Below, piece by piece: positions 1-40,144 of a stretch of 40,144 bases of DNA (within the stretch, counting starts at the first letter, position 1; each line of letters opens with the position of its first letter). Both the position numbers and the translations under genes were made by a program. The DNA lies in the NCBI GenBank assembly GCA_037481655.1, contig JBBFLF010000012.1, positions 1-40,144 of the forward strand, in the 5' to 3' direction. Source of the stretch: Desulfobaccales bacterium. GTDB taxonomy: Bacteria > Desulfobacterota > Desulfobaccia > Desulfobaccales > 0-14-0-80-60-11. The notes under the pieces were generated by a model. The model was not told where the DNA came from, ran no database searches, and saw only the letters and a program-made list of their open reading frames with translations.

Positions 1-60
1 GGGTAGGGAGGGGGGGGCGGGGGGAGGGCAGGGAGCTGCGCTCCCTGACCCTCCCCCTGC
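1..60. repeat. G-rich palindromic intergenic repeat, copy 1
   Basis: Positions 20-36 pair with 40-57: the core GGGAGC-TGC-GCTCCC is extended by GGGGGAGGGCA on the left and TG(A)CCCTCCCCC on the right, with one bulged A. The left flank (1-30) is almost pure G and could form a G-quadruplex on the + strand. The same palindrome layout recurs in at least eight other gaps of this window. It abuts the aroD start, so it lies in the 5' leader or between aroD and an upstream gene outside the window. Confidence 0.6.
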
Positions 61-76
61 AGTTCCACCTTTTCGG

Positions 77-742
77 GTGTGCGTGCCGGTGGTGGAGGAG
101 GTGGCGCGGCGGGCCCGGGGGGTGTATCTCAGGGCGGCCCGCAAGGGGTGTTGGGCGGAGTTGCGGTTGGATTATCTGGAGCGGGTGGAGCTTAGGCGGC
201 TTTTGGGGACCTTGCCGGGGCCGGTGGTGGTGACCAACCGGCATCCGGCGGAGGGGGGGCGTTGGCGGGGGGCGGAGGCGGCGCGTCTCAAGGTGTTGGA
301 GGAGGCGTTGGCCTATCGGCCCACCTGTGTGGATGTGGAGTGGCGCACGGAGGCAGGTTGGCGCCGGGAGGTGGCGGCGGCCAAAGGGGAGACCCGGCTG
401 ATTCTCTCCTGGCATGATTTTGCCGGCACGCCGCCGGAGGCGGAGCTGGTGGCGCAGTTGGAGGCCATGCTGGCGGCGGAGGGGGAGATTGTGAAGATTG
501 TCACCCTGGCCCTAAGGCCGGAGGACAATCTCAGGGTGTTGGGGCTGATCCCCCGGGCCCTGGCGGCGGGGAAAGAGATCATTGCCTTTTGCATGGGGGC
601 GCTGGGAAGCTGGTCCCGGGTGGCGGCGCCGTATTTGGGGTCGTATCTCACTTATGCGCCCTTTCATCGAAAGGGGGCCTCGGCTCCGGGGCAGCTCACG
701 GTGAGCGAGGTGAAGCGGATATGGCGGCTCTTGCGCCGGTGA
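77..742 (+). CDS. aroD: Type I 3-dehydroquinate dehydratase
   Basis: This enzyme removes water from 3-dehydroquinate through a Schiff base, the third step of the shikimate pathway in the cytoplasm. At 221 aa it matches the class I family (about 220-250 aa). Visible active-site blocks are VDVEWR (Glu), SWHDF (the catalytic-base His), VKIVT (the Schiff-base Lys) and a C-terminal KGASAPGQLTV block typical of the family. The GTG at 77 is the first reasonable start and gives the usual CVPVV opening. No good ribosome binding site precedes it and the frame stays open to the window edge, so the true start may lie a few codons upstream. The gene overlaps aroE by 22 nt, so the two consecutive shikimate steps are translationally coupled. 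Confidence 0.88.
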   Translation: MCVPVVEEVARRARGVYLRAARKGCWAELRLDYLERVELRRLLGTLPGPVVVTNRHPAEGGRWRGAEAARLKVLEEALAYRPTCVDVEWRTEAGWRREVAAAKGETRLILSWHDFAGTPPEAELVAQLEAMLAAEGEIVKIVTLALRPEDNLRVLGLIPRALAAGKEIIAFCMGALGSWSRVAAPYLGSYLTYAPFHRKGASAPGQLTVSEVKRIWRLLRR

Positions 743-1560
743 TTGACGGGCGCACCCGGGTGTATGGCATTCTGGGGCGGCCGGTGGCCCATTCCCTGAG
801 CCCGGCCATGCACAACGCCGCCTTTGCCCATCTGGGGCTCAACGCCGTGTATGTGCCCTTTGAGGTGCAGGACCTGGCCCGGGCGGTGGCAGGGCTTAAG
901 GGGCTCAATATCGGCGGGGTGAGCGTCACCATCCCTTTCAAGGAGGAGATCATCCCGTTGTTGGATGGGGTGACGGGACCGGCGGCCCGCATGGGCGCGG
1001 TGAACACGGTGGTGAATCAGGGCGGCCGCCTGGTGGGGCACAACACCGACTGGCTGGGAGCGGTGGCGGCCCTGAAGGAAAAGACGGAGCTTCAGGGGCG
1101 GCAGGTCCTCATCCTGGGAGCCGGGGGGGCGGCCCGGGCCATTGTTTATGCGGTGCTGGAGGCGGGCGGCCGGGTGATTGTCACGGACGTTGACATGTTC
1201 AAGGCGGCCACCTTGGCCCGGGAGTTCGGGGTGGAGGCCCTGGAGCCGGGGCAGATCGACGCCTGTGGGGCGGAGATCCTCATCAATGCCACCCCGGTGG
1301 GCATGGCGCCGCACTCAGAGGAGATTCCCGTGGCGCCGGAGCTCCTCTCCCGTTTCCGGCTGGTGATGGACATTGTCTATCGGCCGCTTCAGACCCGGCT
1401 CCTTCAGGAGGCCCACGCCCGGGGCTGCGAGGTGGTGGATGGCCTGAGGATGCTCCTCCATCAGGGGGCGGCGCAGTTCACCTTGTGGACCGGGCGGCCG
1501 GCGCCGGTGGAAGTGATGGCCGAGGCGGCGTACGGGGCCCTGGCGGCCGCGGGGGAGTAA
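721..1560 (+). CDS. aroE: Shikimate dehydrogenase (NADPH)
   Basis: It reduces 3-dehydroshikimate to shikimate with NADPH and directly follows aroD. From the ATG at 721 the product is 279 aa, close to the usual 270-280. The shikimate-binding motif SLSPAMHN lies near residue 22, the catalytic Lys in VTIPFKE near 73, Asn in AVNTVV and Asp in HNTDW. The Rossmann loop GAGGAARAI follows, then INATPVGM and the C-terminal GLRMLLHQGA. The start was chosen because all family motifs follow it and GCGAGG precedes it by about 10 nt; the frame is open upstream to 589, but that stretch is aroD coding sequence. Confidence 0.93.
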   Translation: MAALAPVIDGRTRVYGILGRPVAHSLSPAMHNAAFAHLGLNAVYVPFEVQDLARAVAGLKGLNIGGVSVTIPFKEEIIPLLDGVTGPAARMGAVNTVVNQGGRLVGHNTDWLGAVAALKEKTELQGRQVLILGAGGAARAIVYAVLEAGGRVIVTDVDMFKAATLAREFGVEALEPGQIDACGAEILINATPVGMAPHSEEIPVAPELLSRFRLVMDIVYRPLQTRLLQEAHARGCEVVDGLRMLLHQGAAQFTLWTGRPAPVEVMAEAAYGALAAAGE

Positions 1561-1668
1561 TTTTTGTCGGGGCTCTCCCGGGAGAGTCCGGGGGGATGCC
1601 CAGCGGAAGAGGTCCCGGCTCATTCCTGACATGGCAGGGGGAAGAATTTTCTGATACCATGCCCAATC

Positions 1669-2265
1669 ATGATGAGTGAGCCGTCTCTTTCCCACCGCAG
1701 CCTGACGGTCCCCAATGTCATCACTCTCATCCGCATCCTGCTGACGCCACTGTTTGTCATCCTGCTTATCCAGGGGCGTTACGGGCCGGCGTTGCTGGTC
1801 TTTTTGTGCGCCAGCCTCAGTGATTTCGTGGACGGCCTCATCGCCCGGCATTGGCAGCAGCGCTCGCCCCTGGGAACGGTCTTGGACCCCTTGGCGGACA
1901 AGCTGCTCCTCATGAGCAGTTTCATCCTGCTGAGCTTTTATCGGCTTATCCCTCCCTGGCTGGCGGTGGTGGTCATCAGCCGGGATTTTATTTTGGTGGC
2001 CGGCATCTTAATCCTGAAGCTGTTTGATTATCCGGTGGCGGTGCGTCCCACCCTGGCGGGGAAATTCACTGCCGCGGCCCAGATGATCACAGTATTTGTG
2101 GTGCTTCTCAGCCGTCAGGTGCCGCTGCCGGGGATTTTCTTACAGGGCTGGTTTCTGCTCACGGGGGGATTGAGCACGTATTCCGGCATCCAGTATCTGG
2201 CCCAGGGCCTGAAGATCGGGGAAAAGGAGAAAGAGGCGGCCCCGGACGAGGGTGGAGATGGCTGA
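1669..2265 (+). CDS. pgsA: CDP-alcohol phosphatidyltransferase (PgsA type)
   Basis: This is a membrane enzyme of phospholipid synthesis, most likely CDP-diacylglycerol-glycerol-3-phosphate 3-phosphatidyltransferase, the committed step to phosphatidylglycerol. The family signature DGx2ARx8Gx3Dx3D is complete in the stretch from DGLIAR to LDPLAD at about residues 50-72. The rest is hydrophobic, with about five or six membrane helices, starting with a typical VPNVITLIRILLTPLF opening. Length (198 aa) fits. ATG codons at 1669 and 1672 are both possible starts. The stop overlaps the next gene by 8 nt. PgsA and phosphatidylserine synthases share the motif; length and opening favour PgsA. Confidence 0.85.
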   Translation: MMSEPSLSHRSLTVPNVITLIRILLTPLFVILLIQGRYGPALLVFLCASLSDFVDGLIARHWQQRSPLGTVLDPLADKLLLMSSFILLSFYRLIPPWLAVVVISRDFILVAGILILKLFDYPVAVRPTLAGKFTAAAQMITVFVVLLSRQVPLPGIFLQGWFLLTGGLSTYSGIQYLAQGLKIGEKEKEAAPDEGGDG

Positions 2266-2803
2266 GCTGGTGGATCTGGAGCGCTTCCGGCGCAAGCTCA
2301 TGGCGGACAAGGGGTTCAGCTCCTGGCTGAAGCGCTTCCAGGAGCAGTTCGGACCGGAGACCCGGCTCCAGGACCTCAGTCCCGCCACCCTCCTGTATTT
2401 GGCCTCCCCCGGGGAGGACAACCTGTATGCCCTCTTCGATCTGGTGATGGGGGCCATGGGGCTGGGAGGGTCGGTGCGCTTCCGGCTGGATGATCTGGAG
2501 GCGGGCACCAAGCTTCGGATCATGGACACGGCCTTTGCCCTGGTGGACCGGCTGCGTTTTGAGGTGATGCGGCGGCTGGGGTGGGTGGCAGCCTTGCCGG
2601 AGGAGGATACACCCCTCATTGCCCTGGTGCAGGAGGCCTGGCGGCGGGGGGATGACTTTGCCCGGTCCTTGCCGGAATTGAGCCCGAGCCATCCGGATTT
2701 TCCCGCCTATGCGAAGCTCACCCATCTGGACCGCCGGGTGTTTTTGCGGCGGCTCATCCCCAAGGCGGTGGCGGCTTACCGCCAGCAAGTGGAGGGCGCC
2801 TAA
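2258..2803 (+). CDS. Conserved-looking hypothetical protein, coupled to pgsA
   Basis: I do not recognise this 181-aa protein. It is soluble, with no signal peptide or membrane segment, mostly helical by composition and rich in Leu, Arg, Glu and Asp. It contains repeated aromatic/Arg patterns such as SSWLKRFQEQFGPETRL and a C-terminal THLDRRVFLRRLIPK block. There are no cysteines and no obvious catalytic motif. The ATG at 2258 overlaps the pgsA stop by 8 nt, and GAGGGTGGAG lies just upstream, so it is expected to be co-translated with pgsA. A GTG at 2252 in the same frame is an alternative start. Confidence 0.7.
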   Translation: MAELVDLERFRRKLMADKGFSSWLKRFQEQFGPETRLQDLSPATLLYLASPGEDNLYALFDLVMGAMGLGGSVRFRLDDLEAGTKLRIMDTAFALVDRLRFEVMRRLGWVAALPEEDTPLIALVQEAWRRGDDFARSLPELSPSHPDFPAYAKLTHLDRRVFLRRLIPKAVAAYRQQVEGA

Positions 2804-2830
2804 CTGGGGACCGTGGCGACAGAAATTTTT

Positions 2831-2942
2831 GAGGGGAGGACCAGGGTTCAGTGACCCCCTGCTCTCGTCTCAACCCCAGAGGGGCTAGGGAGTGGTTGTG
2901 GGAGAGGAAGCCAAGGTTCACGACCTATGGCCCCCCTCCCCA
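2831..2942. repeat. Two diverged copies of the intergenic palindrome family
   Basis: Copy A (2831-2878) has GAGGGGAGGACCAGGG - TTCAGTG - ACCCCCTG. Copy B (2897-2942) has GTGGGAGAGGAAGCCAAGG - TTCACG - ACCTATGGCCCCCC. They share the loop TTCA(G/C)G and the CCAGG/CCAAGG left arm. They sit between convergent genes (unknown gene ending 2803, rlpA ending 2997), where a bidirectional transcript end would be expected. No U-tract follows either stem, so they do not look like canonical intrinsic terminators. Confidence 0.5.
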
Positions 2943-2996
2943 AGCTATCTGCAACAGCCCTCATCGAGCGGCCAAGCCTGCTTCCCCCTCCTGCCC

Positions 2997-3632
2997 TCAG
3001 CCCGAAGTGGGCTCCACGTAGAGGCGGGCGACGCCCTGCTTGATGATCCCCAGCTTGCGGGCTGCGCCCAGGGACAGGTCCAGGTGGCGGCCGGGGACGT
3101 AGGGGCCCCGGTCGGTGACCGTTACGTTGACGCTGCGGCCGTTTTGGGGGTTGGTGACCTTGAGACGGGTGCCCAAGGGCAGGGAGCGGTGGGCGGCGGT
3201 GTCGGCCTCCATGTCAAAGGGGCGGCCGTTGGCCATGGGCCGGCCGTGGTGGCGGGGGCCGTACCAGGAGGCCACCACCAGGGTGGGTTTCGGGCCGGAG
3301 GGAGCCGAAGGGGGGGAAACCGCCGGGCGAGAAACCACCGGGGGGGCTGCAGTGGGCGGCGGCAGGGTGAGCACCTGCCCGGGCCGGAGCAGGTCAGGAT
3401 TCTTCAGGCCGTTGGCCCGGGCCAGGGCCAGGGGATCGCCATACCCCAACTTTTTGGCGATGCCCGTCAGGGTGTCGCCGGGCTGGACCTGGTAGGTGGC
3501 CGGGGCCGGAGCGGCGGCGGGCGTGGGAGCCAGGGAGGCCAGGAGCCGGGAAAAATCCTCGGCCGGGGCGGCGGGCTCTGCAGAACGCAGGTAAGCCAGA
3601 GACCGTTCCAATCCAGGGATCAGGGCGATCAT
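2997..3632 (-). CDS. LysM plus RlpA-like double-psi beta-barrel protein
   Basis: The product of 211 aa has two domains. A LysM peptidoglycan-binding repeat spans about residues 47-91 (YQVQPGDTLTGIAKKLG ... LLRPGQVLTLP). After a Pro-rich linker comes an RlpA-type double-psi beta-barrel at about 118-207 (VASWYG, G-RPMANG-RPFD, LPLGTRLKVTN, VTDRGPYVPGRHLDLS). RlpA proteins cleave or bind peptide-free glycan strands at division septa. The start at 3632 is set by GGAGG five bases upstream. From that start there is no signal peptide or lipobox, which is odd for a wall enzyme; a longer frame upstream also lacks a hydrophobic segment. It is divergent from the transporter at 3917. Confidence 0.82.
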   Translation of the reverse strand: MIALIPGLERSLAYLRSAEPAAPAEDFSRLLASLAPTPAAAPAPATYQVQPGDTLTGIAKKLGYGDPLALARANGLKNPDLLRPGQVLTLPPPTAAPPVVSRPAVSPPSAPSGPKPTLVVASWYGPRHHGRPMANGRPFDMEADTAAHRSLPLGTRLKVTNPQNGRSVNVTVTDRGPYVPGRHLDLSLGAARKLGIIKQGVARLYVEPTSG

Positions 3633-3916
3633 GCATACCTCCGGCCTGCATTTTTGCAATCTGCATGCCGCTTCCCTCCGGGAGGCAACGGGCAGGGCTG
3701 CCGGGGGATTTGCCTCTGCCTGATGGTCGCGCCATTTGGGGGACGGCATTATTTTCTTGCCAACCCAGGTAACTTTTCCCACAATTTGAAAGTCTGAGCG
3801 GGAGAGAGTCAAGAAGGGGCCGGGAGGTTGCCGGCACCCTTCCCGACCGCCGACAGTCACGGGCGGCATGGATGGGGGCCGCCTTTTGTCATGGAAATTA
3901 TGTCAAGGATCGCGAA
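3633..3916. other. Divergent intergenic region rlpA / DMT transporter
   Basis: This 284-nt gap separates two divergent genes and must hold both promoters. I see a moderately AT-rich patch at about 3745-3790 but no convincing pair of -35 and -10 boxes. On the right, CAAGGA precedes the transporter ATG; on the left, GGAGG (minus strand) precedes rlpA. No RNA gene or coding frame is supported here. Confidence 0.4.
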
Positions 3917-4291
3917 ATGACCAAGTATGTGGTTTTAGGATTGATTCTGTTGGATGTCCTCCTCAATGTGGCGGGGCAGTTGTCCTTGAAATTCGGCATG
4001 TCCAAAATGGGCAATTTTGCCCTGGGGGCCACGGAGCTGGCCGGGGTGTTCCTGCGGGCGGCTCTTAACCCCTTTGTCATCGCCGGGCTCTTCTGCTATG
4101 GCATGGGTTTTCTGGTGTGGCTCATCGTGCTGGCCAAGGCCGAGGTGAGCTATGCTTATCCGATGATTTCCCTCGGCTATGTCCTCACCGCGGTGCTGGC
4201 CTGGCAGCTCTTCGGGGAAAACGTCACCCTGACCCGCATGGCCGGCATTCTCATCACCTGCCTCGGGGTCTATATTATCGCCCGGAGTTAA
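3917..4291 (+). CDS. Small four-helix DMT-superfamily transporter (ArnE/SMR-like)
   Basis: This 124-aa integral membrane protein has four predicted helices. Characteristic blocks are LLDVLLNVAGQLSLKFGM in helix 1 and AEVSYAYPMISLGYVLTAVLAW in helix 3, followed by LFGENVTLTRMAGILITCLGVYII. These resemble the EamA/ArnE-like small members of the drug/metabolite superfamily, which dimerise to flip undecaprenyl-phosphate sugars or export small molecules; EmrE-type multidrug exporters are an alternative. The ATG at 3917 is preferred because AAGGA lies seven bases upstream and the membrane helix begins at once. The substrate cannot be told from sequence; the many LPS genes downstream make a lipid-linked sugar plausible but unproven. 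Confidence 0.8.
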   Translation: MTKYVVLGLILLDVLLNVAGQLSLKFGMSKMGNFALGATELAGVFLRAALNPFVIAGLFCYGMGFLVWLIVLAKAEVSYAYPMISLGYVLTAVLAWQLFGENVTLTRMAGILITCLGVYIIARS

Positions 4292-4320
4292 GGTCGAGGC
4301 GGCGGCCGGACTGCCGGGGG

Positions 4321-5655
4321 TCAGCGGTAGTTCTGCCGGACTCTATGGGAAACCTCCCGGGCCCGGGCCAGGGTCTCCTTGAGGTCGAAGGCCAGGAGTT
4401 GTCGGTCTTTCACCAAAAGGCGGCCGTCCACCATGACGGTGGTGACATCGGAGCCTCGGGCGGCATAGACTAGGTGGGAAAAGGGGTCGTAGAGGGGGGT
4501 GAGATGGGGCTGATCCAGATCGAGGACAATGACATCGGCCTTGTACCCGGGCGCCAGGCGGCCCACCCGGTCTGCCAGCCCCAGCACTTTGGCCCCCGAG
4601 GTGGTGGCCAGGGAGAGGGCCGCCGGGGCGGGCAGGGCGGTGGGGTCCAGGAGGTGCACCTTCTGGAGCTTGGCGGCGGTATCCATCTCCTGGAAGAGGT
4701 CCAGGTTGTTGTTGCTGGCGCAACCGTCGGTCCCTAACCCCACCGGAATGCCGTGGCGGAGCATGGCCGTCACCGGGGCCACGCCGCTGGCCAGCTTCAT
4801 GTTGGACTCGGGGCAGTGGGCCACGCCGGCCCCGGAGGCAGAGAGGAGCTCCAGGTCCTCCTCGCTTAAAACCACGCAGTGATCCGCCAGCAGCCGGGGG
4901 CTGAGCAGGCCCAGGCGGTGCAGGTGCTGCACCGGGGTGAGCCCGAAGGCCGTCCGGCTGTAGGCCACTTCCTTGGCGGTTTCCGCCAGGTGGGTGACGA
5001 GGAGAGTATCCAGACGGGCGGCCAGCTCCCCGGCGTCGCTCAGCAGCTCCGGGGAGCAGGTGTAAATGGCATGGGGCATGATGGCCACCCGGACCCGGGG
5101 ATGCCCGGCATAGGCGCGGTGCAGATTCTCACTGAACTTAAGGCCCTCCGCCGGGGGGCCGTAGTTGGGGGAGGGGAAATCATAGAGCACCTCCCCCACC
5201 ACCGCCCGGATGCCGGTTTCGGCCGCGGCCCGGGCCACGGCGTCGGCGAAGAGATACATGTCACAGAAGCAGGTGGTGCCGGACAGGAGCATCTCGGCCA
5301 CCGCCAGCTTGGTGCCCCAATAGACCACCTCCCGGTCCAGATGGCGCTCGGCGGGGAAGATGTGGCTGTTGAGCCAGTCCTCCAAGGGCAGATCGTCGGC
5401 CAGACCCCGGAAAAGGGACATGGCGGCATGAGTGTGGGCGTTGATCAGGCCGGGCAGGATAAGGCCCAGGGGGTAGTCCAGCACCCGGGCGGGCTGATAG
5501 GCGGCTTCCACCTCCGAGGGGGGTCCCACCGCCACGATGGTGTCCCCCTGCACCGCCACTGCGCCGGGTGTGAGGATCCGCTTGGCCTCATCCAGGGTGA
5601 CCACATAAGCGGCCCGGAAGAGATAGTCCAGCGGCTTCCGGGTCATCTCAGACAT
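4321..5655 (-). CDS. mtaD: 5-methylthioadenosine/S-adenosylhomocysteine deaminase-type amidohydrolase
   Basis: A 444-aa zinc amidohydrolase of the MtaD/ATZ-TRZ family, expected to deaminate S-adenosylhomocysteine, 5'-methylthioadenosine or a related adenosine compound in methyl-cycle salvage. The metal ligands are visible: NAHTH at 72-76, THLAET mid-protein (His) and GLGTDGCASNNNLD (Asp). The N-terminal and C-terminal strands (FRAAYVVTLDE; GYKADVIVLDLDQPHLTP) form the usual composite beta-sandwich. GGGGGAGA lies six bases before the ATG at 5655. It is convergent with the transporter (29-nt gap). Guanine or other aminohydrolase activity in the same family cannot be excluded. Confidence 0.87.
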   Translation of the reverse strand: MSEMTRKPLDYLFRAAYVVTLDEAKRILTPGAVAVQGDTIVAVGPPSEVEAAYQPARVLDYPLGLILPGLINAHTHAAMSLFRGLADDLPLEDWLNSHIFPAERHLDREVVYWGTKLAVAEMLLSGTTCFCDMYLFADAVARAAAETGIRAVVGEVLYDFPSPNYGPPAEGLKFSENLHRAYAGHPRVRVAIMPHAIYTCSPELLSDAGELAARLDTLLVTHLAETAKEVAYSRTAFGLTPVQHLHRLGLLSPRLLADHCVVLSEEDLELLSASGAGVAHCPESNMKLASGVAPVTAMLRHGIPVGLGTDGCASNNNLDLFQEMDTAAKLQKVHLLDPTALPAPAALSLATTSGAKVLGLADRVGRLAPGYKADVIVLDLDQPHLTPLYDPFSHLVYAARGSDVTTVMVDGRLLVKDRQLLAFDLKETLARAREVSHRVRQNYR

Positions 5656-5804
5656 GCGTCATCTCCCCCGTTCAGGTAAAAGTGTCTTATCGAGCGATGG
5701 GCTTTAGGTCCCCTGCGGCTTTCTGCGGACCATGGCGAGCCCGGCAATCTTAAGTGGAGGCTGAGGCCATTTTCCCGGGCCAGCGGCCTCCTAGCGTTTC
5801 TGTC

Positions 5805-6821
5805 TCACTTTTTTCGCGCCGGGCGGGCGTTTTTGGCCGGCGCCGGCGGTTTTTCCTCCCGGGTCTCCGGGGTGGCGGCCGGCGGGGCGGGCAGGCCCCG
5901 GGCGGCGGCCTCCAGGAAGGCGGCCCGCTGCCCCACGGGCACCCGCAGGCGGTAGGTGCCCGGCGGCAGGGAGTGCCCCTTGATCCAGGGGTTGAGATGC
6001 TTGAAGGCCCGGTAATAGGTCCCCGCGGCTTCGGCCAAACCCCGCACGGTCACCCCCTGAGCGGTGGTGAGAACGACCTCCTCGCTGGCCAGAGGCGGAT
6101 AGAGGTCCTCCGGGGGGATGTCATAGCTGTAATAACCGGGGTTTTCCAGCACCACTTTGGCGGCCAGGACGCGGTAAACATAGCGTTCGGTCTCCTCCGG
6201 GAGGGCCAGGCGCCAGTAATCGCTGACCCCCTGGAGGGCCATCTCCCGGCGGATCCTGCCCTCCCCGACGTTGTAGGCCGCCAGGGCCAGGGGCCAACTG
6301 CCGAACTCCTGGTAGAGGGTCTTGAGGTAGGCCAGGGCGGCGTCGGTGGCCAGCCCCAGGTCCAGGCGCTCGTCAATGTACTCGCTGGCCTTGAGCTGGA
6401 AGCGCTGCGCCGTGGGCCCCATGAACTGCCAGGGGCCGGCGGCTCCGGCAGGGGAGCGGGCGTTCAGACGCAGATCGCTTTCCACCAGGACCACGTACTT
6501 GAGGTCCTCGGGCAGGTGCTGGGCCCGGATTTTTTGCTGGATGTCCGGGAAGTGGCGATGGGCCCGTTTGAGCCACATGAGGGTCTGGGCTCGGCTCCAC
6601 ACCACGATGGTGAACTCCCGGTCCAGGCCTTCCCGCACCACCGGGTCCTCCAGGGGCACCGGCTGACCGCAGAGGGTGAGGGAGGGCGGCAATTGGAAGT
6701 AAGGGAGCCTCACTTCCGGCAGTGGCGGCACCGACGGCGGCAGGCGCCGGGGGGGGAGGTCGGCGAAGGGGCCGGCGGGCCACAGCCACAACAGGAGCAC
6801 CGCCACAAGAAAAGCGACCAT
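5805..6821 (-). CDS. MltD-like membrane-bound lytic murein transglycosylase
   Basis: The 338-aa product begins with a hydrophobic segment (residues 2-15) that is either a signal peptide or an anchor. It then has a Pro-rich stretch and a transglycosylase SLT (GH23) domain at about 95-235. The catalytic Glu is E114 in VLVESDLRLNARSPAGAAGPWQFM, and the YNVGEGRI and TERYV motifs of the MltD/SLT-1D group follow. Residues about 270-315 resemble a LysM-like module but are diverged; the tail is Pro/Lys-rich. It would cleave periplasmic glycan strands to 1,6-anhydro ends. It lies on the same strand as the mtaD gene, 149 nt further upstream. Confidence 0.87.
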   Translation of the reverse strand: MVAFLVAVLLLWLWPAGPFADLPPRRLPPSVPPLPEVRLPYFQLPPSLTLCGQPVPLEDPVVREGLDREFTIVVWSRAQTLMWLKRAHRHFPDIQQKIRAQHLPEDLKYVVLVESDLRLNARSPAGAAGPWQFMGPTAQRFQLKASEYIDERLDLGLATDAALAYLKTLYQEFGSWPLALAAYNVGEGRIRREMALQGVSDYWRLALPEETERYVYRVLAAKVVLENPGYYSYDIPPEDLYPPLASEEVVLTTAQGVTVRGLAEAAGTYYRAFKHLNPWIKGHSLPPGTYRLRVPVGQRAAFLEAAARGLPAPPAATPETREEKPPAPAKNARPARKK

Positions 6822-6925
6822 GTCTGACCCCCGTAGGCAAAATTGGTATGCATGTACCCGCCTTCCGGGGTTTTGTCAATGAATGCCAGGCTTCCTGCGA
6901 TTCAATCCTATGGGGGAAAATCTCC

Positions 6926-6953
6926 TTGCGATTTTTCCGGGAGCCCCTAATAT
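6926..6953 (+). promoter_or_regulatory. Possible sigma70 promoter for yedF
   Basis: TTGCGA (6926-6931) and TAATAT (6948-6953) are separated by 16 bases; each matches consensus at four of six positions. If used, transcription would start near 6960 and give a leader of about 165 nt containing both hairpins. Confidence 0.3.
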
Positions 6954-7042
6954 AAGACCATTGCCCATCGCCGCAGGGCAGACCCGGTCTCGCTCCCGGC
7001 CCCTGACTGGCTGGGCAGCGGGTGAAATCGCTGCGGCTGGCT

Positions 7043-7100
7043 CTTCCTTGCCCGGGGCAAGGAAGGGGCACCTGGGCGGCCTCCCGCCGGGGGAGGCCGC
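7043..7100 (+). promoter_or_regulatory. Pair of perfect hairpins in yedF leader
   Basis: Hairpin 1 is CTTCCTTGCCC-G-GGGCAAGGAAG (7043-7065), an 11-bp inverted repeat; a real loop would open the two central pairs. Hairpin 2 is GCGGCCTCCC-GCCGG-GGGAGGCCGC (7076-7100), 10 bp with a five-base loop. They are 10 nt apart and end 23 nt before the yedF start. No U-run follows, so termination is unlikely; a protein site, RNA-stability element or translational control are possible. Confidence 0.5.
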
Positions 7101-7123
7101 TACTGCGGAGCAGGAGTTAACGG

Positions 7124-7726
7124 ATGGAAGAAAAGCAGTTGGACTGCCGGGGGCTGGCGTGCCCCAATCCGGTGCTCAAAACCAAGGAGCTCCTGGACAC
7201 CGGCGGGGTGGAGGCCCTGACGGTGCTGGTGGACAACCCGGCAGCGCAAGAAAACGTGCGCCGGTTCCTGGAACGGGCCGGCTTTGTAGTACAGGTGGGG
7301 CCCGCGGAAGGCGGTGTGGCGGTGTCGGGCCGGCGGGCGGTGTCCACCCCACCGGTCGGGGAGACGGCCGCAGCTCGGGAGGGCGAACAGAAGATTCTGG
7401 TGTTCCTGGGCACAGACCGGCTGGGCCGGGGGGATGAGGAGCTGGGAGCGAAACTGATGGCCAATTTCCTATCCACTCTGCCGGAAATGGGGTCCAGCCT
7501 CTGGACCCTGGTGCTGGTGAACGCCGGGGTGAAACTGGCGGTTGCCGGCTCCCCGGTGCTGGAGAGCCTCACCCGGCTGACGGCGGCGGGGGTGCAGGTG
7601 CTGGTATGCGGCACCTGTCTGCAACACTTCGGCTTGTTGGAGCACAAGGCGGTGGGCGAGACCACCAACATGCTGGACATTGTGACGCACCTGCAGGTGG
7701 CCGACAAGGTCATCACCTTTTCCTGA
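7124..7726 (+). CDS. yedF: YedF-like TusA/DsrE two-domain protein
   Basis: A 200-aa cytoplasmic protein with a TusA/SirA-like domain at about 1-70 and a DsrE-like domain at about 88-198. The TusA domain has LDCRGLACPNPV, with Cys8 and the sulfur-carrier Cys13. The DsrE-like domain has QKILVFLGTDRLGRGDEELG and VLVCGTCLQHFG. This combination is typical of the YedF family, which travels with selenium-utilisation genes in many anaerobes and probably carries persulfide or selenide. The ATG at 7124 follows AGGAG. The next gene begins eight bases after the stop, so they are likely one transcription unit. No selD or selenocysteine machinery lies nearby, so the selenium link is family knowledge only. 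Confidence 0.87.
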   Translation: MEEKQLDCRGLACPNPVLKTKELLDTGGVEALTVLVDNPAAQENVRRFLERAGFVVQVGPAEGGVAVSGRRAVSTPPVGETAAAREGEQKILVFLGTDRLGRGDEELGAKLMANFLSTLPEMGSSLWTLVLVNAGVKLAVAGSPVLESLTRLTAAGVQVLVCGTCLQHFGLLEHKAVGETTNMLDIVTHLQVADKVITFS

Positions 7727-7733
7727 GGCTGCC

Positions 7734-7943
7734 ATGAGGGGCGCACTGCAGTGGGCGGGAGTGGCGGTGGGAACGGCAGTGCTGACGGCCTTGGGGGTCC
7801 TGTGGCTTCTGGGGCGGCGGGCGGTGGTCCGCTTTCGCCGGGAACGGCGGGAGAAAAACTTCCTGCCGGAAGGCACGATGGTCTCCCACCCGGTGCCTCG
7901 GATTTCCTCTCAGGAAAATCGGGAGCCGCATAAGAGAGATTAG
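7734..7943 (+). CDS. 69-aa single-pass membrane microprotein
   Basis: One hydrophobic helix (about residues 5-27, QWAGVAVGTAVLTALGVLWLL) is followed by a strongly basic stretch (RRAVVRFRRERREK) and a polar tail. That layout predicts N-out/C-in by the positive-inside rule. GAGG, overlapping the yedF stop, sits five bases before the ATG, supporting coupled translation. I do not recognise a family. It could anchor YedF or an associated carrier to the membrane, but that is inference from position only. Confidence 0.6.
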   Translation: MRGALQWAGVAVGTAVLTALGVLWLLGRRAVVRFRRERREKNFLPEGTMVSHPVPRISSQENREPHKRD

Positions 7944-8030
7944 CCGCGTCTGAGGCCTGCCGGGATTTTTTTCCTCTCCCTTTACTATGCCCGGGGCCCG
8001 TTCCCGGAAAACCTGGCAAATTTTCCCCGC

Positions 8031-8056
8031 CTAAGATATTCTAAGATCGGAAGATA
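8031..8056. repeat. Short direct repeats before msbA
   Basis: CTAAGAT occurs at 8031 and again at 8041, exactly ten bases (about one helical turn) apart, followed by GAAGAT at 8050. The cluster lies 23-48 nt before the msbA ATG. Phased repeats of this kind can be operator half-sites, but the copies are short. Confidence 0.3.
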
Positions 8057-8078
8057 ACCGCCCTTCGCGTTGCAAACC

Positions 8079-9869
8079 ATGTGGCAGGAAGACCTGCGTC
8101 TCTATCTGCGCCTGTTGGGCTATGTGCGCCAGTATTGGCTGCGCTTCGCGGTGGCTATTGCCGCCATGGTGGGGGTCTCCGGCCTGACGGCGCTTTTGGC
8201 CTGGCTGGTGAAACCGGTCCTGGATGAGGTCTTTGTGCACCAGAAGGTGCATATGCTCTACATCCTGCCGCCTGTGATTGTGCTGTTGTATCTGGTCAAG
8301 GGAGCCCTATCCTTCCTGCACACCTACCAGATGAATTACATCGGCTTCACCACCACGGCCCGCATGCGGGAGGAGATCTTCACGCACCTGCAGCGCCAGC
8401 CCCACAGCTTTTTCGACAATCAATCCACCGGCACCCTGATGAGCCGCATCAGTTTCGATGTCATGCTCCTGCAGGAATCGGTGACCAAGGTGGTGACCAC
8501 CTTTTTCCGGGACAGCTTCACGGTGGTGGGGCTGGTGGGGGTGATCTTTTACCGGGAATGGCGGCTGGCCCTGTTTGCCATTGCGGTGCTGCCCCTGGCA
8601 GGGGTGATCGTCTATCACCTGAGCCGGCGGCTCCGGAAGCTGTCCACCGCCTCCCAGAAGTCCATGGCAGAGCTCAAGAATCTGATGCAGGAGAACTTCT
8701 CCGGCCAGCGGCTGGTGAAGGCCTTTGCCCGGGAGGATTTCGAGAGCGCCCGCTTCATCCGGGCCAACCAGCATTTTCTGCGGATCCGGCTGAAGCAGGC
8801 GGTGATGCGCAATCTGTCGCCCCCCATCATGGATTTTCTGGCCTCCCTGAGCATGGCCGGGATCATTTTTTACGGGGGCTACAATGTCATCCAGGGGTAC
8901 TCCACCCCCGGGACCTTTTTCTCCTTTCTGGCGGCCCTGCTCATGCTCTACCAGCCCATCAAGGGGCTGACCAGCGTGCATAACAGCGTGCAGGAGGGGC
9001 TGGCGGCGGCCCAGCGGGTCTTTCACCTTTTGGATCTGCCGCCGGCCATCCAGGACCGCCCCGGGGCCCGGGCCCTGCCCCCTTTGCAGCGGGAGATCCG
9101 CTACGAGCAGGTCAGCTTTACCTATGACGGCCAGAAGCCGGCCCTGGAGGACATCTGCCTCACGGTGCACAAAGGGGAGATGGTGGCCCTGGTGGGGCCC
9201 AGCGGCGCCGGCAAATCCACCTTACTCAGCCTCCTCCCTCGCTTTTATGAGGTGAGTGCCGGCGCTATCCTCATTGACGGGGTGGACATCCGGGACGTCA
9301 CCTTGGCGAGTCTGAGGGGGCAGATCGGCGTGGTGAGCCAACAGACCTTCCTCTTCAACGAAACGGTGCGCTTCAATGTGGCCTATGGCCGCCCCGAGGC
9401 CAGCGAGGCGGAGATCATCCAGGCCCTCAAGCACGCCAACGCCTGGGATTTCGTGCAGGCGTTGCCCGAGGGGCTGGATACGGTGATCGGCGAACGGGGG
9501 GTGCGGCTCTCCGGGGGGGAGCAGCAGCGCCTGGCCATCGCCCGGGCCATTCTGAAGGACCCGCCCATCCTCATCCTGGATGAGGCCACCTCCTCGCTGG
9601 ATTCCGAATCCGAGAGGCTGGTGCAGGAGGCTCTGGACCGGCTGGTGGTGGGGCGCACCACCCTGGTCATCGCCCATCGCCTCTCCACGGTGATGGGGGC
9701 CAGTCGCATCGTGGTCCTGGATGCCGGCCGGATAGTGGAGGTGGGGCCCCATACGGAGCTCCTGAAGCGGGGCGGCCTCTATCGGCGGCTGTATGAGATG
9801 CAGTTCGGCCCGGCGGGAGTGGTGGCCCTGCCCCGGGCCGCCTCCTTCCAGCGGTTATCCCGGAGCTGA
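8079..9869 (+). CDS. msbA: Lipid A export ABC transporter/permease MsbA
   Basis: A 596-aa fused membrane-plus-ATPase half transporter that flips lipid A-core across the inner membrane. Six helices occupy about residues 18-300. The nucleotide-binding domain has Walker A GPSGAGKST (373-381), a Q-loop (VVSQQTFLFNETV), the signature LSGGEQQRLAIARA from about 477, Walker B ILILDEATSSLD, and the H-loop IAHRLST. It heads an LPS operon, 27 nt before the LpxK fusion, which fits the classical msbA-lpxK pair. A TTG at 8070 is an alternative start in the same frame; neither has a strong ribosome binding site. Confidence 0.93.
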   Translation: MWQEDLRLYLRLLGYVRQYWLRFAVAIAAMVGVSGLTALLAWLVKPVLDEVFVHQKVHMLYILPPVIVLLYLVKGALSFLHTYQMNYIGFTTTARMREEIFTHLQRQPHSFFDNQSTGTLMSRISFDVMLLQESVTKVVTTFFRDSFTVVGLVGVIFYREWRLALFAIAVLPLAGVIVYHLSRRLRKLSTASQKSMAELKNLMQENFSGQRLVKAFAREDFESARFIRANQHFLRIRLKQAVMRNLSPPIMDFLASLSMAGIIFYGGYNVIQGYSTPGTFFSFLAALLMLYQPIKGLTSVHNSVQEGLAAAQRVFHLLDLPPAIQDRPGARALPPLQREIRYEQVSFTYDGQKPALEDICLTVHKGEMVALVGPSGAGKSTLLSLLPRFYEVSAGAILIDGVDIRDVTLASLRGQIGVVSQQTFLFNETVRFNVAYGRPEASEAEIIQALKHANAWDFVQALPEGLDTVIGERGVRLSGGEQQRLAIARAILKDPPILILDEATSSLDSESERLVQEALDRLVVGRTTLVIAHRLSTVMGASRIVVLDAGRIVEVGPHTELLKRGGLYRRLYEMQFGPAGVVALPRAASFQRLSRS

Positions 9870-9896
9870 AACCTTTTCGGCGCCTCCTCTCCTCTG

Positions 9897-12164
9897 ATGA
9901 TTGCTCCCGTGTTTCACGCTGCAGAGGGCAAGGACAACGGTGCCGTGGGCTGGCCCCTGGCCCGGTTCCTGGGGGTGGCCCCGTCTCCGGTGCTGGCCGC
10001 CGTGGCCCGGGGGGCAGCGGTGCTCTACGGCGCCGGGGCTGCCGCCCGACGGGCCTGGTACCAACGGGGCTGGGGGCGGGTGCAGCGGCTGCCGGCCCCG
10101 GTGGTGAGCGTGGGCAACCTGGCGGTGGGCGGCACCGGGAAGACCCCCTTGGTGGCCTACCTGGCCCGGGAGCTGCAAAAAAAGGGGCTTAAGGTGGTGA
10201 TCCTCAGCCGGGGGTATGGGGGCCAAGCCACCGCGGCCACCTGCATCTCCGACGGCTCCCGGGTGCGGGTGAGACCGCCTGTGGCCGGGGATGAGGCCTT
10301 TCTCCTGGCCCGGGACTTGCCCGGGGTGCCGGTTTATACCGGCCGCTGCCGCTATGAGGCCGGTCTTATGGCCTGGCGGCGCCATCAGCCGGACCTCTTC
10401 CTGCTGGATGACGGCCTGCAGCACTTTCAGCTCCATCGGGACCTGGAGCTGGTGCTCCTGGATGCCGAGGCGTCCCTGGGGAACGGGCGGCTCTTGCCGG
10501 CGGGGCCACTCCGGGAGGCCCCGGAGGTGCTGAGGCTGGCAGACTTCTTGGTCCTGAGCCGCTATCGGCCGGAGCGGCATCAGGGGGCTCTGACCCGGCT
10601 CAGCACCCAGTTTCCGGAGCAGGAGATCCTCACCGCCAGTATCCGGCCGGAGGCTCTGTATCGGTATCCGGGGGGAGAGAAGCTGGATTTGACGGCGCTG
10701 GCCGCCATGCCGGTCCTGGCCTTTGCCGGCCTGGCCCGGCCGCAGGTCTTTCGGGAGACCCTGACGGAGCTGGGGGCGCAGCTCACGGGGTGGCGGGCTT
10801 TCCCGGATCATCACCCTTACCGCGGCCGGGAAATCCAAGAACTGGTGGCCGCGGCTCAGGCCGGAGGCGCCGGGGCCTTGCTTACCACCGCCAAGGATTG
10901 GGCCCGGCTGGGCGAAAAATGGCAGGCGCCCTTGCCCCTCTTGGTCCTGGAGGTGGCCGCCCGCCTGGAGCCCTGGGAGGCGCTGTGGCTGCGGGTGAGC
11001 GAGCTGGTCAACGGGGAGAGGAACCGGCCGTTGTGGTACACCCACGCCCCCCACAGGCACGAGGAGGATGAGCCTGCCAAGGTCTCGTGGCCGCCTGGCC
11101 CAATGGTGTGGCGGGCCTGGCAGGGCCTGACGGTGCGGGGGCGCCCCCCCCAGCCCCGGGACGTGCGACGCCTGCTGGTGCGGGCCCCCAACTGGCTGGG
11201 GGACGCGGTGATGAGCCTGCCGGTGCTGGAGGGTTTGAGGCGGCGTTTCCCCAACGCCAAGCTCACGGTGCTGGCGGTGCCCCGGGTGGCGCCGCTTTTT
11301 CTGCACCACCCCCTGGTGCAGGAGGTGCGGGAGCTTGCCCCTGGTATGCGGGGGTGGGCCTCATTGCTGGCTTTGCGAGGCCGGTTCGATCTGGCCGTGG
11401 CCCTTCCCAACTCCTTTGCCGCCGCCCTGGGGCTGTTTCTGGCCGGGGCCCGGGTGCGGGCCGGATATGCAGCGGACGGCCGCAGCGGGCTGTTGACGTT
11501 GGCGGTGCATGGCCGGGAGGCTCTGATGGCAGTACACTTGGTATATTATTACCTGGGAGTGCTCCGGGCCTTCGGGGAACTCACCGAAGAGGACGTGGTC
11601 CCGCCCCGGTTATATCTCACCCCGGCAGACAAAGCCCAAGGGGCGGCCCTGCTGGGGCGAGGGGGCCCGTGGGTGGGGTTGGCCCCGGGGGCGGCCTATG
11701 GCCCCGCCAAACGCTGGCCGGCCGAACGCTTTGCAGAGGTGGCCCGGGAGCTGGCCACGGAGGCCGGCGTTCGGCCGGTGATCCTGGGCGGCCCGGGGGA
11801 GGCAGAGGTGGCGGAAGAGGTGGCGGCCCAGGCGGGGGTGCCCGTGGTCAATCTGGCCGGGCGCACCACCCTGCGCCAGGTCCTGGGCGTGCTCTCCCAC
11901 CTAAGTGTCCTGATTACCAACGATTCGGGGCTGATGCATGCCGCGGCCGCTTTGGGGGTGCCGCTGGTGGCCATCTTCGGCTCCACCGACCCTTATGTGA
12001 CCGGGCCGGTCAGCCGCCGGGCCACCATTATCACTCACCCCCAGGACTGCAGCCCCTGTTTCCGGCGGACCTGTGAGCAGAATTACCGGTGTCTCACTGA
12101 CGTGAGCGTGGCCGAGGTGGCGGCGGCGGCCCGTCTGTGGCTGGCCGCGGGGCCGGTCAGGTGA
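9897..12164 (+). CDS. LpxK-WaaF fusion: tetraacyldisaccharide 4'-kinase / heptosyltransferase II
   Basis: A single 755-aa frame encodes two enzymes. Residues about 1-375 are LpxK, the kinase that adds the 4'-phosphate of lipid A: an N-terminal amphipathic segment, Walker A VGGTGKTPL at about 77-85, and the DDGLQHFQLHRDLE motif from 171. Residues about 420-755 are an ADP-heptose:LPS heptosyltransferase II (GT9): APNWLGDAVMSLP at about 430-442, GLAPGAAYGPAKRWP, NDSGLMHAAAALGVPLVAIFGSTDP from 675, and the C-terminal CSPC-C-RCL cysteine block. The 45-residue linker is polar and Pro-rich. LpxK and WaaF are normally separate proteins. A separately translated WaaF from an internal start (for example ATG 11103) is possible. 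A frameshift artefact is unlikely because both domains are intact and in frame. Confidence 0.92.
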   Translation: MIAPVFHAAEGKDNGAVGWPLARFLGVAPSPVLAAVARGAAVLYGAGAAARRAWYQRGWGRVQRLPAPVVSVGNLAVGGTGKTPLVAYLARELQKKGLKVVILSRGYGGQATAATCISDGSRVRVRPPVAGDEAFLLARDLPGVPVYTGRCRYEAGLMAWRRHQPDLFLLDDGLQHFQLHRDLELVLLDAEASLGNGRLLPAGPLREAPEVLRLADFLVLSRYRPERHQGALTRLSTQFPEQEILTASIRPEALYRYPGGEKLDLTALAAMPVLAFAGLARPQVFRETLTELGAQLTGWRAFPDHHPYRGREIQELVAAAQAGGAGALLTTAKDWARLGEKWQAPLPLLVLEVAARLEPWEALWLRVSELVNGERNRPLWYTHAPHRHEEDEPAKVSWPPGPMVWRAWQGLTVRGRPPQPRDVRRLLVRAPNWLGDAVMSLPVLEGLRRRFPNAKLTVLAVPRVAPLFLHHPLVQEVRELAPGMRGWASLLALRGRFDLAVALPNSFAAALGLFLAGARVRAGYAADGRSGLLTLAVHGREALMAVHLVYYYLGVLRAFGELTEEDVVPPRLYLTPADKAQGAALLGRGGPWVGLAPGAAYGPAKRWPAERFAEVARELATEAGVRPVILGGPGEAEVAEEVAAQAGVPVVNLAGRTTLRQVLGVLSHLSVLITNDSGLMHAAAALGVPLVAIFGSTDPYVTGPVSRRATIITHPQDCSPCFRRTCEQNYRCLTDVSVAEVAAAARLWLAAGPVR

Positions 12165-12175
12165 AATTGCCACTT

Positions 12176-12757
12176 ATGAGGCCGGATCTCAGCCAGGTGG
12201 CCGTCTTTCTGGACCGGGACGGCACCATCAACGAGGAGATGGGCTACATCAACCATCTCAGCCGGCTGGTGCTGCTGCCCGGGGCGGCGGCAGGCATCGC
12301 CCGGCTGAACCGGGCAGGGCTCAAGGTGCTGGTGGTCACCAATCAATCCGGGGTGGCCCGGGGTTATTTTCCGGCGGAGATGGTGGAGCGGGTGCACGCC
12401 CGCCTCATGGAGCTTCTGGTCGCCGGGGGCGCCCGGCTGGATGGCATCTACACCTGCCTCCATGGGCCCCAGGACGGCTGTGACTGCCGCAAGCCCAAGC
12501 CCGGCCTGCTTTTGCAGGCGGCGGCGGAGCACGGGCTGGATCTCAGGCGCTGCTACCTGGTGGGCGACCGCTACAACGACCTCCTCACCGCCGCGGCGGC
12601 GGGGGCGCAGGGGATTCTGGTGCTCACCGGCTATGGCCGGGGGGAGCTGGAGCTCCACAGCGCCGCCTGGGAGATCCGGCCCCGGAAGGTGGCGGCGGAC
12701 CTGGAGGAGGCCGCCCGCTTCATCCTGGCGGAGCTGGGATTGGAACCGGCCCCATGA
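12176..12757 (+). CDS. gmhB: D-glycero-D-manno-heptose 1,7-bisphosphate 7-phosphatase
   Basis: A HAD-family phosphatase (193 aa) that removes the 7-phosphate in ADP-heptose synthesis, supplying the donor for the flanking heptosyltransferases. Motif I is FLDRDGTIN (Asp13, Asp15), motif II VVTNQSG, and motif III a Lys in CRKPKPG followed by VGDRYNDL. The zinc loop CLHGPQDGCDC that distinguishes GmhB from histidinol phosphatase is present. A GTG at 12161 overlapping the upstream stop (GTGA) is a plausible alternative start that adds five residues. The 3' end overlaps waaC by four bases. Confidence 0.9.
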   Translation: MRPDLSQVAVFLDRDGTINEEMGYINHLSRLVLLPGAAAGIARLNRAGLKVLVVTNQSGVARGYFPAEMVERVHARLMELLVAGGARLDGIYTCLHGPQDGCDCRKPKPGLLLQAAAEHGLDLRRCYLVGDRYNDLLTAAAAGAQGILVLTGYGRGELELHSAAWEIRPRKVAADLEEAARFILAELGLEPAP

Positions 12758-13782
12758 GCGCCGCCCCTCGCTTCCTCCTCGTCAAGCTCAGCTCCTTCGG
12801 GGATGTGATCCATGCCCTGCCCACCCTGGAGGCCCTGCGGCAGGCCCACCCCCAGGCAGAGATCACCTGGCTGGTGGAGGAGGCCTTTGCGCCGCTGCTC
12901 CTCGGCCATCCGGCCCTGGACCGGGTGTGGGCCGTGCCCCGGCTCAGGCCGGGCCGGCCGGGGGCCTGGCAGGAGCTTCGGCGGCTTCTGGTCGTGGTCC
13001 GGCAGGTGCGCCAGGAACGGTTTGACGCAGTTCTGGACCTGCAGGGGCTGCTCAAGAGCGCAGTTTGGGTGGCCCTGGCCAAAAGTCCCCGGAAAGTGGG
13101 GTATGACTGCACCCGGGAGCTGAGTTACCTGGCCCTGACGGAAAGGCTGCCCCCATATGACCCTGAGGCCCATGCGGTGCGGCGTTATCTGGATCTGGCC
13201 CGGCACCTGGGGGCTTACGTCAACACGCCACGTTTTCGCCTGGAGCACCTGGTGCGGGAGCCGGAGGGCGTCAGCGGCCTCCTGAACCGGGGGGAATGGG
13301 TGGTGCTTCATGCCGGGGCCCGGTGGGCGAGCAAAAGGTGGCCGGTGGGGCATTGGGCCACCCTGGCGGCGGCCCTGCAAAGGCAGGGGCTCCGGGTGGC
13401 CCTGACCGGGAGCGGGGCCGACCGGGGGCTCACGCAGGCCATCGCGGCTGAGGCGGGAGGCGGGATCCTGGATCTGGCCGGGCGCACCGGCCTGGGTGAG
13501 TTGGCCTGGGTACTTAGGCACGCCCGGGCAATGGTGACGGTGGACACCGGGCCGATGCATCTGGCCGCGGCTTTGGAGACCCCGGTGGTGGCGCTCTTTG
13601 GGCCCACTGCGCCCTGGCGCACCGGGCCTTTCGGGGCGGGGCATGAAATTCTCCGGCTGGACCTGCCCTGCAGTCCCTGCTTTCGGCGGCGGTGCGCCGA
13701 GCCCCGCTGCCTGACGGAGCTTTCTCCGGAAGAGGCGCTGGCGGGGGTGGCGAGAGTCTTGAGCCGCCCGTCCCTGCCTTGA
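12754..13782 (+). CDS. waaC: Lipopolysaccharide heptosyltransferase I
   Basis: A 342-aa GT9 enzyme that transfers the first L,D-heptose onto Kdo of the LPS inner core. The N-terminal LLVKLSSFGDVIHALPTLEALR with the catalytic Asp in GDVIHALP is the WaaC hallmark, followed by DLQGLLKSA, HAGARWASKRWP, and the donor site TVDTGPMHLAAALETPVVALFGPTAP. The C-terminus carries the CSPCFRRRCAEPRCL cysteine block also seen in the WaaF domain upstream. The start overlaps gmhB (ATGA). Length matches the family. Confidence 0.92.
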   Translation: MSAAPRFLLVKLSSFGDVIHALPTLEALRQAHPQAEITWLVEEAFAPLLLGHPALDRVWAVPRLRPGRPGAWQELRRLLVVVRQVRQERFDAVLDLQGLLKSAVWVALAKSPRKVGYDCTRELSYLALTERLPPYDPEAHAVRRYLDLARHLGAYVNTPRFRLEHLVREPEGVSGLLNRGEWVVLHAGARWASKRWPVGHWATLAAALQRQGLRVALTGSGADRGLTQAIAAEAGGGILDLAGRTGLGELAWVLRHARAMVTVDTGPMHLAAALETPVVALFGPTAPWRTGPFGAGHEILRLDLPCSPCFRRRCAEPRCLTELSPEEALAGVARVLSRPSLP

Positions 13783-13806
13783 TAGGATGGAACTGGTAGA
13801 GCTGCG

Positions 13807-13860
13807 GTGGGGGGCCAGGGAGCCATGGCTCCCGCATCCTTTTCCCTGGCGTTTCCCCCC
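13807..13860. repeat. Intergenic palindrome copy between waaC and the Trm112-like gene
   Basis: GGGGGGCCAGGGAGCCATGGCTCCC contains the perfect 16-base palindrome GGGAGCCATGGCTCCC at 13818-13833; the left extension GGGGGGCCA pairs in part with TTTTCCCTGGCG and CCCCCC to the right. The core matches the family seen at 1-60 and 28268-28385. It lies inside the LPS operon, so it would be transcribed and could affect mRNA stability or partial termination. Confidence 0.55.
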
Positions 13861-13911
13861 GTATGAACCGCAGTGGCGGCCAGGAGTTCGGACCCCGCAA
13901 GGGAGGGTGCC

Positions 13912-14085
13912 ATGGGCATCAGCAAGGAGCTGCTGGAGATTCTGGTGTGTCCCCAATGCCGGGGGGATTTGCGGCTGACCCCGGAGGAAGACGGGCTCAT
14001 CTGTGAGAAGTGCCGTCTGGTGTATGAAATCCGGGATGACATTCCGGTGATGCTGCCGGAGGAGGCCAAACCCCTGCCGCAATAA
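13912..14085 (+). CDS. Trm112-like zinc-ribbon protein (YcaR family)
   Basis: A 57-aa protein with two knuckles, CPQC and CEKC, in the order CPxC-x(n)-CxxC, followed by YEIRDDIPVMLPEEA, the family's typical tail. GGGAGG lies five bases before the ATG at 13912. Bacterial members are small and of unclear role, possibly methyltransferase activators or chaperones. In Escherichia coli the homologue ycaR sits in the msbA-lpxK-kdsB cluster, so its presence inside an LPS operon is a conserved association. The stop overlaps the next start (TAATG). Confidence 0.88.
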   Translation: MGISKELLEILVCPQCRGDLRLTPEEDGLICEKCRLVYEIRDDIPVMLPEEAKPLPQ

Positions 14086-14882
14086 TGGCCGCGCCCACGC
14101 CCCGCCTGTCCGTCATCGTCATCGCCCTGAACCAGGAGGCGCATCTCAAGGCCTGCCTGGAGACGGTGCGCTTTGCCGAGGAAATCGTGGTGGTGGACAG
14201 CGGCAGCACCGACGGCACAGTGACGGTGGCCCGGCAGTTCACCGACCGGGTCATCTCTACCCAGTGGCGGGGTTTTGGGGCCACCAAGAATTTTGCCTTG
14301 GATCAGGCACGGGGCCGCTGGATCTTCAGCCTGGACACCGATGAGCGGGTGCCGCCGGCGTTGGCGGCGGAGATTGAGGCGGTGGTGGCCGCGGACGGGC
14401 CTTTCATGGGCTACCGGGTGCCCCGGAAGAATTATTTCGGCGGCCGCTGGGTGCGCTGGGGAGGCTGGTATCCGGATCTGACCCTCAGGCTGTTTCGGCG
14501 GGAGGCCGGCCGCTTCGTGGAGCGGGAGGTGCATGAGGAGGTGCGCGTACCGGGGCCGGTGGGCCGCCTGCGCACGCCGCTTTTGCACTACACCTATACC
14601 GGGGTGCGGGATTATGTGGCCCGCATGGACCGTTACGCCCGGTTGGCGGCGACGGAGATGCTCAAACAGGGCCGCCGCCCCCGGCCGGGGGAGACCCTGT
14701 GGCGGCCCTGGGGAGCCTTCTTGAAGAGCTATGTCTGGCGGCTGGGGTTTCTGGAAGGGGAGCTGGGCTTCACCCTGGCCCGGCTGGCGGCCATGTACAC
14801 CTTTCTGAAATACGCCTATCTGAGGGAATTGCTGCAGGAGAAAGACGCCCAGTGGGAGGAAGGCCGCCCCAGAGAGGGCTGA
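14085..14882 (+). CDS. GT2 glycosyltransferase, WaaE/KdtX-like
   Basis: A 265-aa GT-A fold enzyme. The nucleotide-sugar motifs SVIVIALNQEAHL, VVVDSGSTDGT and FSLDTDERV (the DxD metal site) lie in the first half, and YPDLTLRLFRR and VHEEV in the acceptor half. This pattern is typical of WaaE/KdtX, which adds glucose to heptose I of the inner core. There is one base of overlap with the Trm112-like gene. The sugar donor cannot be fixed from sequence. The C-terminal part is moderately hydrophobic, consistent with membrane association. Confidence 0.85.
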   Translation: MAAPTPRLSVIVIALNQEAHLKACLETVRFAEEIVVVDSGSTDGTVTVARQFTDRVISTQWRGFGATKNFALDQARGRWIFSLDTDERVPPALAAEIEAVVAADGPFMGYRVPRKNYFGGRWVRWGGWYPDLTLRLFRREAGRFVEREVHEEVRVPGPVGRLRTPLLHYTYTGVRDYVARMDRYARLAATEMLKQGRRPRPGETLWRPWGAFLKSYVWRLGFLEGELGFTLARLAAMYTFLKYAYLRELLQEKDAQWEEGRPREG

Positions 14883-15000
14883 GCGGGTTTGCAACCGGTG
14901 CCGTGAACCCATCCAAAGGTCAGGGGCGCTTGCTTAGGGACCGCGGGGGCATCGGGGATGAGAGTGGGAATGAGAGCGACGGGATTTGTGGGGGGAGGTC

Positions 15001-15801
15001 ATGGCTATTGATCCCACCGCCCGGATAGGCCCGGGGGTGGAGCTGGCCGAGGGGGTGGAAGTGGGCCCGGGGACCATCATTGAGGGCCCCAGCCGCATCG
15101 GGGCCGGAAGCCGCATCCTGGCGCATTCTTACATCGGCCCTTACACCACCATCGGGGCCCGCTGCCAGGTGGGCTTCGGGGCGGTGGTGGGCCATGAGCC
15201 CCAGGATTACGCCTTCCGGGGGGAGGAGAGCTACACCCTCATCGGCGATGACACCATCATCCGGGAATATGTCACCATCCACCGGGGGACCAAGCCGGGG
15301 AGCGCTACCCGGGTGGGGCAGCGCTGCTTTCTCATGGCCCTGAGCCACCTGGCGCACAACGCCCAGCTGGGGGACGACGTCATTGTGGTGAACGGCGCCC
15401 TGGTGGGGGGGTATGTGGAGGTGGCGGATCGGGCCTACATTTCCGGGCTGTGCGTCATCCATCAGTTCTGTCGGGTGGGGACCCTGGCCCTGATGCGGGG
15501 AGGCTCCCGCACCTCCCGGGATGTGCCGCCATACTGCATCATGGACGGGGACCACACGGTGCGCACCCTCAACCTGGTGGGGTTGCGACGGGCCGGCTTC
15601 ACCTCGGAGCAGATCCAGCCCCTGCGCCAGGCCTTCCGGATTCTCTTTCTGCGGCGCCGGAATATGCGGGAGGCCCTGCGGGAGGTGGAAAACGAGGTGC
15701 CCCTGACGCCGGAGGTGGCGCATCTGCTGGAGTTCATCCGCGCCTCCCGCCGGGGGGTGGCCATGGGCCCGGGCGCCGCTGGGGGTGAGGGTGAAATATA
15801 A
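15001..15801 (+). CDS. lpxA: Acyl-ACP:UDP-N-acetylglucosamine O-acyltransferase
   Basis: A 266-aa left-handed beta-helix enzyme that adds the first 3-hydroxyacyl chain to UDP-GlcNAc, the first step of lipid A synthesis. Hexapeptide repeats run from about residue 5 to 190. The LpxA blocks VTIHRGT and ALSHLAHNAQLGDD carry the catalytic His pair, and DGDHTVRTLNLVGLRRAGF marks the substrate site before the C-terminal helical bundle. The ATG at 15001 directly follows GGGGGGAGG with short spacing; a TTG at 14986 is possible. Its position among core glycosyltransferases, not in an lpxD-fabZ-lpxA cluster, is unusual. The 118 nt before it hold no other gene that I can support. Confidence 0.9.
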   Translation: MAIDPTARIGPGVELAEGVEVGPGTIIEGPSRIGAGSRILAHSYIGPYTTIGARCQVGFGAVVGHEPQDYAFRGEESYTLIGDDTIIREYVTIHRGTKPGSATRVGQRCFLMALSHLAHNAQLGDDVIVVNGALVGGYVEVADRAYISGLCVIHQFCRVGTLALMRGGSRTSRDVPPYCIMDGDHTVRTLNLVGLRRAGFTSEQIQPLRQAFRILFLRRRNMREALREVENEVPLTPEVAHLLEFIRASRRGVAMGPGAAGGEGEI

Positions 15802-16822
15802 CCGGGTCCTGGTCATCAACCTGAAGCAGGCAGGGGATGTGCTGGTGAGCAGCCCGGTCATCGCCGCGGTCCACGAAGCCTGGCCCGGAGCGGAGGTGAG
15901 CATGCTGGTGGCCCGGGGGACCGAGGACATGGTGCGGGGCCACCCGGGGCTGAAGCGGGTCTACGCCGTCAACCGGCGCCAGGGGAGCTGGCGGGAGACG
16001 GTCAGGCTGGTCCGGGAACTCAGGAGGCAGCGTTTCGATCTGGCCCTGGACCTTTCCTGGGGGGATCGGGGGGCTTTCCTGGCCTGGGCCAGCGGGGCCG
16101 GGGAGCGGGTGGGGTTTGCCCGGCAGCGGCAGCCTCTCTGGCAGCGGTGGGGCACCTTCACCCGCCTGGTGCCCCGGCCACCGCTGAAAATGCACATGGT
16201 GGAGCAGAATCTGGAGGCTCTGCGCGCCCTGGGGGCAACTCCGGGGCATCCCCGCCTGGCCTTTTACTGGGATGAGGAAACGGAGAGGCGAGTCAAGGCA
16301 CTGCTGGCCGACCTGGGTTTGGCGGGGCGCCCGTATGCCGTGGTGCATCCCGGGGCCGGCTGGCGTTTCAAATGCTGGACCCCGGCGGGCTATGCCCGGG
16401 TTATTGAGGCCCTGGAGGAGGAGCGGGGGTTGCCGGTGGTGCTGACGGGTGCGCCTGGCCCCCTGGACCGGGAGCTGGTGGAGGAAATTCTCGCTCAATG
16501 CCGGGTGCGGCCCCGGGTGCTCGTGGGGCAGACGTCGCTGATGGGACTGGGGGTGCTCATCGCCCGGGCCCGGCTATTCTTCGGGGTGGACAGCGCGCCC
16601 ATGCATTTGGCGGCGGCGGTGGGCACGCCCGCGGCGGCCCTCTTCGGCCCCAGCGGCGATTTCAACTGGGGGCCCTGGGGCGACGGCCACCGGGTGATCA
16701 GGAAGGGCTGGGACTGTCAGCCCTGCGGCCGGGCGGGCTGTGAGGACACCAAAATCAGCCGCTGCTTGACCGAGCTGAGCCCGGCGGAAGTGCTGGCGGC
16801 CCTGGCGGGGTGGCCGGTTTAA
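15785..16822 (+). CDS. GT9 heptosyltransferase, WaaQ-like (heptosyltransferase III)
   Basis: The third GT9 enzyme of the locus (345 aa). It has RVLVINLKQAGDVLVSSPVIAAV with the catalytic Asp in GDVL, DLSWGDRGAFLA, VVHPGAGWRFKCW and the donor site FFGVDSAPMHLAAAVGTPAAALFGPSG. A C-terminal cysteine block (CQPCGRAGCEDTKISRCL) ends it. The N-terminal style and the W in FKCW resemble WaaQ, which adds the branching heptose III. The GTG at 15785 overlaps lpxA by 17 nt; GTG 15791 is equally possible and has a better-spaced GGGG. The stop overlaps the next gene (TAATG). Confidence 0.86.
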   Translation: MRVKYNRVLVINLKQAGDVLVSSPVIAAVHEAWPGAEVSMLVARGTEDMVRGHPGLKRVYAVNRRQGSWRETVRLVRELRRQRFDLALDLSWGDRGAFLAWASGAGERVGFARQRQPLWQRWGTFTRLVPRPPLKMHMVEQNLEALRALGATPGHPRLAFYWDEETERRVKALLADLGLAGRPYAVVHPGAGWRFKCWTPAGYARVIEALEEERGLPVVLTGAPGPLDRELVEEILAQCRVRPRVLVGQTSLMGLGVLIARARLFFGVDSAPMHLAAAVGTPAAALFGPSGDFNWGPWGDGHRVIRKGWDCQPCGRAGCEDTKISRCLTELSPAEVLAALAGWPV

Positions 16823-17964
16823 TGCGGATTGCCGTGCTCCGGCAGCGGCTGACCGGCGGGGGCGGGGCGGAGACTACTCTCAGCTATCTGCTCCGGGGGC
16901 TGGCGGCAGCCGGCCATGAGGTGGTGGTGCTGGCCAGCGAGGCACCGGAGACCGGCCGGCGCCTGGTGGGGGAAGGGGCCGGCTACGTGGCCGTGCCGGT
17001 GTGGGGCGGCAAGGCGGGGAGAGCGCTGAGCTATGCCCTCAACGCCCGGCGGCTGCTGCGTGAGCTTAAGGCGCAGGTGGTCTTCAGCCTGGAGCGCACC
17101 TTGAGCGCTCACGTCTACCGGGCCGGGGACGGCTGCCACCGGGAGTGGCTGGCCAGGCAGCGGCCGCAGCTTACCATGGCGGGACGGGTGTGGCAAAACT
17201 TACGGCCCCTGAACCGGGTTCTCCTGTGGCTGGAAAAAAAGCTCTTTACCGCCCCGGAGCTTTCCCGGGTGATCGCCAACTCCCGCATGGTCCGGGAGGA
17301 GATCATTCGGCATTATGGTCTCCCCCGGGAGAAGTTGATCGTCATCCATAACGGGGTGGACCGGGAGCGGTTTCGGGTGCCGGCGCCACAGGAGCGGGAA
17401 AAGATCCGCCGGACATTAGGGGTGGGACCACAAGAGAAGGTGGTGCTCTTTGTGGGCTCGGGGTTCGGCCGCAAGGGGCTGGCTTATCTCATCTCCGCCC
17501 TGGCGGCCTTGCCGGACACGGAGGCGAGGGTGTGGGTGGCAGGGCGGGGGAGCGTCCGGCGCTATCAGAATCTGGCCCGGAGGTTGGGGGTGGGCGACCG
17601 GGTGCGGTTTGTGGGGCCGGTGGCGGAGGTGGCCCCCTATTACCAGGCGGCGGACCTTCTGGCCCTGCCTACCCTGTATGACCCTTTAAGCAACGTGGTG
17701 CTGGAGGCCTTGGCCTGCGGCTGCCCGGTGGTCACCACCACGGCCAACGGTGCGGCGGAATTCATCACTCCGGGAGTGAACGGGGAGGTGGTGGCGGCGC
17801 CCTGGGAGATCGGGGAGCTGGCCCGGGCCCTGGAACAGACTTTGAACCGGGGCCGGGAGCCCGAAGTGGAGGCGGCGGCGGTGGCGGCGGTGGCCGAGCT
17901 TTCCTGGGAGGAGACGGTTAGGCGCACGTTGGCGGTGCTGGAAGAAGCCCGGCCGCGGAGCTGA
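16822..17964 (+). CDS. GT4 glycosyltransferase, WaaG-like
   Basis: A 380-aa GT-B enzyme of the GT4 family. The N-terminal GGGGAETTLSYLLRGLAAAGHEV and the middle DGCHREWLARQR resemble WaaG-type LPS core glucosyltransferases. The C-terminal donor domain has VIHNGVD, VLFVGSGFGRKGL, and the EX7E-like stretch DPLSNVVLEALACGCPVV. It would act on the cytoplasmic face, adding the first outer-core hexose to heptose II. It is coupled to the WaaQ-like gene by a one-base overlap. The exact sugar is not determinable. Confidence 0.86.
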   Translation: MRIAVLRQRLTGGGGAETTLSYLLRGLAAAGHEVVVLASEAPETGRRLVGEGAGYVAVPVWGGKAGRALSYALNARRLLRELKAQVVFSLERTLSAHVYRAGDGCHREWLARQRPQLTMAGRVWQNLRPLNRVLLWLEKKLFTAPELSRVIANSRMVREEIIRHYGLPREKLIVIHNGVDRERFRVPAPQEREKIRRTLGVGPQEKVVLFVGSGFGRKGLAYLISALAALPDTEARVWVAGRGSVRRYQNLARRLGVGDRVRFVGPVAEVAPYYQAADLLALPTLYDPLSNVVLEALACGCPVVTTTANGAAEFITPGVNGEVVAAPWEIGELARALEQTLNRGREPEVEAAAVAAVAELSWEETVRRTLAVLEEARPRS

Positions 17965-17971
17965 GGGTGGG

Positions 17972-18928
17972 ATGCGGGCCCTGTACTTCGACGGCCAGCA
18001 CCTGGGGCTCAGAGAGATGCCTCCACCCCGGCCGGGTCCGGGGGAGGCCCTGGTACAGGTGCATCTGGCGGGGGTGTGTCGCACCGACCTGGAGGTCCTC
18101 AAGGGCTACTACGGCTTCACCGGGGTGCCGGGGCATGAATTTACCGGCGAGGTAGTGGAGGCGCCGGAGCCTAAGTGGCGGGGGCGCCGGGTGGTGGGGG
18201 AGATCAATATCCCCTGCGGGCAGTGTCCCCGCTGCCGGGCCGGATTGAGGCGGCACTGCGAGCACCGCCGGGTCCTGGGCCTGAAGGGGCTGAACGGCAC
18301 CTGGGCGGAGTATCTGGTGTTACCGGCCGCCAACCTGCTGCCGGTGCCGGAGGAGTTGCCGGAGGAGACGGCGGTCTTTGCCGAGCCTTTGGCGGCGGCT
18401 GTGGCGGTTTTGGAGGCGGCGGCCCCGGTGGCTGGGGGTCGGGCGCTGGTGGTGGGCGACGGGGTGCTGGGCCTCCTCACCTCCTGGGTATTGGCGCTCG
18501 CCGGCGCCGAGGTGCATCTGGCCGGCCACTATCAGGAGCACCTTCTCCTGGGGCGGCCGTACGGGGTGGAGGGGTATCTGGAGGCTGACCTGCCGCCGGG
18601 GGAGTATGACCTGGTGGTGGAGGCCAGCGGCTCCCCTGGCGGCCTGCATCTGGCCCTTGAGAGGGTGCGCCCCCGGGGAACGATAGTCATGAAGAGCACC
18701 TTCCAGGGGGAGGTGGCTCTCCCTCCGGCCCGGCTGGTGGTGCCGGAGGTGCGCCTGGTGGGCAGCCGCTGCGGACCGCTTGTGGGGGCGCTGCGGTTGC
18801 TGACCCGGGGCTGGATCGATCCCCGGCCCCTTATCCAGGGCGTGGTGCCGCTGTCTGCAGGGCCTGCAGGACCGGAGATGGCCAGGCAGCCGGGGGGCCT
18901 GAGGGTGCTGTTGGACTGCCGACGCTGA
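17972..18928 (+). CDS. Zinc-dependent MDR dehydrogenase (alcohol dehydrogenase-like)
   Basis: A 318-aa medium-chain dehydrogenase. The catalytic zinc ligands appear as GVCRTDLE and GHEFTGEV, and the structural zinc lobe as CGQCPRCRAGLRRHC (four Cys). The coenzyme loop is VVGDGVLGLLT, a GxGxxG variant. The C-terminus is short and there is no conserved substrate pocket that I can name. It starts seven bases after the WaaG-like gene, so it is part of the LPS transcription unit. Its role there is unknown; a sugar or polyol oxidation in core or nucleotide-sugar metabolism is possible. Confidence 0.8.
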   Translation: MRALYFDGQHLGLREMPPPRPGPGEALVQVHLAGVCRTDLEVLKGYYGFTGVPGHEFTGEVVEAPEPKWRGRRVVGEINIPCGQCPRCRAGLRRHCEHRRVLGLKGLNGTWAEYLVLPAANLLPVPEELPEETAVFAEPLAAAVAVLEAAAPVAGGRALVVGDGVLGLLTSWVLALAGAEVHLAGHYQEHLLLGRPYGVEGYLEADLPPGEYDLVVEASGSPGGLHLALERVRPRGTIVMKSTFQGEVALPPARLVVPEVRLVGSRCGPLVGALRLLTRGWIDPRPLIQGVVPLSAGPAGPEMARQPGGLRVLLDCRR

Positions 18929-18955
18929 TCAGATCTGGGAAGTTCGGGAGAAGAG

Positions 18956-19345
18956 ATGCAGACGCTGCTGCCGTATCGGGTGCTGCCTTGCCGCAACGTG
19001 CCTGCGGGCATGGCCCGGCAGGAGTTTCTGGTGCTCTCCCCCATCTGGCGGGGGCCGTCGTTGACCATCCGCTTTCCGGACGGGGTGGAGCTCATCCTGA
19101 CCGGGCGACAGCGCACCGGGCGGCCGTGTGAGCTCCGAGTCTTCTGGACCCGGCACCAGCCGCAGGCCCCGGCGGTGTGTCTGGTGATCGGCGGCACCGG
19201 CGGCATCCGGGAATCGGGGGCAGCCGGAAGCGGACAGCCCTCCCGGGGGCGGCCGTTTCTCTGCCTGGCGGAAAGCCTCATTCCCGAGGAGGTGCTGGCG
19301 GTCATCGGCCCTCAGCCGCGGCCGGAGCGGCTGCTCCTGGGGTGA
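18956..19345 (+). CDS. Hypothetical protein, last gene of LPS unit
   Basis: A 129-aa protein that I do not recognise. There is no signal peptide or helix. GGGAGAAGAG lies immediately before the ATG and the gene follows the MDR gene by 27 nt, both arguing it is real. The first half has a beta-rich pattern (FLVLSPIWRGPSLTIRFPDG); the second half is Gly/Pro-rich. The strand order is faintly like CsrA but the conserved CsrA residues are missing. Confidence 0.55.
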   Translation: MQTLLPYRVLPCRNVPAGMARQEFLVLSPIWRGPSLTIRFPDGVELILTGRQRTGRPCELRVFWTRHQPQAPAVCLVIGGTGGIRESGAAGSGQPSRGRPFLCLAESLIPEEVLAVIGPQPRPERLLLG

Positions 19346-19379
19346 GATGTCAGGCGAACTGGAGGGTTCAGCAGATCAT

Positions 19380-19430
19380 CAGAGGGAGAGGCAGCCGGGG
19401 CGCGAGCCCCTTATCCCCTCTCCCAGACCC
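19380..19430. repeat. Intergenic palindrome copy before the HtrA-type gene
   Basis: GAGGGAGAGGCAGCC is followed by GGGGC-GCGA-GCCCC and then TTATCCCCTCTCCC, so the outer GAG-GGAGAGG arm pairs with CCCTCTCCC and the inner GGGGC with GCCCC. The layout (purine-rich left arm, short GC core, pyrimidine-rich right arm) is that of the family, but the CCAGGG core is diverged. Confidence 0.4.
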
Positions 19431-19455
19431 ATTTTCCCATCCCTTGCAACTGATG

Positions 19456-19480
19456 CGGTCGGGGCTTGCGAGCCCGACCG
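19456..19480 (+). promoter_or_regulatory. Hairpin next to the htrA-type ribosome binding site
   Basis: CGGTCGGG(G)CT-TGCG-AGCCCGACCG forms a ten-pair stem with one bulged G and a four-base loop. It ends three bases before AAGGAGA, the ribosome binding site of the protease gene. A structure this close could modulate ribosome access or protect the 5' end. Confidence 0.45.
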
Positions 19481-19495
19481 TCCAAGGAGAAAGCC

Positions 19496-20293
19496 ATGTC
19501 CAAGAATGTCCGTTACGGCGTAGGGTGGCTGGGCCTGCCGCTGGCGGCGGTGGCGGCGGTGCTGACCTGGGGACAGATCAACCATACCGGAGCCCAAGGG
19601 GCCATGGGCCTGCAGGCCGACTTCATCCGGGTGGTGGAGCAGGTGCGGCCTTCGGTGGTGAGTCTCAAGGCCATCAAGGTGGTCACCTACCAGGTTCCGG
19701 GCCCACCGGAGGATTTCTTCCGGGGGACACCCTTTGAGGGCATCTTCCGGGATTATGGGCCGCAGCAGATCCGGCGTCGCCAGGTGGGGCAGGGGTCAGG
19801 TTTTATCATCGACAACCGGGGGCACATCCTCACCAATTCCCATGTGGTGGCCGGGGCCCAGCAGATCCTGGTGCGCTTCGATGACGGCCGGGAGACCACC
19901 GGCCGGGTGGTGGGGAGCAATCCCAAATTCGACATCGCCCTGATCCGCACCCAGCCGGTGGGGTATCGGCCGGCGATCTTGGGGGATTCCTCCCAGATCC
20001 GGGTGGGGCAGTGGGCCATCGCCATCGGCAGCCCCTTCGGCCTGGAGCAGACGGTGACCGTGGGGGTGATCAGCGCCACCGGCCGCCGGGGGGTGGGGCA
20101 GGGCACCGCCACGGATTTCATCCAGACAGACGCCTCCATCAACCCGGGGAACAGCGGCGGGCCGCTACTGGACATCAATGGCCGGGTGGTGGGCATCAAC
20201 TCCATGATCGTCTCCACCGGCCAGGGGATCGGCTTTGCCATCCCCATCAACCTGGCCCGGCGGATCATCACCCCGTGGCTGGCGGGGGGATAA
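19496..20293 (+). CDS. HtrA/DegP-type trypsin-like serine protease without PDZ domain
   Basis: A 265-aa protein with an N-terminal hydrophobic segment (residues about 8-25), a signal peptide or anchor that places it in the periplasm, and one trypsin-like domain. The catalytic triad is complete: His116 in TNSHVV, Asp146 in DIALIR, Ser220 in GNSGGPL. The frame stops about 35 residues after the last protease strand, so there are no PDZ domains, unlike DegP (two) or DegS (one). AAGGAGA five bases before the ATG sets the start. It presumably degrades or senses misfolded envelope proteins; lack of PDZ implies another way of recognising substrates. It converges on the cyclase gene with 28 nt between stops. 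Confidence 0.87.
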   Translation: MSKNVRYGVGWLGLPLAAVAAVLTWGQINHTGAQGAMGLQADFIRVVEQVRPSVVSLKAIKVVTYQVPGPPEDFFRGTPFEGIFRDYGPQQIRRRQVGQGSGFIIDNRGHILTNSHVVAGAQQILVRFDDGRETTGRVVGSNPKFDIALIRTQPVGYRPAILGDSSQIRVGQWAIAIGSPFGLEQTVTVGVISATGRRGVGQGTATDFIQTDASINPGNSGGPLLDINGRVVGINSMIVSTGQGIGFAIPINLARRIITPWLAGG

Positions 20294-20321
20294 GCCACCG
20301 GGATGTCGGGGCCCGATAGCC

Positions 20322-22325
20322 CTATTTGCCGTCCACCACGTGGAGGCCGTTCCAGTCGGCGGCAGGGGGAGAGATTTCATACTCCCGGCAGCGGGCCAGA
20401 AAGATCTGCGCGGGGCGGTCCCCTTTTTTCAGACTCAGGACCTCCTGAAAGTAAGTACCGGCCCGGTGCCAGTCCCGGTGGAGATAGGCCTGCCGGCCGG
20501 CGGCAAAGCGGCTGAGCCAGGGGGGCTGGGCGGCGTGGGGATCCATCCGGCCCAATAATTCAAAGATGGTCACCGGTCCTTCCCGGCCCCGGACCTGCAC
20601 CCGGTCCAGCTCCCGCACCAGGAAGGTGTCCGGCAGTTGTTTCCGGGTGGCCTCGCTGATGATGATGCGGGTGCCGTAGACTTTGTTCACCGTCTCCAGG
20701 CGGGCTGCCAGGTTGACGGTATCCCCCAGGACGGTGTAATCGAGGCGCTCCTTGGAGCCCACGTTGCCGGCCACCACCGGGCCGGAATGCAGCCCCAGCC
20801 TGACCTCCAGGCGCGTGAGGCCCCGGATGCGCCAGCCCACCTGCAGAAGCCGGAACTCCTCCTGCATCTTCAAAGCCGCCCGGCAGGCCAGCACGGCATG
20901 GTCCGCCGCCGGCAGCGGCGCGCCCCACAGGGCCATGAGGCCGTCCCCGATGTACTTGTCCAGCGTCCCCCCACATTCGAGGATGACGCGGGTCATGGGG
21001 GTGAGGAATTCGTTGAGGGTGCGCACCAGCTCCGGGGGCGGCATCTCTTCGGACAAGGCGGTAAAGCCAGCCAGGTCGGCAAAGAGCACCGTGACCTCCA
21101 TCTCCTCGCCGCCCAATTCCAGGCGCTTGGGGTCAGCGGTGAGGAGCTCGATGACCCGGGGGGAGAGATAGCGGCTGAAGGCCTGCCTGAGCCAGCGTTT
21201 TTCCCGGAGGTCCAGGAGGTATTGGGACAGGGCGTGGCCGGCCCAGGCCAGGGTGAGCCCCACCGAGGGCAGCAGCGGCGGCAGCCACCAGCGCCAGCAG
21301 CCGAAGACGGTGAAGGAGGTCCCCCACAGTATGGCCACGGCGCCCGCCAGGATGGCCAGCCCCGCTGTCGGGGTGAGCCGGGAAAACCCGAGGCCGGCGG
21401 CCAGGAACAGACCCAGATAAACCGCCACCCGGGCCAAGGGGGGAAGTTCACGGCCGGAAGCGCCCTGGAGCAGAGTATGGCAGATCTGGGCCTGGATCTC
21501 CACCCCGGCCATGAACTGACCGGAACTGGCGAAAAACGGGGTGTAAAGGGCATCCGCGGCTTTCCGGAGCGGGTCCTGAGTCTCCATCACCCGCCCCACC
21601 CAGACGACGCGGTCTTTGACCCGGGCCAGGGGGAAGGGATTGTCGGCCTCCAGGAGACGGTAGTAAGAGACGATCTCCACGCTCCGGGGCGGCCCGACAA
21701 AGTCGATGAGGGCAGGCCCCGGAGGAAGAGGGGTAGGGCCGCGGCAGAACTGCACCGCCATGGCGGGGAGGGTGGGCCGGCCGCCGAGGGAACAGCAGAA
21801 GCGGCGCACCACCCCGTCCTCATCGGGAGTGACCATGCTGAGCCCCAAGCCCCAGGCGGCGCGGCGCAAGGACTCCACCGGCTGGATGAGGAAGCGCCGG
21901 GAAAACTGCCGGTCCTCGGCCACCTCATAGGTTTCAGCCAACAGGACATTTCCCGCCCGGAGCATGGCCCCGGCCAGCAGGCGGTCGCCCTCCGGATCAG
22001 GGCCGGGTTCGGAAAAGAGCAGGTCGAAGATGATGAGGCGGGCGCCGGCGGCCCGAAGGCGCTCCACCAAGGCGGCGTGCAACTGCCGGGGCCAGGGCCA
22101 GGGGAGGTGAATCTCCTTAAGGGAGGGCTCGTCAATGGCCACGATGAGGAGGCTTTCCGGGGGTGCCCGGTGCGGTCGCAGGCGATAGGCCAGGTCCAGG
22201 GCCTGATTTTCCAGGGTCCGGCCCAGGGAAAGGAAGCTGAGGAGGGTGATCAACAGGAAGCTCACGCCGCCAAGGAGAAGGGTGCGACAGGTGGGGCGGC
22301 GAAAGCAGGGGGCCGGTGAGGGCAT
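20322..22325 (-). CDS. CHASE2-domain class III adenylate/guanylate cyclase
   Basis: A 667-aa membrane receptor cyclase from the ATG at 22325. A first helix lies at about 14-36, then an extracytoplasmic CHASE2 sensor (about 45-330, with VAIDEPSLKEI and LIIFDLLFSEPG), then three closely spaced helices (about 345-425). The cyclase domain follows at about 455-600. Its metal aspartates are in VLFADLAGFTALSEE and KYIGDGLMALWGAP, and VLGDTVNLAARLE marks the active-site end. A TPR-like tail (AYLHRDWHRAGTYFQEVL) closes it. The product is probably cAMP; which nucleotide is inference. The start is uncertain because no good ribosome binding site is seen and the frame is open to 22508. Confidence 0.85.
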   Translation of the reverse strand: MPSPAPCFRRPTCRTLLLGGVSFLLITLLSFLSLGRTLENQALDLAYRLRPHRAPPESLLIVAIDEPSLKEIHLPWPWPRQLHAALVERLRAAGARLIIFDLLFSEPGPDPEGDRLLAGAMLRAGNVLLAETYEVAEDRQFSRRFLIQPVESLRRAAWGLGLSMVTPDEDGVVRRFCCSLGGRPTLPAMAVQFCRGPTPLPPGPALIDFVGPPRSVEIVSYYRLLEADNPFPLARVKDRVVWVGRVMETQDPLRKAADALYTPFFASSGQFMAGVEIQAQICHTLLQGASGRELPPLARVAVYLGLFLAAGLGFSRLTPTAGLAILAGAVAILWGTSFTVFGCWRWWLPPLLPSVGLTLAWAGHALSQYLLDLREKRWLRQAFSRYLSPRVIELLTADPKRLELGGEEMEVTVLFADLAGFTALSEEMPPPELVRTLNEFLTPMTRVILECGGTLDKYIGDGLMALWGAPLPAADHAVLACRAALKMQEEFRLLQVGWRIRGLTRLEVRLGLHSGPVVAGNVGSKERLDYTVLGDTVNLAARLETVNKVYGTRIIISEATRKQLPDTFLVRELDRVQVRGREGPVTIFELLGRMDPHAAQPPWLSRFAAGRQAYLHRDWHRAGTYFQEVLSLKKGDRPAQIFLARCREYEISPPAADWNGLHVVDGK

Positions 22326-22393
22326 GAGGCACCGCAACTCAACTCCCCGGGGTGGCCTTGGCGGGGAAGGATTAGTGCAACTGGCTGTGGAAA

Positions 22394-22438
22394 GGGGTCC
22401 GGGGGGCACGGCCTCCCGCCCCTGTGTCCACCCTCTCA
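22394..22438. repeat. Intergenic palindrome copy in the cyclase/livH gap
   Basis: GGGGTCCGGGGGGCACGG - CCTCCCGCCCC read on the minus strand is GGGGCGGGAGG-CCGTG-CCCCCCGGACCCC. That matches the right part of the copy at 28341-28385 (CTGCCGCTCCCCCGGACTCCCC). It appears to be the family in reverse orientation and diverged. Confidence 0.4.
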
Positions 22439-22615
22439 TCCGCCCCATGGCAGGGCCATGACGAGGGAGGCACAGGGGGGATGGGAGGCTTCGGTCTCGG
22501 CCCCGCACGCCAAAACTCTTGCCTTATTTCTAGGTTATCATAAAAAGTTCCCACGGCGGCAGAATTTCCTGGGATTCACACTTCTCCTGCGACAAAGCGG
22601 GAAGGCCGGCTGCCT

Positions 22616-22687
22616 GCCCCTTGCCAGCATGCCTCTGGATTTAATATCTTTTGGTATTTGCGGGAAGCTGGCAGGGGCGCCTTTTTG
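22616..22687 (+). promoter_or_regulatory. Attenuator-like inverted repeat with T-run before livH
   Basis: GCCCC(T)TGCCAGC at 22616-22628 pairs with GCTGGCAGGGGC at 22667-22678 (12 pairs, one bulge) across a 38-nt AT-rich loop, and is followed by GCCTTTTT (22679-22686). A GC stem followed by five T residues, 47 nt before the livH ATG, fits an intrinsic terminator within a leader. The long loop is unusual, so an operator pair is an alternative. Confidence 0.4.
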
Positions 22688-22733
22688 ACCGGAAAGAAGC
22701 CTACTTGCCGCGAGCACAGGTGACGGCGCACCC

Positions 22734-23597
22734 ATGAGCGGCTGGACGGACTTGGTGCAGTTCCTCTTTGCCGGGATCACGGCGGGGGCGATCTATGCCT
22801 TGGTGGCCCTGGGCTTTGGGGTGGTGCACAACACCATGGGCATTGTCAACTTCACCCAGGTGGATTTCGTCTCCCTGGGAGGCATGCTCCTCTATTCGGC
22901 CCTGAACGCCGGGGGGCTGCCGGCGCCGCTGGCCGTGGCGGCGGCGGTGGCAGGGGTGACGCTGATTGGCGCCCTGGTGGAGGTGCTGGGGGTGCGGCCC
23001 TCCCGCTCGGAGAGCCACCTGGTGCTCATCTTCCTCACCATTGGCCTGTCCATCATCCTCAGGGGCCTGATGAAGCTCATCTGGGGAAAGAACCGCCTGG
23101 CGGTGCCCCCCCTGGCGGGGGAGGCGGTCTGGAGCCTGGGCGGGGCCACCATCCTCACCCAGACGGTGTGGATCGTGATTCTCACCACTGTGGCCATAGT
23201 GGGGCTGAGGTGGTTTTTCCGGCACACCGACCTGGGCCTGGCCATGCGGGCGGTGGCCGCCAACGAGACTGCGGCGGCGGTGGTGGGCCTCAGGGTCTGG
23301 CGGGTGAAGGCCGCCAGCTTCGCCCTGGCCGGTGCCCTGGGAGGGCTGGCCGGGGCTCTGGTCACGCCCATCACCACCTTGGCCTACGATGTGGGGGTGC
23401 TGCTGGGCCTGAAAGGCTTTGCCGCCGCCATTTTGGGCGGGTTCGGCTCCTTTCCCGGCGCCATCGTGGGGGGGCTGATTCTGGGGCTTTTGGAAAGCCT
23501 GGCGGCGGGGTATCTCAGCAGCGCCTATAAGGATGTCCTGGCCTTCGTGGTATTGATGGGGGTGCTGTTTGTGCGGCCCCGGGGACTTTTGGGATAA
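22734..23597 (+). CDS. livH: Branched-chain amino-acid ABC transporter permease LivH
   Basis: A 287-aa inner-membrane permease with about eight helices. Family features are GAIYALVALGFGVVHNTMGIVNFTQ near the N-terminus, the cytoplasmic EAA-like loop TDLGLAMRAVAANETAAAVVGL that contacts the ATPases, and GLKGFAAAILGGFGSFPGAIVGGLILG near the C-terminus. With LivM it forms the membrane channel for hydrophobic amino acids or related acids. It is the first gene of the composite transport/oxidation locus; livM lies five genes downstream. Confidence 0.9.
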   Translation: MSGWTDLVQFLFAGITAGAIYALVALGFGVVHNTMGIVNFTQVDFVSLGGMLLYSALNAGGLPAPLAVAAAVAGVTLIGALVEVLGVRPSRSESHLVLIFLTIGLSIILRGLMKLIWGKNRLAVPPLAGEAVWSLGGATILTQTVWIVILTTVAIVGLRWFFRHTDLGLAMRAVAANETAAAVVGLRVWRVKAASFALAGALGGLAGALVTPITTLAYDVGVLLGLKGFAAAILGGFGSFPGAIVGGLILGLLESLAAGYLSSAYKDVLAFVVLMGVLFVRPRGLLG

Positions 23598-23648
23598 GGG
23601 AGGCCGGTTCGGGGTTGGCCGGCGTTGAGAATATCTCAGCTCCCTAAA

Positions 23649-23692
23649 TGGGAGAGCGGCCAGGGGTCATGACCCTGCCCCTCCCTCAAACC
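23649..23692. repeat. Intergenic palindrome copy after livH
   Basis: GGGAGAGCGGC CAGGGGTCATGACCCTG CCCCTCCC: the core CAGGGGTCATGACCCTG (23661-23677) is a nearly perfect palindrome with TCATGA at its centre, flanked by purine- and pyrimidine-rich arms as in the other copies. It lies in the 189-nt gap between livH and the next gene. Confidence 0.5.
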
Positions 23693-23786
23693 CTTCAGCG
23701 GCCAATGGCGATGGCAGAATCGGACGTGATAGCGGCGGTGCCAGGGTTCCCCAGCCAGCACCTTGCCGACACCTCAGGAGGGCATC

Positions 23787-24092
23787 ATGGGGCCGGACGG
23801 CGTTTCCTTGCTGGCCTTGGTTGAGACCCAGGACCTGTTCCGCCAACGGTATTTTGCCGACGCCAGCCTCGGTGAAGAAAGCCGGGTCCTGGAAGGGCTG
23901 CTAAGCGGCCTGGACAGCCTGTTTGCCCTGTTTCAGGGCGCGGGGCCGGTGGTGGATCTGAATCAGGAGGCAGCGGCGGAAATCATGGATTATTTTCTGC
24001 AGGAATCGTATCGCCACCGGGAATCCAACCCGGAGGTCTCCCTCTGGTATCTGGCCTGGGCCAGCACCCTGGAGCAGTATTTTCTGCCATGA
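23787..24092 (+). CDS. 101-aa hypothetical protein between livH and iorA
   Basis: AGGAGG five bases before the ATG and a four-base overlap (ATGA) with iorA show that this is a real, translationally coupled gene. The protein is acidic and helical, with no signal peptide or cysteines (VETQDLFRQRYFADASLGE; EAAAEIMDYFLQESYRH; SLWYLAWASTLEQYFLP). I recognise no family. Its placement suggests it works with IorAB, for instance as an accessory or assembly factor, but this is inference. Confidence 0.75.
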   Translation: MGPDGVSLLALVETQDLFRQRYFADASLGEESRVLEGLLSGLDSLFALFQGAGPVVDLNQEAAAEIMDYFLQESYRHRESNPEVSLWYLAWASTLEQYFLP

Positions 24093-25948
24093 CTGCCCAA
24101 TCCAGCTCTCAATCTGCCCTTTCTGCGGCGGTGGGGTCTGAACGCCTGCTTTTGGGAAATGAAGCCATCGGCCGGGCCTTGGTGGAAGGTGGCGTCACCC
24201 TGGCGGCCTCCTACCCCGGCACCCCGGCCTCGGAGATCCTGGCGGCGGTGGTGGCCGCAGCTCAAGAGACCGGGGCAAAAGTCCACGCCGAGTGGAGCCT
24301 CAACGAAAAGGTGGCCTTCGAGACTGCCCTGGCCAACGCCATGTGCGGCCGACGGTCGGCGGTGGCCATGAAGCAGGTGGGGCTGAATGTGGCGGCGGAC
24401 CCCTTTTTCCGGGCGGCCTACCTGGGGGTGACGGGGGGCTTCCTGGTGGTGGCGGCCGACGACCCCGGTCCCCACAGCTCCCAGACGGAGCAGGACAGCC
24501 GCCTCCTGGCTCTGGCGGCCCAGGTGCCGGTCCTGGACCCCTTCGACCCCCGGGAAGCCCGGGAGATGGTACATGTGGGCCTTTTGCTTTCCGAGCGCTA
24601 TGAGTTGCCGGTGATGCTCAGGCCCACCACCCGGGTCTGCCATGCCCGGCAGAATCTGCCGCTGGGGGAGGTGGTCTCCTGGGAGCGGCCGGCCCGGTTC
24701 GTCAAGGATCCCGGGCGCTGGGCCGCCACCCCGGTGTTTGTCCGGGACCTGCACCGGCGGCTGAATGACAAGCTGGCAGCCATTGCCCGGGAGGCGGAGT
24801 GGACGCCGGATTTTCTGCCCGGAGACGGCCGCCGGCCGGAAAAGTGCATCGTGGCCTCAGGGGTGGCGGCGGCCCATGCCCTGGATATGCTGACGGAGCT
24901 TAAGGCCGCAGGCCAGGTGGATTTCTACCGGGTGAAGATGCCCTTTCCCCTGCATCAGCCCTGGGTGGAGCAGGTCCTGGGCACGTATGGGGAGATCCTG
25001 GTCCTGGAAGAGACTGCGCCGGTCATCGAGTTGCAACTGGGGCTGGGAAGGGTGAAAGGCCGGGCCACAGGCACGGTGCCGGGACAGGGTGAGCTCACCC
25101 CTGAGGTCCTGGGCCGGGTGCTGGCCGGTTTCCTGGGACTGACGGCCCCGGAGGCGCCTGCCCCGGCCGCGGGCGGCGTCCGCCCCTCTCTGTGTCCCGG
25201 CTGCGGCCATCGGGGGGTCTTCTATGCCATCCGGGAAACCTTCCCCGAGGGCATCTTTCCCAGCGACATCGGCTGCTACACCCTGGGCATCAATCTCCAG
25301 GCGGTGGACACCTGCCACTGCATGGGGGCGGGCATCAGCCAGGCGGCGGGATTTTATCACGCCTACGCCGCCGGGGGGGATTTCCCCCCCATTGTGGCCA
25401 CCATCGGCGACTCCACTTTTTATCATGCCGGGATACCGGCCCTGATCAACGCAGTGTTTCACCGGGCCCGCTTTATCCTGGTGATCCTGGACAACCAGAC
25501 CACCGCCATGACCGGGCACCAGCCCACGCCGGCGCTGGGCATCACGGCCCAGGGTCTGCCGGCCACGCCGGTGCCCCTGCCGGAGTTGCTCCGGGCCTGC
25601 GGAGTCACGTTCCTGCGGGAGGTGGAGGCTTACAACCTCCCGGAGGTTAAGGATATTCTCCTGGAAGCGGACCGATTTTGCCGCTCGCCGGAGGGGGGCG
25701 TGGCGGTGATCATCGCCCGGCATCCCTGCCTTCTGACGCCGGAGGGGCGCCGTCAGCCCCGCTACCGGGTGCGGGTAACGGAGGAGTGCATCGGGTGCGG
25801 CCACTGCCTGGAGGCCTTTGAATGCCGGGGGCTTAAATGGGAGGAGGCCGAGGGGCGGGCCGCCATTGACCCGGTCACCTGTGCGGGCTGCGGGGTCTGC
25901 GTGCATGTCTGCCCCGCCGGAGCCATCGAGTCGGAAAGTGGGGACTGA
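24089..25948 (+). CDS. iorA: Indolepyruvate ferredoxin oxidoreductase, alpha subunit
   Basis: A 619-aa thiamine-diphosphate enzyme subunit. With IorB it oxidatively decarboxylates aryl-2-oxo acids (indolepyruvate, phenylpyruvate) to aryl-acetyl-CoA and reduces ferredoxin, in anaerobes that ferment or respire amino acids. The pyrimidine-binding domain begins with SYPGTPASEIL (42-52). The TPP domain has CPGCGHRG (369-376) and GDSTFYHAGIPALINAVFH with LDNQTTAMTG from about 440. The C-terminus is a ferredoxin module with two cluster motifs, CIGCGHCLEAFEC (567-579) and CAGCGVCVHVCPAGAIE (from 598). Length and domains are complete. It is coupled to the genes on both sides. Confidence 0.93.
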   Translation: MTAQSSSQSALSAAVGSERLLLGNEAIGRALVEGGVTLAASYPGTPASEILAAVVAAAQETGAKVHAEWSLNEKVAFETALANAMCGRRSAVAMKQVGLNVAADPFFRAAYLGVTGGFLVVAADDPGPHSSQTEQDSRLLALAAQVPVLDPFDPREAREMVHVGLLLSERYELPVMLRPTTRVCHARQNLPLGEVVSWERPARFVKDPGRWAATPVFVRDLHRRLNDKLAAIAREAEWTPDFLPGDGRRPEKCIVASGVAAAHALDMLTELKAAGQVDFYRVKMPFPLHQPWVEQVLGTYGEILVLEETAPVIELQLGLGRVKGRATGTVPGQGELTPEVLGRVLAGFLGLTAPEAPAPAAGGVRPSLCPGCGHRGVFYAIRETFPEGIFPSDIGCYTLGINLQAVDTCHCMGAGISQAAGFYHAYAAGGDFPPIVATIGDSTFYHAGIPALINAVFHRARFILVILDNQTTAMTGHQPTPALGITAQGLPATPVPLPELLRACGVTFLREVEAYNLPEVKDILLEADRFCRSPEGGVAVIIARHPCLLTPEGRRQPRYRVRVTEECIGCGHCLEAFECRGLKWEEAEGRAAIDPVTCAGCGVCVHVCPAGAIESESGD

Positions 25949-25952
25949 GACC

Positions 25953-26474
25953 ATGCGGCAGCAGATCATTGTCAGCGGCGTGGGCGGGCAAGGCGCGGTG
26001 ACTCTGACCCGCTGGCTGGGGGAGGCGGCGATGGCTTTAGGGGTGCCCGTCCTCACCTCCGAAACCCACGGCATGGCCCAGCGGGGGGGCACGGTGATCT
26101 CCATGGTGAAGGTGGGTGGGTATCACGGGCCCCTTGTCCCCTGGGGCGCGGCGGATGTGGGCCTCTTTCTTCGGGAGGACAATCTGGCGGTGCACGGCGG
26201 TTACCTCAAAGCCGCAGGGGTAGCGGTGGTCAACACCCCGAATCCGGGGCCCTATCTGGGAATTGACGCTTTGGGGATAGCCCTGGGGCTGGGACTGAAG
26301 CCAGTCACCGCCAATCTGGTGCTGCTGGGCTATGCCGCCGGCCAAGGGGTGCTCTTCTGCGGCGCCGAGGTCCTGGGAGAGGTGATCCGGACTCACACGC
26401 CGGCGCGCTTTGTGGAGGACAGTCTGAAGGCCTTCGGGGCCGGGATGGCGGCGGCCCGGGAGGGGGGCGGGTGA
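25953..26474 (+). CDS. iorB: Indolepyruvate oxidoreductase, beta (gamma-type) subunit
   Basis: A 173-aa 2-oxoacid:acceptor oxidoreductase gamma-type domain, partner of IorA. Diagnostic motifs are IIVSGVGGQGAVTLTRWLGEA, which packs on the cofactor region, and TSETHGMAQRGGTVISMVK. It is slightly shorter than typical IorB (about 190 aa) but looks complete. The ATG at 25953 follows the iorA stop by four bases; the frame is open upstream but that part is iorA. It ends in a GTGA overlap with livM. Confidence 0.9.
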   Translation: MRQQIIVSGVGGQGAVTLTRWLGEAAMALGVPVLTSETHGMAQRGGTVISMVKVGGYHGPLVPWGAADVGLFLREDNLAVHGGYLKAAGVAVVNTPNPGPYLGIDALGIALGLGLKPVTANLVLLGYAAGQGVLFCGAEVLGEVIRTHTPARFVEDSLKAFGAGMAAAREGGG

Positions 26475-27481
26475 GGGTCTCGCCCCGGCAGCGGCTGTGG
26501 TGGTTTGTGCTCCGGCACCGCACCGGCCTTACGGTGTGGCTGGTGGCGGCGCTTTTGGCCCTGGTGCCCCTTTTGATCCGCAATCCCTACCAGCTTGGCC
26601 TGATCAATCTCATCGGCATCTATGCCGTGGCGGTGTTGGGGCTCAATCTGTTCATCGGCTATGCCGGGCAGATTTCCCTGGGTCATGCGGGATTTTTCGG
26701 CCTGGGGGCCTATGGTTCGGCAATCCTGACGGTGCACGGCTGGCTTTCGCCTTGGCCCGCCCTCCTTCTCACCGCCGCGTTGGTGGCCGGCTGGGCGCTC
26801 CTCCTGGGCATTCCTACCCTGAGGCTGCATGGCCATTATCTGGCCATGGCCACCTTGGGCTTCAACTACATCGTGCACCTGGTGCTGGTGCAATGGGATG
26901 CGGTGACCGGGGGGCCCAGCGGCATCTCCGGGATTCCGCCCCTGGGGCTGGCCGGGTTAGCCTTCGACAACGAGACCCGTTTTTTTTATCTGGTGTGGGC
27001 CTTGGTCCTTTTGGGAGTGACCGCCTGCCTCAATCTGATGCGCAGCGGGGTGGGCCGGGGGCTGGCGGCACTGGCCCAGGATGAGGTGGCCGCAGCCACC
27101 CTGGGGGTGAATGTGAGGCGGGAGAAGGTGCGCATCTTTGTCCTCTCCGCGGTCTTCGCCTCCGTGGCGGGAAGCCTCTATGCCCATTATTATCATTACG
27201 TCAACCCCGACGGCTTCAGCATCTTCAAATCCCTGGACCTGGTGATCATGGTGGTGGTGGGGGGCCTGGGCTCGGTGTGGGGGACGCTTTTGGGGGTGAC
27301 CTTTGTCACCCTGCTCCCCTACTATCTGGAGTTCCTGGAGGCCTATTTCGACCTGATTCACGGCCTTATTCTAGTGCTCATTCTCATGTTTCTGCCCCAG
27401 GGGCTGGTGACCGGCCTCTGGGATCACCTTAAGCTGACCTTAGCCAGGAGGCGCCTGGTGGCCAGGGGGGAGACCCCATGA
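26471..27481 (+). CDS. livM: Branched-chain amino-acid ABC transporter permease LivM
   Basis: A 336-aa permease with about nine to ten helices, pairing with LivH. Diagnostic stretches are NLFIGYAGQISLGHAGFFGLGAYGSAIL, the HYLAMATLGFNYIVHLVL block, the SGVGRGLAALAQDEVAAATLGVNV loop that docks the ATPase, and VVVGGLGSVWGTLLGVTFVTLLP. The start is a GTG at 26471 overlapping the iorB stop (GTGA), and the stop overlaps livG (ATGA). Being sandwiched by iorB and livG puts transporter and oxidoreductase under one control. Confidence 0.91.
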   Translation: MRVSPRQRLWWFVLRHRTGLTVWLVAALLALVPLLIRNPYQLGLINLIGIYAVAVLGLNLFIGYAGQISLGHAGFFGLGAYGSAILTVHGWLSPWPALLLTAALVAGWALLLGIPTLRLHGHYLAMATLGFNYIVHLVLVQWDAVTGGPSGISGIPPLGLAGLAFDNETRFFYLVWALVLLGVTACLNLMRSGVGRGLAALAQDEVAAATLGVNVRREKVRIFVLSAVFASVAGSLYAHYYHYVNPDGFSIFKSLDLVIMVVVGGLGSVWGTLLGVTFVTLLPYYLEFLEAYFDLIHGLILVLILMFLPQGLVTGLWDHLKLTLARRRLVARGETP

Positions 27482-28266
27482 CCGGGCCGGCGGGGCCGCC
27501 CCTGCTGGAAATCCAGCGGCTGAGCAAGAATTTCGGGGGCGTGCCGGCCTTGGCGGAGGTGAGTTTCCCCGTCATCCGGGGGGCCGTGACCGCCCTCATC
27601 GGGCCCAACGGCGCCGGCAAGACCACTCTCATCAACTGCCTCACCGGGGTGGTGCGGCCGGACGGCGGCAGCATCCGCTTTCAGGGCCGGGAGCTGGTAG
27701 GCCTGGCGCCCCATGAGATCGCCGCCCTGGGGATTGCCCGCACCTTCCAAAACCTGCGCCTCTTTCCCCGGCTGACGGTGCTGGACAATGTGCTTTTGGG
27801 GCTCACACCCCAGGCCGGGGGTTCCCTCTGGGAGGCGCTGCTGCGGACGCCGGGGCTGCGGCATCGGGAGCGGCGCCTGAAGCTGGCCGCGCTGGAAGCC
27901 CTGGACGCCTTCGGGCTGGGGGGAAAAGCCGACTGGCCGGCGGGGATTCTCCCCTACGGCGACAAAAAGCGCCTGGAGATGGCCCGGGTCTTTGTCTCCC
28001 AGCCTGCCTTGGCGCTGTTGGATGAGCCGGTGGCCGGGCTCAATTCCCAGGAGACCGGGGAGGTGGCGGCGCTTATCCGCCAGCTCCAGCGTCAGGGCCG
28101 CACGTTGCTGCTGGTGGAGCACGACATGGAGCTGGTCATGGGGGTGAGCGACGTGGTGGTGGTGCTGGACGGCGGCCGGCGCATCGCCCTGGGCCCCCCC
28201 GAGGAGGTGCAGCGGGACCCCCGGGTGCTGGAGGCGTATCTGGGCCGCATGAGCGTGACGGCTTGA
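27478..28266 (+). CDS. livG: Branched-chain amino-acid ABC transporter ATPase LivG
   Basis: A 262-aa ATP-binding subunit. Walker A is GPNGAGKTTL (from 42), the Q-loop region carries IARTFQNLRLFPRLTVLDNVLLG, and the signature is diverged to LPYGDKKRLEMARVF, typical of LivG. Walker B is ALLDEPVAGLNSQE and the H-loop LLLVEHDMELVM. It forms the heterodimeric motor with LivF, whose gene lies about 2 kb further downstream after unrelated genes. Confidence 0.92.
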   Translation: MTGPAGPPLLEIQRLSKNFGGVPALAEVSFPVIRGAVTALIGPNGAGKTTLINCLTGVVRPDGGSIRFQGRELVGLAPHEIAALGIARTFQNLRLFPRLTVLDNVLLGLTPQAGGSLWEALLRTPGLRHRERRLKLAALEALDAFGLGGKADWPAGILPYGDKKRLEMARVFVSQPALALLDEPVAGLNSQETGEVAALIRQLQRQGRTLLLVEHDMELVMGVSDVVVVLDGGRRIALGPPEEVQRDPRVLEAYLGRMSVTA

Positions 28267-28267
28267 G

Positions 28268-28385
28268 GTGGGAGAGGGGGCCAGGGAGCGCCGCCCCCTG
28301 CCCCTCTCCCACGCCCTCTCCCCCCACCCCATATAAGGGGTTGGGGGGCGGGCCAAGGGAGCTGCCGCTCCCCCGGACTCCCCGC
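28268..28385. repeat. Two tandem copies of the intergenic palindrome family
   Basis: Copy A (28268-28312): GTGGGAGAGGGG pairs perfectly with CCCCTCTCCCAC around GCCAGGGAGCGCCGCCCCCTG. Copy B (28341-28385): GGGCCAAGGGAGC-TGCC-GCTCCCCCGGACTCCCC. Between them CCCCCCACCCC-ATATAA-GGGGTTGGGGGG is a further inverted repeat (about 28319-28348). It begins two bases after the livG stop, so it may mark the 3' end of that transcript, but no T-run is present. This is the best-preserved locus of the family in the window. Confidence 0.65.
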
Positions 28386-28451
28386 ATAAATCATTCTGCC
28401 ATGCCCAAGGTAAGGCCAGCCTTCATTAGCAAACGGCCAAGGAAAGTAGAA

Positions 28452-29303
<852 letters not shown>

Positions 29304-29317
29304 GGAGGTAAAGAGGA

Positions 29318-29674
29318 ATGAGCAGGTTTCTCTTTGTCTTGACCCGGGGCCCGGAGGACCCCACCCGGGCGGTGCGCTGTTTCCAATTTGCCAAAATCGC
29401 CGCCGATCAGGGCCATGAGGTGACGGTCTTTCTGGTGGATGACGCGGTCTATTTCACCAACCTGTCCCTGGCGGAGCGCATCAAGGCGCCCACCGGGGAT
29501 GAGCTCATGGGTTACTGGAAGTTTCTGGTGGACAAGGGGGCCCCGATCCTGGTGTGCAAGCCCTGCGCCGAGGCCCGGCTGGTGGGGGAGGAGGACCTGC
29601 CCCCGGGCTGCAAGATCGGCACCGGGGTGACCCTGATCCAGATCGCCGCGGAGGCCCAGGTCTTCACCTTCTAA
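29318..29674 (+). CDS. DsrE-family small sulfur-relay-like protein
   Basis: A 118-aa DsrE/DsrF/YchN-fold protein: FLFVLTRGPEDPTRAVRCFQFAKIAADQGHEVTVFLVDDAVYF then GAPILVCKPCAEARLVGEEDLPPG with a Cys pair where sulfur-carrier Cys residues occur, and an ending VTLIQIAAEAQVFTF. AGGAGG plus GAGGA precede the ATG. It sits 14 nt after the glycosylase gene. Members bind persulfides or act in redox sulfur transfer; the role of this one is unknown. Confidence 0.82.
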   Translation: MSRFLFVLTRGPEDPTRAVRCFQFAKIAADQGHEVTVFLVDDAVYFTNLSLAERIKAPTGDELMGYWKFLVDKGAPILVCKPCAEARLVGEEDLPPGCKIGTGVTLIQIAAEAQVFTF

Positions 29675-29742
29675 GCGGGCAGGCGGCCTGTAGTTCCTTC
29701 ACGGTGCCGGGGCGGGCCTGATAAGCTGCAGCCCTGGAAAGC

Positions 29743-29768
29743 AAAAAGGGCGGGCTTAAGGCCCGCCC
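29743..29768 (-). terminator. Rho-independent terminator of the 71-aa gene
   Basis: On the minus strand GGGCGGGC-CTTAA-GCCCGCCC forms an eight-pair stem with a five-base loop, followed by TTTTT (the A-run at 29743-29747 on the + strand). It lies 22 nt after the stop of the minus-strand gene at 29791. No T-run follows on the + strand, so it acts for the minus direction. Confidence 0.8.
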
Positions 29769-29790
29769 CGCGTCAGGCATTCAGTTAAGT

Positions 29791-30006
29791 TCAGTTACTC
29801 ATGGGCACCGGCTGATAATACGCCGAGCCGCCGCCCCACCAGGTGAGTTTATAGCGCTCGCCTTTGTAAACGATGTAGGGTTGCACCCAAAGGATCACCC
29901 GCTCAATCAGGCGGCCGTGATAGGGGTGGGAGAAGACTGCGGTGACCACCTTGTCCGGGTCCACAGAAGGGGCTCCCAGGGTGTCGACGCCATATTCCGT
30001 CAGCAT
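29791..30006 (-). CDS. 71-aa hypothetical protein, stand-alone unit
   Basis: An ATG at 30006 preceded by AAGGAGAGG, a candidate promoter about 115 nt upstream and a good terminator after the stop make this a convincing single-gene transcription unit, antiparallel to its neighbours. The protein is soluble, rich in Tyr, Val, Pro and Trp (VILWVQPYIVYKGERYKLTWWGGGSAYYQPVP), with a beta-strand-rich look, no cysteine and no signal peptide. I do not recognise a family. Confidence 0.72.
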   Translation of the reverse strand: MLTEYGVDTLGAPSVDPDKVVTAVFSHPYHGRLIERVILWVQPYIVYKGERYKLTWWGGGSAYYQPVPMSN

Positions 30007-30024
30007 ACTGCCTCTCCTTGCCGG

Positions 30025-30081
30025 GTCTGTATCGTGGCTTACCGGGGCGGACGCGCCCGGCAGTCGTATGTGACTTACCGG
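30025..30081 (-). repeat. Direct repeat pair in the leader of the 71-aa gene
   Basis: Read on the minus strand the leader contains CCGGTAAGTCACATACGAC (30081-30063) and CCGGTAAGCCACGATACAGAC (30045-30025), about 80% alike and 36 nt apart. Each is followed by CCGG, and the upstream copy can fold as CCGG-TA-AGTC-ACATAC-GACT-G-CCGG. Tandem structured units in a leader could be an RNA element or a double protein site. Confidence 0.5.
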
Positions 30082-30125
30082 CTTGCTTAAGGTCAACTGC
30101 CGTTTCTTTTCCGGCTGTTCCCTTT

Positions 30126-30153
30126 ATTATAAAACGTAAGGAAAGGGATTCAA
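30126..30153 (-). promoter_or_regulatory. Sigma70-like promoter for the 71-aa gene
   Basis: On the minus strand TTGAAT (30153-30148) and TATAAT (30131-30126) are 16 bases apart; the -10 box is perfect consensus and the -35 matches four of six. Transcription from about 30119 would give a leader of about 113 nt carrying the direct repeats. Confidence 0.5.
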
Positions 30154-30206
30154 TGGGGGCCGGCTTTTTTCCCGAAACCCCCATGAAGCCACAGGAGGCG
30201 GCGGCC

Positions 30207-30235
30207 TTGTCAGGGGGCCGGCCGCCGTTTATAAT
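30207..30235 (+). promoter_or_regulatory. Near-consensus sigma70 promoter for livF-paaK
   Basis: TTGTCA (30207-30212), an exactly 17-base spacer, and TATAAT (30230-30235). The expected start near 30242 lies only about five bases before the ATG at 30247, so the mRNA would be nearly leaderless, which fits the absence of any ribosome binding site there. Confidence 0.6.
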
Positions 30236-30246
30236 CCCCTCAGACC

Positions 30247-32355
30247 ATGCCAGCGACCACCTCCCCTTTCCTGCTGGAGCTTCAGGACCTGACGGTGCAT
30301 TACGGCGCGGCCCAGGCGCTTTTCGGGGTCTCCCTGGGGGTGCGCCCGGGGGAGACCGTGGCGCTGGTGGGGGCCAACGGCGCGGGCAAAAGCACCCTGC
30401 TCAAGGCCATCATGGGGCTGGTGCCGGTGTCCGGCGGCCGCATCCTCCTCATGGGCCGGGAGATCACTGGGACTTCGCCGGCGGCGCTGGCCGCAGCGGG
30501 GGTGGCCCTGGTGCCCGAAGGCCGGGAGATGTTCGGGGACCTCACGGTGCGGGAGAACCTGGAGCTGGGGGCCCTGCCCCTGAAGGTGAGCCGCCGGGAG
30601 CGGCTGGCCCGCCTGGAGCAGGTGCTGGCCCGCTTTCCCCGGCTGGCGGAGCGCCTGGAGCAGCCCACCGCCACCCTTTCCGGGGGCGAGCAGCAGATGG
30701 TGGCCTTGGGGCGGGCCCTCATGGCCCAGCCCCGGTTGCTCCTGATGGATGAACCCAGCCTGGGGCTGGCGCCGTTGGTGGCGGATGAGATCTTCGACAT
30801 CATCCATCAGCTGGCCCGGGCCGGGGTGACCATCCTCTTAGTGGAGCAGAACGCCGCCCGGGCCCTCACCGCCTCCCGCCGGGCGTATCTCCTGGCCAAC
30901 GGCCGCCTGGTGGGCCAGGGGGAGAGCGAACGCCTGCTCGTGGATCCGGAGCTGCGCCGGGCCTTCCTGGGCGCGGCCAGCGCCGACAACCCTGCGGCCA
31001 GCCGGCTGGGCGCCGCGGGTCTGACCAATATCCGTCTGGTGAAACCTGCCATGACCAAGACATTCATGCCCTCTTTCCGCACCGTGGAGGAGCTTCGGGC
31101 CCACCAGTTGGCGGGGCTGAAGTGGACGGTGCACCATGCCTACGAAGGCTCCCCCTTTTATCGGGAGCGACTGGAGGCCGCGGGCATCCGGCCCGAGGAC
31201 ATCCGCTCCCTGGAGGACCTGCGGCGGTTGCCCTTCACCACCGGGGAGGATCTCCGGGACCATTACCCCTTTCCCTTGCGCTCGGTCCCCTTTGAGCAGA
31301 TTGTGCGCATCCACGCCTCCAGCGGCACCACGGGCAAACGGAAGATTCTGTGCTACACCCAGAAGGACGTGGATGACTGGGCCCACTTCTTTGCCCGGGC
31401 CTACGAGATGGCCGGGGTGACACCCCTGGACCGGGTGCAGATTGCGGTGGGCTACGGGGTGTGGACCGCGGGGGTGGGCTTTCAGGCGGGCTGCGAGCGC
31501 CTGGGGGCCATGGCCCTGCCGGTGGGCCCGGGGAACATCGACCTGCAGTGCGAATTCCTGGTGGACCTGCAAAGCACGGTGCTCTGCTGCACCGCCTCCA
31601 TGGGCCTGTTGATGGCGGAGGAGGTGCATCGCCGGGGCCTCACCGACAAGATCTTCCTCAAGAAGGTGATCTACGGCTCGGAGCGCTCCAGTGTGTCCAT
31701 GCGGCGCAAGATGTCGGAGCTGCTGGGCGGGGTGGAGCTCTTCGACATCCCAGGGCTGACGGAGCTCTACGGGCCCGGGACCGGCATTGAGTGTCCGCAC
31801 CACGACTGCATCCATTACTGGGCGGACTACTACATCCTGGAGATCGTGGATCCGGAGACCCTGGAGCCCCTGCCCGATGGGGAGTGGGGGGAAATGGTGG
31901 TGACGACTCTCTGCAAGGAAGCGGCGCCCCTCATCCGCTACCGCACCCGGGACATCACCCGCATCATTCCGGGCCCCTGCACCTGCGGCACCATTTTGCC
32001 CCGGCACTCCCGCATCCTGGGGCGCACCGACGACATGTTCAAGTTCCGGGGGGTGAACATCTACCCTTCCAGCATCGACCGCATCCTCTCTGACATCCCG
32101 GGGCTGGGGTCGGAGTATCAGGTGCATCTCAGCCGGGATGAAGGGGGCCGGGACCACATGCTCCTCAAGGTGGAGCGGGGCGAGGGGGTGGAGCCGGGCC
32201 GGATGGATGAGCTTTCCCGGGAGGTGCGCTACCGCATTAAACGCAAGCTGCTGGTGACGCCGGAGGTGGAGATTGTGCCGTACGGCGCGCTCCCCCGCTC
32301 GGAGCGCAAAAGCAGACGCATCTTTGATGAGCGCATCACCGATTCGGTGATTTGA
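30247..32355 (+). CDS. LivF-PaaK fusion: ABC ATPase joined to phenylacetate-CoA-ligase-like enzyme
   Basis: One 702-aa frame. Residues 1-240 are LivF, the second ATPase of the Liv importer: Walker A GANGAGKST (42-50), Q-loop and TVRENLELG, signature LSGGEQQMVALGRALM from 144, Walker B LLLMDEPSLGLAP, H-loop ILLVEQNAARAL. After a 27-residue linker, residues 269-702 form an AMP-forming arylacetate-CoA ligase: HASSGTTGKRKI from 357, LTELYGPGTGIEC, YRTRDITRII, GRTDDMFKFRGVNIYPS, and LPRSERKSRR with the catalytic Lys near 688. Both halves look complete. A Met at 269 (ATG 31051) could start a separate PaaK, but no stop intervenes. It links uptake and CoA activation of aryl acids. Confidence 0.9.
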   Translation: MPATTSPFLLELQDLTVHYGAAQALFGVSLGVRPGETVALVGANGAGKSTLLKAIMGLVPVSGGRILLMGREITGTSPAALAAAGVALVPEGREMFGDLTVRENLELGALPLKVSRRERLARLEQVLARFPRLAERLEQPTATLSGGEQQMVALGRALMAQPRLLLMDEPSLGLAPLVADEIFDIIHQLARAGVTILLVEQNAARALTASRRAYLLANGRLVGQGESERLLVDPELRRAFLGAASADNPAASRLGAAGLTNIRLVKPAMTKTFMPSFRTVEELRAHQLAGLKWTVHHAYEGSPFYRERLEAAGIRPEDIRSLEDLRRLPFTTGEDLRDHYPFPLRSVPFEQIVRIHASSGTTGKRKILCYTQKDVDDWAHFFARAYEMAGVTPLDRVQIAVGYGVWTAGVGFQAGCERLGAMALPVGPGNIDLQCEFLVDLQSTVLCCTASMGLLMAEEVHRRGLTDKIFLKKVIYGSERSSVSMRRKMSELLGGVELFDIPGLTELYGPGTGIECPHHDCIHYWADYYILEIVDPETLEPLPDGEWGEMVVTTLCKEAAPLIRYRTRDITRIIPGPCTCGTILPRHSRILGRTDDMFKFRGVNIYPSSIDRILSDIPGLGSEYQVHLSRDEGGRDHMLLKVERGEGVEPGRMDELSREVRYRIKRKLLVTPEVEIVPYGALPRSERKSRRIFDERITDSVI

Positions 32356-32368
32356 GCCACCGGAGGCG

Positions 32369-32446
32369 AAGGGTGGGGAAGAAGAGTGAGCAGGTAGAGG
32401 GAGGTTCCTCCTCATTTCTGGTCGCCCCCTGCCCTTCCCCAACCCC
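32369..32446. repeat. Diverged palindrome copy after livF-paaK
   Basis: AAGGGTGGGGAAG on the left pairs with CTTCCCCAACCC-type sequence (CCCTGCCCTTCCCCAACCCC) on the right, with GAGGTTCCTC in the loop. The flanks match other family members, but the CCAGGGAGC core is lost. It begins 14 nt after the stop of the fusion gene. Confidence 0.35.
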
Positions 32447-32495
32447 ACACATGGGCCCGGCTTTGCCGGATTATTCCACCTGTAAGGAAAAAATT

Positions 32496-32681
32496 ATGAG
32501 ACCTTTATTTGTATTTCTGTTGTGGGGGGCCTTGTGCCTGTGGGCTGCCGGCTGCGGCACCACCGAAGGCTTCCTGTATGTGCCGCCGCCGTCGCCGGAG
32601 CCCATGGGGGCTCAGTTCTGGTGGGGTTCCGATCCCACCTGTGCGCCGGGGTGCCCGCCGGGGAGCCCGGGCTGGCGGTAA
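32496..32681 (+). CDS. Predicted 61-aa lipoprotein
   Basis: A short signal peptide (MRPLFVFLLWGALCLWAAGC) ends in the lipobox-like AAGC, then a short Pro/Gly-rich body with two further Cys (PTCAPGCPPGSPG). AAGGA lies nine bases before the ATG. It is probably lipid-modified and exported. The family is unknown; small lipoproteins of this type often assist envelope complexes. Residue -3 of the lipobox is Ala where Leu or Val is usual. Confidence 0.6.
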   Translation: MRPLFVFLLWGALCLWAAGCGTTEGFLYVPPPSPEPMGAQFWWGSDPTCAPGCPPGSPGWR

Positions 32682-32715
32682 GGGGCAATCACCGGCTGAA
32701 TTCCGGGCTTTGCAT

Positions 32716-32745
32716 TTGACAAGCTCCCCTTCCTCCCGGTAAGGT
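32716..32745 (+). promoter_or_regulatory. Possible promoter of livK
   Basis: A perfect -35 box TTGACA (32716-32721) is followed after 18 bases by TAAGGT (32740-32745), a weak -10 match. Transcription near 32752 would give a 50-nt leader with AAGGAGGG before the livK ATG. Independent, strong expression of the binding protein would be normal for this class. Confidence 0.35.
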
Positions 32746-32801
32746 GGGGCTGGCGGCGCTTTGTGGCGCCCAAGGCACCAGGCTGAAGGAGGGAAGACAC
32801 C

Positions 32802-33962
32802 ATGCGGCGGTGGAGCATCCTCATTGCGGCGGTTCTGTTGGCGGCAGCTCTGGCTACGGGCCCGGCAGCGGCCGCGGAGCCCATCAAGATCGGGGCGTTC
32901 TTTGCCCTGTCCGGGCCTCAGGCCCACATCGGCACGCCCACCAAGCTGGTGGCGGAGCTGGCGGTGAAACGCATCAACGCCGCGGGCGGGATCAACGGCC
33001 GGCCCCTGGAGCTGGTGATGGGGGACACGGAGAGCGACCCGGCCAAGGCGGCCAGCATTGCCAAGAAATTCATCCACCAGGACAAGGTGGCGGCCATCAT
33101 CGGGCCCACCTCCACCGGCGAGGGCATGCAGGTGAAGAAGATCGTGGAGGAGGCGGGCATCCCCATCGTTATGACGGTGGGGGGCGATCCGCCCATCATG
33201 GCCGAAACCGGCCCCTTCACCTACATCTTCAAATCGCCCCAGCGCTCCTCCACCGCGGTGGCCCGCCTGTTTACCTATCTCAAAGACAAGAAACTCACCA
33301 AGCTGGGACTGATGTATGCCACCGACCCCTTCGGCAAAGACGGGGTGGGGTGGCTGAAGAAGCTGGCGCCGGAGTATGGGCTCACCTTTGTGGCGGAGGA
33401 GTCCTTCGGGCCCAAGGACATTGACATGACGGCCCAGCTCACCAAGATCAAAAACGCCCAGCCCGATGCCATCGTGGTCTGGACCGTGGGGCCGGCCGGG
33501 CCCATCATCGCCAAAAACAAGGCGCAGCTGGGGATCACCATCCCTCTCTTCCAGTGCCACGGCCAGCCGGATCCCAAATACATCGAGCTGGCGGGGCCGG
33601 CTTCCGAGGGCGACCGCATGCCGGCCACCAAGCTGATGGTGGCGGACGAGCTCCCTGACACCGACCCCCAGAAGAAGGTGATTCAGGATTTCATCAAGCT
33701 CTACAAAGAGGCGGGGCTGGACAAGCAGTTCCCCATCAACACCCACTCGGGGTATGCCTGGGATGCCGTCTATCTCATCACCAACGCCCTGAAAAAGGCG
33801 GGCACCGACCCCAAGAAGCTCCGGGAGGCCATTGAGCAGACCAAGGGCTACGTGGGGGTCTCCGGGATCTACAACCTGAGCCCGGAGGACCACAACGGCC
33901 TGGGGGTGGACTCCATGGTGATGGTGGAGGTGAAGGGGGGCAAGTTCACCCTGGCGAAATGA
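32802..33962 (+). CDS. livK: Periplasmic amino-acid-binding protein LivK type
   Basis: A 386-aa type I periplasmic binding protein. The signal peptide (residues 1-26, ending GPAAAAE) is cleaved, followed by IKIGAFFALSGPQAHIGTPTKLVAELAVKRINAAGGINGRPLELVMGD, the usual opening of Liv-type receptors. Middle blocks include AAIIGPTSTGEG, YATDPFGKDGV and VVWTVGPAGPIIAKNKAQLG. It captures the substrate for LivHMGF. Ligand cannot be read from the sequence; branched-chain or aromatic amino acids, or aryl acids, are all possible given the neighbours. AAGGAGGG sets the start. Confidence 0.92.
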   Translation: MRRWSILIAAVLLAAALATGPAAAAEPIKIGAFFALSGPQAHIGTPTKLVAELAVKRINAAGGINGRPLELVMGDTESDPAKAASIAKKFIHQDKVAAIIGPTSTGEGMQVKKIVEEAGIPIVMTVGGDPPIMAETGPFTYIFKSPQRSSTAVARLFTYLKDKKLTKLGLMYATDPFGKDGVGWLKKLAPEYGLTFVAEESFGPKDIDMTAQLTKIKNAQPDAIVVWTVGPAGPIIAKNKAQLGITIPLFQCHGQPDPKYIELAGPASEGDRMPATKLMVADELPDTDPQKKVIQDFIKLYKEAGLDKQFPINTHSGYAWDAVYLITNALKKAGTDPKKLREAIEQTKGYVGVSGIYNLSPEDHNGLGVDSMVMVEVKGGKFTLAK

Positions 33963-33971
33963 GCATAGGAT

Positions 33972-34136
33972 CAGGGGGAGGGCCAGGGACCTGAGGCCCC
34001 TCCCCTCCCCCCGAACCCCCTCCCAACCCGCAGACGGGCATTGGGTAGGCAGTCCCGAAGGCCATGGAAATACGGGGTGGAGGGAGGGAGTTTGAGGGAG
34101 GGGGCAAGGGCACATGGTCCCTGGCCCCTGCCCTCC
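33972..34136. repeat. Two palindrome copies between livK and adh
   Basis: Copy A (about 33972-34030): GGGGGAGGGCCAGGGACC-TGAGG-CCCCTCCCCTCCCCC, then ACCCCCTCCC. Copy B (34094-34136): GAGGGAGGGGGCAAGGGCACATGGTCCCTGGCCCCTGCCCTCC. Both keep the CCAGGG/CAAGGG left core and the pyrimidine-rich right arm. They fill most of the 191-nt gap. Confidence 0.55.
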
Positions 34137-34153
34137 AAAGAATTTTGTCGCCT

Positions 34154-35173
34154 ATGCCGAATGTACAAATGATGCGGGCCATGGTGCTCCCCCGGGTGGG
34201 GGGGCCGTTGGAACTTCGGGAGGTGCCGGTGCCCACCCCCGGGCCGGGCCAGGTGCTGCTCAAGGTGAGCGCCTGCGGGGTGTGCCGCACTGATCTCCAT
34301 GTCTATGACGGGGATCTCCCTTCCCCCAAGCTGCCCCTGATTCTGGGCCATGAGATTGTGGGGCGGGTGGCGGCGGTGGGGGCAGGGGTAAGCCAGTTCA
34401 CCCTGGGGCAGCGGGTGGGGGTGCCGTGGCTGGGGCACACCTGCGGCGTCTGCCGCTACTGCCGGGCCGGGCGGGAGAACCTCTGCGATGCGCCGGGCTT
34501 CACCGGCTACACCCTGGACGGCGGCTATGCCGAGTACGCGGTGGCCGAGGCGGCCTACTGCTTTCCTCTCCCCGAGGGCCTGGAGGATGAGCGGGCCGCG
34601 CCCTTGCTGTGCGCCGGGCTCATCGGCTACCGCTCCTACCGGCTGGCGGGGGAAGGGCGGAACCTGGGGATCTACGGCTTCGGGGCGGCGGGGCATCTGG
34701 CGGCCCAGGTGGCCCGCTACCAGGGGCGGCGGGTCTTTGCCTTCACCTCCCCGGGGGACACGGAGGCCCAGGAGTTCGCCCGGCGGCTGGGGGCAGTGTG
34801 GGCCGGGGACTCCACGGAAATGCCGCCGGAGGAGCTGGACGCGGCCATCATCTTTGCGCCGGTGGGGCCTTTGGTGCCCCAGGCCCTGAGGGCGGTGGTG
34901 AAGGGCGGGGTGGTGGTGTGCGGCGGCATCCACATGAGCGACATCCCCTCCTTCCCTTATGCCATCCTGTGGGGGGAACGGGTGGTGCGCTCGGTGGCCA
35001 ACCTCACCCGGCAGGACGGGGAGGAGTTCCTGGCCCTGGCGCCTAAGGTCCCCATCCGGCCGGAGGTGGAGCTCTTTCCCCTGGAGGAGGCGGAGGAGGC
35101 CCTACGGCGCCTGAGGGCAGGCCGCCTAAGCGGCGCCGCGGTGCTGGTCATGGGCCAGGGCGAGGCGGCTTGA
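34154..35173 (+). CDS. Zinc-dependent alcohol dehydrogenase (AdhP-like MDR)
   Basis: A 339-aa medium-chain dehydrogenase. Catalytic zinc ligands occur in SACGVCRTDLHVYDGDLP and GHEIVGRV, structural zinc in CGVCRYCRAGRENLC. PWLGHTCGVC and GFTGYTLDGGYAEY are typical of class AdhA/AdhP bacterial alcohol dehydrogenases. The coenzyme loop is GFGAAGHLAAQVARY. It oxidises or reduces primary alcohols/aldehydes with NAD(P). The start is uncertain (ATGs at 34154, 34169 and 34172; no ribosome binding site). It could reduce aldehydes derived from the aryl-CoA pathway, but the promoter after it suggests it stands apart from the EPS operon. Confidence 0.85.
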   Translation: MPNVQMMRAMVLPRVGGPLELREVPVPTPGPGQVLLKVSACGVCRTDLHVYDGDLPSPKLPLILGHEIVGRVAAVGAGVSQFTLGQRVGVPWLGHTCGVCRYCRAGRENLCDAPGFTGYTLDGGYAEYAVAEAAYCFPLPEGLEDERAAPLLCAGLIGYRSYRLAGEGRNLGIYGFGAAGHLAAQVARYQGRRVFAFTSPGDTEAQEFARRLGAVWAGDSTEMPPEELDAAIIFAPVGPLVPQALRAVVKGGVVVCGGIHMSDIPSFPYAILWGERVVRSVANLTRQDGEEFLALAPKVPIRPEVELFPLEEAEEALRRLRAGRLSGAAVLVMGQGEAA

Positions 35174-35198
35174 CAGCTGGGGAAAAACCTTATAGAAG
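35170..35198 (+). promoter_or_regulatory. Possible sigma70 promoter of the EPS operon
   Basis: A perfect TTGACA at 35170-35175, overlapping the adh stop codon, is followed by TATAGA at 35191 (15-base spacer) or TAGAAG at 35193 (17-base spacer). Transcription would start near 35203, giving a short leader with AGGAG before the GTG at 35222. Confidence 0.4.
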
Positions 35199-35221
35199 CA
35201 TCGGGAAAGGCAGGAGAAAGG

Positions 35222-35887
35222 GTGAAAGAGCGGCCCGGACGGGGTGTGACGACGGTGGGGATGGATAAGAGGCTGGCAGGGGTGCAGGCGCGGTTTCTCC
35301 TGGGGTGGGGGCTGGTGGGCCTGCTTCTGGCGGGCCTGGCCTGTGCTCCGGGGCTGAGCCCGCAAAGCGCCATCGAGGCGGCCCAGGCCCAGGTGGTGGA
35401 CGTGGACAACTACCTCCTGGGGCCGGAGGACGCCATCGAGATCTCGGTCTGGAAGGAGCCGGAGCTCACCAAGCAACTGGTGGTCCGGCCGGACGGCAAG
35501 ATCTCCTACCCCCTCATCGGGGAGATCCAGGCGGCGGGGCGCACGGTAAAGGAACTGCGGGAGGAGATCTCCAAGCGGCTGGAGAAGTTCGTCACCGACG
35601 CCCAGGTGACGGTGCTGCTCCTCAAGGCCCAGCACTACAAGATCTACGTGGTGGGCAAGGTGAACAAGCCCGGGGAATACGTGGCGGGGCGGCCGGTGAC
35701 GGTGATGCAGGCCCTGGCCATGGCCGGGGGGCTGACGCCCTTCGCGGCGCCGGGGCGCATCGTCATCCTGCGCAAGAGCGGGGACAAGGAGCAGACCCTG
35801 CCCTTCAACTACAAGGAGGTGGCCCGGGGCCGGAACCTGGAGCAGAACCGGGTGCTCCTCCCCGGGGACGTGGTGGTGGTGCCGTAA
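35222..35887 (+). CDS. Polysaccharide export protein (Wza/EpsE-like, SLBB)
   Basis: A 221-aa outer-membrane export protein. A signal sequence (LLGWGLVGLLLAGLAC) ends near a Cys that could be lipidated, though the lipobox is weak (GLAC). The Poly_export domain follows (NYLLGPEDAIEISVWKEPEL ... VRPDGKISYPLIGEIQAAGRT ... VTDAQVTV), then a single SLBB domain (YKIYVVGKVNKPGEYVAGRPVTVMQALAMAGGLTPFA). It is shorter than Wza (about 380 aa), as is normal for the EpsE type. AGGAG supports the GTG at 35222; ATG 35261 is an alternative. Confidence 0.87.
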   Translation: MKERPGRGVTTVGMDKRLAGVQARFLLGWGLVGLLLAGLACAPGLSPQSAIEAAQAQVVDVDNYLLGPEDAIEISVWKEPELTKQLVVRPDGKISYPLIGEIQAAGRTVKELREEISKRLEKFVTDAQVTVLLLKAQHYKIYVVGKVNKPGEYVAGRPVTVMQALAMAGGLTPFAAPGRIVILRKSGDKEQTLPFNYKEVARGRNLEQNRVLLPGDVVVVP

Positions 35888-36049
35888 CACGCCAGGCCTC
35901 GGGCCCAGGATAACTGTGGTGGGAGAAGGCGAGCCGGCGGCAGGGGGTTTGGCAAGAAGGGGCAGGCGGGAGCGGCAGGCGGCTTTGCGGGAACGGCAGG
36001 CAAGACGGCAGGGGGCGGCGGCCTGAGAGCAGCCGGGAGCACCGGGGGG
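35888..36049. repeat. G-rich GGCAGG-repeat spacer in the EPS operon
   Basis: The 162-nt gap has repeated GGCAGG units (at least five in 36 to 110 nt: GGCAGGGGG, GGCAGGCGG, GGCAGGCAAG). It has a strong G/A bias on the + strand, with no hairpin of the intergenic family. It may be a degenerate coding tail or a low-complexity leader; no gene is supported. Confidence 0.35.
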
Positions 36050-37279
36050 ATGACAGGGGGGGCGGGCAAGACAGCACGGTGGCGCTGGGGGTGGTTCGGA
36101 GGGCTCGGCCTCATGGTGGCCACGCTCCTGGGCCTGGGGGCAGCCCCAGCCGGGGCGGCGGACTGGGTGGTTTTGCCCCAGATCCGGCTGGGGGGCGAGT
36201 TCGACAGCAATCTCAACTATTCCTTTCAAAACCGCCTGAGCGACGTCATCCTCAAGGCCTGGCCGTCGGTGGATTTCACCTATGCCAGCGAGGTGAGCCA
36301 ATACACCGGCCGGCTGGCCCTCACCGGCATGCACTACCTGAAAAACTCCAATTTGGATAAAATAGATCAAAGCTTCACCCTGAGCGGCAAGAGGCAAGTG
36401 CTGCCCCGGCTGGGGGTGACCTTCAGCGGTTCGTACATTATGGATTCCACCCTGGAGGAGGAGCTCACCGCCTCCGGCTACATCATCACCCGCAGCCCCC
36501 GGCAGTCCTACCGTCTCAGCCCGGGGCTGACGTACCAGCTGACGGAGCGGGACACCCTGGGCGTGGAGTATGCCTTCGGGCAGGTGAATTACCAGGACCC
36601 GGGGTTCCGGGACTACACCACCCACCGGCTGAGCCTGGGATACGGGCATCTCATGGCCAACGCCCGCACCACCCTGAGGGCGGTGGTGGCGGGGCAGGCG
36701 GTGGATTATTCCCGGGGCGGCAACCGCTACCAGACCCTGAATCTGGCGGCGGGGGTGGAGCACAAGGTGGCGGAGGACTTCAGCCTCACCGCCCTGGCGG
36801 GGGTCAATGTCACCCGGATGCGGGAGCTCACCGTGGCGCGGGGGCCGGGGGGGTTGCTCTTCCTCAGGCCGGAGACCACGGTGCAGGCCGGGCCCTTCGT
36901 GGAGGTGGCCGTGACCCGGCGCTGGCCCCGCACCAGTCTCACCGCCGGGGTCAACCGCACCGAATCGCCTTCCGGGGGCGGGGAGCTTTTGGAATACTAC
37001 CGGGGCTTCCTGGGGCTGGAGCATGCCCTCACGGAGCGGCTCAAGGCCGGGGTGGACGGCTCCCTCTACTACAGCACCTCCTCCCGGGAGGTGTCGGATT
37101 ATGAAAATTTGCTCTTCAGCCTCGGGCCCCAGGTGAGTTATCAGCTCACCGAGAGGCTGACCCTGACCTCCGGCTACCGCTTCGGTTACCGGGAGGACCT
37201 GCAGGCAGACCGGAACACCCACCGGCATCTGGTGTGGCTGTATCTCAGCTACAGCCGGCCGTGGCATTGGCAGCGCTGA
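36050..37279 (+). CDS. Outer-membrane beta-barrel protein of EPS operon
   Basis: A 409-aa protein with a signal peptide (to about residue 35, GAAPAGAADW) and then alternating hydrophobic/polar strands ending in aromatic residues, such as GRLALTGMHY, LGVTFSGSY, YRLSPGLTYQL, HRLSLGYGHL and LVWLYLSYSRPWHW. This is the usual signature of an outer-membrane beta-barrel. Its length and position between an EpsE-type exporter and a GNVR chain-length protein match the barrel found in exosortase-associated EPS loci. Function would be polysaccharide passage or retention at the outer membrane. The start ATG lacks a strong ribosome binding site. Confidence 0.75.
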   Translation: MTGGAGKTARWRWGWFGGLGLMVATLLGLGAAPAGAADWVVLPQIRLGGEFDSNLNYSFQNRLSDVILKAWPSVDFTYASEVSQYTGRLALTGMHYLKNSNLDKIDQSFTLSGKRQVLPRLGVTFSGSYIMDSTLEEELTASGYIITRSPRQSYRLSPGLTYQLTERDTLGVEYAFGQVNYQDPGFRDYTTHRLSLGYGHLMANARTTLRAVVAGQAVDYSRGGNRYQTLNLAAGVEHKVAEDFSLTALAGVNVTRMRELTVARGPGGLLFLRPETTVQAGPFVEVAVTRRWPRTSLTAGVNRTESPSGGGELLEYYRGFLGLEHALTERLKAGVDGSLYYSTSSREVSDYENLLFSLGPQVSYQLTERLTLTSGYRFGYREDLQADRNTHRHLVWLYLSYSRPWHWQR

Positions 37280-37361
37280 AAGGACAGGGGAGCCGGCCCT
37301 GCCCATGCGGGGCACGGCGCTTCCCATAGCTTCACCAGGAATTGCATCCCCACGAGACATC

Positions 37362-39110
37362 ATGGAAACGCAACAGGACCTGAGGTATTACTGGCGGATT
37401 CTGGCGGCCCGCAAGTGGTATTTCATCCTGCCGGCGGTGGGCATCATGCTGGCCGCGGCGGTGGTGGCGCTGGTGTGGCCGCCGGTGTATGAGGCCAAAT
37501 CCACCATCCTCATCGAGGAGCAGCAGATCCCGCCGGAGTTTGTCCGCACCACGGTGACGGGATTTGCGGAGCAGCGCATCCAGAGCCTGAGCCAGCAGAT
37601 CCTCTCCCGGGCCCGGCTGGTGGAGATCATCCGCCAGTTCGACCTGTACGCCGAGCTCAGGCGCAAGGCCCCCATGGAAGAGGTGGTGGAGCGGATGCGC
37701 AAAGACATCGCGGTGGAGACCATCAGCGCCGAGATGAGCGAGGGCAAGCGCCGGCGGCGTCCCGGCCAGAAGGACGAAGGCATCACCATCGCCTTTTCCG
37801 TGGCCTACCGGGGGGAGAACCCGGACCAGGTGCTGAAGGTGGCCAGCACCCTGGCCTCCCTGTACCTGCAGGAGAACCTCAAGATCCGGGAGCAGCAGGC
37901 CAAGACCACCACTCAGTTCCTGGAGGCGGAGCTCAAGGAGATCCAGGAGCGCATCCGCACCCTGGGGGACCGGATCAGCGACTTCAAGGCGAAAAACGAG
38001 GGGGTGCTGCCGGAGCTCTACCAGTTTAATCTCAGCCAGGCGGACCGGCTGGAGAAGGAGATCGACCAGCTCACCGCCCAGATCCGGGCGGCGGAGGACC
38101 GCAAGATCTACCTGGAGGGGCAGCTGGCCACGGTGAAGCCGGACAGCCCCATCATCAGCGGCACCGGGGAGCGGGTCATGGACCCCCACGCCCGCCTGAA
38201 GTACCTGCAGGTGGCCCTGGCGGACCTCACCTCCCGCTATTCCCCGGAGCACCCGGACGTGGTGAAGGTGAAGCGGGAGATGGCAGAGCTGGAGAAAGTG
38301 GTGGGGAGCTCCGGGACGCCGCCGGCCCTGAAGCGCCAGAAGCTGACGCAGCTGGAGGCGGAGCTGGCCCAGAAGCAGGGCCGCTACGCCGCCGACCATC
38401 CGGAGATCGTCAAGCTGAAAAAGGAGATCGCCGAGCTGAGGAAACTGCCGGAGGCTGCCGGGCCGCCGCCGGTGCAGCCGGAGAACCCCTCCTACATTTC
38501 GCTGCAGGCCAATCTCCAGGCCACCGTCAATGACATTGCGGCCCTGAAAAAGCAGCGGGCGGACCTGGAGGGCAAGCTGAAGGTCTACCGGCAGCGCCTG
38601 GAGCGCACCCCCCAGGTGGAGCAGGAGTATCTGGCCCTCACCCGGGATTACCAGAACGCCCATGCCAAGCACCAGGAGATCATGAACAAGATCCTGGAGG
38701 CCCGCATCGCCGAGGGCATGGAGGAGTCTCAAAAGGCGGAGCGCTTCACCCTCATTGACCCGGCGGTCTTCCCGGAAAAACCGGTGGCGCCCAACCGGCT
38801 CCTGATCCTGCTGGCCGGGGTGCTGCTGGGGACCATGGGCGGCCTGGGGCTGGTGGCCCTGACCGAAAACCTGGACCACACCATCAAGAGCGCCTCGGAG
38901 GTGGCCTGGCTGAGCGGCCTGCCGGTCCTGGCCCGCATCAGCCGCATCGTCACCGCGGAGGACCGGGAGCGCCAGGCCCGGCGCCGCCGGCTGGCGTGGA
39001 CCGCCGCGGGGCTCTCCCTGGTGGCAGGGCTGCTGGTCTTTCATTTCCTCATCATGGACCTGTGGATCCTCACCGCCAAGCTGGGGCGGGTGCTGAACCG
39101 GCTCACCTGA
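37362..39110 (+). CDS. Wzz/GNVR chain-length determinant (EpsF-like)
   Basis: A 582-aa inner-membrane polysaccharide co-polymerase. The first helix is at about 22-43 (KWYFILPAVGIMLAAAVVALVW) after a short cytoplasmic tail (DLRYYWRILAARK). A long periplasmic coiled-coil region follows (about 44-475), then a second helix at about 482-502 (LLILLAGVLLGTMGGLGLVAL), and further hydrophobic residues near the C-terminus. The GNVR-type block VEQEYLALTRDYQNAHAKHQEIMNK precedes helix two. The coiled coil contains a tandem duplication (38196-38297 and 38343-38445). ATG 37305 is an alternative start. It works with the downstream kinase to set polymer length. Confidence 0.88.
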   Translation: METQQDLRYYWRILAARKWYFILPAVGIMLAAAVVALVWPPVYEAKSTILIEEQQIPPEFVRTTVTGFAEQRIQSLSQQILSRARLVEIIRQFDLYAELRRKAPMEEVVERMRKDIAVETISAEMSEGKRRRRPGQKDEGITIAFSVAYRGENPDQVLKVASTLASLYLQENLKIREQQAKTTTQFLEAELKEIQERIRTLGDRISDFKAKNEGVLPELYQFNLSQADRLEKEIDQLTAQIRAAEDRKIYLEGQLATVKPDSPIISGTGERVMDPHARLKYLQVALADLTSRYSPEHPDVVKVKREMAELEKVVGSSGTPPALKRQKLTQLEAELAQKQGRYAADHPEIVKLKKEIAELRKLPEAAGPPPVQPENPSYISLQANLQATVNDIAALKKQRADLEGKLKVYRQRLERTPQVEQEYLALTRDYQNAHAKHQEIMNKILEARIAEGMEESQKAERFTLIDPAVFPEKPVAPNRLLILLAGVLLGTMGGLGLVALTENLDHTIKSASEVAWLSGLPVLARISRIVTAEDRERQARRRRLAWTAAGLSLVAGLLVFHFLIMDLWILTAKLGRVLNRLT

Positions 39111-39126
39111 GGCCAAGGGAGGGAGA

Positions 39127-40032
39127 GTGAGCTTCATTGACAAGGCCCTGGAAAAGGCCCGGCAACTGACCGCCCGGGAGAGCCCACCGGCCGAGGGGCC
39201 GAGGCCGGAGACGGAGCCGCCCCTGCCGCCGCCGGGCACACCGGTGGGGGAAATCCGCTACACCGTCACTCGCACCGTGCCGGTGGACCGGGAGTGGCTC
39301 CGGCGGCACCGGGTCATCACCCCCGGGGAACACGATCCGGTGCTGGAGGCCTACAAGCTGCTGCGCACCCAGATCCTGCAGCGTACCCGCCCGGAAGGGA
39401 AAAACCTTCTCATGGTCACGGGACCGCAGCCGGGGGAGGGCAAGACCCTCACCGCGGTGAATCTGGCGGTGAGCCTCTCCCGGGAGGTGGACACCACGGT
39501 GCTGCTGGTGGATGCGGACCTCAGGTCCCCCTCGGTGCACACCCTCTTCGGCCTGCGGCCGGAGGGAGGGCTGGCAAACTATCTGCGGGGGGAGCGGACC
39601 ATCCCGGAGCTCTTGCTGCACCCGGAGGGCTTCCCCCGGTTTGTGCTGCTCCCCGGGGGGCGACCGGTGGCCGAGGCCGCGGAGCTGGTGAGCTCGCCCA
39701 TGATGGCGGCCCTGGTGCAGGAGCTGAAGCATTATTACCCGGACCGCTACGTCATCTTTGACCTGCCGCCGCTTCTGCCTTATGCCGACGCCCTGGCCTT
39801 CGCGCCCCGGGCGGACGGCATCATCCTGGTGGTGGAGCAGGGGCGCACCACCCGGGAGGACCTGGCCCGCTCCCTGGAACTGCTCAAGGATTTTCCGGTG
39901 CTGGGCACGGTGCTGAACAAGGCAACGGAGGAGCCGGGGGGGTATTATTATCCGGCGGCGGGAAGGGCCTCCGGCAAGGGGGACGGCCGCTCCTGGTGGG
40001 CCGGCCTCAAGGAGCGCCTGGGGCTGGCGTAG
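39127..40032 (+). CDS. CpsD/CapB-type bacterial tyrosine kinase (EPS autokinase)
   Basis: A 301-aa cytoplasmic P-loop kinase. Walker A is GPQPGEGKT (99-107), Walker A' LLVDADLRSPSVH (about 126-138), and Walker B YVIFDLPPLLPY. A C-terminal YYYP cluster (Tyr273-275) provides autophosphorylation sites. The N-terminal SFIDKALEKARQL is the opening of exosortase-linked autokinases. It pairs with the GNVR protein in front (16-nt gap) and regulates EPS polymerisation. The GTG at 39127 follows GGGAGGG. Confidence 0.9.
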   Translation: MSFIDKALEKARQLTARESPPAEGPRPETEPPLPPPGTPVGEIRYTVTRTVPVDREWLRRHRVITPGEHDPVLEAYKLLRTQILQRTRPEGKNLLMVTGPQPGEGKTLTAVNLAVSLSREVDTTVLLVDADLRSPSVHTLFGLRPEGGLANYLRGERTIPELLLHPEGFPRFVLLPGGRPVAEAAELVSSPMMAALVQELKHYYPDRYVIFDLPPLLPYADALAFAPRADGIILVVEQGRTTREDLARSLELLKDFPVLGTVLNKATEEPGGYYYPAAGRASGKGDGRSWWAGLKERLGLA

Positions 40033-40144
40033 CTGGGAGGAGGGCCGGAGACCGGTGGGCCTCCCATCCTCGCCTCAGATACATAGGGCGGAAAGCGTCA
40101 GCGCCTCCCGCCCTGAGTCTTTGCCACCCCCACCCCACCCCTCC
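40033..40144. repeat. Terminal intergenic repeats after the EPS kinase
   Basis: TGGGAGG-AGGGCCGGAGACCGGTGGG-CCTCCCA (about 40035-40066) is a seven-pair stem with family-like flanks. AGGGCGG (40085-40091) pairs with CCGCCCT (40108-40114) with an inner GCG-TCAG-CGC; TCTTTGCC after it is a weak T-run, so a terminator is possible but unproven. The window ends in pyrimidine-rich sequence that may be another copy. Confidence 0.35.

Follow-up and report, generated by a model that had tools for sequence, protein, structure and literature searches.

Vectorial acylation is familiar from FadL/FadD, in which separate proteins act on fatty acyl substrates. A comparable coupling of transport to CoA activation is described for peroxisomal ABCD transporters and acyl-CoA synthetases, although these too are separate proteins with fatty acyl substrates (PMC4144768, PMC8201181), and the ABC transporters are of an unrelated type. 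Closer in its parts is the LivFGHMK/HAAT class of importers (e.g. E. coli Liv and R. palustris CouPSTU), which has the same subunit set as the operon reported here; HAAT binders of aromatic acids that adjoin CoA ligase genes are documented, and R. palustris encodes its p-coumarate CoA ligase alongside, as a gene of its own (PMC3223731). The PaaK-type ligases (PaaK1, 2y4n; BT_0428, 4r1l/4rvo) share fold, motifs and domain order with the ligase reported here. In Bacteroides an IOR lies beside an assayed AMP-forming arylacetate-CoA ligase and the enzyme pair is read as possibly biosynthetic, with aromatic amino acid synthesis proposed and no transporter mentioned (PMC13285125).

Importer, ligase and IOR genes meet in one operon of a Desulfobaccales bacterium (contig JBBFLF010000012.1), within the 40,144-nucleotide stretch analysed (hereafter the window). 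Here, in contrast to the known systems, the ligase is attached to the ABC ATPase in one chain, and both IorAB and the ligase are encoded in the importer operon (Table 1). The fusion of a LivF-type ATPase and a PaaK-like ligase is genuine and conserved. An ABC ATPase-ligase fusion is apparently undescribed so far, none having been found in the open-access literature searched.

Table 1. Features of the LivF::aryl-CoA ligase locus in window coordinates.
Feature	Coordinates	Strand	Evidence or remark
LivH-type permease	22734..23597	+	Conserved first operon gene in relatives
Protein of 109 aa with no Pfam family, located between LivH and IorA	23763-24092	+	Congeneric genomes only, among loci compared
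IorA-like indolepyruvate ferredoxin oxidoreductase alpha subunit	24089..25948	+	TIGR03336, E 1e-181
IorB-like beta subunit	25953..26474	+	Start inferred from family alignment
LivM-type permease	26471..27481	+	Profile matches
LivG-type ABC ATPase, presumed partner of fused LivF	27478..28266	+	Profile matches
Sigma-70-like promoter, TTGTCA-17-TATAAT	30207..30235	+	11/12 consensus matches; directly upstream of fusion ATG
LivF::aryl-CoA ligase fusion gene	30247..32355	+	702 aa, single open frame in ORF analysis of the window (702 codons; ATG at 30247, stop ending at 32355)
LivF-type ABC ATPase domain, residues 1-243	30247..30975	+	Pfam ABC_tran; E. coli LivF alignment; structural match 1ji0
Conserved linker, residues 244-268	30976..31050	+	Conservation; synonymous change; pLDDT <50 in model
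Putative internal Shine-Dalgarno GGTGA (31038-31042) and ATG (31051-31053)	31036..31053	+	Codon-level constraint at columns 264-266, 36 fused genes
PaaK-like AMP-forming aryl-CoA ligase domain, residues ~269-702	31051..32352	+	Pfam; structural matches 4rvo/4r1l (BT_0428), 2y4n (PaaK1)
LivK-type periplasmic binding protein, probably aromatic-acid specific	32802..33962	+	Sequence and structure matches

Pfam places ABC_tran at residues 27–171 (E 5e-31), AMP-binding at 347–553 and AMP-binding_C_2 at 602–696. The ATPase domain stops at the same point as E. coli LivF and, in alignment with it, has the LivF-type VPEGR and LVEQN segments and a C-terminus at AYLG/AFLG. Its Walker A (GANGAGKST, residues 42–50), signature (LSGGEQQ) and Walker B (LLLMDEPS) motifs are intact; so is the ligase P-loop (SSGTTGKRK, residues 358–366), which is accompanied by the AMP-binding core and by a C-terminal domain in which Lys688 falls, in alignment, on the C-terminal lysine of a PaaK ligase of known structure. 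A reading of the locus made earlier from sequence alone had proposed the fusion and two intact active sites; frame, Pfam domains and relatives bear out the former, and these motifs agree with the latter. The ATPase part scores 231.5 bits against an NCBIfam PRK11614 equivalog cut-off of 441 and is thus a LivF-type ATPase rather than an E. coli-type equivalog. The ligase part likewise scores well below the TIGR02155 PaaK equivalog cut-off (396 versus 646 bits) and is therefore filed as PaaK-like, and its acid may not be phenylacetate; it belongs to a subfamily of its own. Matches to solved PaaK-type members range from E 1e-98 to 1e-104, the closest being BT_0428 and PaaK1.

In the predicted structure the ATPase part is best matched by 1ji0 (Z 34.0, 240 residues aligned). 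The ligase part matches BT_0428 and PaaK1 entries with Z ~27–28 at an rmsd of 10–12, so that the arrangement inside this part of the model is poor. The whole-fusion model (pTM 0.52) has an unordered linker and so does not place the two domains relative to each other.

The fusion recurs in most relatives within the family and in other Thermodesulfobacteriota, across several orders. It is uninterrupted in 14 of the 22 family genomes, the source genome included, lies in pieces ending at contig edges or Ns in three, is out of frame at the junction in one (G018) and is absent from four; the sister family contributes one further genome with the fusion. In G018 (L088:7100-7960) a deletion of ~30 codons with a frame shift has removed most of the linker and left the putative internal start described below; the nearby LivK is likewise split, and the junction deletion may reflect an assembly fault or a real fission. 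Among the best 80 ligase relatives in named genomes 38 are fused, and these derive from Desulfobaccales, Desulfuromonadales, Desulfobulbaceae, Desulfocapsaceae, Desulfosarcina and Desulfomicrobiaceae, including the complete isolate genomes of Desulfosarcina alkanivorans and D. widdelii; Desulfofustis and Desulfomicrobium isolates carry it too. The sequence-only reading had suggested looking for the fusion in related genomes and had raised the prospect of separate genes there, joined here by a sequencing error; the relatives carry the same fusion, which rules out sequencing error or frameshift as its origin. A separate, adjacent livF and ligase pair does exist elsewhere in the source genome, as might be expected had assembly or sequencing error joined two neighbouring genes, but with the identical fusion and linker in dozens of independent assemblies, complete isolate genomes among them, such an error is hardly credible. 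That pair (L063, C11:6883-8673) consists of livF and a different PaaK-like gene in the same frame with a single TAA between them; the P-loop of its ligase is altered (SSPGTTERP). It has a pre-fusion arrangement and illustrates how such a fusion can arise.

Phylogenetically, the fused ligases group with a clade of standalone ligases with strong support (SH-aLRT 100), and inside this group there are about three switches between the fused and standalone states. The standalone clade, together with a ligase lacking the ATPase part from within Desulfosarcina (L124), falls beside or inside the fused clade, which indicates that tethering is dispensable. The nearest unfused members of the ligase's own subfamily are 66–78% identical. 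Just outside the fused group, the ligase L145 precedes a LivK of the type described here within a hydantoinase and molybdenum hydroxylase cluster, and related standalone ligases (L142, L145, L133) adjoin hydantoinase/oxoprolinase and molybdenum hydroxylase genes. This neighbourhood hints at another acid for the ligase family, and the cluster may reveal which acid the family uses.

The gene order LivH-IorA-IorB-LivM-LivG-[LivF::ligase]-LivK is recurrent, which upholds the earlier assignment of the fusion to a transporter operon. In the window and in ~20 relatives that operon has no LivF other than the fused one; some fused loci are without IorAB nearby. The IorA-like protein of the operon scores 605 bits, below the TIGR03336 cut-off of 651, and a second IorA of the source genome (on contig C23) passes with 732 bits. 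Within the source genus, MutY-like and DsrE-like genes (28263-29674, + strand) separate LivG from the fusion; other orders, with their compact operons, lack them there. A minus-strand open reading frame of 101 aa (29791-30096) lies between DsrE and the fusion. It reaches no Pfam cut-off, is accompanied by promoter-like (30153-30126) and terminator-like (29769-29747) sites and is kept near the fusion in relatives at 44–96% identity. In three congeneric genomes the two hexamers of the promoter preceding the fusion do not vary, whereas the spacer between them does. The expected transcription start is only ~5 bases before the fusion ATG, where there is no Shine-Dalgarno sequence; its mRNA may be almost leaderless. 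The region has no Rfam match.

LivK bears on the cargo. Its best matches by sequence and by structure are aromatic-acid binders, in keeping with that branch of the HAAT class, and those ranked highest by structure include proteins that bind p-coumarate, caffeate, 3-hydroxybenzoate and phenylpyruvate, although 4gnr, an amino-acid binder, comes within ~1 Z of the aromatic ones. The position of Glu226 in E. coli LivK, a residue that binds the ammonium group of the ligand in LivJ/LivK, is His in all 22 LivK orthologues, as it is in the solved R. palustris proteins 3sg0 and 3uk0. With the amine-binding Glu lacking and aromatic binders matching best, an aryl or aryl-oxo acid is a likelier cargo than an amino acid, and the adjacent IorAB points to the arylpyruvate/arylacetyl-CoA node. 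The earlier description of the system as an amino-acid importer is thus probably incorrect; of the two cargoes it had offered, aryl acids or their amino-acid precursors, aryl acids are the likelier.

The linker joining the two domains is more conserved than the average of either. The mean majority residue is 0.93 in its core (residues 248–268), compared with 0.785 for LivF and 0.841 for the ligase, and ~20 core residues are almost invariant across orders. Synonymous change exceeds non-synonymous change in every pairwise comparison made, which indicates that the junction is translated, and at residues 248–263 amino acids are conserved while synonymous change is mostly free. A strict pattern for the linker motif, whose count is accordingly a lower bound, matched 16 times in an even sample of 395 genomes of the phylum: 11 matches are known fused genes of the family, and the five outside it comprise four in fused genes and one out of context. 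Among these 395 genomes the motif is in no unfused livF or ligase gene, and its presence in fused genes only led us to reject the idea that the linker is a leftover tail of an unfused LivF. Residues 237–275 have no confident structure in the model, for which the alignment was shallow. We infer that the linker is a docking peptide that folds on a partner.

The end of the linker has a second signature. Met269 sits where standalone ligases begin, and codon 269 is ATG or TTG in 35 of the 36 aligned fused genes, with L085 having an ATG one codon away. Within the same 36 genes the codons preceding it are skewed beyond each gene's own usage: NTG for Leu264 ranks first of 67 Leu columns, GAG for Glu265 first of 34 and AAA for Lys266 first of 14. 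Constraint extends over codons 264–269, and nowhere in the gene is a window under stronger synonymous constraint than the one beginning at 265. These statistics are limited by the relatedness of the sequences, for which ranking against other columns of the same alignment is a partial control. The resulting pattern, TGGAGAAA-N6-ATG, resembles the leaders of standalone relatives (e.g. TTGGAGAGATTTT-ATG in L109). Five further fused genes (four outside the set and one partial) read CTG/TTG GAG AAA N6 ATG, and the partial members L076 and L079 have GAA instead of GAG. In the window, residue 265 of the fusion is Val (GTG); the sequence there becomes GGTGA, for which pairing with the 16S tail is still expected. 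Shine-Dalgarno pairing energy is not exceptional by itself (fourth of 14 start-like columns) and is not decisive alone; the codon-level tests argue against conservation of Met269 through protein conservation alone. From these codon patterns, two products of the gene are probable, the fusion and, via an internal start, a free ligase (residues 269–702); the linker seems to include the translated leader of a once-separate ligase gene with its ribosome site still kept. Linker conservation, operon conservation and the putative internal start all go beyond the sequence-only reading.

Together these features suggest transporter-anchored aryl-acid salvage with a tethered ligase, a reductive IorAB and an internal start for free ligase, a scheme to which we give about an even chance. 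LivK would bind an aryl or aryl-oxo acid in the periplasm, and LivH and LivM would carry it across the membrane with ATP hydrolysis supplied by LivG and the fused LivF. At the channel exit the LivF-tethered ligase would convert incoming arylacetate to its CoA thioester and so trap it by vectorial acylation, and the conserved internal ribosome site would yield untethered ligase from the same gene. IorAB would work at the same node, since arylacetyl-CoA is the shared product of ligase and IorAB, interconverting arylacetyl-CoA and arylpyruvate, most likely by reductive carboxylation that feeds aromatic amino acids. What the sequences show is the fusion, how widely it is kept, the linker, the operon and the constraint on codons; the substrate, the activity of the ligase, any association with the transporter, the flux direction and the use of the internal start are deduced. 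In the methanogen M. maripaludis, aromatic amino acids are reported to be made from aryl acids (cited in PMC4162585). The source genome encodes prephenate dehydratase and TrpB, which speaks against salvage being essential through missing de novo synthesis; salvage would be optional and would spare energy rather than fill a gap.

The same genes could serve catabolism, with imported aryl acids or arylpyruvates converted by the ligase and an oxidative IorAB to arylacetyl-CoA and degraded for energy. Desulfosarcina, to which several fusion carriers belong, has aromatic degraders among its members. Desulfococcus multivorans produces IorA3B3 when grown on phenylpyruvate, and the enzyme is read as oxidative, but the phenylacetate cluster of that organism has a TRAP importer instead (PMC5109826). 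AMP-forming ligases, moreover, favour CoA-ester formation (PMC13285125), and the 100%-complete source genome has no match to the BamA family (TIGR03200), not even from ordinary crotonases; no family member passes the TIGR03200 cut-off. Absence of this marker led us to reject benzoyl-CoA degradation in the source genome. Salvage is favoured because of the combination of IorAB, an AMP-forming ligase and no BamA marker, and we consider catabolism unlikely.

The tether itself could be of little consequence for transport, the fusion coupling only expression and amounts of a ligase that is soluble. Standalone relatives, one of them inside the fused clade, the free ligase that an internal start would already supply and the unstructured linker in the model all suit this idea; a passive tether should nevertheless drift, yet the linker core has hardly changed across orders, and the fused form is retained though the free form could be made alone. 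We regard it as improbable, to about the same degree as catabolism. Far less probable still is a ligase domain acting as a regulatory C-terminal sensor of aryl acid or aryl-CoA that shuts the importer, as in MetN and MalK: extra domains after the ABC core are known, and MetN and MalK entries are among the structural matches, but the catalytic motifs of the ligase are conserved and a pure sensor would not need them.

Tethering would place CoA activation on the cytoplasmic face of the importer, as had been proposed from the sequence and as the present comparisons support; vectorial acylation is a plausible idea with a firmer basis than before, and the predicted anatomy fits. Its most specific form, covalent vectorial acylation in a prokaryotic ABC aryl-acid importer with a conserved docking linker and an internal ribosome site making extra free ligase (one gene, two products), is tentative, and we put it at roughly one chance in three. 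Should this hold, an ABC importer and its cargo-activating enzyme would be one machine, and the coupling of transport to metabolism would be testable with a single polypeptide and simple mutants in which the linker is cut or the ligase or internal start is inactivated. A widespread operon, with transporter genes like those of branched-chain amino acid transport, would gain a substrate class, and sulfate reducers and their relatives would be expected to salvage aryl acids into aromatic amino acids.
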